From Ilumatobacteraceae bacterium (GTDB lineage: Bacteria; Actinomycetota; Acidimicrobiia; Acidimicrobiales; Ilumatobacteraceae): a stretch of DNA of 64,000 nucleotides. Location: contig JAWPMO010000001.1 of the NCBI GenBank assembly GCA_033344875.1, positions 3,001,595 through 3,065,594 of the forward strand, in the 5' to 3' direction. The first letter of the stretch is position 1; each line of letters opens with the position of its first letter. Under the pieces are notes generated by a model that was not told the DNA's origin, did no database searches, and saw only the letters and a list, made by a program, of their open reading frames with translations. Made by a program: the position numbers and the translations under genes. Below are positions 1-64,000 of this stretch, piece after piece.

Positions 1-1
1 G

Positions 2-178
2 CCGCCGATCCAAGGCCTCGACGCCGACTACCTGATCGAGAACGAGTACGCGCCGGAGAATCTCCGGTCGGCGGTGCTCACCGACGACATCATCGGCAAG
101 GGGCTCCGATTCGAGCCGCTCGACACCGACACCGACCGCGTCTGGGAAGAGACCTGGTCGAGGTTCACCGCCGGCTGA
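2..178 (+). CDS. ABC transporter substrate-binding protein, C-terminal fragment (polyamine type)
   Basis: Only the last 58 codons are inside the window; the gene begins upstream. The fragment reads in frame to a TGA and ends in a Trp-rich helix (VWEETWSRF). Such an end is usual for PotD/PotF-like periplasmic or lipid-anchored binding proteins of spermidine/putrescine importers. The family call rests mainly on position: three bases later comes a PotB-like permease overlapping a PotC-like permease. The ligand (polyamine, opine or another cationic amine) cannot be told from this fragment. Confidence 0.6.
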   Translation, partial: PPIQGLDADYLIENEYAPENLRSAVLTDDIIGKGLRFEPLDTDTDRVWEETWSRFTAG

Positions 179-181
179 TCG

Positions 182-1120
182 GTGGGTGGCGCACTCGACT
201 ACCCGCCGAGGACCGGGCCGCCATCCGCGCGCGTCCGCGCTGGGTTCTGGGCCGCGCTGGCGACGCCGGGCACGCTCTGGTTGGTCGCGCTGTTCGTGAT
301 CCCGTCGTATGCGATCTTGGCGGTCGCGTTCGGGGGGATCGACCCGATCCTGCGCACCACCGACCCCGAGTGGAACCCATTGGCGTGGGAGTTCGACACG
401 ATGCGCCACGTCCTCGACCGGGTGTTCACCGACGACCTCCGTCGCGTGTTCGCCCGCACCGGGCTGTTCGTCCTGGCGTCGCTGGCCGGCTGCTGTCTGA
501 TCGGCTACCCCGTCGCGTACTACGTCGCCAGGTCAGCGCACCGCTCACGCGGACTCCTGCTCGCGCTGCTGGTGCTGCCGTTCTGGATCAGCTACCTGAT
601 GCGGATGCTGGCCTGGGTCAACCTGCTCCAGACCGACGGCTACATCAACCGTGTGCTCGGCTGGCTCCAACTCGGATCGTCGCGAAACTGGCTCGACGGT
701 GACTGGCCGACCGTCGTGTTCGGCCTGATCTACGGCTACATCCCGTTCTTCATCCTGCCGCTGTACGCCGCGCTCGAACGGCTCGACGGCAAGCTGATCG
801 AGGCGTCGCGCGACCTCGGCGCATCGGCATCCTGGACGTTCCTGCGGGTCACGCTGCCGCTCTCGATTCCCGGGCTGATGGCGGCATCGGTGATCGTCGT
901 GCTGCCGATGTGCGGTGACTACTACACCAACACCTACCTCACCGGCGGGTCGCCGCGCACCGAGATGGTCGGCAACCAGATCGAGTTCTTCCTGCGGGGA
1001 TCGAGCCAGCCGCAGACCGGTGCATCACTCGTGATCGTGCTGATGGTGCTGCTGATGGTGTTGATGGCGTACTACCTCGTGACGATCGCCCGCTCGCAGC
1101 GCGAGGCGGCAGCCGCATGA
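182..1120 (+). CDS. potB: ABC transporter permease, PotB family
   Basis: Inner-membrane permease of 312 residues, the usual length for PotB. It has a long hydrophobic first segment (about residues 20-45) and about six membrane helices. The cytoplasmic EAA loop lies near residue 207 (EASRDLGAS followed by LPLS.PG), where the ATPase docks. The GTG start is three bases after the binding-protein stop. The stop overlaps the next start as ATGA, so the three genes are one operon; the ATPase is presumably upstream of the window. PotB with PotC forms the channel that imports spermidine/putrescine-like amines. The substrate is inferred from family and from the amine-oxidising genes downstream. Confidence 0.85.
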   Translation: MGGALDYPPRTGPPSARVRAGFWAALATPGTLWLVALFVIPSYAILAVAFGGIDPILRTTDPEWNPLAWEFDTMRHVLDRVFTDDLRRVFARTGLFVLASLAGCCLIGYPVAYYVARSAHRSRGLLLALLVLPFWISYLMRMLAWVNLLQTDGYINRVLGWLQLGSSRNWLDGDWPTVVFGLIYGYIPFFILPLYAALERLDGKLIEASRDLGASASWTFLRVTLPLSIPGLMAASVIVVLPMCGDYYTNTYLTGGSPRTEMVGNQIEFFLRGSSQPQTGASLVIVLMVLLMVLMAYYLVTIARSQREAAAA

Positions 1121-1959
1121 AGCGCCGTCGGTTCGGGGCCCTCGCCGCAATCACGTGGCTCTACGTGCTGTGGTCGCTCGTGCCGGTGTTGATCGCCGTG
1201 CGGATCTCGTTCAACTCGGGCAAGAGCCGGTCCACGTTCCAGGCGATGTCTATGCGGTGGTACACCGACGACCCGGCCTCGGTCTGGCAGAGCAACGAGC
1301 TCCAGACCGCTTTGCTCAACACGCTGAAACTGGCCGGCCTGACGATGCTGATCGCGACCCCGCTCGGCGTCGCGATGGCGATCGGCCTGCAACGGTGGCG
1401 CGGCAAGATCTCACGCGGCGCGAACAATCTGATGCTGCTGCCGCTCGTGACGCCCGAGATCGTCGTCGGTGTCTCCCTGTTCCTCGTGTTCACCCAGATC
1501 TACACCGGCGTGCCGCGTGGGTTCACCACGCAGTTGCTCGGCCACGTCACGTTCACGATGTCGTACGTCGTGATCATCGTCCGCGGCCGACTGCTGTCGA
1601 TCGGCATCCAGTTCGAGGAGGCCGCGCGCGACCTGGGCGCATCGCGCACGCAGGCGCTCCGGATGGTGCTCCTGCCGCAACTCGGGCCGGCGATCTTCGC
1701 CAGCCTGATGGTCGTGTTCGCCACGTCGGTCGACGACTTCGTGATCTCGTCGTTCCTGTCGACGGGAGCATCGACCGAGACGGTGCCGATCAAGATCTAC
1801 TCGTCGGCGCGGGCCGCGGCGACCCCGAACGTGAACGCGCTCGCGACCGTGATGCTCGTGATCACGCTCCTCGCCGTCGTCATCGCCTGGCTGGTGATGC
1901 GTCTGTTCCGCCGAGGCGGCGTCGACGGTGACGCCAGCCTCACCAGCATGAGCATCTGA
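1117..1959 (+). CDS. potC: ABC transporter permease, PotC family
   Basis: Second permease of the polyamine-type importer, 280 residues, with about six hydrophobic helices. A clear EAA loop begins near residue 167 (EEAARDLGAS...LLPQLGPAI). The ATG overlaps the potB stop by four bases, indicating translational coupling. The motif SVDDFVISSFLS in the second half is typical of PotC/PotI proteins. It should pair with PotB and an ATPase not in view. The gene ends 19 bp before a convergent methyltransferase, with no clear hairpin between. Confidence 0.85.
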   Translation: MKRRRFGALAAITWLYVLWSLVPVLIAVRISFNSGKSRSTFQAMSMRWYTDDPASVWQSNELQTALLNTLKLAGLTMLIATPLGVAMAIGLQRWRGKISRGANNLMLLPLVTPEIVVGVSLFLVFTQIYTGVPRGFTTQLLGHVTFTMSYVVIIVRGRLLSIGIQFEEAARDLGASRTQALRMVLLPQLGPAIFASLMVVFATSVDDFVISSFLSTGASTETVPIKIYSSARAAATPNVNALATVMLVITLLAVVIAWLVMRLFRRGGVDGDASLTSMSI

Positions 1960-1978
1960 GGTGGGCTCGGCGTTGCGG

Positions 1979-2809
1979 TCAGATGGCCGCCGTCCCCGGT
2001 GATTCCACCGAGACCACATGGGCGGGGGCGTCGAACACCATCGTTCCGTCGGCAGTCACGAACCTGGCCAGGAGTTCCTCGGCCTCGGCCAGGATCTGCT
2101 CGATTCCCGATTCGTCGAGCTGCACGCCCATCACGGGCAGCCACCCGCGCAGATCGGCTTCGACCATCGACCTCACGCTCGGGAATCGGGCCGTCCCGTG
2201 CTGCGTGTCGATCGCGACGCGAGCGACGCCCGCCTCCTCGAACAACGACCGGAGTTCGTCGGTGTCGCCGAGCACGAACGGAGCCCGGAGCGCGTCGGCG
2301 GCCGCGTCGCCCGCTCGGCGACGAAGCAGGTCGACGGTGAGCGGGTACACCTCGGAACGATCGAGCGTCTCCCATACCGCCACCGCGACCCGGCCTCCCG
2401 GCCGCACACACCTCAGCATCTCGCGGATGGCCTGGACCCGGTCGGGGAAGAACATCAGTCCGAACTGGCAGACGACCGCGTCGAATTCGTCGTCGTCGAA
2501 CGGGAGCGCGCCGGCATCGCCTTCGACCCATCGGACGCGGGGTTCGAGCTCCTCGGCGACCGCGAGCATCCCGGGTCCGATGTCGAGACCGTTCACCGCC
2601 CCGTCGGGGCCGACCGCTGACACGGCGGCTCGGGCCAGCACACCGGTGCCGCAGGCGACGTCGAGGACGCGGTCACCGGTCGAGACGGCCGCGGCGTCGA
2701 GCACCGGGGTGGTCCACTGACGGAAGAGCGCCTCGACGTGCAGGCCTTCGTAGGCCCACGCTGCCTCGACCGCTGCCGATTCGTCCGGTGCATCGTCTGC
2801 GCTCATCAC
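1979..2809 (-). CDS. class I SAM-dependent methyltransferase
   Basis: 276 residues with a Rossmann methyltransferase fold. Motif I is VLDVACGTG at residues 48-56, followed by an acidic strand-2 end (NGLDIG) and a motif-II-like DAVVCQFGLMFFPD. This resembles the UbiE/Methyltransf_11 group that acts on small molecules or quinones. It lies downstream of the amine oxidase on the same strand, 133 bp away, and could belong to that transcription unit. The methyl acceptor cannot be predicted. Start choice: MMSADDAP gives a normal N-terminus; an ATG one codon later is equally possible. Confidence 0.75.
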   Translation of the reverse strand: MMSADDAPDESAAVEAAWAYEGLHVEALFRQWTTPVLDAAAVSTGDRVLDVACGTGVLARAAVSAVGPDGAVNGLDIGPGMLAVAEELEPRVRWVEGDAGALPFDDDEFDAVVCQFGLMFFPDRVQAIREMLRCVRPGGRVAVAVWETLDRSEVYPLTVDLLRRRAGDAAADALRAPFVLGDTDELRSLFEEAGVARVAIDTQHGTARFPSVRSMVEADLRGWLPVMGVQLDESGIEQILAEAEELLARFVTADGTMVFDAPAHVVSVESPGTAAI

Positions 2810-2942
2810 GCCTCCTCGGATCCTGGTGGTTCACGGTACCGAACGCTGCCGGGCGCGTACAGCGAGTTTCTCCTTCACCCCGAGAGCTCAACCCCGAGGG
2901 CTCAGCCACCAGCCGGCAGTCCGGGCGGCGACATGACGAGCG

Positions 2943-4217
2943 TCAGCCGTGACGGCCGGCGGCGGCGATCTCTGCTGCCGCGCGGCGACCCGACATGTAC
3001 GCGCCGTGCACCGTGCCGAAGTGACGCGGCACGGTGTGCTCACCGGCGAAGAACAGGCGGTCGGACCCGGGCCGGGCGAGCTGCGCCATGTCGGCGGGGC
3101 CGCCGCCGACCGGGACGTAGCTGTACGAGCCCGAGGCGAACGGGTCGTTGGTCCAGTCGGTCATGTGGACCGCGATCGGGTCGGGCGCGTCGGGGATCAT
3201 CGTGCGCAGCACGTCGAGCGCCTTGGCCACTCGTTCGTCGAGGGAGCGGTCCGCTAGACCGGGGGTGGCGAGCGGGTTGTAGAACGCGATCAGGGTCGGC
3301 GCGCCGGCGTGGTACGACGTGTCGATCCAGGTCGGGAATCGGTGGTCGTCGGACACGAACGTCATCCGACGGGCCGAGGCCGGCCAGAACCGTTCGTCGA
3401 AGCGGAACACCGCCTTCTCGAGGTTCGCCATCGCGAGCCGGTCGGCTGCGGCTTCGTGCTCGGGGACCGCCGGAGTGAAGGCGACTCGACGTTGCTGGAG
3501 CACGGTCAGCGGCACGGTGACGACGACCCGGTCACCGTCGTACCGAGACGTCGCAGTCGTGACGACACAGCCGTCGGTGCCGTGGTCGACCGCCAGCACG
3601 GTTTCGCCGAGCCGGATGTCGAGTCCGGCCGCGAGATGTTCGACGAGCCGGGCGTAGCCGCCGGTGATCATCACGTTGCCGCCGGCATGGTCGACGTAGC
3701 CCGCGGTGCCGGGCACCGACACCCGGTCGGGCAGGCCGGCGATGTTCAGCGTCGCCTCGAGCCACTCGATCCCGAATCTGACGACGTCGGCCTGGTCGCC
3801 GGTGAGCCGCCGGTCTTGCACGTACCACTCGGCTGCGTCGTGGTACGTCGCCGACGGGCCGAGCGCGGCCGCCGCCTCGGCCGGGTCGAAGTCGGCCTGG
3901 CTCGCGACCAGCGTCGCTGCCACGTGCGCGGGCGCCCACCCCTCGCCGTCGACGAAGACGGTGAGGCCCATCCCCCACAGCCCGTCGTTCGCCCAGGTCA
4001 GGCCTGCCGAGCGGACCTCGTCGGCGAGCGGGTTGTCGATCGGCCCATGGATCCACGAACCGCCGAGGTCGATCGCTGCACCGCCGACGTCGGCCGTCCA
4101 GGTCCGGCCGCCGACGCGGTCGCGGGCGTCGAGCACCGTCACATCGGCGCCGTGCCGCGCGAGGTCGCGAGCCGCGGTCAGCCCCGACACGCCCGCGCCC
4201 ACGACGATCACCCGCAT
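2943..4217 (-). CDS. flavin-containing amine oxidase (monoamine oxidase family)
   Basis: 424-residue FAD amine oxidase. The N-terminus is a dinucleotide-binding fold with GAGVSG at residues 7-12, DARDRVGGRTW in the second strand, and a C-terminal FAD clamp (FFAGEHT..HFGTVHGA..SG). The family oxidises primary, secondary or poly-amines to aldehyde or imine plus hydrogen peroxide. The ATG at 4217 was chosen because the open frame above it runs into an insertion sequence, and the dinucleotide-binding strand must begin close to the start. Before the insertion this gene began 11 bp after the stop of the upstream FAD oxidoreductase. It is now about 1.1 kb away and may be poorly expressed or driven from the element. 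Confidence 0.85.
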   Translation of the reverse strand: MRVIVVGAGVSGLTAARDLARHGADVTVLDARDRVGGRTWTADVGGAAIDLGGSWIHGPIDNPLADEVRSAGLTWANDGLWGMGLTVFVDGEGWAPAHVAATLVASQADFDPAEAAAALGPSATYHDAAEWYVQDRRLTGDQADVVRFGIEWLEATLNIAGLPDRVSVPGTAGYVDHAGGNVMITGGYARLVEHLAAGLDIRLGETVLAVDHGTDGCVVTTATSRYDGDRVVVTVPLTVLQQRRVAFTPAVPEHEAAADRLAMANLEKAVFRFDERFWPASARRMTFVSDDHRFPTWIDTSYHAGAPTLIAFYNPLATPGLADRSLDERVAKALDVLRTMIPDAPDPIAVHMTDWTNDPFASGSYSYVPVGGGPADMAQLARPGSDRLFFAGEHTVPRHFGTVHGAYMSGRRAAAEIAAAGRHG

Positions 4218-4227
4218 CCGACGACCC

Positions 4228-4233
4228 ACTAGC
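4228..4233. repeat. target-site duplication, left copy (ACTAGC)
   Basis: Six bases ACTAGC immediately outside the left terminal repeat of the insertion sequence. The same six bases lie immediately outside the right end. IS481 of Bordetella is known to prefer NCTAGN sites and duplicate six bases, which fits exactly. Confidence 0.85.
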
Positions 4234-4256
4234 TGTGATGACCGGGAACGTTGTCC
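4234..4256 (+). repeat. IS481 left terminal inverted repeat
   Basis: 23 bases beginning TGTG and ending ACGTTGTCC. Aligned end to end without gaps, 17 of 23 positions match the reverse complement of 5300-5322. The conserved blocks are TGTG, CGGG and ACGTTGTCC. Confidence 0.8.
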
Positions 4257-4351
4257 CTGGCGGGATGGGATTGTTGGTCCGCTGAATAGGTGAGCCCTCC
4301 GAGCGAGGCTGTGTGTCTTCGACAACGCACACCACTCGCAAGGAGAGCTCG

Positions 4352-5327
4352 ATGGGACACGCTAGAACCCAACACCCGAACGCGTCACTGACACCGCTCG
4401 GTCGCCGCAAGATGATTGCCTGTGTGATCGATCGGGGCTGGACGATCGAAGCCACTGCGGAACGGTTCCAGGTCGACGCGAAGACAGTTCGGAAGTGGCG
4501 GGACCGGTTCGTCGCCGAAGGGTCGTCGGGTTTGTTGGATCGTTCGTCGCGGCCGCACCGTTCTCCGAGCGCAACACCTGATGATTGTCGGCGGCGGATC
4601 ATCGAGCTGCGTCAACAGCATCGGTGGGGTGCTGCCCACATCGGGTTCGAGGTTGGTCGGGCCAGTTCCACGGTGCAGAAGATCCTCATCGCCGAGGGTC
4701 TTGGCCGGCTCGACTCCGGTGATCGTGCCACCAAGGACTCGGTCGTGCGCTATCAGCGCGATCGGCCCGGTGAGCTGGTCCACGTCGACGTCAAGAAACT
4801 CGCTGGCATCCCCGACGGTGGCGGTTGGCGAATCCACGGCAAAGGCAACGCCCCCACGGCGAAACGGTCAACTACCGGTTACAGGTTCCTGCACTCGGCG
4901 CTCGATGACCGCACCCGCCTCGTCTACTCCGAGATCCACGCCAACGAACAAGCCGTCACCGCCGTCGCCTTCTGGCACCGAGCGAACACCTGGTTCAACG
5001 CTCACGGCATCACCGTCGAACGAGTGCTGACCGACAACGGGTCCTGCTACAAGAGTCACCTGTGGCGAGACACGCTGCTCGCTGCCGGGATCACCCCGAA
5101 ACGGACACGACCGTTCCGACCCCAGACCAACGGCAAGATCGAACGCTTTCACCCGAATCCTGCTCGAGGAATGGGCCTACATCCGCGACTGGCACAGCGA
5201 CGACGAACGCTCAGTCGAGTACGACCACTTCGTGCACTTCTACAATCACCACCGAGCACACGGCGCACTCGGATGGTCAACACCAATCGACACGCTCAAG
5301 GACAACGTCCCCGTCATGCACAACTAG
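4352..5327 (+). pseudogene. IS481-family transposase, frameshifted
   Basis: The start is the ATG after a good ribosome site (AAGGAGA). Residues 1-110 are helix-turn-helix DNA-binding domains (KTVRKWRDRF). The integrase core follows with DDE residues visible in HVDVKK, LTDNGS and NGKIERFH. Right after KIERFH (about 5152) the frame is broken by one extra C in a CCC run (5152-5154). The remaining 57 codons, typical of the family (EEWAYIRDWH, FYNHHRAHGALG), continue in the +1 frame to a TAG at 5327. Repairing the shift gives about 324 residues, normal for IS481. Without the C-terminus the enzyme is probably dead. A sequencing error or rare recoding is possible. Confidence 0.85.
5300..5322 (-). 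repeat. IS481 right terminal inverted repeat
   Basis: Read on the minus strand it begins TGTG and ends ACGTTGTCC like the left end. It lies inside the last codons of the transposase, so gene and element end together. Confidence 0.8.
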
Positions 5328-5328
5328 C
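5323..5328. repeat. target-site duplication, right copy (ACTAGC)
   Basis: Second copy of the ACTAGC duplication. It contains both the TAG stop of the transposase (plus strand) and the TAG stop of the FAD oxidoreductase (minus strand). Confidence 0.85.
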
Positions 5329-6925
5329 TGTACACCTGGCCGGCGAGGTCGGCGAGGATCCGCTGGCTGGCGAGCTTGCCGGGGCCACCGCTGACGCAGC
5401 CACCGGGATGGGTGCCCGAGCCGCACTGGTAGTAGCCGTCGATCGGGGTGCGGTACTGGCTCCAGCCCGGTGCCGGCCGGAAGAAGTACATCTGTGGTGC
5501 GAGGAACTCACCGTGGAAGATGTTGCCCTCGGGCAGCCCGGCGACGGTCTCGATGTCGAGCGGCGTCACGATCTCACGCTGCAGCACGAGGTCGCCGAAG
5601 CCGGGGAAGAACGACTCGAGCGTGTCCTGCACGTTGTCGGCCATCTGCTCACGCTCGGTCGTCCAGTCGCTGCCCCTGAGTTCGTAGGGGGTGTAGTGGA
5701 CGAAGCACGACATCACGTGCTTGCCGGGCGGCGCCATGTCGGGGTCGATCGTCGACTGGATCGCACCGTCGATGTAGGGGCGTGTCGAGTACCAGCCGTA
5801 CTTCGCTTCGTCGAAAGCCCGTTCGAGGTACTCCATCGACGGCCCGATGTTGGTGAATCCGCGGAACATGTCGCCGCGCTCGCCGAGCGACGGGTACTTC
5901 GGGAGCCCGTCGAGCGCGAAGTTCACCTTCGACGATGTGCCCTGGTAGCGGTAGCGACGGAGGCTGTCGACGAGGTCGGTCGGCAGCTCGCGCTGGTCGA
6001 CGAACTTCGTGAACGTGCGTCGCGGGTCGGCGGCCGACACGACCACCTTCGCTCGGAGTTCGGTGCCGTCGGTCAGTGCCACGCCCAGCGCCTTGCCGTT
6101 GGACGTGATCACCTGTTCGACCTCGGCGCCGAGCCGGATGTCGGCACCGAACCCCTCAGCGGCGCGGGCGAGCACCTGGGTGAAGCCACCGTTGCCGCCC
6201 TTGTGGAACGCCCACGAGCCGTAGTGGCCGTCGTGTTCGCCCATCCCGTGGAACAGCAGCACGAGCCCGGAGCCCTGCGACATCGGACCGACCTTGGTGC
6301 CGATGATGCCCGACGACGCGAGGTAGCCCTTGATGATGTCGCTCTCGAAGTAGTCGTCGAGGAAATCGGCCGCGCTCCCGGTGAGGAGACGCACCAGGTT
6401 GTGGAGCACGGTCGGCTCGATGCCGCGCATGTGTTTGGCGAGGTCGGCGAGTTCCGCCAGGCCCTCGGGTGACGTCGCGAAGATGTCGGGTGGCGCCTTG
6501 TCGAAGAGCGGCTTGACCGCCCGTACGACCATCTCGATGTCGTGGCTGTACTGGTCGTACGCATCGGCATCGTGTTGCGAGTGGCGGGCGATCTCGATGA
6601 TGTTCTCGTTGCGGTCCTGACCCATCACGAGCGCGTCGCCGTTCTCCATCGGGCAGAACGACGACGGCATCAACAGTGGCATGAAGCCGTGCTCGACCAG
6701 GTCGAGGTCGTGGATGATGTCGGGACGCAGCAGGCTGAGCGCATATGAGAAGGTGGTGAACTGGAACCCCGGTCGCAGCTCCTCGGTGATCGCCGCGCCA
6801 CCGACGACGTGACGACGCTCGAGGATCAGCGTGCGCAGCCCCGCCTTGGCCAGGTAGGCGCCGTTGACGAGACCGTTGTGGCCGCCCCCGATGACGATCG
6901 CGTCGTACTCGGTGCTCGCGCTCAT
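5324..6925 (-). CDS. FAD-dependent oxidoreductase, phytoene-desaturase/PYROXD2-like
   Basis: 533 residues. The FAD-binding strand is DAIVIGGGHNGLVNGAYLA at residues 8-26, followed by ERRHVVGGAA. A C-terminal FAD motif (CGSGTHPGGCVSGGPG) is typical of the CrtI-like NAD(P)/FAD superfamily. Its overall length and the GHNGL/GTHPGGCVSG signatures are closer to the PYROXD2 branch than to true carotenoid desaturases, and no carotenoid gene is nearby. The ATG at 6925 overlaps the upstream GcvT-like stop by four bases (ATGA). Partners therefore suggest oxidation of an N-methylated or amine substrate with one-carbon transfer. The true substrate is unknown. Confidence 0.8.
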   Translation of the reverse strand: MSASTEYDAIVIGGGHNGLVNGAYLAKAGLRTLILERRHVVGGAAITEELRPGFQFTTFSYALSLLRPDIIHDLDLVEHGFMPLLMPSSFCPMENGDALVMGQDRNENIIEIARHSQHDADAYDQYSHDIEMVVRAVKPLFDKAPPDIFATSPEGLAELADLAKHMRGIEPTVLHNLVRLLTGSAADFLDDYFESDIIKGYLASSGIIGTKVGPMSQGSGLVLLFHGMGEHDGHYGSWAFHKGGNGGFTQVLARAAEGFGADIRLGAEVEQVITSNGKALGVALTDGTELRAKVVVSAADPRRTFTKFVDQRELPTDLVDSLRRYRYQGTSSKVNFALDGLPKYPSLGERGDMFRGFTNIGPSMEYLERAFDEAKYGWYSTRPYIDGAIQSTIDPDMAPPGKHVMSCFVHYTPYELRGSDWTTEREQMADNVQDTLESFFPGFGDLVLQREIVTPLDIETVAGLPEGNIFHGEFLAPQMYFFRPAPGWSQYRTPIDGYYQCGSGTHPGGCVSGGPGKLASQRILADLAGQVYS

Positions 6926-8157
6926 GATGCTGCTCCTGGGCTGGTCGACGTGGACGGGACGTCGGTCTTGCGTGGCGGGTTGAACAGGGGCGTGCGGGCG
7001 ACCTCGGCGCCGACCTGCACGTACCGGTGGTTGATCGTGAACTCGAGGTTGACGCGGGTGCCCGTCTTGGCGAGGTCGGGCCGGATCCGGGCGAGCGCGA
7101 TGTGGCGCTGCAGCATCGGTGAGTACATGAAGCTGGTCGCGTACCCGACGCGCTGTGCGGCGTCGTCGTAGACCATCATGTCCTCGTGGACCGGTGTGTG
7201 GTCCTTGGGCGGCACCATGTCGGCCGCGGTGTACTTGGCGGCGTGGTCGTACGGGTCGACCAGGAGGCCCATCATCTTCCAGCGCGACGTGCCGTCGGCC
7301 CGCTCGCGCCGGATCGCGTTGCGGCCGACGAACGGGCGGGTGTCGTCGTCGATGCCCTTGAGCATCCAACCGAGACCGAGTTCGTCGGGGGTCGAGCGGT
7401 GCTCGTCGTTCTCGGCCAGGCGGCTCGCCTCGAAGTCGACGTTGACGAGCAGCAGACCGGCTTCGATGCGAGCCATCAGCAACGCCGTCTGCCCGAACGG
7501 CAGCAATCCGTACGGGAGACCGGCCTCGGTGACCGCGTCCCACACGGCGTTGGCGTCGGCGGCGTCGCAGAAGATCTCGTAGCCGAGGTCGCCGGTGAAA
7601 CCGGTCCGCGAGATGTTGACCGCGACGTCGCCGAGCTCGGCCGGCACGTGATCGAAGAAGGCGAGGTGCTCGACCTCGGGCGTGAGTTGCGACAGGATCG
7701 CCCGGCTGTTCGGCCCCTGGATCGCCAGGGTGGCATGGTCGTACGTGACCTCGGTGATCTCGACCGACAGCCCGCCGACCAGGTTCCGGAAGTAGGCGAG
7801 GTTCGGTTCGGCCGCCGTGAGCAGGAACTCGTCGGCGCCGTGTCGGAACACGACGCCGTCCTCGTTGACGTAGCCGCGGTCGTCACACCAGATCGTGTAC
7901 TGGGCCTGGCCGGGCCGACACGTTCGGATGTCACGCGTCAGCACGCCGGCGAGGAAGCGCTCGGCGTCGCGCCCGACGATCCGGTACTTGTAGAGCGGCG
8001 ACGAATCGAAGATGCCGGCCGCGTTGCGGATCGCGACGTACTCGAACTTCTCCGACATCTGGTACTTGTCGACGACCAGGTGACCCGACCAGTGGCTCCA
8101 CAACGACGTCTGGTTGGCGGCCGCAACACGATCGTGGAACGGCGACTGTCGAATCAT
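6922..8157 (-). CDS. GcvT-family aminomethyltransferase (folate-dependent demethylase-like)
   Basis: 411 residues with the GcvT fold. LAIQGPNSRAIL and SRTGFTGDLGYEIF, both family signatures, occur mid-protein. A C-terminal beta-barrel domain contains VGYATS..YSP. GcvT relatives move a methyl(ene) group from an amine, O-methyl or S-methyl compound to tetrahydrofolate. Other glycine-cleavage genes (gcvH, gcvP) are absent, so this is more likely a stand-alone demethylase (of the DmdA/LigM/sarcosine-oxidase-alpha type) than part of glycine cleavage. It is the first gene of the minus-strand operon and diverges from a TetR gene 58 bp away. The ATG at 8157 lies before the conserved N-terminus; longer frames run into the regulator. 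Confidence 0.8.
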   Translation of the reverse strand: MIRQSPFHDRVAAANQTSLWSHWSGHLVVDKYQMSEKFEYVAIRNAAGIFDSSPLYKYRIVGRDAERFLAGVLTRDIRTCRPGQAQYTIWCDDRGYVNEDGVVFRHGADEFLLTAAEPNLAYFRNLVGGLSVEITEVTYDHATLAIQGPNSRAILSQLTPEVEHLAFFDHVPAELGDVAVNISRTGFTGDLGYEIFCDAADANAVWDAVTEAGLPYGLLPFGQTALLMARIEAGLLLVNVDFEASRLAENDEHRSTPDELGLGWMLKGIDDDTRPFVGRNAIRRERADGTSRWKMMGLLVDPYDHAAKYTAADMVPPKDHTPVHEDMMVYDDAAQRVGYATSFMYSPMLQRHIALARIRPDLAKTGTRVNLEFTINHRYVQVGAEVARTPLFNPPRKTDVPSTSTSPGAAS

Positions 8158-8177
8158 GGATGGACGGTACCGCGTTG

Positions 8178-8207
8178 TTGGACAAGCGCGCAATAGCTGT
8201 CTAGGGT
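8178..8207 (+). promoter_or_regulatory. TetR promoter with overlapping inverted repeat
   Basis: A -35-like TTGGAC (8178-8183) and a -10-like TAGGGT (8202-8207) are 18 bp apart. The -10 ends 8 bp before the ATG, so a leaderless transcript is likely. Half-sites TTGGACA (8178-8184) and TGTCTAG (8198-8204) form an imperfect inverted repeat across the promoter. This is a plausible operator for the adjacent TetR and for the divergent operon. Confidence 0.45.
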
Positions 8208-8215
8208 GCCGAGCG

Positions 8216-8815
8216 ATGGCCCGCCTCTCGCCCGACGACCGACGTCGCACGATCGTCGACGCAGCGCTCGCCGTCGCCCGCCGGCACGGGTTGGGGGCGA
8301 CCACGGTGCGCGACGTCGGTGCCGAGATGGGCACGTCGAGCGGACTGATCCACCACTACTTCGCATCGATGGACGACGTGCTGGCGGCTGCGTTCGAGCA
8401 GGCGGCCGGCACCGATCTCGAACGAGCCCGAGCGGCGATCACCGCCGGCGCCGACGCCGGCCGGCAGCTCGACGCCTTCATCGAGACCTACGCACCCGCC
8501 CAGTCCGACTGGACGATGCAACTGTGGCTCGACGCGTGGTCGGAGGCAGCCCGGCGCCCGGCGCTGCAAGAGGTGTCACGACGTCTCAACCGTGAGTGGC
8601 AGAGCCTCGTGCGCGGCATCATCGAGCACGGCGTCGACACCGGCGAGTTCACGAGCGACGACCCCGACGCCGCTGCATGGCGGCTGCTCTCGGTGCTCGA
8701 CGGACTCGCCCTCCAGGTCGTCGCCCACGATGCCCTGATCACCCGCGACGACGTGGTGGCCTGGACCCGTGCTGCGGCCGCACGCGAACTCGCCACCGCA
8801 CCGATCGCCGGCTGA
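8216..8815 (+). CDS. TetR-family regulator (BetI-like)
   Basis: 199 residues. An N-terminal helix-turn-helix contains ATTVRDVGAEMGTSSGLIHHYFASMDD (about residues 25-51), followed by an all-helical ligand domain of the BetI type (WLDAWSEAARRP..QEVSRRLNREW). BetI-like repressors sense choline, betaine or related compounds; here the effector is presumably the amine handled by the divergent operon. The start was chosen because it follows a -10 box by 8 bp and gives the standard TetR N-terminus. It sits head to tail with a second, related TetR gene. Confidence 0.85.
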   Translation: MARLSPDDRRRTIVDAALAVARRHGLGATTVRDVGAEMGTSSGLIHHYFASMDDVLAAAFEQAAGTDLERARAAITAGADAGRQLDAFIETYAPAQSDWTMQLWLDAWSEAARRPALQEVSRRLNREWQSLVRGIIEHGVDTGEFTSDDPDAAAWRLLSVLDGLALQVVAHDALITRDDVVAWTRAAAARELATAPIAG

Positions 8816-8852
8816 GGCTCGCGTCCCCCGGCGCTCGGTACGCTCGAGTCGC

Positions 8853-9482
8853 ATGTCGACATCGGCCAGCGATCAACGGAGGACCGAGATCCTCGACGCC
8901 GTCGTGCGCGTGATCATCGACATCGGCTTCACCGACATGACCGTCGCCGACGTCGCGAAGGCGGCCGGTGTGTCGAACGCCCTCGTCCACTACCACTTCA
9001 CGTCGAAACCCGAGTTGATCGAGGCGGCGGTGCAGGCCGCGAGCCTCGACGACCGCAACTTCCGCGAGGCGATCGCCCGCGGGCCCGGGACGGCGACGGC
9101 GCGACTGACCGACGTCCTCTGCGATTCGCTGCCGGGTGATGCGGCCGACGGCTCCTGGTTGTTGTGGGTCGAGACCTGGGGCGAGACGCGTCGCCACCCG
9201 GGCATCCGCTCGGTCATGTCCGAACTCGACGCGCACGAGGTCGGCACGATCGTCGAGCTCATCGCCGAGGGCGAGGCCGCTGGCGAGTTCACATGCGACG
9301 ACCACCACGACACCGCGACGAGGCTCACCGCACTGCGCGACGGGCTGGCGGTCGACCGCACCCTGTTCCACGACGACGTCCCGGCCGAACGGACGCGCAC
9401 GCAGCTGCAGCGGTCACTCCAACGCAACCTCGGTCTGAGCGATGTCGAGTACCGGGCGCTCCTGGCGCCCCCGGCCACCTGA
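8853..9482 (+). CDS. TetR-family regulator (BetI-like), second copy
   Basis: 209 residues. The HTH is near residues 28-52 (MTVADVAKAAGVSNALVHYHFTSK), followed by a BetI-type C-terminal domain (WLLWVETWGETRRHPGIRSVMSELD). It resembles the preceding regulator in both halves, so the pair probably arose by duplication and divergence. The start ATG follows the first regulator's stop by 37 bp. The gene converges on the ThDP-dependent enzyme with a 7-bp gap. Which of the two controls the amine operon cannot be told. Confidence 0.82.
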   Translation: MSTSASDQRRTEILDAVVRVIIDIGFTDMTVADVAKAAGVSNALVHYHFTSKPELIEAAVQAASLDDRNFREAIARGPGTATARLTDVLCDSLPGDAADGSWLLWVETWGETRRHPGIRSVMSELDAHEVGTIVELIAEGEAAGEFTCDDHHDTATRLTALRDGLAVDRTLFHDDVPAERTRTQLQRSLQRNLGLSDVEYRALLAPPAT

Positions 9483-9489
9483 CGACGGG

Positions 9490-11178
9490 TCAGGCGCAGG
9501 CGACGTCGACGACCGCCTGGCGGCGCTCGGTCTGCACGACGCGGAGCGCTGCTTCGAGCACCGGGCGCAGCTGCGAGCGGTCGGTGACCTGCGCGCCGAA
9601 CCCGCCCGACGCCACGGCGTACATCTGCAGGTCGGGCATCGGTGACAGATCGGACATGATCGTCGAGTTGGTCCGAGCGGCGTCGCCATCGGGGTACACC
9701 ATCCGGGTCGACCCGTCGACGGCCGCCCACCGGGCGTTGTTCGCGACGATCGTGAGCACCGGGAGGTCGTGCTTGGCGGCAGCGTGGTGGCACACGGCCG
9801 GGTTGGCGAACATGTAGGCGCCGTCGCCGACACCGCAGATCACGGTCGCGTCGGGGCGGGCGTGCTGTACCCCGAGCGCGACCGGCAGCCCCCAGCCCAG
9901 CCCACCGGCGGTCGGCAGACCGAAGAACGTGCCGGGCAGCGTGCGGCGCAGGTGCGGCGGCTGCATCCAGTACTCGTTGACGAGGACCGCGTCGGTCGGC
10001 GCGAGCTCACCGAGCACCATCGAGAGGTACGACTTGGTGATCGCACCGTCGGCGGCAAGCTCGGCATCGGCCGCGCCGACGATGCGGTCACGGTGCGCGG
10101 CGGCGATCGCCGCGATCCGGTCGGCCCGGCCCTGGTCGATGTCGTCGGCGCGTCGGCTCAGCCCACGCTCGAGCGCACCGAGGAACGCGGCGGTGCCGGT
10201 GGTGATCGTGCTGTTGCTTCGGTGGGTGCGCATCGGGTAGCGGGCGAAGATCGGATCCGGCCCGGTCTGCACGACGTGCGCGTCGGGGCTCGGTGCACCG
10301 GCCGACTCCATCCACGGGACGTCGCAATCGAGGTACACGACGACATCGGCGTCGGCGTAGACCGCCTCGGGTCGACCGATCAGGTTCGGGTGACCGTCGG
10401 GCAGGTTGACGTATCGGCCGCCCACCTCGGCGACCGCGATCGCGTAGGTCTCACTGAGCGACGCGAGTGCAGCGACGGTCGAGTGGTCGGCACCCGATCG
10501 GGCGGTGACGATGACCGGGAGTCGGGCGGCGGCGATGCGATCGACCACGCTGTCGATCGCATCGCCGTCGGGAGCGGCCGGCGTGGGGGGCGACGCCGGC
10601 GCTCGGGACACGGGGGCGGAGGTGGTGGAGGCCAGCACCTCGCGCGGCAACGTGAGGTACACCGGGCCCTTCGGCTCGGTGTTGGCGATCGCGATGGCAC
10701 GGTCGACGACGGCCTCGATCTGACGGCCGTCCTTGAGTTCGTACTCCCACTTGACCGCTTCTCGTAGCATCGACGACTGGTCGAACATCTCCTGGGCCCA
10801 GTGGATGGGCAGGTCGCGCGATCCGAGCACGTCCGACTCGAACACGGGTGTTCGGCCCGCGGTGACCAGCATCGGGATGTTGTCGCGCGCCGCGTTGATC
10901 ACGGCGCACACCGCGTTGGCGGTGCCGACGCTGACGTGGAACATGACCGCCTGGGTCTCGCCGGTGGCGAGGTAGGCGCCGTGTGCCATGCCGGCGATCA
11001 GGTTCTCGTGACCGCCGAGGACCGGCACCGGGAACTGCTCGGCCGCATCGGGGTTGCCGGCGTACGCCTCGACCATCGGGGCGAAGTCGGTGCCCGCGTT
11101 GACGAACAACGACTCGATGCCGCGGTCCCGGAGCACCTCGAGGTAGCGCTCTGCCGTGGTCGGTGACGTGTCACTCAT
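9490..11178 (-). CDS. thiamine-diphosphate-dependent enzyme (acetolactate synthase/benzoylformate decarboxylase family)
   Basis: 562 residues with the three-domain ThDP enzyme layout. The catalytic Glu is in GGHENLIAGMAHG (E58), a central domain follows, and the ThDP/Mg motif starts GDGAYMF at residue 451 and ends near VANN (481). The family includes acetolactate synthase, benzoylformate decarboxylase and oxalyl-CoA decarboxylase. No ilvN or valine-pathway gene is near, so biosynthetic acetolactate synthase is unlikely. A 2-oxo-acid decarboxylase or lyase in catabolism is the likelier role. An AGGAGA ribosome site precedes the ATG. Confidence 0.75.
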   Translation of the reverse strand: MSDTSPTTAERYLEVLRDRGIESLFVNAGTDFAPMVEAYAGNPDAAEQFPVPVLGGHENLIAGMAHGAYLATGETQAVMFHVSVGTANAVCAVINAARDNIPMLVTAGRTPVFESDVLGSRDLPIHWAQEMFDQSSMLREAVKWEYELKDGRQIEAVVDRAIAIANTEPKGPVYLTLPREVLASTTSAPVSRAPASPPTPAAPDGDAIDSVVDRIAAARLPVIVTARSGADHSTVAALASLSETYAIAVAEVGGRYVNLPDGHPNLIGRPEAVYADADVVVYLDCDVPWMESAGAPSPDAHVVQTGPDPIFARYPMRTHRSNSTITTGTAAFLGALERGLSRRADDIDQGRADRIAAIAAAHRDRIVGAADAELAADGAITKSYLSMVLGELAPTDAVLVNEYWMQPPHLRRTLPGTFFGLPTAGGLGWGLPVALGVQHARPDATVICGVGDGAYMFANPAVCHHAAAKHDLPVLTIVANNARWAAVDGSTRMVYPDGDAARTNSTIMSDLSPMPDLQMYAVASGGFGAQVTDRSQLRPVLEAALRVVQTERRQAVVDVACA

Positions 11179-11404
11179 GCCTGTCTCCTGATCATCTCGC
11201 TGTGCTGATCACCATGCCGTCGTCGCCTCCGTCGGCGACGGGCAGGAGCAGCACCGGACACAGCGCTGGGGCGGTCAAACGTCGGCCGATCATGGAACCC
11301 CCTCAGATCCTGCGGGCGACACTCGCCTCGAGGGCCTACGGTACTGTATTCAATATCGCCATGCAAATGCTGGAGGTGGGCGGGTGCCGCCCGTGGCAGA
11401 GCCG
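11179..11404. other. intergenic region, no gene recognised
   Basis: 226 bp between two minus-strand genes. It holds the upstream region of the ThDP enzyme and an unusually AT-rich patch (about 11337-11372, containing TGTATTCAATATCG). A GC-rich inverted sequence beside the DUF808 stop (GGGCGG-GTG-CCGCCC) may end that transcript. A short plus-strand frame across it has no coding character. Confidence 0.5.
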
Positions 11405-12343
11405 TCAGTGATGGTCGGAATCGCCGAACGGCAGGCGACTCACCACGGCGACCACGAGCGCGCCGATGGCGAGGCCGAGCACCGCCGAGAGCGACGTGTT
11501 GACCAGCCACGCCAGCACGCCACCGATGCCGCCGACGTCGTGCACCGACTCCTCGAGGTCGTGCACCAACCCGTACGGGCCGTGCCAACCGAGCTCGTCG
11601 GCACCGACGAGGATGATGTGCCCGCCGACCCACAGCATCGCGGCCGTCCCGATGATCGACAGCCAGGTCAGCAGCTTCGGCATGCCGTTCACCAGCAGTC
11701 GGCCGACCCGCTGGGCGCCCGCCGATTCTCGTTGTGCGAGGGCGAGGCCGACGTCGTCCATCTTCACGATGAGGGCCACGAGGCCGTAGACGATCAACGT
11801 GATCACGATCGCGACGACCACGAGGATCACCGCTCGCTGGAAGACGGCCTCGTCGATCACCTCCTTCAGCGCGATGACCATGATCTCGGCGGAGAGGATG
11901 AAGTCGGTGCGGATCGCGCCCGCGATCGTGGCCTTCTCGGCCTCGGGGCCCTTCATCACCGCCGGGACGTCGCGGTCGTGACCGTTGTGGCGGAGCTTGT
12001 GCCAGACCTTCTCGGCACCCTCGAAGCAGAGGTAGGCGCCACCGAAGATGAGGATGACCTCGACCACCTTCGGGGCGACCTCGCTGAGGAGCAGCGCCAC
12101 GGGGAGGATGAAGAGCAGCTTGTTGCGGAACGACCCGGTGGCGATCCGCTTGATGATCGGGAGTTCGCGATCGGCAGCGAGACCGTGGACGTACGCCGGC
12201 GTGACGGCCGTGTCGTCGATGACCACACCGGCGGCCTTGGTGCTCGCCCTGCCGGCTGCGGCCCCGACGTCGTCGATCGAGGCGGCGGCGAGCTTCGCCA
12301 GCGCCGCCACGTCGTCGAGAAGTCCCGTCAATCCACCTGCCAC
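11405..12343 (-). CDS. DUF808 family membrane protein
   Basis: 312 residues beginning GTG. The N-terminus MAGGLTGLLDDVAALAKLAAASIDD is typical of DUF808 (YedI-like) proteins. Several hydrophobic helices follow, with conserved PKVVEVILIFGGAYLCFEGAEK near residues 89-110. These are multi-pass inner-membrane proteins of unknown function in many bacteria. A GGAGCAGGAGC ribosome site lies just before the GTG. It stands alone beside the tRNA gene, with no operon partner. Confidence 0.85.
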   Translation of the reverse strand: MAGGLTGLLDDVAALAKLAAASIDDVGAAAGRASTKAAGVVIDDTAVTPAYVHGLAADRELPIIKRIATGSFRNKLLFILPVALLLSEVAPKVVEVILIFGGAYLCFEGAEKVWHKLRHNGHDRDVPAVMKGPEAEKATIAGAIRTDFILSAEIMVIALKEVIDEAVFQRAVILVVVAIVITLIVYGLVALIVKMDDVGLALAQRESAGAQRVGRLLVNGMPKLLTWLSIIGTAAMLWVGGHIILVGADELGWHGPYGLVHDLEESVHDVGGIGGVLAWLVNTSLSAVLGLAIGALVVAVVSRLPFGDSDHH

Positions 12344-12405
12344 GTTTGCTCCTGCTCCACCGGGTCGAGAACTGCGCCGAGGCTACTGGCACCGGGTTCC
12401 GACGC

Positions 12406-12438
12406 GACGAGGCCCCGGCCAGTTGCCGGGGCCTCGTC
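12406..12438 (-). terminator. 13-bp GC hairpin downstream of tRNA-Leu
   Basis: Perfect 13-bp inverted repeat (GACGAGGCCCCGG / CCGGGGCCTCGTC) with a 7-nt loop, starting 3 bp after the tRNA 3' CCA on the minus strand. There is no U-tract, as often in actinobacteria. It probably ends or stabilises the tRNA transcript. Confidence 0.75.
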
Positions 12439-12440
12439 GA

Positions 12441-12526
12441 TGGTGCGCGAGGGGGGACTTGAACCCCCACGCCCTTGCGGACACCAGCACCTGAAGCTGG
12501 CGCGTCTGCCATTCCGCCACTCGCGC
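12441..12526 (-). tRNA. tRNA-Leu (anticodon CAG)
   Basis: 86 nt including an encoded CCA. The acceptor stem GCGCGAG pairs with CTCGCGC. The anticodon loop reads CTTCAGG, giving anticodon CAG (codon CUG). A long variable arm (GTGTCCGCAAGGGCGT) marks it as class II, and the T-loop is GTTCAAG. It reads divergently to fhaA across the SGNH gene. Mycobacteria also carry a tRNA-Leu at this place in the fhaA-pknB block. Confidence 0.95.
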
Positions 12527-12597
12527 AACGTGGACTGCGAAGCGTAACCGTCCGACCGAACGACCCGCAACGCCGTTCGGCGTCACGAAACCGGCCC

Positions 12598-14946
12598 CTA
12601 CGAGCCCGGCTCCTGGCGAAGGAAGCGGCTGAACGGGTTGTTCAGCTGGGCGAAACCCCAGGCGAACACCATGCCGGCAGCCAGCAGCAACACCAGCGGC
12701 AACGCGAGGGCCCGAACGGTCCGGAACAACTCGACGCGGATCCACTCGTCGTCCGACACCAACTCGTCGGTCACCGCGGCCACTTCGGCGGCGAGTTCGT
12801 CGATCCGATCGTCGACCGCAGCCGGCACCTCACCATCTCCATCGTCGCCACCACCGGCACCGGCAGACCCGTCGCCGTCGCCGTCACCGTCATCGGCCAC
12901 CGCCGGGTCGGTCGTGCAGTCGAACGGACGGTCACCCGCGACCACGCCCGTCATCTCGCCCGACCCGAGCGCCTGCGCCGCCCGGCACACGGCGGCGGTC
13001 GCCGTCAGCTCGTGACCCAACTCGTTCGGGTGCATGCTCCCGGGGATCCACGTCGCGGGCGAGTACCGGCCCAGCGGGTCACCGGCCGGCGGCACCAGTT
13101 TCAGGTGGTTCGCTCCGGCCGCCTCGCCGCACAACTGCGCACCGTCGAACGCGTCGACGCCCGCGGCGACGAACACGAAGCCTGCCCGCCCGGCCGCGTC
13201 GGCGATCGTCAGGTCGAGCTTCTGGATGAAGTCGACGACGAACTCGCGCTCCTCCTGCGACAGCCCCAGGTCGCAGCTCGTGCGCCGCTCGGCGTTGACC
13301 AGCATCGGGTACGGCATCACCAACACCTCGGCCGAAGGGAACGCGCCGCGCACCTCGCCGTACACCTCGTCGAGCTGCGGGCCGAGGAGATCGATCGCGT
13401 CCAACCAGATCTCGCGCCGCTCCTCACACCCCTTCGGCAGCAGACACGCCTTCACGATCGACGAGAACCCGACGTCGTTGCCGCCGATGCTCAACAGCAC
13501 CACCTCGGCCTCGGCGGTCGCACCTCGATCGAGCGCCGAGACCAACTGCGGCAGTGCACCGGGCGGCTCGTCGACGTCGGCCGCCAGTGCGTCGGCCCAC
13601 ACCCCCACCAGCGGGTTCGGCGCATCGGGGTCCGCGACCAGGTCGGCGTCGCCCGAGAGGTCGCCGTCGCCGTCCGGTTCGGGGCGCGCTCGGCAGCGGC
13701 GGCCGTCCGGCCACATCTGGCCGCACGAGGTCAGGTCGGCGATCTTGGCGCCAGAACACGCGAGCGACAGCACGTTCGTGCCGAGCGCGCGCGCGATCAG
13801 GAACGGGTGCGCCGTCGGCGCCCGCCGGCACTGGTTGCCGCCCGCCTCGTTCGTCCCATCGAAGAACTCGAGCGCACCCTCGCCGGAGATGAACGAATCG
13901 CCGAGCGCCACGATCTGCACCGGCTTGCCGGTCACGGTCGGCACGGTCTCGGCGATCGTGACCGACCGGTCGACGAGCCCCCAGGCGATCACGTAGCCGG
14001 CGAGCATCAGCAGCACGATGCCCTCGCCGCGCAGCACGAAGAACCCACCCGTCAGCGCGATCATCAGCCCGAGCACGAACGCGAGCCCCGGGTTCTGCAT
14101 GACGTACGCCATCCAGCCCCACACGATCGTCATCCCGACCAACGCCAGCCCCATCGCCCACCACGCCTTCCGGGCGGGGCAGTCGAGCTGCAGGGCGCCG
14201 ACGCCGAGCATCGACATCGACGCCGCCACCACCGACAGGCCAACGAGCAACATGATCGAGTTCGACGTGAACGCTCCGGCGAACATCACGAACAACCCGA
14301 GCAGCGTGACGTCGACGAGGATCCGCACCGTGCGCCCCAGCGCGTCGCCACGAGACTCGAGGTAGGAGATCGAGCCGATCTTGATCGTGACCAGCCCGGC
14401 GAGCCACGCGACCGAACCGACCACCGAAGCGGTGCCGTCGGAGATCAGGAACAGCCCGATCCCGACCGCCATCGCCTCGAAGCCGTACCACGCCGCGCTC
14501 CCCACACCGATCGACGGCACCGCCGCCGCGCTGCCCGCCGTGTCGCCGACCTCGCCGACCTCGCCGACCTCGCCGACCTCGCCGACAGCATCGTCGCGCC
14601 CGATCCACAGGAACAGTCCGATGATGCCGAGCGTCAGCAGCACCATCCCCGCGATCGCCACGATCGGGTACGACTGCTTCGCGATCGAGAACGCGACCAC
14701 CCCGAGCCCGAACGCGGCCATGCCGCCGAACGCCCACGGCCACCACGACGACGCTCCCGCCCGGAGACGGCGCGCCAGTGCGTCGTTGATCTGGAGCAGC
14801 AGCAACGACAGGCAGGTCATGCCGATCATGAAGAACACGAGGATCCACCAGATCCGGTCGAGCTGCGTCGACACCCCCATCGCCACCGCGCCGGCGACGA
14901 TCAACAGGATCATCACCGACCGTCTGGCCTGCGTCCGAACCCCCAT
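12598..14946 (-). CDS. large membrane protein with extracytoplasmic SGNH/GDSL hydrolase domain
   Basis: 782 residues. The N-terminal 340 contain about ten hydrophobic helices in a pattern I cannot assign. A SGNH hydrolase follows: GDSFISGEG at residue 349 (nucleophile Ser351), a GGNDVGF block III, and HPNELGH as block V. A cysteine-rich stretch suggests an oxidised, secreted fold, and a final helix lies near the C-terminus. The layout resembles membrane acyl-esterases that act on cell-wall or lipid substrates. A tandem VGE repeat lies in a loop after the fourth helix. The ATG at 14946 was preferred because upstream codons lack coding character. It stands alone between tRNA-Leu and fhaA. Confidence 0.75.
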   Translation of the reverse strand: MGVRTQARRSVMILLIVAGAVAMGVSTQLDRIWWILVFFMIGMTCLSLLLLQINDALARRLRAGASSWWPWAFGGMAAFGLGVVAFSIAKQSYPIVAIAGMVLLTLGIIGLFLWIGRDDAVGEVGEVGEVGEVGDTAGSAAAVPSIGVGSAAWYGFEAMAVGIGLFLISDGTASVVGSVAWLAGLVTIKIGSISYLESRGDALGRTVRILVDVTLLGLFVMFAGAFTSNSIMLLVGLSVVAASMSMLGVGALQLDCPARKAWWAMGLALVGMTIVWGWMAYVMQNPGLAFVLGLMIALTGGFFVLRGEGIVLLMLAGYVIAWGLVDRSVTIAETVPTVTGKPVQIVALGDSFISGEGALEFFDGTNEAGGNQCRRAPTAHPFLIARALGTNVLSLACSGAKIADLTSCGQMWPDGRRCRARPEPDGDGDLSGDADLVADPDAPNPLVGVWADALAADVDEPPGALPQLVSALDRGATAEAEVVLLSIGGNDVGFSSIVKACLLPKGCEERREIWLDAIDLLGPQLDEVYGEVRGAFPSAEVLVMPYPMLVNAERRTSCDLGLSQEEREFVVDFIQKLDLTIADAAGRAGFVFVAAGVDAFDGAQLCGEAAGANHLKLVPPAGDPLGRYSPATWIPGSMHPNELGHELTATAAVCRAAQALGSGEMTGVVAGDRPFDCTTDPAVADDGDGDGDGSAGAGGGDDGDGEVPAAVDDRIDELAAEVAAVTDELVSDDEWIRVELFRTVRALALPLVLLLAAGMVFAWGFAQLNNPFSRFLRQEPGS
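14543..14586 (-). repeat. 9-bp in-frame tandem repeat
   Basis: Four perfect copies of TCGCCGACC and a partial fifth, coding for repeated Val-Gly-Glu in a hydrophilic loop of the SGNH membrane protein. The length is a multiple of three, so copy-number change would not shift the frame. Confidence 0.9.
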
Positions 14947-15020
14947 CTGCCTCACCCCCGTCGTGAACCCGTGCCTGCACAGAGCACTCGGAGGCCGTTC
15001 AGATACGCGCCCCCGCATCG

Positions 15021-15049
15021 TTCACGGAACCGGCGACAACCGTTAGCCT
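15021..15049 (+). promoter_or_regulatory. candidate promoter of the fhaA-pbpA operon
   Basis: TTCACG (15021-15026) and TAGCCT (15044-15049) are 17 bp apart. The -10 lies 10 bp before the fhaA ATG, implying a leaderless or nearly leaderless mRNA. Confidence 0.4.
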
Positions 15050-15059
15050 TGCTCCGACC

Positions 15060-15719
15060 ATGGGCATGCAAGGACTCGAAGGTCGCCTGGAGCGTATGGT
15101 CGAGGGCGTGTTCCGTCGTTCGCGCAACTCCATCCGTCCGATCGAGCTCGGTCGACGCCTCATCCGCGAAATGGACGACCATCGTTCGGTCGACGTCAAA
15201 GGGCAGCGAATCGTGCCGAACGACTTCGCCGTGATGCTGTCCGCATCCGACCACGCCGGCTTCGCCGACATCGAGGACGCCCTGCGTACCGAGCTCGTCG
15301 AGGCGATCCGCGAGTACGCCCGCGAGGAGGGCTACCACTTCATGGGCCCCGTCGCCGTCGAGCTGCGGGTCGACAACTCGCTGCGCGCCGGGCACTTCGG
15401 CATCTCGTCGCAGCTCAAGCAGTCCGAACCCGGCAAACGACCCGGCACGATCGTCATGCCGTCCGGCGACCGCATCGAACTCACCAACGACGTCAACCTG
15501 ATCGGCCGCCTCGCCGACTGCGTCGTCATCATCTCCGACGGCAACACCAGCCGCCACCACGCCCAGATCACACGATCCGGCAGCGGGTTCGTGATCGCCG
15601 ACCTCGGCTCGACCAACGGCACGTCGGTCAACGGCGAACGCCTCGTGGCCGACCATCGCCTCGCCGACGGCGACATCATCACCGTCGGCTCCGTCAGCAT
15701 CCGCTTCGAAGCCTCGTGA
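15060..15719 (+). CDS. fhaA: FHA-domain protein FhaA (DUF3662 + FHA)
   Basis: 219 residues. The N-terminal DUF3662 domain (about 1-115, starting LEGRLERMVEGVFRRS) is specific to actinobacterial FhaA. A short linker leads to an FHA phosphothreonine-binding domain (about 140-216) with IGR, SRHHAQI and LGSTNGTSVNG. In mycobacteria FhaA binds phosphorylated MviN/CwsA-type partners and modulates peptidoglycan synthesis. The linker is far shorter than in M. tuberculosis FhaA. It is the first gene of the signalling operon; the next FHA gene begins 22 bp after the stop. Confidence 0.92.
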   Translation: MGMQGLEGRLERMVEGVFRRSRNSIRPIELGRRLIREMDDHRSVDVKGQRIVPNDFAVMLSASDHAGFADIEDALRTELVEAIREYAREEGYHFMGPVAVELRVDNSLRAGHFGISSQLKQSEPGKRPGTIVMPSGDRIELTNDVNLIGRLADCVVIISDGNTSRHHAQITRSGSGFVIADLGSTNGTSVNGERLVADHRLADGDIITVGSVSIRFEAS

Positions 15720-15741
15720 CCCGGCACCCCTCGCGACTCCC

Positions 15742-16251
15742 ATGACCGATCAGGTACTCGACGTCCTCAAACTGGTGCTCCTGGCACTGCTGTACCTGTT
15801 CTTCGCCCGCGTGCTGTGGGCGGTGTGGAGCGAGGTCCGCCAACCGATCAACGCCCGCCACGCCGGTGAACCGGTGCCGCAACCGTCGCCGACGCCGGCC
15901 GGCGGTGTGCCGGCGCCGACCGGTCGCCGCCCGTCCAAGCCGGCCAAGGGTCGCCGCGGCACCCCGGCCCGTCTCGTCACCCTCGAACCGAAAGAGCGCC
16001 GGGGCACCGCGTTCGCGCTCGGTGCCACCGTGTCGATCGGCCGTGAATCCGACAACACCGTCGTGATCACCGACGATGCCTACATCTCCTCGCACCACGC
16101 GACGATCTCGATGGCCGACGGCCACGTCGTCGTCGACGACCTCGGGTCGCGCAACGGCACCTACCTCAACGGGGCCAAGTTGACCCAGCGGCACACCCTC
16201 AACACCGGCGACCGCATCCAGGTCGGATACACCGTGCTGGAGGCCCAGTAG
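15742..16251 (+). CDS. fhaB: FHA-domain protein FhaB (FipA-like)
   Basis: 169 residues. One N-terminal membrane helix (about 7-25) and a Pro/Gly-rich linker lead to a C-terminal FHA domain (about 92-169) with SIGRESDNTVVI, SSHHATI and DLGSRNGTYLNG. FhaB proteins are PknA/PknB substrates that recruit division factors. The stop TAG overlaps the next gene's GTG by one base, so fhaB and pstP are translationally coupled. Confidence 0.92.
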   Translation: MTDQVLDVLKLVLLALLYLFFARVLWAVWSEVRQPINARHAGEPVPQPSPTPAGGVPAPTGRRPSKPAKGRRGTPARLVTLEPKERRGTAFALGATVSIGRESDNTVVITDDAYISSHHATISMADGHVVVDDLGSRNGTYLNGAKLTQRHTLNTGDRIQVGYTVLEAQ

Positions 16252-17585
16252 TGGCCATCCTGCGCTGGGGCAGCGCCAGCCACGAAGGCCAGCTGCGAGC
16301 CCAGAACGAAGACCACGCCCACGCGGGTGAAGGCCTGTTCGTCGTCGCCGACGGCATGGGCGGTCATCTGGCCGGCGAGATCGCGAGCGAGATGGCGGTC
16401 GAGCGACTCGACCAACGTCTGCCGATGACCTCGGCCAACACGCTCGACGACGTCGTTGCCGCGATCGGCGAGGCCAACACCGAGATCTACCAGGGCTCCA
16501 TCGACGATCCCGACCGCGCCGGGATGGGCACCACCGTCACCGCGCTCGCCGTGGTCAGCGACCCGCACGACGGTGAGGCGTTCGCCGTCGCCAACGTCGG
16601 CGACTCGCGCAGCTACGTGCTGCGACACGGTCGGCTCCGTCAGCTCACGATCGATCACAGCTTCGTGCAGGAACTCGTCGCCGAAGGTGCGATCACCCGC
16701 GACGAAGCCCGCACCCACCCCCGCCGCAACATCGTCACCCGGGCGCTCGGCATCGAACCGTACGTGCGGGTCGACTCGTGGACGATGCCGATCATCCGCG
16801 GCGACCGGTTCGTGCTGTGCAGCGACGGGCTCGTCGACGAGATCACCGACGACGCGATCACCGATGTCCTCCGACAGCACGCCGACGACCCGGAGGCCGC
16901 CGCACAGGCCCTGGTCGACGCCGCCAACGACGCCGGTGGTCGCGACAACATCACCGTGGTCATCGTCGACGTCATCGAGGGCGACGACCCGCCCGACCCG
17001 ACCGAGGAATTCGACGTCGTCCCGGTCTGGCACGACGGCGACCTCGACTCGACCGGTGAGACCGAGATCGTCGCCGACCCACCCGACGACGACGAAGACG
17101 GCGACGACCAGGCGGAGGACGACGGCGACGACGAGGGCCGTGACGCCACGGCGCTGTACGACGGGGGCGACGACGTCACTCCGGCGCCCGGTGTCGCCGT
17201 GCCGATCCTCGACCCGGACACCGACGCGACCCCGACCGATGCGACCAAACCGAAGCGCAAGCGGCTCGCCCGCCTCGCCCGCTTCATGCTCGCCGTCGGC
17301 GTCGCCGCCGTCCTGATCCTCGGATTCGCGATCTTCGCGGCGTGGGCACGTTCCGGCTACTTCGTCGCCTTCGACGACGACGGCCAGGTCGTCATCTACC
17401 AGGGGCGCGAAGACAGCGTGCTGTGGTTCGACCCGACACGAGAGGCGTTCGGACCGTTCCGCGACGAACTCGACGACGACAAGATCGCGCTCGTCGAGGA
17501 GCAACCGAACTTCGAGTCGCAGGCGAGCGCCGAGCGGTTCGTCTCGGAGCGCCTGACGCCGACGACGACGGAGCCCGACGAGTGA
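16251..17585 (+). CDS. pstP: PP2C-family Ser/Thr phosphatase PstP
   Basis: 444 residues. The PP2C catalytic domain spans about 1-240: metal ligands in ADGMGGH (D34), then GDSRSYVLR, SDGLVDEI and GGRDNITVV. A strongly acidic linker (about 245-330) leads to one membrane helix (about 345-365) and a small extracytoplasmic tail. This is the PstP layout; the enzyme dephosphorylates PknB and its targets. The acidic Asp/Glu-rich juxtamembrane segment is long. The GTG start is fixed by the one-base overlap with fhaB and by the conserved N-terminal WGSASHEGQ. Confidence 0.93.
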   Translation: MAILRWGSASHEGQLRAQNEDHAHAGEGLFVVADGMGGHLAGEIASEMAVERLDQRLPMTSANTLDDVVAAIGEANTEIYQGSIDDPDRAGMGTTVTALAVVSDPHDGEAFAVANVGDSRSYVLRHGRLRQLTIDHSFVQELVAEGAITRDEARTHPRRNIVTRALGIEPYVRVDSWTMPIIRGDRFVLCSDGLVDEITDDAITDVLRQHADDPEAAAQALVDAANDAGGRDNITVVIVDVIEGDDPPDPTEEFDVVPVWHDGDLDSTGETEIVADPPDDDEDGDDQAEDDGDDEGRDATALYDGGDDVTPAPGVAVPILDPDTDATPTDATKPKRKRLARLARFMLAVGVAAVLILGFAIFAAWARSGYFVAFDDDGQVVIYQGREDSVLWFDPTREAFGPFRDELDDDKIALVEEQPNFESQASAERFVSERLTPTTTEPDE

Positions 17586-17622
17586 CGTCGCGGCCGGCAC
17601 GTCGCCGTCGACGGGTGGACTG

Positions 17623-19041
17623 ATGTCGTCCACCGGGGCCTCGCCGGCACGCACGCTCGTGCGCCGACGTCGATCCACCGAGCTGATGCTCGTCGTGATG
17701 GCGGGACTCATCACGGCGGTCGCGTACACGCTCGCATCGCTCGGCGCGAACGCCCAGATCCCTGCCCGGATCGGCCCGTTCCTCGGCCTGCTGCTCCTGC
17801 TGGTCGGTGTGGCCCACGTCGCCGTCCGGCTCCTCGCCCGTGGCGCCGACGGCACGCTGCTCCCCGTCGCCGTCCTGCTCCACGGCATCGGCTACGTGAT
17901 GATCACCCGGCTCGACGACGAACTCGCCGCGCTCCAGACCCTCTGGAGCTTCGTCGCGATCCTCGCCTTCGTCGCGACCCTGTTCCTCGTCCAGCGGACC
18001 GCGGACCTCGCTCGGTACAAGTGGACACTGTTCTTCGGTGGTGCGTTCCTGCTGCTGCTGCCGATGGTGCCCGGTCTCGGCGTCAACATCAACGGCGCCC
18101 GGATCTGGGTCCGACTCGGTCCGATGAGCTTCCAACCCGGCGAGTTCGCCAAGATCGCGCTCGCCGTCTTCTTCGCCGCCTACCTCGCCGAGCGGCGCGA
18201 GCTGATCGCCGCGTCGACGTGGAAGATCGGCCCGCTGCGGCTCCCCGAACTCCAGTACATCGCACCGATCCTGGTCGCGTGGGGTTTCTCGGTGATGGTG
18301 ATGGTCGGCCAACGCGACCTCGGTTCGTCGCTCCTGTTCTTCACCCTGTTCGTCGTGATGATGTGGGTCGCGACCGAGCGCGTCAGCTACCTCGTGATCG
18401 GGTTCGTGCTCTTCGGCGCCGCCGCCTTCATGTCGTGGAAGATGTTCGGACACGTCCAGACCCGCGTCGACATCTGGCTCGACCCGTGGGAGGACGAGTA
18501 CGGCAAGGGATTCCAGATCGTCCAGGCGCTCTACGGGATCGGTGACGGCGGCATCGTCGGTACCGGCCTCGGCCGCGGCAGCCCCGACAAGGTGCCCGAG
18601 GCACAGAACGACTTCATCTTCGCCGCGATCGGCGAGGAGATGGGCCTCGTCGGCGCCACGACCGTGCTGATGGCCTACCTGCTGCTGATCGGCGCCGGCC
18701 TCCGCATCGCGCTGCGTACCGACCGCACGTTCGACAAGCTGCTCGCCACCGGCCTCACCACGATCATCGGCGTGCAGGCGTTCATCATCATCGGCGGCGT
18801 GATCAAGGTCGTGCCGCTGACCGGCATCACCCTGCCGTTCGTCAGCTACGGCGGTTCGTCGCTGCTGTCGAACTACATCGTGCTGGCGATCCTGCTCCGC
18901 CTGAGCGACGCCAGCGCCCGCCGCCTCGGCGAACTCCCCGACGACCCCACGCCCCGTGAGCGGTGGGCCGCCTGGAACCTGCGTCGGCGATCGCGCCGCG
19001 CCGGCCTGACCGACACCGAGATGCACGAGGTCGTCTCGTGA
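17623..19041 (+). CDS. rodA: SEDS peptidoglycan glycosyltransferase FtsW/RodA
   Basis: 472 residues, multi-pass SEDS polymerase. Family marks include NGARIWVRLGPMSFQPGEFAK, the GIGDGGIVGTGLGRGSPDKVPEAQ loop, and PLTGITLPFVSYGGSS near the end. It polymerises lipid II glycan strands together with the class-B PBP encoded next. Position between pstP and pbpA supports the RodA rather than the FtsW role, as in mycobacteria. An extended N-terminal helical part and a charged C-terminal tail are present. The nearest downstream start overlaps a degenerate palindrome. Confidence 0.92.
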   Translation: MSSTGASPARTLVRRRRSTELMLVVMAGLITAVAYTLASLGANAQIPARIGPFLGLLLLLVGVAHVAVRLLARGADGTLLPVAVLLHGIGYVMITRLDDELAALQTLWSFVAILAFVATLFLVQRTADLARYKWTLFFGGAFLLLLPMVPGLGVNINGARIWVRLGPMSFQPGEFAKIALAVFFAAYLAERRELIAASTWKIGPLRLPELQYIAPILVAWGFSVMVMVGQRDLGSSLLFFTLFVVMMWVATERVSYLVIGFVLFGAAAFMSWKMFGHVQTRVDIWLDPWEDEYGKGFQIVQALYGIGDGGIVGTGLGRGSPDKVPEAQNDFIFAAIGEEMGLVGATTVLMAYLLLIGAGLRIALRTDRTFDKLLATGLTTIIGVQAFIIIGGVIKVVPLTGITLPFVSYGGSSLLSNYIVLAILLRLSDASARRLGELPDDPTPRERWAAWNLRRRSRRAGLTDTEMHEVVS

Positions 19042-19068
19042 ATCGCGAGTTGTGCCAGGGCGCGCGAT
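19042..19068. repeat. degenerate copy of a palindromic element at the rodA-pbpA junction
   Basis: The left arm reads ATCGCGAGTTGTGCC, 14 of 15 identical to the left arm of the perfect palindrome at 49670-49700. Here the right arm has diverged and ends CGCGAT, overlapping the pbpA ATG. Confidence 0.5.
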
Positions 19069-20590
19069 GAACCGCAAGATCCGGCAGCTCGCCGGCGCCC
19101 TCATCGCCATGTACATCGTGCTGTTCGCCGCGCTCAACTACTGGCAGGTGAACCGCACCGAAGAACTCGCCTCCGAGCCCGGCAACACGCGAGCCCTCAT
19201 CCGCCAGTTCGACACGCCGCGCGGGCCGATCGTCACCGCCGACGGCGTGGTCGCCGCCCGCAGCGTGCAAGCGCCCGGCGACAGCGACGTCAAGTTCATC
19301 CGCACCTATCCCACCGGCGATCTCCTGGCGCACATCACCGGCTACTACACGTTCGGTCTCGGCGCTTCCCAGCTCGAACAGACCAAGTCGGGCGTGCTGA
19401 CCGGCGACACGTTCACCCAGCAGGTCAGGGCCCTCGAGGACATCTTCAGCCCGACCAACGACAACTCCGGCGAACTCCGCCTGACCGTGCGCGAAGACAT
19501 GCAGGCGGTCGCCAAGTTCCTGCTCGGACCGCGGGAGGGTTCGGTCGTGCTGATGGAGGTCGAGACCGGCGCGGTCACGGCCATGTGGAGCTACCCGAGC
19601 TTCGACCCCAACCTCGTCGCCGACCCCGACTACGACGCCGCGTTCGAGTACGTGACCGAACTCCAGGCCGACGACCGTGATCCGCTGCTCGCGAACGCCT
19701 ACCAGCAGCGCTACATGCCGGGCTCCACGTTCAAGGTCCTCACCACCGGTGCCGCCCTCGACGCCGGCGTGATCACGCTGGAGTCGTTCTGGGAACCCGC
19801 CCGCGAGTTCCTGCCGCCACAGACCAGCGACCCGATCGAGAACTACGGCGGATCGCTGTGCGGCGGCGACCTCGCCGAGGTCTTCCGCCGGTCGTGCAAC
19901 ATCCCGTTCGCCGAGACCGCCCTCGCGCTCGGCGCCGAGGGATTCCAGGACGGCATCGCCCGCTGGGGCGTCGGCGAGGAGATCCCGATCGACCTCCCGC
20001 GACCGGCGGCGAGTACGATCGGCGACTTCGACGACATCGACCAGCAACTCCCGCTGCTCGCCATCCGGGGGTTCGGTCAGAACGACGACCAGATGGTGCC
20101 GATCCACATGGCGATGGTCGCCGCAGCGGTCGCCAACGACGGCGAGATGATGGCGCCGTTCGTCGTCGACGCCGAACTCGACCACGACGGCCGCATCATC
20201 AGCCGCACCCAGCCCGAGGTGTGGCAGCGCCCGATCAGCCGTCAGACCGCCGGCATCCTCCAGGACCTCATGGTCGGCGTCGCCGAGAACGGCACCGCCA
20301 GCTGCTGCATCGCCCTCGACAACGGCATCAGCGTCGCCGCGAAGACCGGCACCGCGCAGCTCAACGGCCCGGGCGAGCCCGAACGTTCCCATGCCTGGAT
20401 CGTCGCCTTCGCCCCGGTCGAACAGCCAAAGTACGCGGTCGCCGTCATGCTGAAGGGCACCAACGCCGAGATCTCCGCCGGCACCGGCGGCCGCCTCGCC
20501 GGCCCGATCGCCAAGGCGATGCTCGACGCCGTGTTCGCCGTCGATCCCCCGCTGCCCGCCGAGACGGCCCCCGAGACGAGCGACGGCTGA
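19067..20590 (+). CDS. pbpA: class-B penicillin-binding protein PbpA
   Basis: 507 residues. One N-terminal membrane helix (about 9-28), a dimerisation/pedestal region, then a transpeptidase domain. The active-site STFK is at S220, an SCN motif (in RRSCNIPF) follows, and KTGT is at 426-429. It crosslinks peptidoglycan together with the adjacent SEDS protein. MNRKIRQ at 19067 is preferred over an upstream GTG because MNRxIR is the common N-terminus in this family. The SEDS/PBP pairing and operon context make the identification strong. Confidence 0.92.
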   Translation: MNRKIRQLAGALIAMYIVLFAALNYWQVNRTEELASEPGNTRALIRQFDTPRGPIVTADGVVAARSVQAPGDSDVKFIRTYPTGDLLAHITGYYTFGLGASQLEQTKSGVLTGDTFTQQVRALEDIFSPTNDNSGELRLTVREDMQAVAKFLLGPREGSVVLMEVETGAVTAMWSYPSFDPNLVADPDYDAAFEYVTELQADDRDPLLANAYQQRYMPGSTFKVLTTGAALDAGVITLESFWEPAREFLPPQTSDPIENYGGSLCGGDLAEVFRRSCNIPFAETALALGAEGFQDGIARWGVGEEIPIDLPRPAASTIGDFDDIDQQLPLLAIRGFGQNDDQMVPIHMAMVAAAVANDGEMMAPFVVDAELDHDGRIISRTQPEVWQRPISRQTAGILQDLMVGVAENGTASCCIALDNGISVAAKTGTAQLNGPGEPERSHAWIVAFAPVEQPKYAVAVMLKGTNAEISAGTGGRLAGPIAKAMLDAVFAVDPPLPAETAPETSDG

Positions 20591-20702
20591 TGGGCCCCTG
20601 CGACCTCCGTGACGACGGCATGAACGTATTCGGGGCCGATGGGTCGATAGCCTCGTGCAACGTTCGCTCCGCCCACCGAGGGCGCTGTGGACAGAGGCAA
20701 AC

Positions 20703-22862
20703 ATGAGCAACAGCGGTGACGCCACGGTCATCAACGACCGCTACGAGATCCACAAGCGCGTGGGGCGCGGCGGGATGGCCGACGTCTTCTTGGCGCGCGA
20801 CCTGTTGCTCGATCGCCAGGTGGCGATGAAGATCCTCTTCCCCGAGTTCGCGATCGACCCGAACTTCGTCGAGCGCTTCCGGCGCGAAGCCCAGGCCGCC
20901 GCCAACCTCAGCCACCCGAACATCGTCAACGTGTACGACTGGGGCAAGTACGAGGGCACGTACTTCATCGCGATGGAGTACGTGCAGGGCCGCAACCTCG
21001 CCGAGATCCTGAAGACCAACAAGCAGCTGACCCCGAAGCAGGCGGCCGAGATCGCCTCCGAGGTCGCCGCCGCACTGGGGTTCGCCCACGAGGCCGGGCT
21101 CGCCCACCGCGACATCAAGCCCGCGAACGTCATGATCGGCTCGAACGGGCAGGTCAAGGTCGCCGACTTCGGCATCGCCCGGGCGATGAACTCGGCCACC
21201 GAGTCCAACCTCACCCAGGCCGGCTCGGTCATGGGCACCGCGAGCTACTTCAGCCCCGAACAGGCCCAGGGCGCCCAGCCCGACCCCCGCAGCGACCTGT
21301 ACTCGCTCGGCATCGTGATGTACGAGATGGTGGCCGGTCGGCCACCGTTCACCGGCGAGAACCCCGTGAGCATCGCCTACAAGCAGGTGCACGACAAGCC
21401 GCAGCCGCTCAATCAGATCGTCGACGGCGTGCCGCGCCCGTTCGAGGCGATCATCGCCAAGCTGCTCGCCAAGGATCCGAAGCTGCGCTACCCGTCGGCG
21501 CACGCGCTGCGCGACGACCTGCGTCGGTTCCGCAACGGCGAACAGGTCCAGGCGCTCGTGGCTGCGGCCGCCCGACCGGGCACCCCGGCCGCCGGCGTCA
21601 CGCGGCCGACCCCGACGGCGGGAGCGACCCAACCGATCGGCACCACGCCCACCGTGTCGGAGCCGTACTCCGGCCTGCAACCGACGGCCCATCCCCAGAT
21701 CGCCGGGGCCCCCACCGGCGTCATGCCGCAGCAGCCCGGCCCCGAACTCGGCCAGTACCCGCCGGGAGCATCGGCCGAGGCCCGCTACTACCAGGACTCC
21801 AACTCACGAACCGGCTGGTACGCGCTGGCAGCGTTCATCGCGCTGATCGCGCTGGTCGCCGGTGGTGTGCTGCTCTACCAGGGCCTGACCAAGGAGAACA
21901 ACGAGTCGACGGCCCTCGAGCTCGCCAACTACGTCAACCAACCGCTCGAACGGGTGACGGGCGCGCTCGACGCGCTCAACCTGCCGTACATCGTGATCCC
22001 CGAGGACAACCCGCAGTTCGCGCCGCAGTTCGTGCACCGCACCGATCCCGTCGCCGGCACGATCGTCCCGGAGGGCCGGGTCATCGAGCTCTACTACAAC
22101 CCGACCGACGCGCTGGTCGCCGTGCCGAACGTCGAGGGACGCACCCTCGAGCAGGCGGCGGCCATTCTCGGCACCGCCGGATTCAGCTTCCGTGAGGAAC
22201 GTGAACTCAGCGACGTCGCCGAGGGCCTCGTCATCCGCACCGACCCGACGGCCGACACCCGGGTCGAACAGGAACGCGAGATCGTGGTGTACGTCTCCGG
22301 TGGCCCCGAGCAGGTGTCGATCCCCGCCACGGTCATCGGCGATGAACTCGAGGTCGCACGGTCACTGCTCGAGTCCGATGCCTACGGTCTGGTCGTCACC
22401 ACGGTCGAACGGGTCGACGACGTGATCCCCGCCGGTGTCGTGATCGACACGAACCCGCCACCGAACACGCTGATCCAGCGCGGCGCGAGCATCGAACTCG
22501 TGATCAGTTCCGGGCCCGGTCAGGTGCGGGTGCCGCCCCTCGAGGGCCTCACCGAGGGCCAGGCTCGCAATTCGCTCGACGAACAGGGTCTCGCGGTCGA
22601 CGTCAGCTACCAGGAACTCGAACCCGGCGATGCGCGCGACGGCACCGTGCTCGAACAGAGCATCCCGCCGACGCAAGAGGTCGACAAGGGCACGACGATC
22701 TCGATCGTGATCGGCCAGGCGCGGGTGGCCGAGACGACCACCACGACGAGCACGACGACGACCACGACGACCGTGCCGCCGACCACCACCACACCGCCGA
22801 CCACCACCACGACGCCGGCGACCACGACCACCAACGCCGCCACCACGACCACGGCCCCCTGA
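20703..22862 (+). CDS. pknB: Ser/Thr protein kinase PknB with four PASTA domains
   Basis: 719 residues. The kinase domain (about 13-275) has the glycine loop GRGGMADVF, K43 in VAMKI, HRD at 135-137 and DFG at 155-157. A Pro/Thr/Gly-rich juxtamembrane segment and a membrane helix (about 378-400) follow. Four extracellular PASTA repeats (VPNVEG-, IPATVIG- and VPPLEG-type starts) bind muropeptides or lipid II. A terminal tail is almost only Thr and Pro. It senses cell-wall state and phosphorylates FhaA, FhaB and others. The 112-bp gap from pbpA holds a -10-like TAGCCT (20648-20653), so it may also have its own promoter. No pknA is present. Confidence 0.95.
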   Translation: MSNSGDATVINDRYEIHKRVGRGGMADVFLARDLLLDRQVAMKILFPEFAIDPNFVERFRREAQAAANLSHPNIVNVYDWGKYEGTYFIAMEYVQGRNLAEILKTNKQLTPKQAAEIASEVAAALGFAHEAGLAHRDIKPANVMIGSNGQVKVADFGIARAMNSATESNLTQAGSVMGTASYFSPEQAQGAQPDPRSDLYSLGIVMYEMVAGRPPFTGENPVSIAYKQVHDKPQPLNQIVDGVPRPFEAIIAKLLAKDPKLRYPSAHALRDDLRRFRNGEQVQALVAAAARPGTPAAGVTRPTPTAGATQPIGTTPTVSEPYSGLQPTAHPQIAGAPTGVMPQQPGPELGQYPPGASAEARYYQDSNSRTGWYALAAFIALIALVAGGVLLYQGLTKENNESTALELANYVNQPLERVTGALDALNLPYIVIPEDNPQFAPQFVHRTDPVAGTIVPEGRVIELYYNPTDALVAVPNVEGRTLEQAAAILGTAGFSFREERELSDVAEGLVIRTDPTADTRVEQEREIVVYVSGGPEQVSIPATVIGDELEVARSLLESDAYGLVVTTVERVDDVIPAGVVIDTNPPPNTLIQRGASIELVISSGPGQVRVPPLEGLTEGQARNSLDEQGLAVDVSYQELEPGDARDGTVLEQSIPPTQEVDKGTTISIVIGQARVAETTTTTSTTTTTTTVPPTTTTPPTTTTTPATTTTNAATTTTAP

Positions 22863-22877
22863 TCAGGGCCCGCCGGT

Positions 22878-23456
22878 TCAGGCGGCGCGTGCCAGGAAGT
22901 TCTTCAAGAGGTCGTGCCCGCACCCGGTGAGGATGCTCTCGGGGTGGAACTGCACACCCTCGACGTCGACCTCACGGTGGCGCACGCCCATGACGATGCC
23001 GTCGGCGGAACGGGCGGTGACCTCGAGCACGTCGGGCACCGTGGCCGGGTCGAGCACCAGCGAGTGATACCGGGTCGCGGTGAGCGGCGACGGGAGGCCG
23101 GCGAAGACACCGGCGCCGTCGTGGTCGATCGGCGAGGTCTTGCCGTGCATCAGCTCGGGGGCGCGCACGACCTCGGCGCCGTACACATGGCCGATCGCCT
23201 GATGGCCGAGGCACACGCCGAGCACCGGTGTGCCGGCCGCGGCGAACGCCGTCACCGCGTCGCAGATGATGCCCGACGTCTCGGGGCGACCCGGACCGGG
23301 CGACAGCAGCACCCCGTCGGGGGCGAGCCCGATCGCCTCGTCGACGGTGATCCGATCGTTGCGGTGCACGATCGGGTCGGCACCCAGCTCACCCAGGTAC
23401 TGCACGAGGTTGTACACGAAGCTGTCGTACGAGTCGATCACGAGAATGCGAGGCAT
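22878..23456 (-). CDS. trpG: anthranilate/aminodeoxychorismate synthase glutaminase subunit (TrpG/PabA)
   Basis: 192-residue class-I glutamine amidotransferase. The oxyanion strand is LLSPGPGRPE, the nucleophile is Cys82 in GVCLGHQ, and the His/Glu pair is in FHPES (about 171-173). It supplies ammonia to TrpE or PabB. It converges on pknB with a 15-bp gap, the same arrangement as in mycobacteria where trpG sits between pknB and crgA. The synthase partner is not in the window. Confidence 0.93.
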   Translation of the reverse strand: MPRILVIDSYDSFVYNLVQYLGELGADPIVHRNDRITVDEAIGLAPDGVLLSPGPGRPETSGIICDAVTAFAAAGTPVLGVCLGHQAIGHVYGAEVVRAPELMHGKTSPIDHDGAGVFAGLPSPLTATRYHSLVLDPATVPDVLEVTARSADGIVMGVRHREVDVEGVQFHPESILTGCGHDLLKNFLARAA

Positions 23457-23586
23457 CGACGCTCACGTTACCGACGCGGCCGCCGCCGGTCGGCACGGGT
23501 TGGGACCGCCGAGCGAAGCGTCGTGTGAGCCGCCAGCGGCGACCCGTCGCCGTGGAAGTCCCCGAGTGGCTCTAGACTCGATGCTC

Positions 23587-23898
23587 GTGGCACCTCCAAA
23601 GCGCAAGACAGGCGGCGGTCGAACGACCCCCAAGGGCACGCGGCCCGGCGAGCAGCGGATCGCCAACCCGACCGAGAACGAGCGGGGCGTGCACGCCTCG
23701 ACCCGCTACACCCCTCCGGTCACGAGCGAGATGCGGGCACCGCAGCCCTGGATCCCGGTGCTGATGGTCGCGCTGTTCATCATCGGCATGATCGTGATCA
23801 TCCTCCGCAACCTGGTGTTCCAGGGCAACAACTGGCTCACCCTGGTGGGTCTGGGAGCGATCCTCGGCGGCCTCTACACCGCCACCAAGTGGCGCTAG
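23587..23898 (+). CDS. crgA: cell division protein CrgA
   Basis: 103 residues. The N-terminal half is basic and disordered (PPKRKTGGG...). Then come the CrgA signature PQPWIPVLMVALFIIGM, a short loop with NNWLTLVG, and a second helix ending YTATKWR. CrgA recruits FtsI and other divisome parts in actinobacteria. GTG at 23587 is preferred: a -10-like TAGACT (23573-23578) ends 8 bp before it, fitting a leaderless mRNA. The ATG two codons earlier (23581) is possible. Confidence 0.9.
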   Translation: MAPPKRKTGGGRTTPKGTRPGEQRIANPTENERGVHASTRYTPPVTSEMRAPQPWIPVLMVALFIIGMIVIILRNLVFQGNNWLTLVGLGAILGGLYTATKWR

Positions 23899-23942
23899 CC
23901 GCCCGCCCGACCGCGCTCCGCGCGCACCGTCCGGCACGCCGG

Positions 23943-24009
23943 TTGTCCACAATCGGCGAACTCACACCAGTGTAGTTTCCCCCACACTTATCCACAGGTT
24001 GGTGGATAA
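23943..24009. other. cluster of DnaA-box-like sequences
   Basis: TTGTCCACA (23943-23951) and TTATCCACA (23988-23996) match the actinobacterial and E. coli DnaA boxes exactly. TTATCCACC lies on the minus strand (24001-24009, 8 of 9). A further TTATCCCCA is at 24314-24322. Two boxes are 4 bp apart. The number is too small for a full actinobacterial oriC and there is no dnaA or dnaN here. Confidence 0.55.
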
Positions 24010-24020
24010 CGCTCGCGAAC

Positions 24021-24296
24021 TCAGTCGTAGAGTGGCGCGACGACCACCATTTCCTCCAAACAGTGCTTCGGAGGCGGCGGATCGGCATCGGGGGCCAACG
24101 TCAACTTCAACTCCACCCCGCAGACATCACAGCGATACCGCATGTTCACCTTGCGGAGTTCGCCGGGTTCCGGCGGGGGTGCCGGGGGTGCCGACAGCGC
24201 GTGCAGCATCGTCATTCCGGTCCGCCACAGGACCACCATCAGCACGAGGCCCAGCAGGAACCACAGCACACTGCCCACAGATGCGGCGAGAATCAC
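24021..24296 (-). CDS. small membrane protein with zinc-ribbon-like Cys motif
   Basis: 91 residues. One N-terminal membrane helix (about 5-24) is followed by a Pro-rich linker and a small domain YRCDVCGVELKL...KHCLEEM. A CxxC plus a downstream HC could bind one zinc. I do not recognise a named family, but the ordered layout and clean codon use indicate a real gene. It sits between DnaA boxes and the thiolase; function unknown. Confidence 0.65.
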   Translation of the reverse strand: MILAASVGSVLWFLLGLVLMVVLWRTGMTMLHALSAPPAPPPEPGELRKVNMRYRCDVCGVELKLTLAPDADPPPPKHCLEEMVVVAPLYD

Positions 24297-24359
24297 GACC
24301 TCAACGCTACCGGTTATCCCCAGGGCCTGTGGGCAGCCGATCGGCCGCCGAATCGACCG

Positions 24360-25529
24360 TCACCCGAGCCGCTCGATGATGGTCGCATTGGCCATCCCGC
24401 CGCCCTCGCAGATGGTCTGCAGCCCGTACCGGCCGCCGCTTCGCTCGAGTTCGTTGACCAGCGTCGCCATCAGTCGGGCACCCGAGCAGCCGAGCGGGTG
24501 ACCGAGGGCGATCGCTCCCCCGTTGACGTTGACCCGCTCGGGGTCGGCGTGATGTTCGCGCTGCCAGGCGAGCACCACCGTCGCGAATGCCTCGTTGATC
24601 TCGATCAGGTCGATCTCGTCGAGCCGCATCCCTGCCCGGTCGAGCACCTTGCTCGTCGCCGGGATCGGCGCCGTGAGCATCAGACGCGGGTCGGCGCCGG
24701 CGAGGGCGAAGTCGACGAACCGAGCCCGCGGCGTCAGGCCGAGATCGAGTGCCCGTGCCTCGCTCATGATCAGCAGCGCGGCGGCACCGTCGGTGATCTG
24801 CGACGAGTTCCCGGCGGTCACGCGACCACCGTCGGCCTCCGCGAGGAATGCCGGTTTCAACTTGGCGAGCGTCTCGACCGTGGTGCTCCGGACCCCCTCG
24901 TCGTGGCAGACGGGTGATCCGTCGACGCCGGCGACCGGGATGATCTCGCGGTCGAATCGTCCTTCGGTGACCGCTCGGTGGGCTCGCTGCTGCGACCGAG
25001 CGCCGTACTCGTCCATCTCCTCGCGCGAGATGTCCCATCGGTCGGCGATCAGTTCGGCCGAGATCCCCTGGGGGACCAGTCCACCCTGGTCGGCGTAGCG
25101 GGCACCGATGCGCGGGCCGAACGGGTAGCCGTACTTGCCGTCGGCCATCGACGACCCCATCGGCACGCGGGTCATCACCTCGACGCCGCCGGCGACGACG
25201 ATGTCGTAGGCGCCGGCGATGACGCCCTGCGCCGCGAAGTGAGCGGCCTGCTGACTCGACCCGCACTGCCGGTCGACGGTCGTGCCCGGCACGTGTTCGG
25301 GCCAACCGGCAGCGAGCACGGCGTTGCGAGCGACGTTGGCGGTCTGCTCGCCGACCTGCATCACGCACCCGAACACGACGTCATCGACCATCGCGGGATC
25401 GAGATCGTTGCGGTCCACGAGTGCGGTCAGGGTCTCGGCCGCCAGGTCGACGGGGTGCCAGTGCTGCAGCTTTCCGTTGCGTTTCCCCAGCGGAGTCCGC
25501 ACGGCGTCGACGATGACGGCGGTGGTCAT
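24360..25529 (-). CDS. acetyl-CoA acetyltransferase / thiolase
   Basis: 389 residues, standard thiolase length. Catalytic Cys89 in QCGSSQQA, the His loop NVNGGAIALGHPLGCSG (H344), and the C-terminal CEGGGMANA (C374) are all present. It either cleaves 3-oxoacyl-CoA in beta-oxidation or condenses two acetyl-CoA. The QCGSSQQA active-site variant is common among FadA-like enzymes. No hydratase or dehydrogenase partner is adjacent, so the chain-length preference is open. Confidence 0.9.
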   Translation of the reverse strand: MTTAVIVDAVRTPLGKRNGKLQHWHPVDLAAETLTALVDRNDLDPAMVDDVVFGCVMQVGEQTANVARNAVLAAGWPEHVPGTTVDRQCGSSQQAAHFAAQGVIAGAYDIVVAGGVEVMTRVPMGSSMADGKYGYPFGPRIGARYADQGGLVPQGISAELIADRWDISREEMDEYGARSQQRAHRAVTEGRFDREIIPVAGVDGSPVCHDEGVRSTTVETLAKLKPAFLAEADGGRVTAGNSSQITDGAAALLIMSEARALDLGLTPRARFVDFALAGADPRLMLTAPIPATSKVLDRAGMRLDEIDLIEINEAFATVVLAWQREHHADPERVNVNGGAIALGHPLGCSGARLMATLVNELERSGGRYGLQTICEGGGMANATIIERLG

Positions 25530-25587
25530 GCGACGAGTTTGCCCGCGGCTGTGTCCGGTGTCACAACCGGAGCGGACGCCGGTCGGA

Positions 25588-26160
25588 TCACGCCTGATGG
25601 CCCGGAGCGACCGCGCGCAACACCAGTTCGACGATCTCGTCGATCTCGCCCGGCCGGAACCCCGACCGATCGTGCATGACGCGAGCGATCATCGGACCCT
25701 CGAGCAGCGCCGACACCGTCTCGATGTCGATGGTGGGATCGATCAGGCCGGCGGCGATGCCGCGCTGGATCACGAGCCGGAGCGGCGCCTTGCGCTCGGC
25801 GATGTGCCGCAGCCGCAGCCGGTTGAACTCGTCGTCGGTGGCCGCTCGCAGCATCACCGCCGTCATGATCTGCCGCAGGTCGGGCCGGGTGCCGACCTCG
25901 GCGAACATGCGCATGAGTTCCACGAGGTCGGAGCGGACATCACCGGTGTCGATGTCGGGCACGTCGCCGACGATCTCGGAGAGCGCGGCGAGCAGCAACT
26001 CGTCCGACGACGGGAAGTGGCGGTAGATCGTGGTCTTGGCGACACCGGACGCCGCCGCCACCGCCTCGACGGTGAACGCCTCCAGTCCGCGGTCGCGCAC
26101 GAGGTCCTGCGTGGCACGCAGCATCTTGGCCCGCGCGGCGGAACTGAGTCGTCCGGACAT
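25588..26160 (-). CDS. TetR-family regulator of the MMPL exporter
   Basis: 190 residues. The HTH is at about 30-52 (FTVEAVAAASGVAKTTIYRHFPSSDELL), followed by a helical effector domain. It diverges from an MMPL transporter with 177 bp between. That gap contains two copies of the same inverted repeat, one directly upstream of this ATG, so autorepression and repression of the exporter are likely. The long open frame continuing above this start is antisense to the transporter and not coding. The ATG at 26160 gives the normal TetR N-terminus. Confidence 0.85.
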   Translation of the reverse strand: MSGRLSSAARAKMLRATQDLVRDRGLEAFTVEAVAAASGVAKTTIYRHFPSSDELLLAALSEIVGDVPDIDTGDVRSDLVELMRMFAEVGTRPDLRQIMTAVMLRAATDDEFNRLRLRHIAERKAPLRLVIQRGIAAGLIDPTIDIETVSALLEGPMIARVMHDRSGFRPGEIDEIVELVLRAVAPGHQA

Positions 26161-26163
26161 ATT

Positions 26164-26179
26164 GCTACGCGACCGTAGC
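26164..26179. promoter_or_regulatory. TetR operator candidate, perfect copy
   Basis: GCTACG-CGAC-CGTAGC: perfect 6-bp inverted repeat with a 4-bp spacer, 3 bp upstream of the tetR ATG. A related copy lies at 26251-26266. Confidence 0.6.
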
Positions 26180-26250
26180 GACAGGAGCGCACGCTGCCAC
26201 CATCGAGCAGGCAAATAATCCCGCAGCGTCTGTGACATGTGCAACATTCC

Positions 26251-26266
26251 GCTACGAAACCGTTGC
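26251..26266. promoter_or_regulatory. TetR operator candidate, second copy
   Basis: GCTACG-AAAC-CGTTGC, one mismatch in the arms and the same 4-bp spacing as the copy at 26164-26179. It lies 71 bp before the MMPL start, where it could cover that gene's promoter. Confidence 0.55.
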
Positions 26267-26337
26267 GGCAACCCCCTTCGACCAGATAGACAAGCCGGGC
26301 TGCGATCCGTGTCGCACTCGATCCTGAGGAGAGCCCG

Positions 26338-28719
26338 ATGTACCAAACCCTCGCCCGGTGGTGCTACCACCACCGCTGGACCGTCATCGGCGTCTGGATC
26401 GCATTGATCGTCGGGCTGAACGCCGCCGGCGGCATCGTCGGCGCCGCCTTCGACGCCGAGTTCACCTCGACCGGCTCGGAGAGCAACACCGGGTTCGAAG
26501 TGCTCGAGGAGTACTTCCCCGGCGCCGGAAGCGCCTTCGGTGGCCAGATCGTCTTCCAGAGCGATGCGGGCATCGACGACCCGGAGATCCAAGCGGCGAT
26601 GACCACACTGTTCGGAGAGGTCGCCGAGATCGAGGGCGTCACGCTCGTCAGCCCGTACACCCCGTTCGGCGCCGAGCAGATCAACGACGACGGCACCATC
26701 GCGTTCGCGCAGGTCAACCTGGCGAACGACATCAACGAATCGGAGTCGGTCGTCATCGGTCAGACGATCGACGAGGCGATCCCCGAGATCGACGGCCTCC
26801 GCGTCGAACTCGGCGGAGCCGCGCTCGGCGAGTTCGAGCCGCCGGAGTCCGAGCTGATCGGTCTCGCGTTCGCCATCGTCGTGCTGGTCCTGTCGTTCGG
26901 TTCGGTGCTCGCGATGGGCCTGCCGATCGGCATCGCCATCGCCGGTGTCGGCGCCGGCGGCTTCGGCCTCGTGTCGCTCCTCACCCACGCGTTCCAGATC
27001 CCCGAGTTCGCACCGCTGATCGGCATCATGATCGGACTCGGCGTCGGCATCGACTACGCGCTGTTCATCATCACCAGGTACCGCGAGTTGACGAGAGCGG
27101 GCGCGACACCGGAGCAGGCGACCGTCGGGGCGATGGACACCGCCGGTCGTGCGGTCGTGTTCGCCGGCATCACCGTCGTGGTGTCGCTGCTCGGCATGTT
27201 GCTGATCGGACTGCCGTTCATCGCCGGGTTGGGCATCGCCGCCGCGGCGACGGTGGCCGTCACCCTGCTCGCGTCGATCACGCTGCTGCCGGCGCTCCTC
27301 GCACTGGCCCACGACCGACTCGAAGTGACCCGCTGGCGCGGTCTGATCATGGCCGGATTCGCCTCGATCGCACTGCTCGGCCTGGGTCTCAGCCTCCCGG
27401 TGCTCGCACTGTTCGGTGGCGTGCTGTTCGTCGGCACGCTGCTCGCGAGCTTCGGCTTCGCCCCGCTTCGGGGCATCGTGCCGGCCAGGACCCAGAAGCC
27501 GATCCGCGAGACCTGGGCGTACCGGTGGAGCCATCTCATCCAGAACCGTCCCTGGACGTTCCTGCTCGTCGGCACCGGCGTCCTGCTCCTGCTGGCCGCG
27601 CCGGTGCTCGGCCTCCGTCTCGGGTTCTCCGACGAAGGCAACTTCCCCGAGGAGACCACCACCCGGCAGGCGTACGACCTGGTCGCCGAAGGGTTCGGTC
27701 CCGGCTTCAACGGTCCGTTCCTGCTCGCGGCCGAGATCGACGGTCCCGACGACGTTCCCACCGTGCAACAGCTGGCGGCCGCGATCTCCGCCGACCCGGG
27801 CGTGCAGAGCGTCTCCGAGCCGTTCCCGAACAACGCCGACCCGGCGACCGGTGAGGTCGACCTCACCGCCACCGAGGCGTTCGTCGTGCGCATCGTCCCC
27901 ACCACCTCGCCGCAGGACGAGGTGACCGAACAGACCGTCTCGCGACTGCGCGACGACGTGATCGCACCGATCGTCGCCGACACCGGCGTCGCAGCCAGCC
28001 TCACCGGAGCGGTGCCGGCCAACATCGACTTCTCCGACTATCTCGCCGGCCGCATCCTGATCTTCTTCGGGGCCGTACTCGCCGTGTCGTTCTTCCTGCT
28101 GATGATGGTGTTCCGGTCGTTGCTCGTGCCGCTCAAGGCCGTGATCGTGAACGTCCTGTCGATCGCCGCGTCGTACGGCGTGGTCGTCGCGATCTTCCAG
28201 TGGGGCTGGCTCGGCGGGTTGACCGGCATCGAGCCGGCGCCGATCGAACCGTTCGTGCCGATGATGCTGTTCGCGATCGTGTTCGGTCTGTCGATGGACT
28301 ACGAGGTCTTCCTGCTGTCGCGGGTCAAGGAGGAGTACGACCGCACCGGTGACGCCAAGAACTCCGTCGCCGACGGACTCGCCGCCACGGCCCGGGTCAT
28401 CACCGCCGCCGCCGCGATCATGGTCGTCGTGTTCGGTGCATTCCTGCTCGAGGACAACCGGATCATCAAGCTCTTCGGCACCGGTCTCGCGCTCGCCGTG
28501 TTCCTCGACGCCACGCTCGTGCGCATGCTGCTCGTACCGGCCACGATGGAGCTGCTCGGTAGCCGCAACTGGTGGTTCCCGAAGTGGCTCGACCGGATCG
28601 TCCCGACGCTCAACGTCGAGGGGCACGAACTCGAGAAGATGCACGCCAACCTCGGTGCGGGCGTCGACCCCACATCGAGCACCGACCCCGAGACGGAGCC
28701 CGTCACCGTCGACGTGTAG
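26338..28719 (+). CDS. MMPL/RND-family transporter
   Basis: 793 residues with the duplicated 6-helix RND plan. There is an N-terminal helix, a large extracytoplasmic loop (about 40-170), five helices, a soluble linker, then the second helix-loop-helices repeat. The sequences GLGVGIDYALFIITRYREL and FGLSMDYEVFLLSRVKEEY carry the paired Asp-Tyr proton-relay motif of MMPL/HpnN proteins. Such proteins export lipids or hydrophobic compounds. A strong ribosome site (GAGGAGAG) precedes the ATG. The divergent TetR gene and its operators point to inducible efflux. Confidence 0.92.
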   Translation: MYQTLARWCYHHRWTVIGVWIALIVGLNAAGGIVGAAFDAEFTSTGSESNTGFEVLEEYFPGAGSAFGGQIVFQSDAGIDDPEIQAAMTTLFGEVAEIEGVTLVSPYTPFGAEQINDDGTIAFAQVNLANDINESESVVIGQTIDEAIPEIDGLRVELGGAALGEFEPPESELIGLAFAIVVLVLSFGSVLAMGLPIGIAIAGVGAGGFGLVSLLTHAFQIPEFAPLIGIMIGLGVGIDYALFIITRYRELTRAGATPEQATVGAMDTAGRAVVFAGITVVVSLLGMLLIGLPFIAGLGIAAAATVAVTLLASITLLPALLALAHDRLEVTRWRGLIMAGFASIALLGLGLSLPVLALFGGVLFVGTLLASFGFAPLRGIVPARTQKPIRETWAYRWSHLIQNRPWTFLLVGTGVLLLLAAPVLGLRLGFSDEGNFPEETTTRQAYDLVAEGFGPGFNGPFLLAAEIDGPDDVPTVQQLAAAISADPGVQSVSEPFPNNADPATGEVDLTATEAFVVRIVPTTSPQDEVTEQTVSRLRDDVIAPIVADTGVAASLTGAVPANIDFSDYLAGRILIFFGAVLAVSFFLLMMVFRSLLVPLKAVIVNVLSIAASYGVVVAIFQWGWLGGLTGIEPAPIEPFVPMMLFAIVFGLSMDYEVFLLSRVKEEYDRTGDAKNSVADGLAATARVITAAAAIMVVVFGAFLLEDNRIIKLFGTGLALAVFLDATLVRMLLVPATMELLGSRNWWFPKWLDRIVPTLNVEGHELEKMHANLGAGVDPTSSTDPETEPVTVDV

Positions 28720-28749
28720 GCGGGCGCTTCGAGCTCGCCGCCCTCGCGG

Positions 28750-29202
28750 TCAGGACTCGTCGTCGGCCGGGTCGACCAGACCGGTGACGTCACGGATCGC
28801 GGCGATCTGATCGTCGTCGAGTCGGCCGGCGAACCGTGCCTGCACCGACCGCCGGTACGTCACGCTCATCTCGCGCCACAGGGTGCGACCCCGCGGGGTG
28901 AGCTCGATGTCGACGGCGCGGTGATCGTCGGGGTCGACCTGACGGTGGCGGGCGATCCAGCCCTCCTCCTCGAGGCGGTCGAACCGACGGCTGAGGCTGG
29001 ACGCCGGGATCCTCATCCGGTTCGCGACGTCCTGCGGTCGAGCCCGACCGTCGAGTTGCCGCAGTGCGGCCAGGACGTCGAACCAACCGAGCGGAACGGC
29101 CCACTCGAGGCGCAGGTCCTCGTCGATCCCGCGTGTGATGTCGGTGACGACCGACTGGAGTTCACGCCACGTCTCGAGCCGAGTGGTGTCGAGGCGCGGC
29201 AT
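28750..29202 (-). CDS. MarR-family regulator
   Basis: 150 residues with a winged-helix core. DVANRMRIPASSLSRRFDRLEEEGWIARHRQVDPDDHRAVDIELTPRG carries the recognition helix and the wing with its conserved D-R. The start lies 4 bp after the aminotransferase stop on the same strand, so both are one transcription unit and the regulator may act on it. The effector is unknown; MarR ligands are often aromatic acids. Confidence 0.88.
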   Translation of the reverse strand: MPRLDTTRLETWRELQSVVTDITRGIDEDLRLEWAVPLGWFDVLAALRQLDGRARPQDVANRMRIPASSLSRRFDRLEEEGWIARHRQVDPDDHRAVDIELTPRGRTLWREMSVTYRRSVQARFAGRLDDDQIAAIRDVTGLVDPADDES

Positions 29203-29206
29203 CGCG

Positions 29207-30436
29207 TCAGACGGTGGCCTTCAGCGCGTTGGAGAACGCGCCGACCGCCTCGTCGATCTCGGCAGCGGTCACGACCAGCGGTGGCATCCAGCGCACGATG
29301 TTGCCGTCGGTGCCGGCGCTCATCAGGATCACTCGACCTTCACGACGGCAGTGCTCGAGCACCGCCGGCACGACGGAGGCGTCTTCGAAGCTCGAACCCA
29401 CCATCAGGCCGGGTCCGCGCACCTGACGTAGGATCGGGTAGTGCTCCTTGAGCTCGCTGAGCGCGTCGCGCAGCTGGGTGCCGCGGGTGCGGACGTTGTC
29501 GAGGAAGCCGGGTTCGCTCATGACCTCGATCGTGGCGAGCGCGGCCGCACAACCGATCGGGTTGCCGCCGTACGTGCCGCCGTGGCTGCCCGTCGGCCAC
29601 TGGTCGTCGAGTTCGCGTCGGGTGCCCAGCGCCGCGAACGGGAACCCGCTCGCGATGCCCTTGGCCATGCAGACGATGTCGGGCTCGATGTCGAACTGGT
29701 CGACGGCGAACCAGTTGCCGGTACGACCGAAGCCGCTCTGCACCTCGTCGGCGATGAACATGATGCCGTGCTCGCGGCACCGCTCGACGATGCCCTCGAT
29801 GAAGGCCCGGGGAGCGGGGACGTACCCACCCTCGCCGAGTACCGGTTCGAGGATGACCGCCGCGGTCTCACCCGGTGCGGTCTGCTGCTGGAGGAGCCGG
29901 TCGAATCCACGCAGCGACGCGTTGATGGTCGCCTCCTGATCGGAGGCGAGCGGATCCGGGAACGGTGCCACGAACACCCCACCGGGCAGCGGTGCGTGTC
30001 CGGCGCGGTAGACGGTCTTCGACGTGGTCATCGCCATCGACAGATGGGTGCGTCCGTGGAACGAGCCCTGGAAGACGACCACGTTCGGTCGCTTGGTCAC
30101 CTGCTTCGCGAGCTTGACCGCGGCCTCGGTGATCTCCGCGCCCGAGTTCGCGAAGAAGAACGTGTCGATGCCGGCCGGGGTGATCTCGTCGAGCTTCGAT
30201 GCCAGCGGTTCGAGCAGATCGTGGGTGAACACGTTGGCCTGCGCATGCAGGAAGCGCTCGGCCTGGGCCGCGATCGCAGCGGTGACCTTGGGGTGGCAGT
30301 GGCCGGTCGAGTTCACGGCGATGCCCGCCGCGAAATCGAGGTACTCGTGACCGTCCACCGTGGTGACCCGACACCCCCGTCCCGAGGCGACCTCGAGGTC
30401 GGTGACCTTGAACCACACGTTCGACAAGTGCGACAT
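29207..30436 (-). CDS. gabT: class-III aminotransferase, 4-aminobutyrate/omega-amino acid type
   Basis: 409 residues, fold-type I PLP enzyme. FFANSGAEITEAAVKLAKQ (phosphate-binding region), FIADEVQSGFGRTG (PLP Asp) and the lysine in CMAKGIASGFP (K259) are all present. These match GABA/ornithine-type aminotransferases that move an omega-amino group to 2-oxoglutarate. It could serve GABA, beta-alanine or polyamine-derived omega-amino acids made by the other clusters here. That link is inferred; no succinate-semialdehyde dehydrogenase is adjacent. It leads an operon with the MarR gene. Confidence 0.82.
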   Translation of the reverse strand: MSHLSNVWFKVTDLEVASGRGCRVTTVDGHEYLDFAAGIAVNSTGHCHPKVTAAIAAQAERFLHAQANVFTHDLLEPLASKLDEITPAGIDTFFFANSGAEITEAAVKLAKQVTKRPNVVVFQGSFHGRTHLSMAMTTSKTVYRAGHAPLPGGVFVAPFPDPLASDQEATINASLRGFDRLLQQQTAPGETAAVILEPVLGEGGYVPAPRAFIEGIVERCREHGIMFIADEVQSGFGRTGNWFAVDQFDIEPDIVCMAKGIASGFPFAALGTRRELDDQWPTGSHGGTYGGNPIGCAAALATIEVMSEPGFLDNVRTRGTQLRDALSELKEHYPILRQVRGPGLMVGSSFEDASVVPAVLEHCRREGRVILMSAGTDGNIVRWMPPLVVTAAEIDEAVGAFSNALKATV

Positions 30437-30483
30437 TCCTGCAGCCTACGACGCGCGAGCGGACCCCGAACGCGCCCGGCAGC

Positions 30484-31689
30484 TCAGGGCGCTGCGGTGG
30501 CGATCTCGACCGCTTCGGCGAAGTCGATGCGGTCGAGCAGGTGTTTGCGGAACGGCATCACCGCTCGCGGCATGTTGAGGCCCAGGACACCTCGGAGGCG
30601 TCCCGCTCGGCCGTACAGGGCGGCGAACTGACGGTCGTCGACCGAACCGGCGACGACCACCACGTCGTCGTCGGGAGCGGCGCGTCCGAGGAACTGGATG
30701 CGACGGTCGTACTGCTCGCTCCAGAAGAACGGCACCGGTGCGTAGTCGGCCCGGGGCTGCCCGGCCGCCTCGGAGATCAGGTTGGTCGCCGCGTGTGCAC
30801 CCTGTTCGGCAGCGTTGGTCCAGTGTTCGATGCGCATCTCCTCGTCGAACAGCGGGTTGTGCCATCGCACGACGTCACCGGCGCCGTACACGAGCGGGTG
30901 GCCGGCGTTGAGATCGGCGCCACACACGAGCCCGTCACGAATCTGCAGCCCGGACCCCTCGAGCCACCCGGTGGAGGGAGCGACACCGATCCCGACGACG
31001 ACGACGTCGGCCGGTTCGTGCCAGCCGCCGTCGATCAGCACCGCACCGCTCGCGAGATCCTCGACCTGCACGCCACACCTGATCTCGACATCGTGGTCGG
31101 CGTGCACGGCCGCCACCGCCGTGCCCATCTCGGGGCCGAGTGCGCGCATCAGCGGCGCCGGGCCGCCCTCGAGCACGACGACGTCGTTGCCGAGTTGTCT
31201 CGCGGTCGCGGCCACCTCGAGACCGATGAAGCCCGCACCGATCACGACGACACGACGACCGCCGGGCGCCAGTCGCTCCCGGAGGTCGAGTGCGTCGTCG
31301 AGCCCTCGCAACACCGTGGCGTGCGCGTGTGCCTCCTGCCCGGGGAGCCGCCGGGCATTGGCGCCGGTCGCGACGATCAAGCCGTCGAACGTGACCTCGT
31401 CGCCGTCGGCCAGGGACACGACGTTGCGGTCGAGGTCGAGCCCGGTCGCGGCATCGCCGCGGCGCCACGTGACGTCGAGCGTTCCCATGTCGTCGGGCTT
31501 GCGGAGCACGATGCGATCGGGCTCCCACTCGCCGGCGAGGAGCCGTTTGGACAGCGGCGGTCGGTCGTACGGCAGGTGAGACTCGTCACCGATCAACGTG
31601 ACGTTGCCGTCGAACCCGCCGGTACGGAGCGTTTCGACAGCTCGCAGCCCTGCGAGCGACGCCCCCACCACCACGACGTTGCGGATCAT
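30484..31689 (-). CDS. NAD(P)H:ferredoxin/rubredoxin reductase-like FAD oxidoreductase
   Basis: 401 residues. It has an FAD Rossmann motif at the N-terminus (VVVGASLAGLRAVETL) and PYDRPPLSK. A second GAGFIGLEVAATA binds NAD(P)H, and YGAGDV near residue 290 contacts FAD. The C-terminal domain matches the reductase component of Rieske dioxygenases and P450 systems (EHWTNAAEQG). No ferredoxin or oxygenase is adjacent, so the electron partner is elsewhere. The ATG is 39 bp from a divergent thioesterase. Confidence 0.88.
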   Translation of the reverse strand: MIRNVVVVGASLAGLRAVETLRTGGFDGNVTLIGDESHLPYDRPPLSKRLLAGEWEPDRIVLRKPDDMGTLDVTWRRGDAATGLDLDRNVVSLADGDEVTFDGLIVATGANARRLPGQEAHAHATVLRGLDDALDLRERLAPGGRRVVVIGAGFIGLEVAATARQLGNDVVVLEGGPAPLMRALGPEMGTAVAAVHADHDVEIRCGVQVEDLASGAVLIDGGWHEPADVVVVGIGVAPSTGWLEGSGLQIRDGLVCGADLNAGHPLVYGAGDVVRWHNPLFDEEMRIEHWTNAAEQGAHAATNLISEAAGQPRADYAPVPFFWSEQYDRRIQFLGRAAPDDDVVVVAGSVDDRQFAALYGRAGRLRGVLGLNMPRAVMPFRKHLLDRIDFAEAVEIATAAP

Positions 31690-31716
31690 GGTTCGATGGT
31701 TAGCACGTCGTCTCCG

Positions 31717-31722
31717 TAGCGT
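31717..31722 (+). promoter_or_regulatory. candidate leaderless -10 box (TAGCGT)
   Basis: TAGCGT ends 6 bp before the thioesterase ATG, so transcription would start at or next to the initiation codon. The divergent gap is only 39 bp, so both promoters must overlap. Confidence 0.4.
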
Positions 31723-31728
31723 GGCGAC

Positions 31729-32157
31729 ATGACCAGCAAGTTGGACATCGCGGAGATCAACGCGATGATCGTCGATCAGTTCCCCGGCACCGGTAACCGA
31801 TGCATCGAACTCGGTGCCGATTACGCCGTCGCGGCGTACGACGTCACGCCGTCCGACATCCGTCCCGGCGGTTTCGTGTCGGGCCCGACACAGTTCGGGT
31901 TGGCCGACTGTGCGCTGTGGTTCCTCGCCTTCGTCGGCCTCGATCGGATCGAGCCGATGGCCCTCACGTCCGAGCTCTCGATCCGGTTCCTGCGGCCGGC
32001 GGTCGGCGAGCGCATCATCGGCCGTGCCGACCTCGAAACGGTCAGCCGCCGCAGCGTCGTCGGCACGGTGCACATCTGGGTCGACGGCACGCCCCACAAG
32101 ATCACCGCCGTGGCGCAGGGCACCTACGCCGTGCCGCTGCCGCGGAGCTCGTCGTGA
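31729..32157 (+). CDS. PaaI-like hotdog thioesterase
   Basis: 142 residues of hotdog fold. [25 protein letters not shown] forms the central helix with the Asp of the PaaI/4HBT type, and [22 protein letters not shown] forms the strands. It probably hydrolyses an acyl-CoA. The TGA overlaps the GTG of the next gene by four bases, so it is co-translated with the glyoxalase-like protein. Confidence 0.85.
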
Positions 32158-32579
32158 CCTCGACGCCGCGACCGCGCTTCCATCTCGCGTTCCCGGTGCA
32201 CGACCTCGCGGCCGCCCGCCACTTCTACGGCGATGTGCTCGGGTGTGCCGAGGGCCGGTCCGACGACCACTGGGTCGACTTCGACCTGTACGGCCACCAG
32301 ATCGTGGCCCACCTGTCGGAACGGGCGGGCGAACGCATCGTCAACCCGGTCGACGGCGACGACGTCCCGGTCCCGCACTTCGGGTTGCTGCTCGAACCCG
32401 GGGCGTGGCGCACGCTCGCCGATCGGCTACGGGCGGCGGATGTCGAGTTCGTCATCGAGCCGCACACCCGGTTCGTCGGCGAGCCGGGTGAACAGTCGAC
32501 GATGTTCGTGCTCGACCCGAGCGGCAACGCACTCGAGTTCAAGGCCTTCGAGCACGACGACCAGGTGTTCGCCCGCTGA
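32154..32579 (+). CDS. VOC-family (glyoxalase/bleomycin-resistance) protein
   Basis: 141 residues with two beta-alpha-beta-beta-beta units. [21 protein letters not shown] starts the fold, and [17 protein letters not shown] gives the typical C-terminal metal-binding Glu. The GTG start overlaps the thioesterase stop (GTGA). VOC members include lyases, isomerases and dioxygenases. Coupling to a thioesterase hints at acyl-CoA or aromatic metabolism, but the substrate is not predictable. Confidence 0.85.
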
Positions 32580-32608
32580 CGGGGCGGCGCCTGGCACCGA
32601 CGCGTCAG
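32576..32608. terminator. weak inverted repeat between convergent genes
   Basis: CTGACG and CGTCAG (6 bp) flank a 21-nt GC-rich loop with a smaller inner repeat (GGCGCC-T-GGCACC). It covers both stop codons of the VOC and AlkB genes. Confidence 0.3.
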
Positions 32609-33252
32609 ACCGATCGAAAGGTGATGCTGAGTCGGGCGCCGCTCGTGGCGCGCATCTTCGGCACGGTGTGCTCCCATTCGTGCTGACACGCGCCGCCCAT
32701 CACGAACAGGTCGCCGTGACCGAGCGGCCAGGCGAGCGACGCGCCACCACCGCGTGGTCGCAGCTTGAGCGGTCGAGCCGCGCCGACGCTCAGGATCGCG
32801 ATGACCGGGTTGGTGACGACGTGCCGGTGACGGTCGCCGTGCCAGGCAACCGAGTCGGTGCCGTCGCGGTAGAGGTTGAAGCCGATCGAGTCGAACGGTT
32901 CGCCGTAGCGGTCGGCGAGCAGCAGCCGGATCTCGCGCAGGATCGGCATCGGTTCCGGCTGTCCGCTGGCGACGCTCCACCACGCCGACAGCCGGGGTTC
33001 GTCGACGATCTGGTCGTACATGCGGATGCCGGTGCGCTGCCGGAACGGCAGCCCGGCGGTGAGTTCGTCGAACAGTTGGTCGGAGCCGGTCAACCAGCCC
33101 GGGACGTGATCGACCCAGGTGCGACCGTCGAGATCGAGCCGCGTCAGTTCACGGAACGACGGGTCGTACTCTGGATCGAGCGACCCGAACAGCGATCGCT
33201 GCCCGATGATCGGCGAAGGGAACACGTGTTCGATTGTCGCGTACGGCGGCAC
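32605..33252 (-). CDS. alkB: AlkB-like 2-oxoglutarate/Fe(II) dioxygenase
   Basis: 215 residues. Iron ligands are in AWHGDRH (HxD) and QHEWEHTVPK (distal His), and 2-oxoglutarate ligands in NPVIAILSVGAARPLKLR and ARLSITFR. The substrate loop is IGFNLYRDGTDSVAWHGD. It oxidatively removes alkyl groups from N1-A or N3-C of DNA or RNA. The layout is that of the short bacterial AlkB/ALKBH2-like group. It diverges from the rRNA/tRNA methyltransferase gene with only 29 bp between starts. Confidence 0.9.
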   Translation of the reverse strand: MPPYATIEHVFPSPIIGQRSLFGSLDPEYDPSFRELTRLDLDGRTWVDHVPGWLTGSDQLFDELTAGLPFRQRTGIRMYDQIVDEPRLSAWWSVASGQPEPMPILREIRLLLADRYGEPFDSIGFNLYRDGTDSVAWHGDRHRHVVTNPVIAILSVGAARPLKLRPRGGGASLAWPLGHGDLFVMGGACQHEWEHTVPKMRATSGARLSITFRSV

Positions 33253-33281
33253 GGATCACAAGTCACTGGCACACTGGTCGG

Positions 33282-34082
33282 ATGGCCGAGCGGATCGACG
33301 ACGCGACCGATCCCCGGCTCGTCGACTACCGCGAGCTCCGCGACATCTCGGCTCGCCGGGTCATCGAGGGCGACGAGTTCTTCATCGCCGAAGGACCGGT
33401 GGCGATCGAGCGGCTGATCGCGTCGGGGCACCGGATCCGGTCGGTCGTCGTGTCCGAACGCAAGCACGAACGGCTCCGTCATCTCCTCGACCCGCTCGAT
33501 GCGCCCACGTTCGTCGTCGACCGTGACGTCCTGCACGACATCGTCGGTTTCGACCTGCATCGGGGCGCGATCGCCGCGGCCGACCGACGCCCGCTCCCGG
33601 CCCTGTCCGACCTTGCCGACCGGTGTGACCGGCTGGCGGTCCTCGAAGGGTTGAACGATCCCGAGAACCTGGGTGCGATCGCCCGCTCGGCGCGCGCGTT
33701 CGGCATCGACGGGCTGGTCCTCGACCCGACCTGCATCGACCCCTACACCCGCCGGACCGTCCGGGTCAGCATGGGCGAGATCCTCTTCCTGCCGTGCTGT
33801 CGGGTCGACGCCGGCGATTGGCCCGACGTGCTGCCGACGCTGCACCGGGCGGCGTTCGAGTCGTGGGCGCTGACGCCTGCGTCGGGCAGCGTCGACATCT
33901 GGGGCCTCCGGCCGCCAGAGCGGCTCGCGCTCGTCCTCGGCGCCGAGGGGCCGGGGATCACCGAGCGCACGATGGCGACCGCGACACACCGGGTCCGACT
34001 GCCGATCGACCACGACGTCGACTCCCTCAACGTCGGTGCTGCCGCCGCCGTCGCGTTCGCCGTCGCGGCGAGACCTCGATGA
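33282..34082 (+). CDS. TrmH/SpoU-family RNA 2'-O-methyltransferase
   Basis: 266 residues. An N-terminal substrate-binding domain (EGPVAIERLIASG) precedes the knotted SPOUT domain. Its three motifs are LEGLNDPENLGAIARSARAFGID, LALVLGAEGPGI and PIDHDVDSLNVGAAAAVAFA. The family methylates ribose 2'-OH of tRNA or 23S rRNA. A close relative is the tsnR/RlmB type; the site cannot be fixed from sequence. It is followed 10 bp later by a SAM methyltransferase. Confidence 0.88.
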   Translation: MAERIDDATDPRLVDYRELRDISARRVIEGDEFFIAEGPVAIERLIASGHRIRSVVVSERKHERLRHLLDPLDAPTFVVDRDVLHDIVGFDLHRGAIAAADRRPLPALSDLADRCDRLAVLEGLNDPENLGAIARSARAFGIDGLVLDPTCIDPYTRRTVRVSMGEILFLPCCRVDAGDWPDVLPTLHRAAFESWALTPASGSVDIWGLRPPERLALVLGAEGPGITERTMATATHRVRLPIDHDVDSLNVGAAAAVAFAVAARPR

Positions 34083-34092
34083 GGATGGGCCG

Positions 34093-34725
34093 ATGATCAC
34101 GCACCTCCCCGATCATCCGGATGCGACCGAACCCGAACCGTTCGCGGGGCCGAGCCATCCGATGCGGAAACTGACCCGGTCGATCGCGCTCGGCGAGCCG
34201 TGGACCGACGACGATGCCCGCCGCGTGGCGGCGATCTTCGACGGCCTGGCGCCCGAGTGGACCGAGCGGCAGGTCGACCCGGTCAAGGCCGCGGTCGTCG
34301 GTGACGCCCTCGACCGTGGCACACCGCCGCTCGACGGCCGTTGGCTCGAGCTGGGTTCCGGCACGGGCGCCGGCACGCGGCTCCTCCACCAGCGCGGGGT
34401 CGAGCAGGTCTCGGTCGATCTCTCCGCCGGCATGCTCGCCCACGCACCCGACGGACTCGCGCCGAAGGTGCGCGCTGACTCGTCGGCGCTCCCCTTCCCG
34501 GCCGACTCGTTCGACGCGATCCTGATGATCAACATGATCCTGTTCCCCGGTGAGGTCGATCGGGTGCTCCGCCCCGACGGTTCGATCGTCTGGGTCAACA
34601 CCAAGGGCGACCAGACGCCGATCCACCTGCCGCCGGCGGACGTCGAACGCGCACTCCCGGGTAGCTGGCACGGCGTCACAGCTCGAGCGGGTACCGGCCT
34701 GTGGGCGGTGCTCCGTCGGGCGTGA
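34093..34725 (+). CDS. class I SAM-dependent methyltransferase
   Basis: 210 residues. Motif I WLELGSGTGAGTRLL, then VSVDLSAGML and a DSFDAILMINMILFPGEVDRVLRPDG block, fit Methyltransf_11. The start was set at ATG 34093, 10 bp after the TrmH stop. Substrate unknown. The AhpD-like gene follows 27 bp later on the same strand, so the three may be co-transcribed. Confidence 0.78.
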   Translation: MITHLPDHPDATEPEPFAGPSHPMRKLTRSIALGEPWTDDDARRVAAIFDGLAPEWTERQVDPVKAAVVGDALDRGTPPLDGRWLELGSGTGAGTRLLHQRGVEQVSVDLSAGMLAHAPDGLAPKVRADSSALPFPADSFDAILMINMILFPGEVDRVLRPDGSIVWVNTKGDQTPIHLPPADVERALPGSWHGVTARAGTGLWAVLRRA

Positions 34726-34752
34726 CCCCGGCGGGTGCGCGATGCTCGTGCG

Positions 34753-35322
34753 ATGACCGAACGTGCGATCTCCCGCTTCGACGTCCCCGAGCTCGACGAT
34801 CTGCCCGACGACATCCGCGAGCAGATCCTGGCCGTCCAGGAGAAGTCGGGGTTCGTCCCCAACGTGTTCCTCGCGTTCGCCCGCCGTCCGGCGGAGTTCC
34901 GGGCGTTCTTCGCGTTCCACGACGCATTGATGGACAGCAACGAGGGGCTCTCGAAAGCCGAACGGGAACTGATCGTGGTCGCCACGTCGGCCGCCAACGG
35001 CTGCCTGTACTGCGTGGTCGCGCACGGTGCGATCCTGCGGATACGCACCAAGAACCCATTGCTCGCCGACCAGGTCGCGACCAACCCGGCCAAGGCGGAT
35101 CTGAGCGAACGCGAGCGGCACATCGTCGACTTCGCGCTCAAGGTCGCGACCGACTCGGCGAACGTCGGCGACGCCGATCTCGCAGCGATGCGGGCACTCG
35201 GATTCACCGACGACGAGATCTGGGACATCGGCGCGATCACGGCCCTGTTCGCGCTCTCGAACCGGTACGCCAACTTCACCGGCATGCGACCGAACGACGA
35301 GTTCTACGGGATGGCTCGCTGA
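34753..35322 (+). CDS. AhpD/carboxymuconolactone-decarboxylase-like peroxidase-related protein
   Basis: 189 residues, all helical. The redox motif is CLYCVVAHGAIL (CxxC with His four residues on), preceded by LSKAERELIVVATSAANG. This is the signature of peroxidase-related AhpD-fold enzymes (uncharacterised peroxidase-related family). It probably reduces peroxides using a thiol partner. Start MTERAISRF was chosen to match the family N-terminus (FDVPELDDLP). Confidence 0.88.
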   Translation: MTERAISRFDVPELDDLPDDIREQILAVQEKSGFVPNVFLAFARRPAEFRAFFAFHDALMDSNEGLSKAERELIVVATSAANGCLYCVVAHGAILRIRTKNPLLADQVATNPAKADLSERERHIVDFALKVATDSANVGDADLAAMRALGFTDDEIWDIGAITALFALSNRYANFTGMRPNDEFYGMAR

Positions 35323-35375
35323 GACTTCTCGACATCGGCGCGAACCGGATCGGCTTCGGCTCCGAACTGTTGGAC

Positions 35376-36185
35376 GTGAACACCTTCCGAAGCTCTGCCC
35401 GAACTGCGATGACACTCGGCGCCGGCCTCGCGCTCACGCTCGCCGCATGTGGCGGCGGTGACGACGCCGCCGAGCCCGAGGATCCCGGGGCGACCACGAG
35501 CGTGGCCGACGGCGCGGACGACGTGCCGACGCAGCCGGCGACCATCACGGCCGAAGCGCAGGAAGGTGACGGCACGACCGTCGTCGTGGCCGGCGTCGAT
35601 CTCCCGGCACCGGGCTTCATCGCGGTCCATGCGGACGGAGGCGGTTCTCCCGGTCCCGTCATCGGTGTGAGCGAACTGCTGCCCGAGGGCAGCAGCAGCG
35701 ACGTCACGATCGCGCTCGACGAGCCGCTGGCGGCCGACGCGGTGGTCTATCCGATGGCGCACATCGACACGAACGCCAACGGCGTCTACGAGTTCGGGAG
35801 CGTCGACGGGGTCGACGGTCCGGCGGTGACCGCCGACGGCGACGTCGCCGTCGTCGCCGCGAACGTGGGGGTCGCCTCCTCCGATCCTGCGGACTCCGCG
35901 GACCCTGCCGACTCGGCCGATGCCTCCGACAGCGCGTCGGGGAACACGATCACGATCTCCGACTTCTCGTTCGACGGCGTCACCGAGGTGGCGGTCGGCA
36001 CGACGGTCGTCGTGACCAACACCGATGCCGCTCCGCACACGTGGACGGCCGAGGACGGAACGTTCGACTCCGGCGCCCTGAGTCAGGACGAATCGTTCGA
36101 GTTCACGTTCACCGAACCGGGCGAGTTCGCATACTTCTGCAACTTCCACCCCTCGATGACGGGCACGATCGTCGTCACCGGCTGA
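35376..36185 (+). CDS. two-domain cupredoxin lipoprotein
   Basis: 269 residues. From the GTG the N-terminus is MNTFRSSARTAMTLGAGLALTLAACG, a lipoprotein signal with Cys25. Domain one (about 45-165) is a beta-sandwich with GFIAVHADGGG and AHIDTNANGVYEF, resembling DUF7282-type extracellular domains. A Ser/Asp/Ala-rich linker follows. Domain two (about 190-269) is plastocyanin-like with copper ligands in PHTW and YFCNFHPSM (His, Cys, His, Met). It should carry electrons or store copper outside the membrane. GTG is preferred to the ATG 11 codons later because it supplies the basic N-region of the signal. Confidence 0.85.
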   Translation: MNTFRSSARTAMTLGAGLALTLAACGGGDDAAEPEDPGATTSVADGADDVPTQPATITAEAQEGDGTTVVVAGVDLPAPGFIAVHADGGGSPGPVIGVSELLPEGSSSDVTIALDEPLAADAVVYPMAHIDTNANGVYEFGSVDGVDGPAVTADGDVAVVAANVGVASSDPADSADPADSADASDSASGNTITISDFSFDGVTEVAVGTTVVVTNTDAAPHTWTAEDGTFDSGALSQDESFEFTFTEPGEFAYFCNFHPSMTGTIVVTG

Positions 36186-36260
36186 CCAGCAGTCGCTCGG
36201 CGGGGCCGGAGGCGGAATAGGTTTCGTCGGGGTCCGGTTGAGGAACTGTTACGCCTGATA

Positions 36261-36274
36261 CCGGTTCGAACCGG
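36261..36274. promoter_or_regulatory. 14-bp perfect palindrome upstream of the LprG-like gene
   Basis: CCGGTTCGAACCGG, 22 bp before the ATG of the LprG-like/MFS operon. It could be an operator or a small hairpin in the leader. No matching copy was seen elsewhere in the window. Confidence 0.4.
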
Positions 36275-36296
36275 GGGTGTGGCAGGAGGAACGTCC

Positions 36297-37106
36297 ATGA
36301 CCGACCAACGACGCACCGATCGTGCGTCACTGTTCGCCACCGGAGCCGTCGCAGTTGCGACACTCGCCCTGATCACCACCTTCGTGGTGGTCGTGCGGTC
36401 CGGCTCCGGCTCGGCGAGCCGTGCAGACGACGAGACGACCGAGGTCGTCGACCTCGACGACGGTGCCGTCGCCGACCCCGCCGTCGACCCGCGCGCGCTG
36501 ATGCAGCGTTCCGCGACGGCGATGTCGGAGGTGACCAGCGTCGAGTTCCGACTCCAACGCTCCGGCGCTCCCGTCTTCATCGATCAGTTCGAAGAGATCG
36601 CGCTCGACGGACTGCGTGGCCAGTTCACGGTGCCGACCAAGGCGCAGGCCGAACTCACGGTGACCGTCAGCGGCAACCTGCCGACCAAGATCGGCGCCGT
36701 CGCGATCGACACCGAGGTCTGGATCTCCAACCCGGTCACCGGCGATTTCGAGACCCTTCCGGCCGGCTACGACATCGACCCCTCGCGCTTCTTCGATCCG
36801 GAAGACGGCTGGCAGCCGCTGATCGCCAACCTGCGCGACGTCGAACTCGTCGGCATCGACGACCGAGGCGGTGACCGCTACCGCGTGCGCGGGGTCGCCG
36901 ACGCCGCCGACGTTCGCAACATCACCGTCGACCTCGTGCGCGATCAGGACGTGCCGGTCGACTTCTGGATCCACCCCACCACGGCGCTCGTGACCGCCGC
37001 CGAGTTCACCACGCAGATCGACGGCGCCGATGCCCGGTGGGAACTCGAACTCGCCGAGTACGGCGACAGCTTCACGATCGAACCGCCGGAGAACGTGCGT
37101 GACTGA
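36297..37106 (+). CDS. LppX/LprAFG-family (LprG-like) lipid-carrier protein, membrane-anchored
   Basis: 269 residues. A membrane helix (about 18-41) leads to an acidic linker and then an LprG-type fold: LMQRSATAMSEVTSVEFRLQ, GQFTVP.KAQAELTVTV, and WISNPVTGDFETLPAGY. In mycobacteria LprG carries triacylated lipids across the periplasm for the P55 exporter. Here no lipobox cysteine is present, so it seems anchored by an uncleaved helix. AGGAGGA precedes the ATG. The end overlaps the MFS gene by 8 bp, matching the lprG-p55 operon. Confidence 0.8.
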   Translation: MTDQRRTDRASLFATGAVAVATLALITTFVVVVRSGSGSASRADDETTEVVDLDDGAVADPAVDPRALMQRSATAMSEVTSVEFRLQRSGAPVFIDQFEEIALDGLRGQFTVPTKAQAELTVTVSGNLPTKIGAVAIDTEVWISNPVTGDFETLPAGYDIDPSRFFDPEDGWQPLIANLRDVELVGIDDRGGDRYRVRGVADAADVRNITVDLVRDQDVPVDFWIHPTTALVTAAEFTTQIDGADARWELELAEYGDSFTIEPPENVRD

Positions 37107-39459
37107 CACCACCGAGATCTCGATCGACTCCGGCCGACGCCGCCCCTCCCCGGGAGCGATCCTCGCGGTCGTCGGCTTCAGCGTCTTCGTCGCGGCCGAC
37201 GACCTCACGGTCGTGTCGACGATGCTGCGACCGATCATCGGCGATCTCGGCCTCGTGCTGCCCGACGGGCTCGACGACGCGGCGTGGATCGTCAACGCGT
37301 ACCTGATCGCGTTCGTCGCGATCATGCCGATCGCCGGTCGCATCAGCGACGTGCTCGGCCGACGACGGACCTTCGTCGGCGCGTACCTCCTGTTCCTCGT
37401 CGGCACGATCCTGATCCCGCTGTCGGTCGAGTTCGACTCGGCGTTCGGATGGTTCCTGACCGGTCGGGTGATGACGGCGATCGGCGGTGGGGCCATGGTG
37501 CCCGTCGCGCTCGCTGTCGTCGGCGACGTCTACCCGGAGGGAAAGCGTGCCCGTGCCCTCGGCACGCTCGGTGCGATCGAGACGATGGGCTGGGTCTGGG
37601 GTCCGCTGTACGGCGCCATGCTCGTCCGCTTCCTCTCGTGGCAGTGGCAGTTCTGGCTGAACATCCCGTTCGCGATCGCCGGCCTGGCCGCGTCGTGGTG
37701 GGCGCTCGAGGGTCACGACCGCCCCGAGCATCGGCAACGGATCGACTGGCTCGGTGCCGTCCTCCTGACGGTCACGTTGGTCAGCCTCAACGTCGCGCTC
37801 CTGGGATCGGCCGAGATCCAGAGCGTGAACGGCCTCTCCGAACTGACGGGTGAGGGCACCGACTGGCGGTTCCTCTACCTCGTCGCACTGGGTGCCGGGG
37901 TGGCGTTCGTGTGGCAGCAGCGGCGGAGCGACCACCCGCTGTTCGACCGACGCCTCTTCCGCGGCCGCAACCTCCTGATCGCGCTGTTCGTGAACTTCGT
38001 CGTCGGTGCTGCGCTCGTGATCGCGATGGTCGACGTGCCGTTGTTCATCAACTCCGTCGAGCTCGATCTCGAGCGCTCGGCGGTGGTCGCCGGATCGATC
38101 CTGTCGGCGCTGACCGCGGCGATGGCGGTCATGTCGTACGTCGGGGGCCGCGCGACCGAACGATGGTGGTACCGACCTCCGGTGCTCGCCGGCCTCGCCA
38201 TGTCGACCGGCGCCTACGCGTGGATGGGTGCCACCTGGACGTCCGACACGTCGTACCCGGTGTTCGCGATCCAGCTCGCACTGCTCGGTGGCGGTTTCGG
38301 CCTCACGGTCGCTCCGACCACCAGCGCCGTCGTCGACGCCGCGCCGTCCGATCAGCGTGGCGCCGCAGCTTCGGTCGTGATGGTCGTCCGGTTGATGGGC
38401 TTCAGCGTCGGACTGTCGGCGCTGACGGCATGGGGCCTCGCCCGCTTCAACGACCTGCGATCGACGATCGACCTCCCCAGCATCACCGACCCCGGCTTCG
38501 AGGCCGCCGTCACCGAAGCCCAAGAGACCTTGACCGCGCAGGCCATCGCCGAGACGTTCACCGCCGCTGCGGTCGTCATCGGCGCCGGCCTGCTCGCGAC
38601 CGCCGCCATGAAGCGGCGAAACGGAGACACGAACATGGATACCGAACGCACCCCCGACGAGGTCGACGCACCGATCGAATCGCACGACGATGCGCCGATC
38701 GATTCGCACGACGTGGCCGAGCCGGTTCCGATCGGCGAGGCGGAGCCGGTGTCGTCGGCGACCCGGTCCGAGATCGACGCGCTCGCGACCCGCATGAACG
38801 TGCTGATCGGGCTGCTCGCCGTGCTGCTGGTCGGTGCGTTCGTCGTGATCGCCCTGATGATGTCGCGCGTCGCGGACGCACAGGACGACGCCGCCGCCGC
38901 CCGGTCCGCGCTGGAGTCGACCGAGCAGGACCTCGCGACCACCCAGGCCGACCTCGAACGGGTCGAAGCGGGCGCCGCGCTGTACGCGTCACAGATCACC
39001 GGCTTCCAGGAGCAGCTCGTCGCTCTCGAACCGCAGGTGTCCGCCGGCGTCGAGGAAGCGATCGCCGGGCTGCGCGAATTCGGCGACTCGACCATCGCGT
39101 TCGACGTGGAGATCGACGAGGTGATCCCGGTCAAGACCGACATCCTCCTCGACCGTGTGGTCCAGGTGCCGATCAAGACGACGATCCCGATCAACGAGTC
39201 GTTCGACACCACGATCACGATCGACACACCGTTCGGTGGGATCCCGCTCGACGTGAACGTGCCCGTCGACGTCGACGTGCCGGTCGACCTCGTGGTCGAC
39301 ATCCCGATCAACGAGACCGTCGAACTCGACGAGGAGTTCCCGGTGCAGCTCGACGTGCCGATCGCGATCGAGGTGCGCGACACCGAACTCGCGAGTCTGA
39401 CCGACTCGCTCGCAGCCGGCCTCGAAGCCCTCCAGGACGTCCTCACCGGCCTCGGCTGA
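37099..39459 (+). CDS. P55-like MFS exporter fused to an extracytoplasmic coiled-coil/beta-repeat domain
   Basis: 786 residues. Residues 1-505 are a DHA2-type MFS transporter (about 14 helices) with the motif-A loop GRISDVLGRRR and the family VAADDLTVVSTMLRPI start. P55-type pumps export lipids and drugs with LprG. After a short acidic cytoplasmic linker comes an extra helix (about 566-588), a coiled coil (590-655), then about 100 residues of alternating Val/Ile-Pro strands (VPIKTTIPIN, NVPVDVDVPVDL). An internal ATG at 38635 follows GGAGA, so the tail could also be made separately. The GTG start is set by the 8-bp overlap with the LprG-like gene. The C-terminal part is not normal for the family. 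Confidence 0.82.
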   Translation: MTDTTEISIDSGRRRPSPGAILAVVGFSVFVAADDLTVVSTMLRPIIGDLGLVLPDGLDDAAWIVNAYLIAFVAIMPIAGRISDVLGRRRTFVGAYLLFLVGTILIPLSVEFDSAFGWFLTGRVMTAIGGGAMVPVALAVVGDVYPEGKRARALGTLGAIETMGWVWGPLYGAMLVRFLSWQWQFWLNIPFAIAGLAASWWALEGHDRPEHRQRIDWLGAVLLTVTLVSLNVALLGSAEIQSVNGLSELTGEGTDWRFLYLVALGAGVAFVWQQRRSDHPLFDRRLFRGRNLLIALFVNFVVGAALVIAMVDVPLFINSVELDLERSAVVAGSILSALTAAMAVMSYVGGRATERWWYRPPVLAGLAMSTGAYAWMGATWTSDTSYPVFAIQLALLGGGFGLTVAPTTSAVVDAAPSDQRGAAASVVMVVRLMGFSVGLSALTAWGLARFNDLRSTIDLPSITDPGFEAAVTEAQETLTAQAIAETFTAAAVVIGAGLLATAAMKRRNGDTNMDTERTPDEVDAPIESHDDAPIDSHDVAEPVPIGEAEPVSSATRSEIDALATRMNVLIGLLAVLLVGAFVVIALMMSRVADAQDDAAAARSALESTEQDLATTQADLERVEAGAALYASQITGFQEQLVALEPQVSAGVEEAIAGLREFGDSTIAFDVEIDEVIPVKTDILLDRVVQVPIKTTIPINESFDTTITIDTPFGGIPLDVNVPVDVDVPVDLVVDIPINETVELDEEFPVQLDVPIAIEVRDTELASLTDSLAAGLEALQDVLTGLG

Positions 39460-39488
39460 CACGGCGCGATCGGTCCCTGAACGCGCAA

Positions 39489-39526
39489 ACGCACCCGGGA
39501 CCGCCGAGCGGCGCGACCGGGTGCGT
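39489..39526. terminator. hairpin after the MFS gene
   Basis: ACGCACCCGG pairs with CCGGGTGCGT (10 bp) around an 18-nt loop that itself holds CCGC-CGA-GCGG. It lies 30 bp after the exporter stop and could also serve the convergent small gene. Confidence 0.7.
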
Positions 39527-39573
39527 GGGTGTCGGTGACTCGGCGCCATCCACGGTGGCACCGGGTTGGTGGA

Positions 39574-39738
39574 TCAGCGCAGGCTGGACTGCAGCGACGA
39601 CTGCATGTTCGACCGAGCGGACTCGAGCGACTTGCGGGCGGCACCGAGGTCGGCGAAGGTGCCGGACGAGCGGGCGTCTTCCCGCCGGCGCCACGCCGAC
39701 AGGAGGTGCTGGAAAGCGTGGTTCTGGAGAGCGTTCAT
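39574..39738 (-). CDS. small hypothetical protein
   Basis: 54 residues from the ATG at 39738 (MNALQNHAFQHLLSAWRRREDAR...). It is predicted to be mostly helical, with a charged middle and a Ser/Gln-rich end (SNMQSSLQSSLR). It diverges from the Lrp regulator across an AT-rich promoter region, which supports real transcription. No family recognised; an Lrp target is possible. Confidence 0.5.
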   Translation of the reverse strand: MNALQNHAFQHLLSAWRRREDARSSGTFADLGAARKSLESARSNMQSSLQSSLR

Positions 39739-39861
39739 GTCCACAACGCTATGACCGACGCCGCATCCGGCCAATTTCGGAACCATCGTTGTTCTGTTTG
39801 AATTCCGTCAATTGCCTTGGATTTCATTGTCATTTGCCTGATCACATGCGAAAGTCACTGC
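39739..39861. promoter_or_regulatory. AT-rich divergent regulatory region of the Lrp gene
   Basis: 123 bp markedly richer in A/T than its surroundings (for example 39773-39840: GAATTCC, CAATTGCC, ATTTCATTGTCATTTG). Lrp/AsnC regulators usually bind AT-rich DNA next to their own gene, so autoregulation and control of the small divergent gene are likely. Confidence 0.45.
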
Positions 39862-40320
39862 ATGTCAGCAATCGACCTGGATGACATCAACATCGAGCTG
39901 CTCGATCTGCTGCAACTCGACGGTCGCATGTCGTACCGCGAACTCGGTGAACGGGTCGGTCTGAGCGCCCCGGCGGTGACCGAACGGGTTCGCCGACTCG
40001 AGGAGCTCGGCGTCATCAAGGGGTACCGGGCGGTCGTCGACTACGAGCAGCTCGGCTTCCCGTTGCTGTGCGTGATCCGTCTCAACGCCCGCCCGGGTGT
40101 CGACGACGTGATCGAGGCCATGCCCGAGGTCATCGAGTCCAACCGCGTCACCGGCTCCGAGTCGCACGTCGTCCGCCTCCGGGCCCGGAGCACCGGTCAC
40201 CTCGAGGCGTTGCTGCAGCACCTGTGGGAGTACGGCGACTCGACCACCAACATCGTCACGAGTTCGCCGGTGCCGCGCCGACCGATGCATCTCCGACGAG
40301 CGCTGTCGGCCCGGACCTGA
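39862..40320 (+). CDS. Lrp/AsnC-family regulator
   Basis: 152 residues. An N-terminal HTH (about 12-55: DDINIELLDLLQLDGRMSYRELGERVGLSAPAVTERVRRLEELGVIKGY) is followed by a RAM effector domain (LLCVIRLNARPG...VTGSESHVVRLRARS). The family senses amino acids and controls their transport or degradation. The ATG at 39862 lies after the AT-rich control region. It converges with the ABC binding-protein gene. Confidence 0.92.
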   Translation: MSAIDLDDINIELLDLLQLDGRMSYRELGERVGLSAPAVTERVRRLEELGVIKGYRAVVDYEQLGFPLLCVIRLNARPGVDDVIEAMPEVIESNRVTGSESHVVRLRARSTGHLEALLQHLWEYGDSTTNIVTSSPVPRRPMHLRRALSART

Positions 40321-40343
40321 ACCGACCTGGGACGCGAAACCGC

Positions 40344-40363
40344 CGGGCCGGTTGCCCGGCCCG
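40344..40363. terminator. hairpin between Lrp and ABC binding-protein genes
   Basis: CGGGCCG pairs with CGGCCCG around GTTGCC. It lies between convergent stops and probably works in both directions. Confidence 0.65.
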
Positions 40364-40400
40364 ACGGCATCGATGTTGGTGTTGGTGACCGACCCGAGGG

Positions 40401-41645
40401 TCAGTTGCCGCCCTCGTTCAAGGTGACCTCGATCGCCGTGAAACCGGAACCGGTCGTGTCGTCACCGGTCTGGATGTGGGTCCACGCCTCCTCGACGATC
40501 TCGTTGGTGTACGCACCCTCGGTCGGCGGCGCGGTGAGCACCGTGGCGCCTTCGAGGTTCGGCGTGCCCTGGGCGATCTCGACCGTGCGATCCCAGGCGG
40601 CCGGGTCGATGTAGCCGATGCCGTTCTCGGACGGCCAGATCAGCTTGTTGACCTCGTTGGTCTGCCACAGCTGGTGGCTGGCACCGAGCGTCGGGCCGGC
40701 GGCGAGCACGATGTCGGCGCACTCCTGCACGTTGTCGCGGCAGTACATCCAACCCTCCATCGAGGCGGCGACGAACGACACGGCGAGCGACCGATAGTCC
40801 TCGTCGTTGGCGAGCTTGTCGGCATCGGCCCAGATCGCGTCCTGGAGCATGCCCACGCCGACGTCTTCGTAGCTGATCACGTTGAAGTCGTCTGGCGTGT
40901 AGAGCTCACCGGTGTCGGGGTTGATCGCTTCGAGGACCTGGGCGTACTCGTTGTACGTCATGGCCTCGGCGGCGTCGATGTCGCCTTCGAGCAGCGCGAC
41001 CATGTCGAAGTTCTGGCCGACCAACTCGACGTCGGAGGCCGGGTCGAGACCCTCGGCGCCGAGTGCGGCGAAGACCTCGTACTCGTTGCCGAAACCCCAG
41101 TTGCCGATCTTCTTGCCGGCGAAGTCGGCGGGCGACGTGATGCCGGCGTCGGCGAACGACACCTGCAGGGTGCCGGAGCGCTGGAAGATCTGGGCGATGT
41201 TCACGATGTTCGCCCCGGCTTCACGGCTGGCCAGCGCCTTCGGCACCCACGCGAGCGCGAAGTCGACGTCACCGTTGGCGAGCTGCGTCTGCGGCACGAT
41301 GTCGAGACCGCCTTCGACGATCGTGACGTCGAGGCAATGGTTCTCGTAGAAGCCCTGGTCGACGGCGGCGTAGTAGCCGGCGAACTGAGCCTGCGTGAAC
41401 CACTGGAGCTGCAGGCTCGCCTCGCGCGGCGTCTCGCACTCCATCGCCATGTCGTCGCTCATGTCATCGGACATGTCGTCGCTCATGTCGTCGCTCATGT
41501 CGTCGGAGGTGTCCTCCGCCGGCGGGTCGGTGGCCGCTGGTGTGGCGTCGTCGTCGTCACCCCCGCAGGCGGTCGCGACGAGGGCCAGCGCCGCGAGTGC
41601 GCCGACCGCCCTGGTGATCGTTCGAGTGTTCCTTCGTGTGTTCAT
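40401..41645 (-). CDS. NMT1/THI5-type ABC substrate-binding lipoprotein
   Basis: 414 residues. The lipoprotein signal ends at Cys27 (ALVATAC). A low-complexity acidic segment with repeated Asp-Asp-Met-Ser (about 48-68) precedes an NMT1/THI5 fold: LQLQWFTQAQFAGYYAAVDQGFYE, VDFALAWVPKAL, GNWGFGNEYEVFAALGAEG. Relatives bind pyrimidine, sulfonate or nitrate-type ligands. The start overlaps the permease stop by four bases. Proximity to dihydropyrimidinase genes suggests a pyrimidine or hydantoin ligand; this is an inference. Confidence 0.85.
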   Translation of the reverse strand: MNTRRNTRTITRAVGALAALALVATACGGDDDDATPAATDPPAEDTSDDMSDDMSDDMSDDMSDDMAMECETPREASLQLQWFTQAQFAGYYAAVDQGFYENHCLDVTIVEGGLDIVPQTQLANGDVDFALAWVPKALASREAGANIVNIAQIFQRSGTLQVSFADAGITSPADFAGKKIGNWGFGNEYEVFAALGAEGLDPASDVELVGQNFDMVALLEGDIDAAEAMTYNEYAQVLEAINPDTGELYTPDDFNVISYEDVGVGMLQDAIWADADKLANDEDYRSLAVSFVAASMEGWMYCRDNVQECADIVLAAGPTLGASHQLWQTNEVNKLIWPSENGIGYIDPAAWDRTVEIAQGTPNLEGATVLTAPPTEGAYTNEIVEEAWTHIQTGDDTTGSGFTAIEVTLNEGGN

Positions 41646-42427
41646 GCTGTTGCTCCCCCGGGGACGGATCCCCGTCTGTGTGTGGTGATGGCCTCCAAGG
41701 CGATGGAGACGAGATAGAACGCCAGGCCGAGCAGGCACGCACCGATCACGTATGCCCAGGCAACGGCCGTCTTGGAGTTCGCGAAGTTGGACGGGATGAA
41801 GTAGCCGAGACCGTTCTGGCGGCCGCCGAAGTATTCCGAGACGAAGGCGGTGATCACGGCGGTCGGCGCCGCGATCTTGAGGGCCGTGAACAGGTACGGC
41901 AGCGCATTCGGGATACGCGTCTTCAGGAGGATCATGGTCGGCGAGGCAGCATACGACCGCATCAACTCCAAGTGCGTCGCGTGCACCTGGCGCAGTCCCT
42001 TGGCGACGTTGGTCAACACGATGAAGAACACGATCAACGTCACCATCAGGCGGCGCGGGATCTCACTCGTGCTCGCGTACATGTTCTGGAACACGGCGAC
42101 CAGGACGACGATCGGGATCGCGTTGAGCGCCACTGCGAGCGGCGACACGAGTTCGTTGAGCAGGTTGAACCGCATCAGCAGGAAGCTGGCAGCGACGCCC
42201 AACAGCGTGCCGGCGACCAACCCGACCAGGGCGTTGGACCCCGACACGAACGCGGCGCTGCGGATCAACCCCGGGTTGTCGACGAACGCATCCCAGATCG
42301 CCGATGGTGCCGGCAGGAAGTACGGCTTCAGGTCGAACCCCTTCACGGTCGCTTCCCACGCGACGACGAAGAGCACGCCGAACATCGCCGGCGGCACGAC
42401 GGTGACGAGCAGGCGACGAACACTCAT
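41642..42427 (-). CDS. ABC transporter permease (NitT/TauT type)
   Basis: 261 residues, about six helices. The EAA loop is MRSYAASPTMILLKTRIPNALPYLFTALKIAAP. It overlaps the ATPase gene by 4 bp upstream and the binding-protein gene by 4 bp downstream, so it is a core operon member. It pairs with the second permease at 43247-44119 to form a heterodimeric channel. Confidence 0.88.
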   Translation of the reverse strand: MSVRRLLVTVVPPAMFGVLFVVAWEATVKGFDLKPYFLPAPSAIWDAFVDNPGLIRSAAFVSGSNALVGLVAGTLLGVAASFLLMRFNLLNELVSPLAVALNAIPIVVLVAVFQNMYASTSEIPRRLMVTLIVFFIVLTNVAKGLRQVHATHLELMRSYAASPTMILLKTRIPNALPYLFTALKIAAPTAVITAFVSEYFGGRQNGLGYFIPSNFANSKTAVAWAYVIGACLLGLAFYLVSIALEAITTHRRGSVPGGATA

Positions 42428-43218
42428 CGGTCGTCGACCCCGCCCCGTACCGCCTCGCCGCTGCGCAACGCCTCGCGCACTGCCGTGATCGACGAGTAGA
42501 AGTGGTCGTCCTCGCGGGTGTCCTCGTCGCGGCTCGGGCCCAGCCCGATGTCGACGATGTCGGTGATGCGACCGGGCCGCGGCGACATCACGACGACCCG
42601 ATCCGACAGATAGACGGCCTCGGGAATCGAGTGCGTCACGAACACGACCGTCGTCTTGGTCGCCGCACAGATGCGGAGCAACTCCGCCTGCATGTGTTCA
42701 CGGGTCATCTCGTCGAGCGCGCCGAACGGTTCGTCCATCAGCAGCAACTGCGGATGGGCGGCGAGCGCCCGAGCGATCGCGATCCGTTGCTGCATACCCC
42801 CCGAGAGTTGCCACGGCATGTGTCGGGAGAATTCCGGGAGCTTGACGAGTTCGAGCATCTCGTGTGCGCGCGCCCGGCGTTTCGCCTTGTCCCAGCCCTT
42901 CAACTCGAGCGGCAGCTCGATGTTCTTCTCGACCGACCGCCACTCGAACAGACCGGACTGCTGGAACGCCATGCCGTAGTCCTGGTCGAGTCGCGCCTGT
43001 GCCGCCGACTTGCCGTTGACCAACACGTCGCCGACCGTCGGCTCGATGAGGTTGGCGATCAGCCGCAACAGCGTCGACTTGCCGCAACCGGACGGGCCGA
43101 TCAGCGACACGAACTCACCCGGCTCGACCGTCAGCGTGACGTCGACGAGCGCGTCGACCTGATTCGCCTGCCCCTCGTTGAACGCCTTCGACACGCTGTT
43201 GACGACGACACCACTCAT
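42424..43218 (-). CDS. ABC transporter ATP-binding protein (NitT/TauT type)
   Basis: 264 residues. Walker A is GPSGCGKST, the Q-loop is in YGMAFQQSGLFEW, the signature is LSGGMQQR, Walker B is LLLMDEPFGALD, and the H-loop is in VTHSIPEAV. This subfamily energises taurine/nitrate/thiamine-precursor importers. The ATG at 43218 follows the first permease stop by 28 bp. The coding region overlaps the second permease by four bases. Confidence 0.92.
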   Translation of the reverse strand: MSGVVVNSVSKAFNEGQANQVDALVDVTLTVEPGEFVSLIGPSGCGKSTLLRLIANLIEPTVGDVLVNGKSAAQARLDQDYGMAFQQSGLFEWRSVEKNIELPLELKGWDKAKRRARAHEMLELVKLPEFSRHMPWQLSGGMQQRIAIARALAAHPQLLLMDEPFGALDEMTREHMQAELLRICAATKTTVVFVTHSIPEAVYLSDRVVVMSPRPGRITDIVDIGLGPSRDEDTREDDHFYSSITAVREALRSGEAVRGGVDDR

Positions 43219-43246
43219 GCACGTTCCTCCATGGGTACGAACTCCA

Positions 43247-44119
43247 TCACGACGCTTCCTCACGGGGTCGGTTCCGCATCACCAGGATCTCGACGGCGAC
43301 GACCGCCCCGAACAGGACCATGCCGAGCGCCGCGGCTCCGAACACGGCCGAGTACAACTTCTCCGGGTCGCCCGTCGACGCCTGCAGGTACGACAGCACC
43401 GCCCGGCCGATGCCGCCGCGGATGCCGGTGGAGATCTCCGAGACGATCACGCCGACCACCGACAGCGTCGCCGCCAACTTGAGCGCCGGCACCATGTGCG
43501 GCACCGCGGCGGGGAAGCGGAGCTTCAGCGTGGTGCGCCACCAGCCGGCGGCGTAGCTGTCCATCAGTTCGAGCGCTGCGGACGGCGCCGACTGCAGACC
43601 GCGCAGCGTGCCGACCGCGACCGGGAAGAACGCCAGGAACGCCGCCAGCAGGCAGACCGAGGCCCACCGCGGCCACTCCCACCCGAACAGGTCGAGGCGA
43701 CCGCTCCAGCTCACCACCTGTGGGGCGAGGGCGATCAGCGGCACGGTCTGCGACATGATCACCCACGGGAGCAGGCCCCGCTCGACGATCCGGAACCGGG
43801 CCATCAGCACCGCGAGGAACACACCGATCACGCCGCCGAGCACGAGCCCGACGAACGCCAACCGGAACGTGTACCAGGAGTAGCCGAGCACCGTCCGCCA
43901 GATCGGTTCGGTGCCGGCGCTGGTTTCTGGCTCGGTCAGACGAGTGACGATGTCCCAGGTGTGCGGCATCGCACGGTTGGACGCCTTGGGGATGACCCGC
44001 ACGCCGAAGACCGATCCCCCGTCGTCGGGTCCGACGACCTTGTACAGCTCCCAGAGGGAGGCGACCAGGAACAGGGCGACGCAGAACAGTGCGGCTCGGC
44101 GCGCAGCTCGTCGGATCAC
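43247..44119 (-). CDS. ABC transporter permease (NitT/TauT type), second subunit
   Basis: 290 residues. A first helix is followed by a long extracytoplasmic loop (about 28-75) and then five helices. The EAA region is LMDSYAAGWWRTTLKLRFPAAVPHMVPALK. It begins 9 bp after the LLM enzyme stop, so the importer is expressed with that enzyme. The long loop after helix 1 is less usual and might contact the binding protein. Confidence 0.88.
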   Translation of the reverse strand: MIRRAARRAALFCVALFLVASLWELYKVVGPDDGGSVFGVRVIPKASNRAMPHTWDIVTRLTEPETSAGTEPIWRTVLGYSWYTFRLAFVGLVLGGVIGVFLAVLMARFRIVERGLLPWVIMSQTVPLIALAPQVVSWSGRLDLFGWEWPRWASVCLLAAFLAFFPVAVGTLRGLQSAPSAALELMDSYAAGWWRTTLKLRFPAAVPHMVPALKLAATLSVVGVIVSEISTGIRGGIGRAVLSYLQASTGDPEKLYSAVFGAAALGMVLFGAVVAVEILVMRNRPREEAS

Positions 44120-44128
44120 GGACGAAGA

Positions 44129-45160
44129 CTACGACTTGGCGAGCGTGTGCTCGTCGAGCTGCGGGATGATGTGCTCGCCGTACTCGAGCAGCGTGTGGTC
44201 CTTGCCGTCGTGCTGGAGGTAGATCGCGAACTGATCGACACCGAGATCACGGAGCTCTTCGAGACGACGCAGGTGCTCGTCGGGCGGGCCGAGGATGCAG
44301 AAGCGGTCGACGATCTCGTCGGGCACGAAGTCGGCGTGCGTGTTGCCGGCCTGGCCGTGCTGGTTGTAGTCGTAGCCCTCGCGGCCCTTGATGTAGTCGG
44401 TCAGCGCCTGCGGGATACCGTCGGCCCGGTCGCCGTAGCGGGCCACCATGTCGGCCACGTGGTTGCCGACCATGCCGCCGAACCAGCGGACCTGGTCGCG
44501 CATGTACGCCATCGACGCATCGTCGGCGTTGCCCACGTACGCCGGCGCGGCGACCACGATCGTCAGGGCGTCGGGGTCGCGACCGGCGTCGGACGCCGCG
44601 GTCCGCACGCTCTCGATGGTCCAGGCGGCGATCTGCGGGTCGGCGAGTTGGAGCACGAACCCGTCGCACGTCTCACCGATCGTCTTCAACGCCTTCGGCC
44701 CGTAGCCGGCGCCGAGCACCTCGAGACGCGACTTCGCCGCCCAGGGCAGCGTGATCGTCGAACCGTTGTACTCGACGCTGCGGCCGTTGGCCAGCTCGCG
44801 GATCACGTGGATCGACTCGGCCATCGTGGCGAGCGTCGTCGGCTTCCCGTTGGTGACCCGAACCGCCGAGTCGCCACGCCCCATCGAGCAGATCGTGCGG
44901 TTGCCGTACATCTCGTTGAGCGTGGCGTAGGTGCTCGCCGTGACCGTCCAGTCGCGAGTGGCCGGATTGGTGACCATCGGGCCGACGATCACGTTGCGGG
45001 TCTCGGCCAGGATCTGGCTGTAGATGACGTACGGCTCCTCCCACAGGATGTGGGAGTCGAAGGTCCAGACGTGCGAGAAACCGAGCGACTCCGCCCGTTT
45101 CGCCAACTCCACCACCCGCAACGCAGGAGGGGTCGTTTGGAGCACGATGCCGACGTCCAT
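44129..45160 (-). CDS. luciferase-like (F420-type) oxidoreductase in the ABC operon
   Basis: 343 residues, TIM-barrel LLM protein: VGIVLQTTPPALRVVELAKRAESLGFSHVWTFDSH, GRGDSAVRV and LEVLGAGYGPKALKTIGE. It resembles the TIGR03842-like F420 group rather than FMN monooxygenases, but cofactor choice needs proof. It is the first gene of the ABC operon, whose promoter matches that of the ureidopropionase gene 5.4 kb away. That ties it to pyrimidine/hydantoin breakdown. Its reaction could be reduction or ring oxygenation of a pyrimidine-like compound (RutA is an LLM-fold example); this is an inference. Confidence 0.82.
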   Translation of the reverse strand: MDVGIVLQTTPPALRVVELAKRAESLGFSHVWTFDSHILWEEPYVIYSQILAETRNVIVGPMVTNPATRDWTVTASTYATLNEMYGNRTICSMGRGDSAVRVTNGKPTTLATMAESIHVIRELANGRSVEYNGSTITLPWAAKSRLEVLGAGYGPKALKTIGETCDGFVLQLADPQIAAWTIESVRTAASDAGRDPDALTIVVAAPAYVGNADDASMAYMRDQVRWFGGMVGNHVADMVARYGDRADGIPQALTDYIKGREGYDYNQHGQAGNTHADFVPDEIVDRFCILGPPDEHLRRLEELRDLGVDQFAIYLQHDGKDHTLLEYGEHIIPQLDEHTLAKS

Positions 45161-45166
45161 GCCGAG

Positions 45167-45198
45167 ACACTACCGATGCGTTTGACAGGACGTAAAGG
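45167..45198 (-). promoter_or_regulatory. leaderless promoter of the LLM-ABC operon
   Basis: On the minus strand: -35 TTTACG (45196-45191), 18-bp spacer, -10 TAGTGT (45172-45167), then 6 bp to the ATG. The shared block CCTTTACG-N4-GTCAA also occurs upstream of the ureidopropionase gene at exactly the same distance from the start. The half-sites read TTTAC-N5-GTCAA, a possible operator. Confidence 0.6.
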
Positions 45199-45243
45199 TC
45201 CCGGGTCGTCGTCACAGGCTGTTCACACGCCGAGCGACACCGG

Positions 45244-45279
45244 CCGGGGCGCACGGGGCGGCCGGGGCGCACGGGGCGG
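45244..45279. repeat. 18-bp tandem duplication
   Basis: Two perfect copies of CCGGGGCGCACGGGGCGG directly upstream of the candidate -10 (TAGCCT, 45297-45302) of the gdx transcript. Confidence 0.9.
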
Positions 45280-45325
45280 CCGGACCGGACGCTGGCTAGC
45301 CTGGGCAGCGAGTCACCACGACTCA

Positions 45326-45366
45326 CCGACGAGGGGCGCACCGTACCGGCCGGACAAGACGGGCGC
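45326..45366 (+). promoter_or_regulatory. guanidine-III (ykkC-III) riboswitch
   Basis: 41 nt with the conserved elements of the class in order: CCG-ACGAGG, GCGC, CCGTACC, GGACAAGACGG, GCGC. GCGC(A)CCGT (45336-45344, one bulged A) can pair with ACGGGCGC (45359-45366). CCG (45326-45328) pairs with CGG (45347-45349). This reproduces the class's pseudoknot. The sequence and spacing closely match the known Thermobifida fusca example. The 3' strand directly abuts the ribosome site AGGAGA (45367-45372). Guanidine binding should therefore set access to the start of the downstream exporter. Confidence 0.9.
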
Positions 45367-45378
45367 AGGAGATCATCG

Positions 45379-45699
45379 ATGAACTGGCTCATCCTCGCCG
45401 TCGCCGGACTGTTCGAAGTCGCCTGGGCGTCGCTGCTCCCGGAGACGAAGGGATTCACCCGTCCGGGTCCGACCGCGGGCTTCTTCGTCACCCTGGGCAT
45501 CAGCATGTACCTGCTGAGCGTGGCGACGCGCACGATCCCGATCGGCACGGGGTACGCCGTCTGGGTCGGCATCGGCGCCGTCGGCGCATTCGTCGTGTCA
45601 ACCGTGTTCCGACAGCAGCCGACGAGTGCCGCCCAAGTCGTCGCGATCGGCGCGCTGATCACCGCGATCGTCGCGGTCAAGCTGACCGCGACGCACTGA
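45379..45699 (+). CDS. gdx: small multidrug resistance-family guanidinium exporter (Gdx/SugE)
   Basis: 106 residues with four helices. Glu13 (AGLFEVAW) is the essential carboxylate, and TGYAVWVGIGAVG is the Gdx/SugE signature that separates it from EmrE-type drug pumps. It exports guanidinium in exchange for protons as an antiparallel dimer. A guanidine-III riboswitch overlaps its translation start region, which confirms the substrate. It diverges from the LLM-ABC operon and converges on the semialdehyde dehydrogenase gene 20 bp away. Confidence 0.95.
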   Translation: MNWLILAVAGLFEVAWASLLPETKGFTRPGPTAGFFVTLGISMYLLSVATRTIPIGTGYAVWVGIGAVGAFVVSTVFRQQPTSAAQVVAIGALITAIVAVKLTATH

Positions 45700-45719
45700 G
45701 GCAACGCGCCGAACGCGGG

Positions 45720-47204
45720 TCAGCGGGTCTCGGGGAAGCCGAGGTCGACCGAGCTGGATGCGGGATCGGGCCAACGACTCGTGACCACCTTGCCGCGGGT
45801 GTAGAAGTTGATGCCCTCCGGGCCGTACATGTGGGTGTCGCCGAACAGGCTCGCCTTCCAGCCGCCGAAGCTGTAATAGCTGACCGGCACCGGGATCGGG
45901 ACGTTGATGCCGACCATGCCGACCTCGATCTCGAACTGGAACTCGCGAGCGGCACCGCCGTCGCGGGTGAAGATCGCCGTGCCGTTGGCGAACGGGCTGG
46001 CGTTGATCATCTCGACGCCCTCCTCGTAGCCGCTGACCCGTGTCACCGACAGCACCGGCCCGAAGATCTCGTCGTCGTAGCACTTCATGCCGGGCGTGAC
46101 GTTGTCGATCAGTGTGGGGTTGACGAAGTAGCCGCCGTCATTCGACTCGGGCCGACCGTCGACGACGATCGTCGCGCCTTCGGCGGGCGCGTTCTCGATG
46201 TAGCCCGTCACCCGGTCGCGCGACTCGGCGGTGATCAGCGGGCCCATCTCGCTGTCGGGTTCCATGCCGTTGCCGACCTTGACCTGCGGGATCCGCTCGG
46301 CGATCTTGGCGACGAGGTCGTCGGCGATCGCATCGGCCGCGAGCACGACGCTGATCGCCATGCAGCGTTCGCCGGCCGAACCGTACGCCGCGCCGATCGC
46401 GGCGTCGGCCGCCATGTCGAGGTCGGCATCGGCCAACACGAGCATGTGGTTCTTGGCGCCGCCGAGGGCCTGGACGCGCTTGCCGTTGCGCGTGCCGGTC
46501 TCGTAGATGTACTTCGCGATCGGGGTCGAGCCGACGAAGCTCACGGCCGCGACATCGTCGTGTTCGAGGAGGCGATCGACCGCGACCTTGTCACCCTGCA
46601 CGATGTTGAAGCAGCCATCGGGCAGGCCGGCCTGCTTCAACAGGTCAGCGATGAACATCGTCACCGACGGATCCTTCTCGCTCGGCTTGAGCACGAACGT
46701 GTTGCCGCACGCGAGCGCGTTGGCGAACATCCACATCGGGACCATCGCCGGGAAGTTGAACGGCGTGATGCCGGCCACCACACCGAGCGGCTGACGGATC
46801 GAGTACACGTCGACCCCCGTCGACGCCTGCTCGGAGAAGCCGCCCTTGAGCAGGTGCGGCACGCCGCACGCGAACTCGATGTTCTCGAGGCCGCGAGCGA
46901 CCTCGCCCAACGAGTCGGAGAGCACCTTGCCGTGCTCGGCGGTGAGCAGCGACGCGATCTCCTTGCGGTTCGCGTCGACGAGTTCACGCATGCGGAACAG
47001 GATCTCGGCCCGCTTCGACAGGCTCGTCGCCCTCCAGCCGGGCGCCGCGGCCTTGGCCGCCGCGACCGCAGCGTCGACCTCGTCGACCGACGCGAGCGCG
47101 ACCACGCCCGACTGCTCGCCGAGAGCAGGGTTGTAGACCGGTGCCGTACGTCCCGACGTGGATGCGACGACCTTGCCGTCGATCCAATGCTGAATTTCGT
47201 TCAT
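45720..47204 (-). CDS. mmsA: CoA-acylating methylmalonate/malonate-semialdehyde dehydrogenase
   Basis: 494 residues of the aldehyde dehydrogenase fold. GVVAGITPFNFPAMVPMWMF and LKPSEKDPS bind NAD, and catalytic Cys281 is in SAGERCMAIS. EVGMVGINVPIPVPVSYYSFGG is the MmsA/IolA signature. It turns methylmalonate- or malonate-semialdehyde into propionyl- or acetyl-CoA. In pyrimidine degradation malonate semialdehyde arises from beta-alanine, so it would be the last step here. Inositol or valine breakdown is the alternative; no other such genes are near. Confidence 0.92.
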   Translation of the reverse strand: MNEIQHWIDGKVVASTSGRTAPVYNPALGEQSGVVALASVDEVDAAVAAAKAAAPGWRATSLSKRAEILFRMRELVDANRKEIASLLTAEHGKVLSDSLGEVARGLENIEFACGVPHLLKGGFSEQASTGVDVYSIRQPLGVVAGITPFNFPAMVPMWMFANALACGNTFVLKPSEKDPSVTMFIADLLKQAGLPDGCFNIVQGDKVAVDRLLEHDDVAAVSFVGSTPIAKYIYETGTRNGKRVQALGGAKNHMLVLADADLDMAADAAIGAAYGSAGERCMAISVVLAADAIADDLVAKIAERIPQVKVGNGMEPDSEMGPLITAESRDRVTGYIENAPAEGATIVVDGRPESNDGGYFVNPTLIDNVTPGMKCYDDEIFGPVLSVTRVSGYEEGVEMINASPFANGTAIFTRDGGAAREFQFEIEVGMVGINVPIPVPVSYYSFGGWKASLFGDTHMYGPEGINFYTRGKVVTSRWPDPASSSVDLGFPETR

Positions 47205-47349
47205 GCTGTTCCCCTTCGAGTCGGAGCCATGGATTGGAGCGCTCTACCCCTGACGCTCACTGTACGCCGGACCGAGTCCGACCGTCAGCCTGCGCGAGCC
47301 ATCCAAGCAGATGCACCCAGCCGTGTCGACGGGCGACGCCGCCCGGACG

Positions 47350-47387
47350 CGGAACGTCCCGGCCGGCGGACCGACCGGGACGTTCCG
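47350..47387 (-). terminator. 13-bp hairpin after the CHRD-like gene
   Basis: CGGAACGTCCCGG pairs perfectly with CCGGGACGTTCCG around a 12-nt loop. It starts 30 bp after the stop of the secreted protein gene. The rest of the 212-bp gap is the mmsA upstream region, where I see no further signal. Confidence 0.75.
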
Positions 47388-47416
47388 GGTATCAGGCGCT
47401 GATGGTGTCCGGAGAC

Positions 47417-48049
47417 TCAGTTCGGGACACCGCCGCACAGCACGGGGGCCGTCAGCTCGAGCGGGGCACCGGCCACGATCGACGACTCCATCGATGCGAA
47501 CGCGTCGTCGTCGTTGATGGCGTACTCGCCGTTGCCGTCGAAGTCGATACCGTGCACCACGACCTGGGCCGTGCCGGCGATCTCACCGAGCGTCATCGTG
47601 TCGTCCTCGGCGAGCGGGGTGTCGGCCGGGAACATGGCCGAGTACGAGATCGTGCCGTCGGCGTCGGCGATCTGGGTGTCGAGTCCCAGCTGGATGCCGC
47701 CGTAGACCGGGGCACCGTCCAGGACCGTCACCACGTCGTCGGCCGTCCCTGATGGACAGTCGCTGGGCGCGTCGCCCAGGACGTCGTGGAGATGCATCAG
47801 GTGCGGGAGGTTCGGTGCCAGGCCCGATGCCTCGACCTGCACCTTGACCTTGCCGTTCGGCAGCGTCGTGATCTTGGTCCATCCGGTGGCCTGGGAGTTG
47901 GGGATGCTCGCATCCTGCACCGGATTCAGATCGTACGTGTACTTCGCGACCTTCGAGCTGGGCACGCCGTCGTGAGCGGCGAGTGCGGTGCCGCCGACGC
48001 CGAGGCCGGCGACGAGGGCCGCGGTGGCGGCGATCATGGTCTTCTTCAT
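47417..48049 (-). CDS. secreted CHRD-like protein
   Basis: 210 residues. A cleavable signal (MKKTMIAATAALVAGLGVGGTALAA) is followed by a beta-rich domain with GWTKITTLPNGKVKVQVEASGLAPNLPHLMHLHDV. That pattern of CHRD/superoxide-dismutase-like proteins includes the HLH pair. An EF-hand-like DFDGNGEYAINDDD follows. Two cysteines (CPSG and the C-terminal LCGG) may form a disulphide. Function is unknown; extracellular metal binding is plausible. It is flanked by pyrimidine-pathway genes but has its own hairpin terminator. Confidence 0.7.
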   Translation of the reverse strand: MKKTMIAATAALVAGLGVGGTALAAHDGVPSSKVAKYTYDLNPVQDASIPNSQATGWTKITTLPNGKVKVQVEASGLAPNLPHLMHLHDVLGDAPSDCPSGTADDVVTVLDGAPVYGGIQLGLDTQIADADGTISYSAMFPADTPLAEDDTMTLGEIAGTAQVVVHGIDFDGNGEYAINDDDAFASMESSIVAGAPLELTAPVLCGGVPN

Positions 48050-48195
48050 CAGTGGTCCTTTCGTGTCGGCGGGTCGAACCCCGAGGTCGGAGTTCTTCGC
48101 TGTCGGTTCCGCCGATCACCACTGGTTCGGAACACGAGAGGAACTGGATGGGAAATCGTCAAGATTTCTTCTGGTGACCCGATCGACCCTCGTCA

Positions 48196-48219
48196 GATCG
48201 GGCCGCGCTCGGCCGGATC
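48196..48219 (-). terminator. hairpin after the dihydropyrimidinase gene
   Basis: GATC, one mismatch, then GGCCG pairs with CGGCC and GATC around a 4-nt loop, 5 bp after the stop. No U-tract. The remainder of this gap (48050-48195) is the upstream region of the secreted protein. Confidence 0.5.
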
Positions 48220-48223
48220 GGGC

Positions 48224-49639
48224 TCAGTGCAGGTAGTTGCTGAGGCCGCGCTTGACGTACTGACCGTGGCCGACCTTGCCGGTGAACGTGTCGTTCTCCA
48301 TCACGACCATGCCGCGGCTCATCACGGTGTCGACCTTGCCGTCGATCTCGAAACCCTCCCAGGCCGAGTGGTCCATGTTCATGTGGTGCTTGTCGTTGAT
48401 GCCGAGCTTGGTGTGCCCGTTCGGGTCCCATACGAGGATGTCGGCGTCGAGGCCCGGCGCGATCGCGCCCTTCTTGTCGAGGCCGAACATGCGCGCCGGT
48501 GTGGTGCAGCAGGTCTCGACCCACCGCTCGAGCGTGATCTCTCCGGTGACGACGCCCTGATACAGCAGCTCCATCCGGTGTTCGACCGAGCCGATGCCGT
48601 TGGGGATCGCCGAGAAGTTGCCGAGGCCGAGCTCTTTCTGGTCCTTCATGCAGAACGGGCAGTGGTCGGTCGAGACGACCGCCAGCTCGTTCATCCGGAG
48701 ACCCTTCCAGAGGTCGCTCTGGTGGTGCTCGTGCTTGGTGCGCAGCGGCGTGGAGCACACCCACTTGGCACCCTCGAAACCGGGCTGCATCAACTGGTCT
48801 TCGAGCGACAGGTACAGGTACTGCGGGCAGGTCTCGGCGAACACGTTGAGGCCGGCGTGCTGCGCGGCGGCGACCTCTTCGAGCGCCTCGCTGGCCGACA
48901 TGTGCACGATGTAGAGCGGCACGTTGCCGGCGACCTTCGAGAGTTCGATCGCCCGGTGCGTGGCTTCGGCCTCGAGCTCGACCGGCCGGGTGAGCGAGTG
49001 GTACATCGGATCGGTTTGGCCCTTGGCCAGCGCCTGCGCGACCAGCACGTCGATCGCGATGCCGTTCTCGGCGTGCATCATGATCATCGCCCCGGACTCG
49101 CCGGCGTTCTGCATCGCCCGCAGGATCTGTCCGTCGTCGGAGTAGAACACGCCCGGGTAGGCCATGAACAGCTTGAAGCTGGTGATGCCCTCGTGGTCGA
49201 CGAGGTACGTCATCGCCTTGAGCGACTGCTCGTCGACACCGCCGATGATCTGGTGGAACGCGTAGTCGATCGCACAGTTGCCGGCGGCCTTCTCGTGCCA
49301 GGTGGCGAGGCCCTCCTGCACGTCGTTGCCGGCGGTCTGCACGGCGAAGTCGACGATCGTGGTGATGCCACCCCACGCGGCGGCGATCGTGCCGGTCTCG
49401 AACGTGTCGGACGCGGCGGTGCCGCCGAACGGCAGCTCCATGTGCGTGTGGGCGTCGATGCCGCCGGGGACGACGTACTTGCCCGTGGCGTCGATCGTGC
49501 GGTCGGCGGTGATGCCGAGTCCTGCGGCCTGACCGGGGGCCAGGACACCGACGATCGTCTCGCCGTCGATCAGGACGTCGCCGGCCTGACGACCGGTGGC
49601 GGACACGATCGTGCCGTTCTGGATGAGTGTGCGTGCCAT
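48224..49639 (-). CDS. hydA: dihydropyrimidinase / D-hydantoinase
   Basis: 471 residues of the cyclic amidohydrolase fold. Metal ligands H64 and H66 are in GGIDAHTHMELPFGG, the bridging lysine K156 in TSFKLFMAYPG, then further His and STDHCPF (Asp). It opens dihydrouracil or 5-substituted hydantoins to N-carbamoyl amino acids. ATG 49639 follows a GTGAGGG ribosome site. The upstream ureidopropionase gene is on the same strand 60 bp away, and between them lies a perfect 31-bp palindrome. HydA then ureidopropionase are consecutive pathway steps. Confidence 0.92.
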   Translation of the reverse strand: MARTLIQNGTIVSATGRQAGDVLIDGETIVGVLAPGQAAGLGITADRTIDATGKYVVPGGIDAHTHMELPFGGTAASDTFETGTIAAAWGGITTIVDFAVQTAGNDVQEGLATWHEKAAGNCAIDYAFHQIIGGVDEQSLKAMTYLVDHEGITSFKLFMAYPGVFYSDDGQILRAMQNAGESGAMIMMHAENGIAIDVLVAQALAKGQTDPMYHSLTRPVELEAEATHRAIELSKVAGNVPLYIVHMSASEALEEVAAAQHAGLNVFAETCPQYLYLSLEDQLMQPGFEGAKWVCSTPLRTKHEHHQSDLWKGLRMNELAVVSTDHCPFCMKDQKELGLGNFSAIPNGIGSVEHRMELLYQGVVTGEITLERWVETCCTTPARMFGLDKKGAIAPGLDADILVWDPNGHTKLGINDKHHMNMDHSAWEGFEIDGKVDTVMSRGMVVMENDTFTGKVGHGQYVKRGLSNYLH

Positions 49640-49669
49640 GTGGCCCTCACTTTCGGTAGGAGCGGACGG

Positions 49670-49700
49670 ATCACGAGTTGTGCCTGGCACAACTCGTGAT
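49670..49700. repeat. 31-bp perfect palindrome between two pyrimidine genes
   Basis: Arms ATCACGAGTTGTGCC and GGCACAACTCGTGAT (15 bp) around a single central T. On the minus-strand mRNA it would form a strong hairpin between the ureidopropionase stop and the dihydropyrimidinase ribosome site. The left arm recurs with one change at 19042-19056. Confidence 0.85.
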
Positions 49701-50542
49701 CAGCGGGCGGTGATCTCGTCGTAGGCGTCGGGGCGGCGGTCGCGGTAGAACTGCCAGCCGTCGCGGACCTCGCGGATCAGGCCGAGGTCGAGGTCGCGCA
49801 CGATCAACTCCGGGTTGTGGGGGTCACCCTTGTCGCCGACGTACTGACCGCGGGGGTTCACGAAGTAGCTCTGCCCGTAGAAGTCGTTCTCGCCGAGCGG
49901 CTCGATGCCGACCCGATTGATCGCACCGACGTAGTACATGTTGGCGCAGGCGGCGGCCGGCTGCTCGATGCTCCAGAGGTACTCGGACAACCCTCGGTGC
50001 GTCGCCGACGGGTTGAACACGATCTCGGCGCCGTTGAGACCGAGGCAGCGCCACCCCTCGGGGAAGTGCCGGTCGTAGCAGATGTACACACCGACCTTGC
50101 CGACCGCGGTGTCGAAGACCGGGTACCCGTCGGTGCCGGGGGTGAAATAGAACTTCTCCCAGAAGCCCTTCACCTGCGGGATGTGCTGCTTGCGGTACTT
50201 GCCGAGGTACGTACCGTCGGCGTCGATCACCGCCGCGGTGTTGAAGTAGAGCCCGGCCTGCACGATCTCGTACATCGGCAGCACCATCACCATGCCGAGC
50301 TCCTTGGCGAGGCTCTGGAACCGCTTCGTGGTCGGCCCGTTCGGGATCTCCTCGGTGTAGTCGTAGTACTGCGCGTCCTGCACCTGACAGAAGTACGGCC
50401 CGTAGAACAGCTCCTGGAAGCACATGACCTGAGCACCCTGGGCAGCGGCAGCACGAGCCTGCTCCTCGTGCTTGTCGATCATGGACTCCTTGTCGCCGGT
50501 CCAGTCGGTTTGCAGCAGTGCTGCCTTCACGATGTTCGCCAT
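49700..50542 (-). CDS. beta-ureidopropionase / N-carbamoyl amidohydrolase
   Basis: 280 residues, nitrilase superfamily. The Glu-Lys-Cys triad is visible: E44 in CFQELFYG, K118 in YRKQHIP, C155 in GVYICYDRHFPEG. It hydrolyses N-carbamoyl-beta-alanine to beta-alanine, ammonia and CO2. The length and the FYGPYFC motif fit the bacterial N-carbamoylputrescine/ureidopropionase group, so N-carbamoylputrescine is an alternative. The neighbouring dihydropyrimidinase favours the pyrimidine role. Its promoter is leaderless and matches that of the LLM-ABC operon. Confidence 0.88.
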   Translation of the reverse strand: MANIVKAALLQTDWTGDKESMIDKHEEQARAAAAQGAQVMCFQELFYGPYFCQVQDAQYYDYTEEIPNGPTTKRFQSLAKELGMVMVLPMYEIVQAGLYFNTAAVIDADGTYLGKYRKQHIPQVKGFWEKFYFTPGTDGYPVFDTAVGKVGVYICYDRHFPEGWRCLGLNGAEIVFNPSATHRGLSEYLWSIEQPAAACANMYYVGAINRVGIEPLGENDFYGQSYFVNPRGQYVGDKGDPHNPELIVRDLDLGLIREVRDGWQFYRDRRPDAYDEITAR

Positions 50543-50549
50543 GCCCCGG

Positions 50550-50580
50550 ACAGTATCGCCGCGTTGACGAACCGTAAAGG
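50550..50580 (-). promoter_or_regulatory. leaderless promoter of the ureidopropionase gene
   Basis: On the minus strand: -35 TTTACG (50578-50573), 17-bp spacer, -10 TACTGT (50555-50550), then 7 bp to the ATG. It shares CCTTTACG-N4-GTCAA and the GGCATGG start context with the LLM-ABC promoter. Confidence 0.6.
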
Positions 50581-50644
50581 GATGCCGGCCCCATTCATGG
50601 AGCGTTCACGGCGGGTCGGAGGGCGCGCCCGTCCGTAGCCTGGG

Positions 50645-51439
50645 GTGGTGCCCGAGCCCACGACGCGTCCACCCCTCGCGGTCTGCTTCGGCGGTGGCGG
50701 TGCCTTCGGGTTCGGGTTCGACATGGGCGTCGCCGACGGACTGCGCGAGCGCGGGTTCGACCTGCGGCAGCCCGCGTTGCTCGGCACGTCGGCCGGCTCC
50801 CACACCGCCGCCGCGATCGACAGCGGACTCACGTTCGACGACGTCGCGACGCTCTGGGCCCGCTACATCGACGGCGCGTCGAACCATCGCCGGTCGAGCG
50901 GCATCGACCTGGCCGGGCCGATCTACGGCGAGCGCGGCGGGACCGCCGTCGGTGCCGTCGCGGTGCGCTTACTGACATTGCGTCGACACGTGCTGTCGTC
51001 CGACGACCACCCGCTCGCCGACATCGTCGCCGCGAGCTCGTCGGTGCCGTTGCTCGTGCGGCCCCATCGGATCGACGGCAAGCGCTACATCGACGGCGGG
51101 GCGGTCAGCATTGCATCGATCGACCTCGCACCGGCCGCCGATCTGCTGCTCGCGATCACGCCGTTCGCGGTGAAGAGCCTCGGCATCGGCGGGCGGATCG
51201 GCGCCCTGCAGGCCCGGCGCGAGATCCGCTCGTGGACGAAACAGCACGGAGGTTCGGTGCTCCAGGTGGTCCCGTCGCCGTCGATGACCGCGCTCGGCGG
51301 GCGACGGCTGCGCGACCTCGGCGACATGCGGATCGGGCGGGCCGTGTACCCGGAAGCGGTCGAGCTCGGTCGCCACGTCGGCGACATCATCCACCGTGAT
51401 CACCCGAGCGTCGCCGCTCGCGCGAGCGCGCCGACCTGA
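50645..51439 (+). CDS. patatin-like phospholipase
   Basis: 264 residues. The oxyanion loop GGGGAFGFGF is near residue 16, the nucleophile elbow is GTSAGS (Ser49), and the catalytic Asp is in YIDGGAVS. This Ser-Asp dyad defines patatin-like lipid acyl hydrolases. The GTG at 50645 or the next GTG codon may be the start. It has 102 bp to the divergent ureidopropionase gene. Probably intracellular, as no signal peptide is seen. Confidence 0.88.
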   Translation: MVPEPTTRPPLAVCFGGGGAFGFGFDMGVADGLRERGFDLRQPALLGTSAGSHTAAAIDSGLTFDDVATLWARYIDGASNHRRSSGIDLAGPIYGERGGTAVGAVAVRLLTLRRHVLSSDDHPLADIVAASSSVPLLVRPHRIDGKRYIDGGAVSIASIDLAPAADLLLAITPFAVKSLGIGGRIGALQARREIRSWTKQHGGSVLQVVPSPSMTALGGRRLRDLGDMRIGRAVYPEAVELGRHVGDIIHRDHPSVAARASAPT

Positions 51440-51449
51440 TCGGCAGGCG

Positions 51450-51950
51450 TCAGTCGGCGGATTCTGGCGGCCGGTAGAACACGGCGAGCAGTCCGACGGC
51501 GGCAGCGAGGCCGCCTCCCGCCGCGATCAGGAGACCGACGTAGCCGTCGAGGTCGTCGTCGATCCCGAGGGCATGGTCGATCGACCATTCGCCGGGGCCG
51601 AGCATCGCGACCGTGACCGCGACGACGGCGAGCACCATGACGTACTCCCACCCCTGTTTGATGATGAAGAACCCCTTGTCGCGGTGATCGGTCCAGCCGG
51701 CGACCGTCATCAGCCCGACGAAACCGAGGCCGGCGAACGTGGTGAGCAGACCGGCTGCGAGGCACAGTCCGGCCGCGATCTCGCCGAATGCGGCGAAGCG
51801 AGCGTGCAACCAACCCGGTCGCATACCCATGCCGTCGAACCACCGGGCGACGCCGTCGAGGCCGCCGCGGATCTTCTGCAGGCCGTGCAGCGCGAGCGTC
51901 ACGCCGACGACGACACGCACGAGCAGCAGCGCGAGATTCGCCTCGTCCAT
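51450..51950 (-). CDS. DoxX-family membrane protein
   Basis: 166 residues, four helices. LLLVRVVVGVTLALHGLQKIRGG is the classic DoxX start (with the HGxxK motif), and RFAAFGEIAAGLCLAAGLLT is helix two. DoxX-like proteins are linked to respiratory or thiol stress defence, but the role is not fixed. The start lies 2 bp after the SRPBCC stop, so the two genes are coupled. Confidence 0.88.
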   Translation of the reverse strand: MDEANLALLLVRVVVGVTLALHGLQKIRGGLDGVARWFDGMGMRPGWLHARFAAFGEIAAGLCLAAGLLTTFAGLGFVGLMTVAGWTDHRDKGFFIIKQGWEYVMVLAVVAVTVAMLGPGEWSIDHALGIDDDLDGYVGLLIAAGGGLAAAVGLLAVFYRPPESAD

Positions 51951-51952
51951 GG

Positions 51953-52432
51953 TCAGCCCCGCGCCTCGGCTCGGACGCGCAGCTGCTCGAGCGCAGTCGC
52001 GAGCTGCTGGGCGGGCTGTTTCCAGATCAGGCGCATCAGCCAACCGAATCCCGGTCGCCCGGCGAGGCCCTGGCGATACGTCACCCGGGTGCCGCTGTCG
52101 ATCGGCTCGAGCCGCACCGACTCCGCCAGGGCGTGGAGGATCGGCAGCTTGCTGTCGGTCACCGCGAACGCGAAGTGTCGGTCGACGTCCCAGGCCGTGA
52201 AGACCTCGTCGATCGGTCGCTTCCTGACGAAGATCCGGCGTCCACCGCCCACACCGGTCGGAGCGCCGAGCAGCTCCACCCGCTCGATGGGTGCGAACCA
52301 TTCGGGCCACGATTCGTGATCGGCGATCTGCGCCCACACGTCGGACGGCGGGGCCGAGATGTCGATCGTCTCGGTCACCGTGATCGGTGCGCCGTCGATC
52401 CACTCGGGCGGCTGCAGTTCGTGTGTCGCCAT
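51953..52432 (-). CDS. SRPBCC-family (polyketide cyclase-like) protein
   Basis: 159 residues. The START-like fold is visible in ITVTETIDISAPPSDVWAQIADHESWPEWFAPIERVELLG, with a closing amphipathic helix (QPAQQLATALEQLRVRAEA). Such proteins bind hydrophobic ligands or act as cyclases/dehydratases; no catalytic role can be inferred. It is in an operon with DoxX. ATG 52432 gives the standard N-terminus. Confidence 0.85.
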   Translation of the reverse strand: MATHELQPPEWIDGAPITVTETIDISAPPSDVWAQIADHESWPEWFAPIERVELLGAPTGVGGGRRIFVRKRPIDEVFTAWDVDRHFAFAVTDSKLPILHALAESVRLEPIDSGTRVTYRQGLAGRPGFGWLMRLIWKQPAQQLATALEQLRVRAEARG

Positions 52433-52496
52433 GGCGTCCCAACCTAGATGGCGCACCCGTCCGCTGCCACGATCGGCGTCCGACCGGTCCCGCTGC

Positions 52497-53222
52497 TCAG
52501 CGCGCCGGCGGGAGGGCGGCGACCGTGAACTCGGCGCGGACGACACTGGCGTCGCGTCCGACGTGCACGGGGTCGAAGAACCAGTCGGGGTGCACTTCGC
52601 TGAGCGTGTACCAGTCGATCAGGTGCAGGTCGGGGTCGGACGCCGCCCGTTCGGCGACCACCGCGTTGAAGGTGGCGGTCGCGGCGACGAAGTCGAAACT
52701 CGTCCTCGGATCACGGTGGTAGTTCACGTTGACCCACCACACCGACGCTCCCGGTGTGACTGCACCGAGCATCTCGTCGATCATCTCGCCCGCGGCGGTG
52801 CGGTCACCGCCGCCGTACACGAGATCGTTGGAGCCGAGCGCGACCATCCAGCAGTCGGCCTCCCCGAACGAGGCCCGCACCGACCTGGCCGCCTTCACGC
52901 CGCTGTACGGCGCCCGAACCCGCTCGGGGATCCTGCGGCTGGGCTGCGCATCGACCACGTGGTCGTAGCCGGCCGATCGCAGCTCGGACCGGAGCCACGG
53001 CACGGAGTTGTCGGTGAGCGAGTCGCCGATCACGACGACCCGTGCGCAACCGGGAGGTGGGGCGAGGGTGTCGGTGGATCGGAAGGCAGCACCCCGAGTG
53101 GGCGGCTCCGACACGTCGGCCGCCTCGTGGATGCCCGCCGAGAGCGCGAGCACGGCGGCGCCGCCCGTCAACGCGACGACGCACGCGACCACGATGGCGC
53201 GAAGGTCGGCGCGGATCGTCAC
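52497..53222 (-). CDS. secreted SGNH/GDSL hydrolase
   Basis: 241 residues. An N-terminal membrane anchor or signal (about 9-30) precedes a GDSL esterase fold: GDSLT (Ser68), the block III-like GSND (Asn132), and DPVHVG with the catalytic His near residue 223. It belongs to the esterase/lipase superfamily that deacylates cell-envelope sugars or lipids. It diverges from yaaA with 62 bp between. Confidence 0.85.
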   Translation of the reverse strand: MTIRADLRAIVVACVVALTGGAAVLALSAGIHEAADVSEPPTRGAAFRSTDTLAPPPGCARVVVIGDSLTDNSVPWLRSELRSAGYDHVVDAQPSRRIPERVRAPYSGVKAARSVRASFGEADCWMVALGSNDLVYGGGDRTAAGEMIDEMLGAVTPGASVWWVNVNYHRDPRTSFDFVAATATFNAVVAERAASDPDLHLIDWYTLSEVHPDWFFDPVHVGRDASVVRAEFTVAALPPAR

Positions 53223-53284
53223 GTTCGGATCGTACGCGAGTGCCGGTCACGCAGAGTCTTCGGCAAACCGGTAGAACTGATGGG

Positions 53285-54067
53285 GTGCTGATCGTCGTCT
53301 CGCCCGCCAAAGCCCTCGACTTCGAATCGCCCCTCGCGACCAAGAAGTACACCGTCCCCACGATGATGGACGAGGCACGACAACTGGTGTCGATCATGTC
53401 GCGGCAGACGCCCGACGATCTGTCGGCGCTGATGTCCATCTCGCCGGCGCTGGCCGAACTCAACTTCGAACGCTTCCAGGAGTGGGAGCCGCCCACCACG
53501 CCGAACCCGGCCCGACCGGCGGTCCTCGCGTTCAACGGCGACACCTACATCGGCCTGGACGCCCCCAACTCGTTCGACGAGCGCGATTTCACGCAGGCTC
53601 AGAAGGTGCTCCGGATCCTGTCGGGTCTGCACGGCGTGCTGCGGCCACTCGACCTGATCCAGCCGTACCGCCTGGAGATGGGCTCCAAGGTGCAGCACGG
53701 ACGTGGCGGCGATCTGTACAGCTTCTGGGGCGACAAGGTCACCGACCAGCTCAACCGTGATCTCGCGAAGAGCCCCGGTACCCCGGCGCTCGTGAACCTG
53801 GCGTCCAACGAGTACTTCGGCGCCGTCCAGCCCGATCGGGTCGACGGGCGTGTGGTCACCCCGAAGTTCCTCGACGCACAGGGCGGCGGCGACTACAAGG
53901 TGATCAGCTTCTTCGCCAAACGGGCCCGTGGCGCGATGGCCGGGTGGATCGTGCGCGAGCGCATCACCACGATCTCGGCGCTCACCGACTTCTCGAGCGA
54001 CGGCTACGAGTTCGCGCCCGAGCAGTCGACACCCGACGCTCCGGTGTTCACCCGCCGCACCGACTGA
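53285..54067 (+). CDS. yaaA: YaaA family peroxide-stress/DNA-binding protein
   Basis: 260 residues. LIVVSPAKALDFESPL at the start, FNGDTYIGLDA, LSGLHGVLRPLDLIQPYRLEMG and VISFFAKRARGAMAGWIVRERI are hallmark YaaA (DUF328) blocks. In E. coli YaaA lowers free iron and protects DNA during peroxide stress. The GTG at 53285 was chosen because the family begins with M-L-I-V-V-S-P-A-K. The transcript ends at a strong hairpin 12 bp after the stop. Confidence 0.95.
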   Translation: MLIVVSPAKALDFESPLATKKYTVPTMMDEARQLVSIMSRQTPDDLSALMSISPALAELNFERFQEWEPPTTPNPARPAVLAFNGDTYIGLDAPNSFDERDFTQAQKVLRILSGLHGVLRPLDLIQPYRLEMGSKVQHGRGGDLYSFWGDKVTDQLNRDLAKSPGTPALVNLASNEYFGAVQPDRVDGRVVTPKFLDAQGGGDYKVISFFAKRARGAMAGWIVRERITTISALTDFSSDGYEFAPEQSTPDAPVFTRRTD

Positions 54068-54079
54068 CGCCCGACGCGA

Positions 54080-54112
54080 CGAGGCCACCCGACGAATCGT
54101 CGGATGGCCTCG
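54080..54112. terminator. bidirectional hairpin between yaaA and a lipoprotein gene
   Basis: CGAGGCCA pairs with TGGCCTCG, one mismatch, then CCGACG pairs with CGTCGG around AAT: 14 bp of stem. It lies between convergent stops. Confidence 0.8.
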
Positions 54113-54142
54113 CTGCCGATCAGAAATGTGGTGACGTCGACG

Positions 54143-54358
54143 TCAGCCGTCGTCGTCGGTTTCTCCATCGGTTTCGCTGTCGATCTCTTCCTCGATGTTC
54201 TCGGCACCGTCGTCGATCTGATCGTCGACGCCGTCGACGGGGTTGTCGATGTCGTCGTCGTTGCCGTCGTCATCGCTGCACGCCGTGGCGCCCAGCGAGA
54301 GTCCGACGACCGCGAGGCCGGCGAGCATGGGGCGGATCATGGTTCGCTGTGTTGTCAT
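54143..54358 (-). CDS. small acidic lipoprotein
   Basis: 71 residues. A lipoprotein signal ends at Cys27 (GLSLGATAC), and the mature part is almost entirely Asp/Glu/Asn/Gly (DDDGNDDDIDN...). No fold is likely; it may bind cations at the outer face of the membrane. Start ATG 54358 gives a proper basic N-region (MTTQRTMIRP). Function unknown. Confidence 0.65.
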   Translation of the reverse strand: MTTQRTMIRPMLAGLAVVGLSLGATACSDDDGNDDDIDNPVDGVDDQIDDGAENIEEEIDSETDGETDDDG

Positions 54359-54516
54359 GAGCGGGCGCGTACCCCCGGCACCACCCCGGTAAACCGCGCC
54401 CCGGTCATCGGGGGTCATCGCAGGCGGTCGCGTCGCACGCGGCGCGACTCGCACGCATCACCCGACCGGGTGACCGCGTACGTTTGGCGCTCTCGCGCTA
54501 CGGGGATGCTCCCGCC

Positions 54517-55509
54517 ATGAGCGCTTCTCTCGATGACCTGCAGCCGCTGACCGACGCCGAAGGCCCGTTCCTGACGTTGCTCCTCCCGGCCCCGAGTCGC
54601 CACGCCGACGCCGCCGAACGCTTCGCCGTTCGCTGCAAGAACGCGCTGAAGGACGTGAGCGACGACTGGCCGAGCGACGACCTCGCTCGATTCGAGCAGG
54701 AACTCGCCGCGCTGCCGCACAACGCCGGCGCCTCGGTGATCGTCGTCCACGCCACCGGCGGACCGACCCACGTCGAGTTCATCGACGACGCGGTCGAACC
54801 CCGTGTGTTCGAAGGCCCGTTGCCTCGGCTCGCTCCGCTGATCGAGTCACGCCAGCGCACGGTCGCGCACGTGGTCGTCGACGCCGACAAGGCCGGGGCG
54901 AGCCTCACGGCACTCGACGGTGGTCGGCTGCTCGACAGCGAGATCGTCGAGGGCGACACCGAGCACATCCATCGCGGTCACCCCGGTGGATGGTCGCAGC
55001 GTCGCTTCCAGCAGCGAGCCGAGAACACGTGGGACGAGAACGCCGACGACATCGCCGAGGCGGCCGACGAGTTGGCCCGCCGCGTCGATGCCCGTCTCGT
55101 CGCCGTGGCCGGGCCCGCCCGCGCCAGGTCGATGGTCGTCGAGTCGATCGAGGGACTCGTGAACAACCGTGAGTACTCGGTCGAATCGATCGAGCAGGGC
55201 GACGTCGACGGCATCGCCGACGCGGTGACCCGATTGACCGCCGACGTCGCCGCTTCCGACGCCGTGGCAGCGATCGAACGAGCGAAGCAGTCGATGGCGA
55301 CCGCCGACGATTTCGACGGCGACGTCCTCGCCGCACTCGAAGCCGGCCGAGTCGACACCCTCCTCGTGCACGACGATGCCGACACGACGTCGAACGACCG
55401 CCTCATCGACCGCTGCATCAGCCGCGCACTGGCCACCGGCGCCGACATCGTCGTCGTCCCGTCGGTCGCGGTCCTCGACGACGGCGTCGCCGTCGTCCTC
55501 CGCTGGTGA
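54517..55509 (+). CDS. Vms1/eRF1-like (baeRF) family protein
   Basis: 330 residues. The middle contains the family signature HPGGWSQRRFQQRAENTWDENADDIAEAADEL (about 145-176), followed by an eRF1-domain-3-like fold ending DGVAVVLRW. Bacterial/archaeal eRF1-like proteins of this type resemble Vms1/ANKZF1, which release peptides from stalled 50S-tRNA complexes. A release role in this genome is an inference. ATG 54517 was preferred to the in-frame ATG 11 codons upstream. No operon partner. Confidence 0.75.
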   Translation: MSASLDDLQPLTDAEGPFLTLLLPAPSRHADAAERFAVRCKNALKDVSDDWPSDDLARFEQELAALPHNAGASVIVVHATGGPTHVEFIDDAVEPRVFEGPLPRLAPLIESRQRTVAHVVVDADKAGASLTALDGGRLLDSEIVEGDTEHIHRGHPGGWSQRRFQQRAENTWDENADDIAEAADELARRVDARLVAVAGPARARSMVVESIEGLVNNREYSVESIEQGDVDGIADAVTRLTADVAASDAVAAIERAKQSMATADDFDGDVLAALEAGRVDTLLVHDDADTTSNDRLIDRCISRALATGADIVVVPSVAVLDDGVAVVLRW

Positions 55510-55527
55510 CGCCGGCCTGACGCCGAG

Positions 55528-56184
55528 TCAGTGCTGCTCGAACGCAGCAGCCAGATCCGCGATGGCTGCCTCGGGCAGCGTCGACTCGATCAGCTCGGCA
55601 CCGGGGAACCGACGGGCCTCACGCTCCAGCGCGTGCACGTCGACCTGCTCGGCGAGGATGATCACGGCCGACGTGCCGGGTTGCACCGCCTGCTTGAACC
55701 AGTCGACCCACGCATCGGGGATGCCGAGGTCGATGACCTTGGCGGTGACAGCGCCGGCTCCGGCGCCGATCCCGATCCCGGCGATCCAGCCGACGGGCCC
55801 ACCGACGAAGAGACCGAGCAAGCCGGTCCACATCGCACCGTTCAGCGCGCTTCGCCCGGGTGTCGGGTCGATGGTCTCGGTGACCTTGACGTCACCGTTG
55901 TCGTGCTTCTCGACGATGACCGCGTCCTTCAGCTGGAGCGACCCCTCGGTCCGAAGCCTGCTCATGGCCATCAGGTACTCCTGCGCCATCAGCCGCTGCT
56001 GGAACGCGACACCGACGAGGACCGGCGAGTCGGGATCGGAGAGGTCGCTGACCTCGCGTGCGATCGGTTCGGCATGCGTCGTGGGCGGCGGTAGCGACCC
56101 CCCGGGTTGCACGACCGGCGAGCCGTCGGGCGACGGGCCGTCCGCTCCGAGCGACTCGACGCCGCCGGTGTTCTCCGTACTCAT
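55528..56184 (-). CDS. DUF1269 family protein
   Basis: 218 residues. The N-terminal 50 are polar and Pro/Gly-rich. The DUF1269 region follows: VAFQQRLMAQEYLMAMSRL, two glycine-rich hydrophobic helices (GLLGLFVGGPVGWIAGIGIGAGAG), then PGTSAVIILAEQ. It is a predicted membrane protein of unknown function. It converges with the Vms1-like gene at 18 bp. Confidence 0.8.
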   Translation of the reverse strand: MSTENTGGVESLGADGPSPDGSPVVQPGGSLPPPTTHAEPIAREVSDLSDPDSPVLVGVAFQQRLMAQEYLMAMSRLRTEGSLQLKDAVIVEKHDNGDVKVTETIDPTPGRSALNGAMWTGLLGLFVGGPVGWIAGIGIGAGAGAVTAKVIDLGIPDAWVDWFKQAVQPGTSAVIILAEQVDVHALEREARRFPGAELIESTLPEAAIADLAAAFEQH

Positions 56185-56220
56185 GTTCACAGTGTGCCGC
56201 AACCGGAGCCGACAACACGT

Positions 56221-57372
56221 TCACGGACGGCGACGGTGCCGGATCTCGTCGACCAGCGACCGGTCGTGTTCACCGAGCGCCGGGATCGAGGTCGACGGAT
56301 CGGGCAGACCCGAGATGTTGAACGGCGGGAGCAGCATCGCCGCCGTTCCGGTCGGGTGCTCGACCTCGAACCGTCGATCTCGGGCGGCGAGTTGCTCGTG
56401 GTTCCAGACCTCGATCGGGTCGCGCACCTGTGACCAGGCGATACGACCCTCGGTGAGCCGCCGGGCGGCGGCGTCGCGATCGAGCGTGCCGAAGACCCGC
56501 TCGATCTCCAGCTCGAGCGCCTCGACGTTGGCGATCCGGTCCTCGTTGTCGACGAAGCGCGGGTCGTCGACCAGCGCCGGGTCGCCGAGCACCGTCGTCG
56601 CGAACGACGCCCATTCCGGATTCGACTGCACCGCGACCAGCACGGAACCGCCGTCGCCGAGTTCGTACAACCCGTAGGGGGCGATCAACGCGTGTCGGTG
56701 CCCTGCACGTTCGGGCACGACCCCGGTGTGTGCAGCCGAGTACACCGCCGGTGCCGTCCACTCCGTCAGGCACTCCAACATCGACAGCGAGATCGCCGCT
56801 CCCTCACCCGTCACGCTGCGCCGGTACAGCGCGGCGAGAATCGAACTCAGCGCGTACATCGCGGCGGAGATGTCCGCCGCGGAGAACCCGACCTTCGAGA
56901 GTTGGTCGGCCGAGCCGGTGAGCGCCATCGCTCCCGCCTCGGCCTGGATCGCGAGGTCGTAGGCCTTGTCGTCGGTACGCGGGCCGCCGCGCCCGTAGCC
57001 GGTGATCTCGCACGCGATCAGGTGCGGATGGAGCGCATGCAGGCCCACGGCGTCGACGGCTGCCCGCACGCCCGCCGCGGCCGAGAGGTTCTGGACGAAC
57101 ACGTCGGCACCGGCGACGAGCGCGTCGAACGTCGCACGGTCGGCGGGCACCTTGAGGTCGAGTTCGATGCTCTGCTTGCCGCGGTTGGCCCACACGAAGA
57201 ACGTCGACTCGCCGTTCATCTTCGTGTCGTAGCTGCGGGAGAAGTCACCGACGCCGGGTCGCTCGACCTTCAACACGGTCGCGCCCAGGTCGGCGAGGTG
57301 ACGCGTGGCCAGCGGCGCGGCGACCGCCTGTTCGAGCGCGACGACGATCACCCCGTCGAGTGGTGCGCTCAT
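56221..57372 (-). CDS. CaiB/BaiF family III CoA-transferase
   Basis: 383 residues. LEQAVAAPLATRHLADLGATVLKVERPG is the family start, WANRGKQSIELDLK and EITGYGRGGP are further signatures, and catalytic Asp is expected in the DDKAYDLAIQAEAG stretch. It moves CoA between acids without a ping-pong anhydride stage. ATG overlaps the acyl-CoA dehydrogenase stop by one base (TGATG), so the two are coupled. Together they suggest activation and oxidation of a carboxylic acid. Confidence 0.9.
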   Translation of the reverse strand: MSAPLDGVIVVALEQAVAAPLATRHLADLGATVLKVERPGVGDFSRSYDTKMNGESTFFVWANRGKQSIELDLKVPADRATFDALVAGADVFVQNLSAAAGVRAAVDAVGLHALHPHLIACEITGYGRGGPRTDDKAYDLAIQAEAGAMALTGSADQLSKVGFSAADISAAMYALSSILAALYRRSVTGEGAAISLSMLECLTEWTAPAVYSAAHTGVVPERAGHRHALIAPYGLYELGDGGSVLVAVQSNPEWASFATTVLGDPALVDDPRFVDNEDRIANVEALELEIERVFGTLDRDAAARRLTEGRIAWSQVRDPIEVWNHEQLAARDRRFEVEHPTGTAAMLLPPFNISGLPDPSTSIPALGEHDRSLVDEIRHRRRP

Positions 57373-58535
57373 CAGTAGCTCTTGGGGAGGCCGAGGCACT
57401 GCTGGGCGACGAAGGCGAGGACGAGATTGTTGTTGATCGGCGCGACTTGGTAGAGCCGGGTCTCGCGCAACTTGCGCTCGATGTCGTACTCGACCGCGAA
57501 CCCGAAGCCGCCGTGTGTGTCAAGCGCTGCGTTGCCGGCCTCCCACGACGCGTTCGAGGCGAGCATCTTGGCCATGTTGGCCTCGGCGCCGCACGGCTCG
57601 CCGGCATCGAACAGTTCGGCGGCCCTCCACCGCATGAGGTCGGCGGCACGCAGATTGGCGTACGCCTTGGCGAGCGGGAACGCGACGCCCTGGTTGGATC
57701 CGATCGGGCGACCGAACACCTCACGGGTGCGCGCGTACTCGCTCGCCCGGTCGAGGAAGAACGTGCCGTCGCCGATGCACTCGGCGGCGATCAGGATCCG
57801 CTCGGCGTTCATCCCGTCGAGGATGTGCCGGAACCCTCGGCCCTCGGTGCCGACCAGCGAGTCGGCCGGGATCTCGAGGTCGTCGAAGAACACCTCGGTC
57901 GTGCTGTGGTTCATCATCGTCGGGATCGGGTTGATCGTGACGCCGGGCACCAGTTCGCCGTCGGCGCCCCGGAGTTCGAACAGGAACACCGAGAGCCCGC
58001 CGAGACGGTCGTCGTCGTCGGCAGGGCCGGTGCGGGCGAGGAGGATCATCAGGTCGGAGTACAGCGCCCGCGAGGTCCAGATCTTCTGACCGTTGATGCG
58101 CCAGACGTCACCGTCGCGTTCGGCGCGCGTGCGGATCTTCGTGGTCTCCGAGCCGGCCTCGGGTTCGGTCACGCCGAACGCCTGCAGCCGCTGCTCACCG
58201 CTCGCGATCTTCGGCAGGTAGCGCTGCTTCTGCTCGTCGGAGCCGTGCCGGAGCAGCGTGCCCATCACGTACATCTGCGCATGGCAGGCGCTGGGGTTGC
58301 CACCGCTCGCCGCGATCTCCTCGAGGATCACCGAGGCGCCCGACAGGCTCAGCCCACCCCCGCCGTACTCCTCGGGGATCAGCGCGGCGAGCCACCCCTG
58401 CGCGGTCAGCTCGGTGACGAACTCCTCGGGGTACCGGTCCGGCTCGAGACCGCGCCAGTACTCGTTGCCGTACTTGTCGCACAGCCGACGGACCTCGGCC
58501 CGGATCACATCGAAATCGTCGGGGGTGGCACTCAC
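57372..58535 (-). CDS. acyl-CoA dehydrogenase
   Basis: 387 residues, FAD acyl-CoA dehydrogenase fold. QAFGVTEPEAGSETTKIRTRAERDGDVWRINGQKIWTS binds FAD, and the C-terminal domain has FGRPIGSNQGVAFPLAKA and DTHGGFGFAVEYDIERKLRETRLYQVAPINNNL. The expected catalytic Glu position has a Gly/Phe-rich variant (DTHGGFGF), so the base may be elsewhere as in isovaleryl- or long-chain types. It lies between a MerR gene upstream and the CoA-transferase downstream on one strand. Confidence 0.9.
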   Translation of the reverse strand: MSATPDDFDVIRAEVRRLCDKYGNEYWRGLEPDRYPEEFVTELTAQGWLAALIPEEYGGGGLSLSGASVILEEIAASGGNPSACHAQMYVMGTLLRHGSDEQKQRYLPKIASGEQRLQAFGVTEPEAGSETTKIRTRAERDGDVWRINGQKIWTSRALYSDLMILLARTGPADDDDRLGGLSVFLFELRGADGELVPGVTINPIPTMMNHSTTEVFFDDLEIPADSLVGTEGRGFRHILDGMNAERILIAAECIGDGTFFLDRASEYARTREVFGRPIGSNQGVAFPLAKAYANLRAADLMRWRAAELFDAGEPCGAEANMAKMLASNASWEAGNAALDTHGGFGFAVEYDIERKLRETRLYQVAPINNNLVLAFVAQQCLGLPKSY

Positions 58536-58584
58536 ACGGTTCAGCCTTTCAGATCGGACGCGGCCCGACCGCAGCGACGAGGGC

Positions 58585-59049
58585 TCAGTCCGCGGGCGGC
58601 CCGGCCCACGCGCGTCCGCCTTCGCCGGAGGGGTCGAGGCGGCGGTCGATCTCTTCGTTCATGATCCGACACTCGTCGAGGGGATGATCGAACCGGCAGA
58701 GGAGCGCACCGTCCAGGAGTCGCCTGGCGTGCTGCAGCCGCGCGATCTCCTCGTCGAGCAGCACCATCCGTTCGTCGGCGATCGCCTTCCACGAGGCGTT
58801 GTCGTCGGCGTCGAGGATCGCCTGGATCTCGTCGAGCGACAGCCCGGCGTCCTGCAGCATCTGGACGAACACGACACGGCGGACGGTGGCCGGTTCGTAC
58901 CGCCGCCGTCCCGACTCCCGCGAGTCCGCGACCACCAGGCCGCGGCGCTCGTAGTACCGGAGCGTCGAGGTTGCGACGCGGGTCAACGCGGCGACGGCGC
59001 CGATCGGCAGCGGACTCGTCGATGGATCGGCCTCGGCACTTTTCTGCAT
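58585..59049 (-). CDS. MerR-family regulator
   Basis: 154 residues. The winged helix is PIGAVAALTRVATSTLRYYERRGLVVADSRESGRRRY (about 15-51), then a coiled-coil dimer helix. A C-terminal C118-x3-H122-x4-C127 arrangement (CRFDHPLDEC) could bind a metal or sense redox. The acyl-CoA dehydrogenase gene follows 49 bp downstream, and the methyltransferase diverges 46 bp away across an inverted repeat, so it probably controls both directions. Confidence 0.88.
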   Translation of the reverse strand: MQKSAEADPSTSPLPIGAVAALTRVATSTLRYYERRGLVVADSRESGRRRYEPATVRRVVFVQMLQDAGLSLDEIQAILDADDNASWKAIADERMVLLDEEIARLQHARRLLDGALLCRFDHPLDECRIMNEEIDRRLDPSGEGGRAWAGPPAD

Positions 59050-59056
59050 GGCACCA

Positions 59057-59086
59057 CTTGACGTGAAGCCGGGTTCAACTGTCAAG
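59057..59086. promoter_or_regulatory. MerR operator/promoter candidate
   Basis: CTTGAC and GTCAAG form an inverted repeat with an 18-bp spacer. Inside it TGAAGCCGGGTTCA is a near-palindrome (59064-59077). MerR proteins bind such dyads in promoters with long spacers. It lies between the MerR and methyltransferase starts. Confidence 0.5.
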
Positions 59087-59095
59087 GTGGCATCC

Positions 59096-59719
59096 ATGGC
59101 TGCGAACACGTCCGACCGACCGGTGCCCAACCACCACGCCTCGCACGGAGGATTCTCCGGGGTGAGCGGCCTGCTGGCCGCATTCCGGTTCCTCTCGGGC
59201 CGAGACGAAGCCGCTCGGCTGGCGATCGAGCTCGCCGAACTCGCGCCCGGCGACCGTCTCGTCGACATCGGCTGCGGGCCCGGCACGGCCGTGCACGCGG
59301 CGGACGAACTCGGCGCCGAGGTGGTCGGCGTCGATCCGGCGAGCGTGATGCTGCGTGTCGCACGGCTTCGCTGGCTGCGCGACGGGAGCACGTCGTGGCG
59401 TGTCGGCACGGCCGAGTCGGTACCGGTCGCCGACGGGTGGGCGAACGCCGTGTGGTCGTTGGCGACCGTGCACCACTGGGTCGACCTCGAGGCCGGCATC
59501 CGCGAGGTTCACCGGGTGCTCGCACCCCGTGGCCGGTTCGTGGCGATGGAACGGCGGATCGACGACCCCGACGCCGACGGTGTAGCGAGCCACGGCTGGA
59601 CGGTCGAGCAGGCCGAGTCGTTCAGCGAGCACCTGCGTCGCCACGGGTTCGTCGACCTCGCGACGGGCACCCACGACGGGACCCCCGAACTCGTCCACGT
59701 CGTCGCACGACGCGCCTGA
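59096..59719 (+). CDS. class I SAM-dependent methyltransferase
   Basis: 207 residues. Motif I LVDIGCGPGTAVHAA, then VVGVDPASVML, and a VWSLATVHHWVDLEAGIREVHRVLAPRG block fit Methyltransf_11/25. The ATG at 59096 follows the divergent MerR operator by 10 bp, so a leaderless mRNA is likely. Its coupling to MerR suggests the product acts in the same pathway; substrate unknown. Confidence 0.8.
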   Translation: MAANTSDRPVPNHHASHGGFSGVSGLLAAFRFLSGRDEAARLAIELAELAPGDRLVDIGCGPGTAVHAADELGAEVVGVDPASVMLRVARLRWLRDGSTSWRVGTAESVPVADGWANAVWSLATVHHWVDLEAGIREVHRVLAPRGRFVAMERRIDDPDADGVASHGWTVEQAESFSEHLRRHGFVDLATGTHDGTPELVHVVARRA

Positions 59720-59774
59720 TGTCCGGTCCGACCGAACTCGGCGGGGCCGACTCCGCCCGCGTAGGTTCACCGGG

Positions 59775-60674
59775 ATGACCGAACGCATGCCCGCCCTCTC
59801 GATCGCCGCCGTGCCCGGCCGGCGCGCCCAGATCCTCGAACTCGCCGCCGACATCGAACGGCGCGGATTCTCCGGCATCTACTGTCCCAGCTTCGGCGAT
59901 GCGATGGGTCTGTGTCTCTCGATCGCGCACGTGACGAACACGATCGAGTTCGGCACGTCGATCCAGCCGATCTACCTGCAGCACCCGGCCGCGCTCGCCA
60001 CCTCGGCGAGCTACCTCCACGAGATCGCCGAGGGCCGCTTCCGGCTCGGCGTCGGGGTGACCCACGGACCGGTGGTCAAACGGCTCGGCGTCGAGACCGG
60101 CAAGCCGCTCACCGACATGCGCGAGTACGTCGGCACGATGCAGGTCGCCGCCGAGCAGATGGGCGGGTTGCCTCCCGTCGTGCTCGCCACCCTGCGCGAC
60201 AAGATGGTCGGGCTCGCCGCGGAGATCGCCGACGGTGCGGTCTGGGCCAACGGGTCGCGGAGCCGGATGGAGCACTCCCTCGGGTTGATCCCCGATGGCC
60301 GCGACCTCTGGATCGGCAACATGATCCCCACCGTCATCGACGACGACATCGAGGCCGCGCGGGCTCGCAACCGCAAGACCCTCCGGGGCTACGTCGGACT
60401 CCCGAACTACCGCAACTACTGGATCGAGGCCGGCTACGAGGAGGAGATGACCGCGGTGACAGCCGGTCTCGAAGCCCGTGACCACGATGCGGTCCTCGCC
60501 GCGATGAGCGACCGTTGGCTCGACGACTGCACGCTGTCCGGTTCGGTTTCGCAGGTGCGCGAAGGTGTGGAGGCGTGGTTCGACGCCGGGGTCACCGCGC
60601 CGGTCGTGGTTCCCTCGTCGACCTCGGGCGGCCAGGCCAAGGCGTTCGCCGAAGTCTTCGACGCATTCGCCTGA
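59775..60674 (+). CDS. luciferase-like (F420-type) oxidoreductase
   Basis: 299 residues, TIM-barrel LLM protein. SIAAVPGRRAQILELAADIERRGFSGIYCPSFGDAMG, IEFGTSIQPIYLQHPAALATSASYLHEIAEGRFRLGVGVTHG and ADGAVWANG are typical of F420-dependent members. It lies 19 bp before the acyl-CoA synthetase gene, so it probably works on the same acid or CoA ester. The reaction cannot be predicted. Confidence 0.85.
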   Translation: MTERMPALSIAAVPGRRAQILELAADIERRGFSGIYCPSFGDAMGLCLSIAHVTNTIEFGTSIQPIYLQHPAALATSASYLHEIAEGRFRLGVGVTHGPVVKRLGVETGKPLTDMREYVGTMQVAAEQMGGLPPVVLATLRDKMVGLAAEIADGAVWANGSRSRMEHSLGLIPDGRDLWIGNMIPTVIDDDIEAARARNRKTLRGYVGLPNYRNYWIEAGYEEEMTAVTAGLEARDHDAVLAAMSDRWLDDCTLSGSVSQVREGVEAWFDAGVTAPVVVPSSTSGGQAKAFAEVFDAFA

Positions 60675-60693
60675 CCCGGCGGACCGACCGACG

Positions 60694-62337
60694 ATGAGCT
60701 TCAACCTGGCAACCGCGTGGGAGACCACCGCCGATCACCGTGGCGAGGCACTCGCACTGCACTGCGGCGGTGTGTCGCGCACGTGGACCGAGTTCGAGAC
60801 ACGAGCCGCACGGCTCGCGGGAGCCTTCGCCCGCGTCGGGGTCGGCCCGGGCGACAACGTCGCGCTTGCGCTCTACAACGGCAACGAGTACCTCGAAGCC
60901 GAGTTCGCTGCCTTCAAGGTCCGCGCCGCCCCGTGCAACGTGAACTACCGATACGTCGAGGCCGAACTCGAGTACCTGGTCGACAACAGCGACGCCAAGG
61001 CGGTCGTGTTCGACGTCGCGCTGGCCGACCGTTTCGCCAACGTCCGCGACCGGTTGCCCGACGTGCAGTTGTGGGTCCAGGTCGGCGGCGATCCGGCCGA
61101 GGTCGCCCCGTGGGCGGTCGTGTACGACGACCTGATCGCGTCGTCGGAACCGGCAGCGCGGGTGGACCGTTCCGCCGACGACCTCTGGATCCTCTACACC
61201 GGCGGGACCACCGGACATCCAAAGGGCGTCATGTGGCCACACCGCAGCGTGGTGGCGGTCAGTGCCCGGGTGTTCGCCGCTGCGGGCGCACCGGTGCCCG
61301 AGTCGCTCGCCGACCTGCCCGGCATCATCGACGCCATCGACGCGAACGGCTCGTCGCCCCGCCAGTTCGCTGCATCACCCCTGATGCACGGCACCGCCGG
61401 GATCGGTGCGTTGATGACGCTGCTCGCCGGGGGCTCGGTGGTCACGACACCGAACCGACGTCTCGACGTCGGCGACCTCTGGCGCACGGTCGAGTCACAG
61501 CACTGCACCGCCGTGACGATCGTCGGCGACGTGTTCTGCGCGCCGATGGTCGACGAACTCGACCGCCGCCGCGCCGCCGGCGACCAGGTCGACCTCACGT
61601 CGGTCCGGTCGGTGACGTCATCGGGCGTCATGTGGAGCCAGCCGGTGAAAGACCGACTCCTCGCCCATGCGAAGGCGCAGGGATCCCCGCTGAGCTGCTA
61701 CGACTCGCTCGGGTCGAGCGAGGGGGTCGGTTTCGCTGCCAAGCAGTCGGACGCCGGTGGCACCGACACGGAGACGGCGACGTTCACGCTCGGCCCGAAC
61801 GCCGCCGTGTTCACCACCGATGGTCGCCGGGTCGAGCCGGGATCCGGCGAGCAGGGTCTGCTCGCCGTCGGCGGTCCGATCCCGCTCGGCTACTACGGCG
61901 ACCCGGCCAAGTCGGCCGAGACGTTCCGTGAGATCGACGGGCGGCGTTGGTCGATCCCCGGTGACTGGGCAACGGTGGCGGCCGACGGCACGGTCACGCT
62001 GCTCGGACGCGGTTCGGTCTCGATCAACACCGGCGGTGAGAAGGTGTACCCCGAGGAGATCGAGGAAGCCCTGAAGCTGCTCGACGCCGTGGCCGACGCG
62101 AACGTGGTGGGCGTGCCCGACCCGAAGTGGGGCTCGGCCGTCACTGCGGTCGTCGAGCTCGCCGCCGGTGTCGACGTGTCCGACACCGACCTGGTCGACG
62201 CCTTGCGGGGTCGTCTGTCGGCGTACAAGCTGCCCAAGCACGTGGTCCGAGTCGACACGCTCTACCGGAGCCCGAACGGCAAGGCCGACTACAAGTGGGC
62301 GGTTCGCACCGCCCGCGAGTCGCTCGGCATCGAGTAG
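60694..62337 (+). CDS. acyl-CoA synthetase (AMP-forming)
   Basis: 547 residues, ANL superfamily. The P-loop YTGGTTGHPKG is at 168-178, with YDSLGSSEGVGF, GDWATV and the C-terminal lysine in SPNGKADYKW. It adenylates a carboxylic acid and forms its CoA ester. The fatty-acid/aromatic-acid subgroup cannot be separated. With the adjacent LLM enzyme, CoA-transferase and acyl-CoA dehydrogenase it outlines a CoA-dependent degradation pathway. Confidence 0.92.
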   Translation: MSFNLATAWETTADHRGEALALHCGGVSRTWTEFETRAARLAGAFARVGVGPGDNVALALYNGNEYLEAEFAAFKVRAAPCNVNYRYVEAELEYLVDNSDAKAVVFDVALADRFANVRDRLPDVQLWVQVGGDPAEVAPWAVVYDDLIASSEPAARVDRSADDLWILYTGGTTGHPKGVMWPHRSVVAVSARVFAAAGAPVPESLADLPGIIDAIDANGSSPRQFAASPLMHGTAGIGALMTLLAGGSVVTTPNRRLDVGDLWRTVESQHCTAVTIVGDVFCAPMVDELDRRRAAGDQVDLTSVRSVTSSGVMWSQPVKDRLLAHAKAQGSPLSCYDSLGSSEGVGFAAKQSDAGGTDTETATFTLGPNAAVFTTDGRRVEPGSGEQGLLAVGGPIPLGYYGDPAKSAETFREIDGRRWSIPGDWATVAADGTVTLLGRGSVSINTGGEKVYPEEIEEALKLLDAVADANVVGVPDPKWGSAVTAVVELAAGVDVSDTDLVDALRGRLSAYKLPKHVVRVDTLYRSPNGKADYKWAVRTARESLGIE

Positions 62338-62391
62338 CACCCGACCGGGCCGGTGGGTTCCGGGCCGACGGACGTGCGGTACGGTCCGGCG

Positions 62392-63165
62392 ATGCCTCCC
62401 CACGCACTCTCCCTCGCCACACGGACGGAGCTGAGCGAGCAACCACCGGATCTGGTGGTCATCCCGGTCGGTGCGCTCGAACAGCACGGCCCGCACCTGC
62501 CCGTCGGGACCGACACGTTCCAGGTCGAGTCCATCGCACACCTCGCGGCCGAGCGCGCCGACGGGCATCGCGTCGTGGTGGCACCGCCGGTCGCGTTCGG
62601 ATGCTCCGATCATCACCTTCCGTTCGGTGGGACCCTGTCGCTCTCCACGTCGACCTTGCTCGCCGTGCTGCGCGACCTGATCCGCACCGCGAGCGCCTCG
62701 GGGTTCGAGCGGGTGTTCATCCTCAACGGCCATGGCGGCAACCAGGAGGTGGTCGTGCTCGCGGCCCGCGACGGCGCGCAGGAGTTCGGCATCGCCGTCG
62801 GTGCCGGCTCGTGGTGGGAGATCGCCAGGGCGGCGCTCGTCGACGCCGGCGCGGCCGATGGTGCCCTGATGCCCGGCCACGCCGGTGGCTTCGAGACCGC
62901 GATGATGACGAACATCCTCGACCGGTCGTTCGACCGATTGCCGCCGCCGTCGGTGGCGTTCGGCGCGACCGACCCGCGCAGCCCGGCCGCCGCGTACCGC
63001 ACCGAGCGCCCGACCGGATGGAGTGACACCGACGGCTACACCGACGATCCGGCGGTGTTCGACGGCGCCGACGGTGCACGCTTCCTCGACATCGCGGCAA
63101 CGGTGGTCGGCGAGTCGTTGGTGCGCTTCGTACGCGACACCCCGACCGCCACGACCGACGACTGA
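62392..63165 (+). CDS. creatininase-family amidohydrolase
   Basis: 257 residues. Metal ligands are in PVGALEQHGPHLPVGTDTFQ (E30, H32, D41), ILNGHGGN and GFETAMM. The family includes creatinine amidohydrolase and MftE, which trims the mycofactocin peptide. No mycofactocin genes are near, so a creatininase or other amide hydrolase is more likely. ATG 62392 gives the usual N-terminus. It lies 54 bp after the synthetase gene. Confidence 0.88.
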   Translation: MPPHALSLATRTELSEQPPDLVVIPVGALEQHGPHLPVGTDTFQVESIAHLAAERADGHRVVVAPPVAFGCSDHHLPFGGTLSLSTSTLLAVLRDLIRTASASGFERVFILNGHGGNQEVVVLAARDGAQEFGIAVGAGSWWEIARAALVDAGAADGALMPGHAGGFETAMMTNILDRSFDRLPPPSVAFGATDPRSPAAAYRTERPTGWSDTDGYTDDPAVFDGADGARFLDIAATVVGESLVRFVRDTPTATTDD

Positions 63166-63250
63166 CGCGTCGCGGGCACCATCGCTCCCGGGCCCGGGCG
63201 GCCTGTCTGCCGCCGATCCGAACGGCCCGCCGGTTCGGTAGGTTCCGGAC

Positions 63251-64000
63251 ATGGCCCCTTCGTCGACCGTGAACGCCGACACAGCGCTCGAGACCCGCCG
63301 ATCGTTCATCGGCGCTGAGTACGTCCCGTCCACGAGCGGCGAGACTTTCGAGACCCGGCATCCGGGGACCAACCGTGTCATCTGCGACGTCGAACAGGCC
63401 GGCGAGCGCGAGGTCGAACTCGCCGTCGAGTCGGCCGCGGCCGGGTTCGCCGTGTGGTCGGCGATGCCGGCGATCGAACGCAGCCGGATCCTGCGCCGCG
63501 CCGTCGACATCATCCGCGACCGCAACGACGAACTCGCGGCACTCGACACGCTCGACGCCGGCCGCCCGATCGGCGAGACCTCCACCGAGGACGTGCCGAC
63601 CGGTGCCGACGTCATCGAGTTCTACGCCGGCCTGGTCCCGGCGATCCACGGCGAAACGGTCGACTTCCCCGGCGGCTTCGCCCGGATGCGGCGTGAGCCG
63701 CTCGGCGTGTGCGTCGGCATCGGCGCATGGAACTACCCGATCCAGATCGCGATGTGGAAGTCGGGGCTGGCGTTGGCATGCGGCAACGCGATGATCTTCA
63801 AGCCGGCCGAGGTCACCCCGATCTCGGCTGGGTTCCTGGCCGAGATCTACCTCGAGGCCGGCCTGCCGCCCGGTGTGTTCAACGTCGTCCAGGGAGATGC
63901 GCGCGTCGGCCAGATGCTCGTCCGCCACCCCGGCGTCGCCAAGGTCTCGCTCACCGGCGAGGCGGGCACCGGCAAGATCGTGATGTCCGACGCGGCCGGG
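63251..64000 (+). CDS. betB: betaine-aldehyde-dehydrogenase-like protein, N-terminal part
   Basis: The first 250 residues only; the gene runs past the window end. [26 protein letters not shown] starts the fold, and [34 protein letters not shown] is the NAD-binding region of the BetB/AldA group. The catalytic Cys is outside the window. It would oxidise betaine aldehyde or an aminoaldehyde to the acid. It probably belongs with the amine-catabolic theme, but other substrates are possible. Confidence 0.82.

Follow-up and report, generated by a model that had tools for sequence, protein, structure and literature searches.

Results and discussion

The gdx gene of an Ilumatobacteraceae bacterium, which encodes a predicted guanidinium exporter, is very probably controlled by a guanidine-III riboswitch of a lineage-specific subtype, as judged from comparison of sequences. 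The finding is real and of a largely known kind: it is guanidine-III in a trimmed form that is common to related actinobacteria. The locus lies in a stretch of 64,000 nucleotides of contig JAWPMO010000001.1 (hereafter the window, which means the whole stretch of DNA that was analysed), and the sequence and coordinates first given for it were confirmed on the + strand. The features, in window coordinates, are as follows.

45297..45302, + strand: likely -10 element TAGCCT (TANNNT), 32 nt before the ACGA core, proposed from conservation
45310..45324, + strand: P0, upstream hairpin GAGUC/GACUC (45310-45314 with 45320-45324; 5 pairs) with loop ACCAC, equivalent to the first hairpin of RF01763
45326..45328, + strand: 5' strand of P1, CCG, pairing with CGG at 45347-45349 (3 pairs against the canonical 4, CCGG/CCGG)
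45329..45335, + strand: core ACGAG (45329-45333) and third strand, including C6 (45330), G7 (45331) and A8 (45332) of the guanidine pocket region
45336..45344, + strand: 5' strand of the P2 pseudoknot, GCGC-A-CCGU, in which A45340 is bulged and 45343 is the pocket nucleotide G17
45345..45349, + strand: A19 and C20, then the 3' strand of P1, CGG
45350..45358, + strand: linker CCGGACAAG, with the canonical GACAAG element
45359..45366, + strand: 3' strand of the P2 pseudoknot, ACGGGCGC, forming 8 bp with the 5' strand around one bulged A
45367..45371, + strand: Shine-Dalgarno (SD) sequence AGGAG, directly 3' of P2
45379..45699, + strand: gdx, Gdx-type SMR predicted guanidinium exporter of 106 aa, assigned by PF00893, the match to 6wk5, the Gdx residues and the clade

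Structure of the aptamer

The + strand from 45326 to 45371 reads CCG-ACGAG-GG-GCGCACCGU-AC-CGG-CCGGACAAG-ACGGGCGC-AGGAG, and the ATG follows at 45379. All core nucleotides of guanidine-III (ykkC-III) are present at 45326-45366, with the blocks ACGAG, CCGUAC (45341-45346) and GACGG in this order and with C6, G7 and G17 in place; the pocket positions are those of the Thermobifida fusca crystal structure (PMC5696562), transferred by means of an alignment with canonical sites, L056 among them. The loop pairs with the 3' tail to form P2, as in an H-type pseudoknot, and the aptamer precedes a guanidine-related gene, within its 5' UTR and close to the ribosome site. The original prediction stated that the conserved blocks are in order. 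This holds for the core, which is complete, but the wording hid a one-pair deletion in P1, which is present as CCG/CGG instead of four pairs, and an insertion in P2. That the 3' strand touches the ribosome site was borne out, as AGGAG starts at the base right after P2. At the place of P0, relatives have a hairpin of other sequence, with a mean folding z of -1.0, weak on energy alone.

The predicted pairing of GCGC(A)CCGU with ACGGGCGC was upheld, as 8 bp with one bulged A. For 27 distinct motifs, the P2 strands formed 7.59 bp with their own partners and 6.28 bp with swapped partners, and 0/5000 permutations were as good; in the same strand-swap test on the variant set alone (9 distinct motifs), the difference was not significant (p 0.12). 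Strand swapping was used instead of pair counts on the model-fitted alignment A3 because these counts are weak, four sequences being misregistered there.

Rfam score and comparison across genomes

In a permissive search of 351 nt against 4227 families, RF01763 aligned end to end with 45305-45367 at 32.2 bits (E 3.6e-5). The gathering score of this family is 36 bits, an operational cut-off and not a structural feature, and the window aptamer does not reach it; a scan of the window at the Rfam gathering threshold thus listed only a tRNA. A covariance score below threshold had been named beforehand as a result that would refute the assignment, and 32.2 against 36 is formally such a score. One may then ask whether the motif is a chance resemblance, without any regulatory function, in GC-rich DNA ahead of an SMR gene. 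Besides the score, GC-rich repeats close by speak for chance, as does the single-sequence folding energy of the window RNA, which is no better than that of shuffled sequences (z 0.59). A poor folding z is, however, expected because a GC-rich pseudoknot is beyond what the folding program can represent, although the value lends the riboswitch no support. Against chance stand the E-values and the fact that this is the sole credible RF01763 match in the 5-Mb genome (E 1.2e-4), where the next best scored 17.8 bits (E 0.49). No guanidine-I riboswitch was found in the genome. A pattern search with CCGACGAGGNNNNNCCGTACCGG, allowing 2 mismatches, in 395 genomes was too noisy for use.

The comparison of genomes weighs most in this question. 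An SMR protein search of 149 related genomes found 9 Gdx-type genes, including that of the window, and all nine are preceded by a guanidine-III-like motif at a distance of 19-25 nt from the start codon; in 7/9 loci this motif has the variant form of the window. No guanidine-III-like motif was found upstream of the two Qac-type SMR genes of the same 149 genomes. Two members of the same genus have above-cut-off RF01763 matches (L009/L010, 50-51 bits), each upstream of gdx. We built a covariance model, R1, from these seven variants and used it to search 395 genomes from the class and 396 from the phylum. R1 predicted four additional sites, each immediately ahead of an SMR gene (G216, G444, G463 and G636), and its match in G560 is a canonical form before gdx. 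The weak R1 matches in G410 and G156 (E about 0.008-0.009), which have no SMR gene, were set aside as chance. In G463 (L166/L173), the gdx gene behind the variant aptamer has a broken reading frame, from either a pseudogene or an assembly error.

The same motif is thus found at the same place ahead of orthologous genes in about ten genera, and the model predicted new gdx-linked sites. The chance reading is already contradicted by this comparative sequence evidence, and we regard it as extremely improbable. All 12 variant sites score only 21.5-32.2 bits with RF01763, the window being the best, and therefore the Rfam cut-off misses the whole subtype; in a set mainly of other actinobacteria, 17/20 gdx loci score above it. 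Because the comparison shows a whole lineage-specific subtype below the cut-off, we accepted the window aptamer in spite of its score, and in this respect the comparison overrules the threshold. The assignment to the guanidine-III class, which rests on the full-length RF01763 match, unique in the genome, and on the recurrence of the aptamer before gdx orthologues of many genera, thus stands, and the data support placing the window aptamer with guanidine-III as a divergent variant. It is termed a variant, as opposed to an ordinary member, because it has neither the gathering score nor the four-pair P1.

The pocket nucleotides C6, G7 and G17 and the core are invariant across the variants, which share several departures elsewhere. 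The inner G4-C21 pair of P1 is absent in all 12 variants, whereas a four-pair P1 occurs in all 43 other motif-bearing loci. P2 is longer in most subtype members, and an A is inserted into it in the window and in L119-L121. Since L170 has the same eight P2 pairs without the extra A (GCGCCCGU/ACGGGCGC), A45340 is taken as an insertion. Several subtype members have a linker with one nucleotide fewer and with ACG at its end; that of the window retains GACAAG. The 3' strand of P2 begins 19-25 nt before the start codon in 12/12 variants, with the SD within a few nt after it. The three-pair P1 was treated as a variant and not as an exclusion because P1 is present and its sequence varies among accepted members too, for example in Nocardiopsis L062, which scores 43 bits with a GCGG/CCGC P1. 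This P1, in place of CCGG/CCGG, occurs in Nocardiopsis L062, L069, L077 and L087, a compensated change that supports P1; in these four loci about 345-350 nt separate the motif from the matched gdx downstream, a distance that would fit the first gene of a pair in between. Judging from the alignments, the parts of the aptamer that are free to change appear to be one P1 pair, the length of P2 and the linker, with the ligand pocket fixed. A search of the available literature for guanidine riboswitches in Acidimicrobiia found nothing. With the present locus, guanidine sensing and export would reach into a part of Actinomycetota for which the Rfam cut-off mostly leaves no match.

The Gdx protein and the probable ligand

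The product of gdx belongs to the SMR family (PF00893, 86.4 bits), and its 106 aa agree with the expected length of about 105 aa. Its best PDB match is Gdx-Clo (6wk5, E 8e-25), and E13, W16, S42, Y59, W62 and K101 of Gdx-Clo are all kept. W16 is specific to Gdx, and Qac proteins have Gly/Ala there (PMC7695847); the window protein combines W16 with E13, S42, Y59 and W62, and L127/L128 have the Qac state (Gly/Ala) at position 16. The assignment as Gdx, based at first on Glu13 and a signature, is thereby extended to six residues. The NCBIfam SugE equivalog NF008512 gave 79.3 bits, below its cut-off of 126 bits, yet scored highest among the SMR models.

A tree of 90 SMR proteins, with 105 columns only and many open forks, contains a branch of support 99/92 that separates the intact proteins whose genes follow a variant aptamer, ten in number, from those whose genes follow a canonical one. 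Because of this branch, aptamer subtype and pump clade appear to have gone together in the ten intact gdx genes. One variant-clade Gdx (L039, PKRH01000104.1) had no aptamer in view upstream; its record is titled Thermoanaerobacterales, and the protein groups among actinobacterial proteins.

R1 also matched a further variant, on contig 113 of G106 (L167:1501-1548, - strand; RF01763 25.3 bits, R1 40.4 bits). Its P2 has five pairs only, and it lies just before a gene for a Rieske oxygenase (L172:4476-5585, - strand) related to carnitine/glycine betaine monooxygenases, with no gdx. Relatives of this oxygenase in the family were without the motif. To our knowledge, a Rieske oxygenase gene of this kind has not been described as a target of a guanidine riboswitch.

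The co-segregation of the variant aptamer with a distinct Gdx clade (99/92), together with the G106 variant that precedes an oxygenase and not gdx, could mean that the subtype descends from guanidine-III with a shifted ligand preference, for example for a substituted guanidine, through the short P1 and altered P2, and that the pump adapted likewise; the side opening of the class accepts substituted guanidines (PMC5696562). However, the ligand-contacting C6, G7 and G17 and the core are unchanged, and every guanidinium-site residue that was checked in the transporter is kept, and we consider such a shift very unlikely.

Putative promoter and proposed mechanism of control

No sigma-70 consensus promoter was found at the locus. 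In 10/12 variant loci, TANNNT occurs 18-48 nt before ACGA, and its usual position is -36 to -40; the local background rate is about 0.07. This element, at a near-constant upstream distance, is probably a -10 box. Just upstream of the putative promoter, the window contains a perfect 18-bp tandem duplication of CGGCCGGGGCGCACGGGG (45241-45276).

With guanidine as the favoured ligand, we propose the following mechanism. Transcription would start shortly before the P0 hairpin. When guanidinium rises in the cell, the ion would be held between G7 and G17 over C6 (45331, 45343 and 45330), and the bound ion may stabilise the P1/P2 pseudoknot and the triplex, as suggested by the conserved core and by the structure from T. 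fusca. Once the aptamer has folded, competing structures would disappear and the ribosome site next to P2 would be free, in line with proposals for the class (PMC5696562, PMC12186494). As a result, gdx would be translated and guanidinium pumped out. A toxic ion would be expected to induce its own exporter, and the ON direction of the switch was assigned mainly because of this biological expectation.

In the window RNA, the predicted accessibility of the SD rises from 0.21 to 0.80 once the nucleotides of the aptamer are barred from competing, which is a shift towards exposure. Among relatives this shift is inconsistent and differs in sign, and no conserved anti-SD element was found there. The varying sign would also fit an RNA that binds guanidine but acts otherwise, either because the folded aptamer crowds the ribosome (OFF) or because it mainly protects the mRNA from decay. 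An OFF or mRNA-stability effect is conceivable because in every variant P2 is followed at once by the SD, whereas 16 nt separate the two in T. fusca (PMC5696562), and guanidine-III has been reported to stabilise mRNA as well (PMC12186494). On the other hand, guanidine riboswitches are described as ON switches (PMC5696562), which agrees with induction of a toxic-ion exporter, the shift predicted for the window's own RNA is towards exposure, and the canonical relatives in the genus (L125/L126) have a P2-adjoining SD too. We therefore prefer the ON switch and consider the other modes of action unlikely. It is also quite unlikely that the subtype is a functionally distinct riboswitch, by a shifted ligand preference or by a direct coupling of P2 to the ribosome that differs from the canonical class, with an oxygenase for a guanidine-like compound as a further target.

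Genomic setting

The gdx gene is on the strand opposite to a probable reductive pyrimidine-degradation region (40401-50542, - strand), which includes genes for dihydropyrimidinase, a beta-ureidopropionase-like amidase, methylmalonate-semialdehyde dehydrogenase, an F420-dependent oxidoreductase and an NMT1-type ABC importer. The dehydrogenase and oxidoreductase genes are adjacent in four genus mates (G002, G003, G007 and G009), with gaps of about 28-123 bp. The same gap in the window is about 560 bp (45161-45719) and is filled by the promoter-riboswitch-gdx unit, and because of this difference the unit looks like a recent lineage-specific cassette insertion. The controller of the unit probably responds to guanidine rather than to the pyrimidine pathway. 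The unit, of about 400 bp, appears to behave like a cassette and is placed between metabolic genes that are conserved.

Comparison with known systems

The closest known system is RF01763 as represented by 5NWQ of T. fusca, which shares with the window aptamer the H-type pseudoknot, the upstream hairpin, gdx downstream and an actinobacterial host. A5 C6 G7 A8 G9, C16 G17 U18 A19 C20 and the linker GACAAG are alike in the two, whereas P1 has 3 Watson-Crick pairs in the window and 4 in T. fusca, P2 has 8 pairs with a bulged A in the window and 7 in T. fusca, and the SD follows P2 directly in the window and lies 16 nt on in T. fusca; as a member of RF01763, the window aptamer scores under the gathering cut-off. 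The canonical aptamers of the same genus (L125/G001 and L126/G005, 50-51 bits) are alike in class, in gdx downstream and in the SD next to P2, but differ in the CCGG/CCGG P1, in a short P2 of 6 pairs and in a Gdx that is only 37-39% identical. The window protein resembles Gdx-Clo (6wk5) in length, fold family and E13/W16/S42/Y59/W62/K101, whereas it falls in a separate actinobacterial clade with the signature LLPxTxGFTR / GTGYAVWVGIGA.
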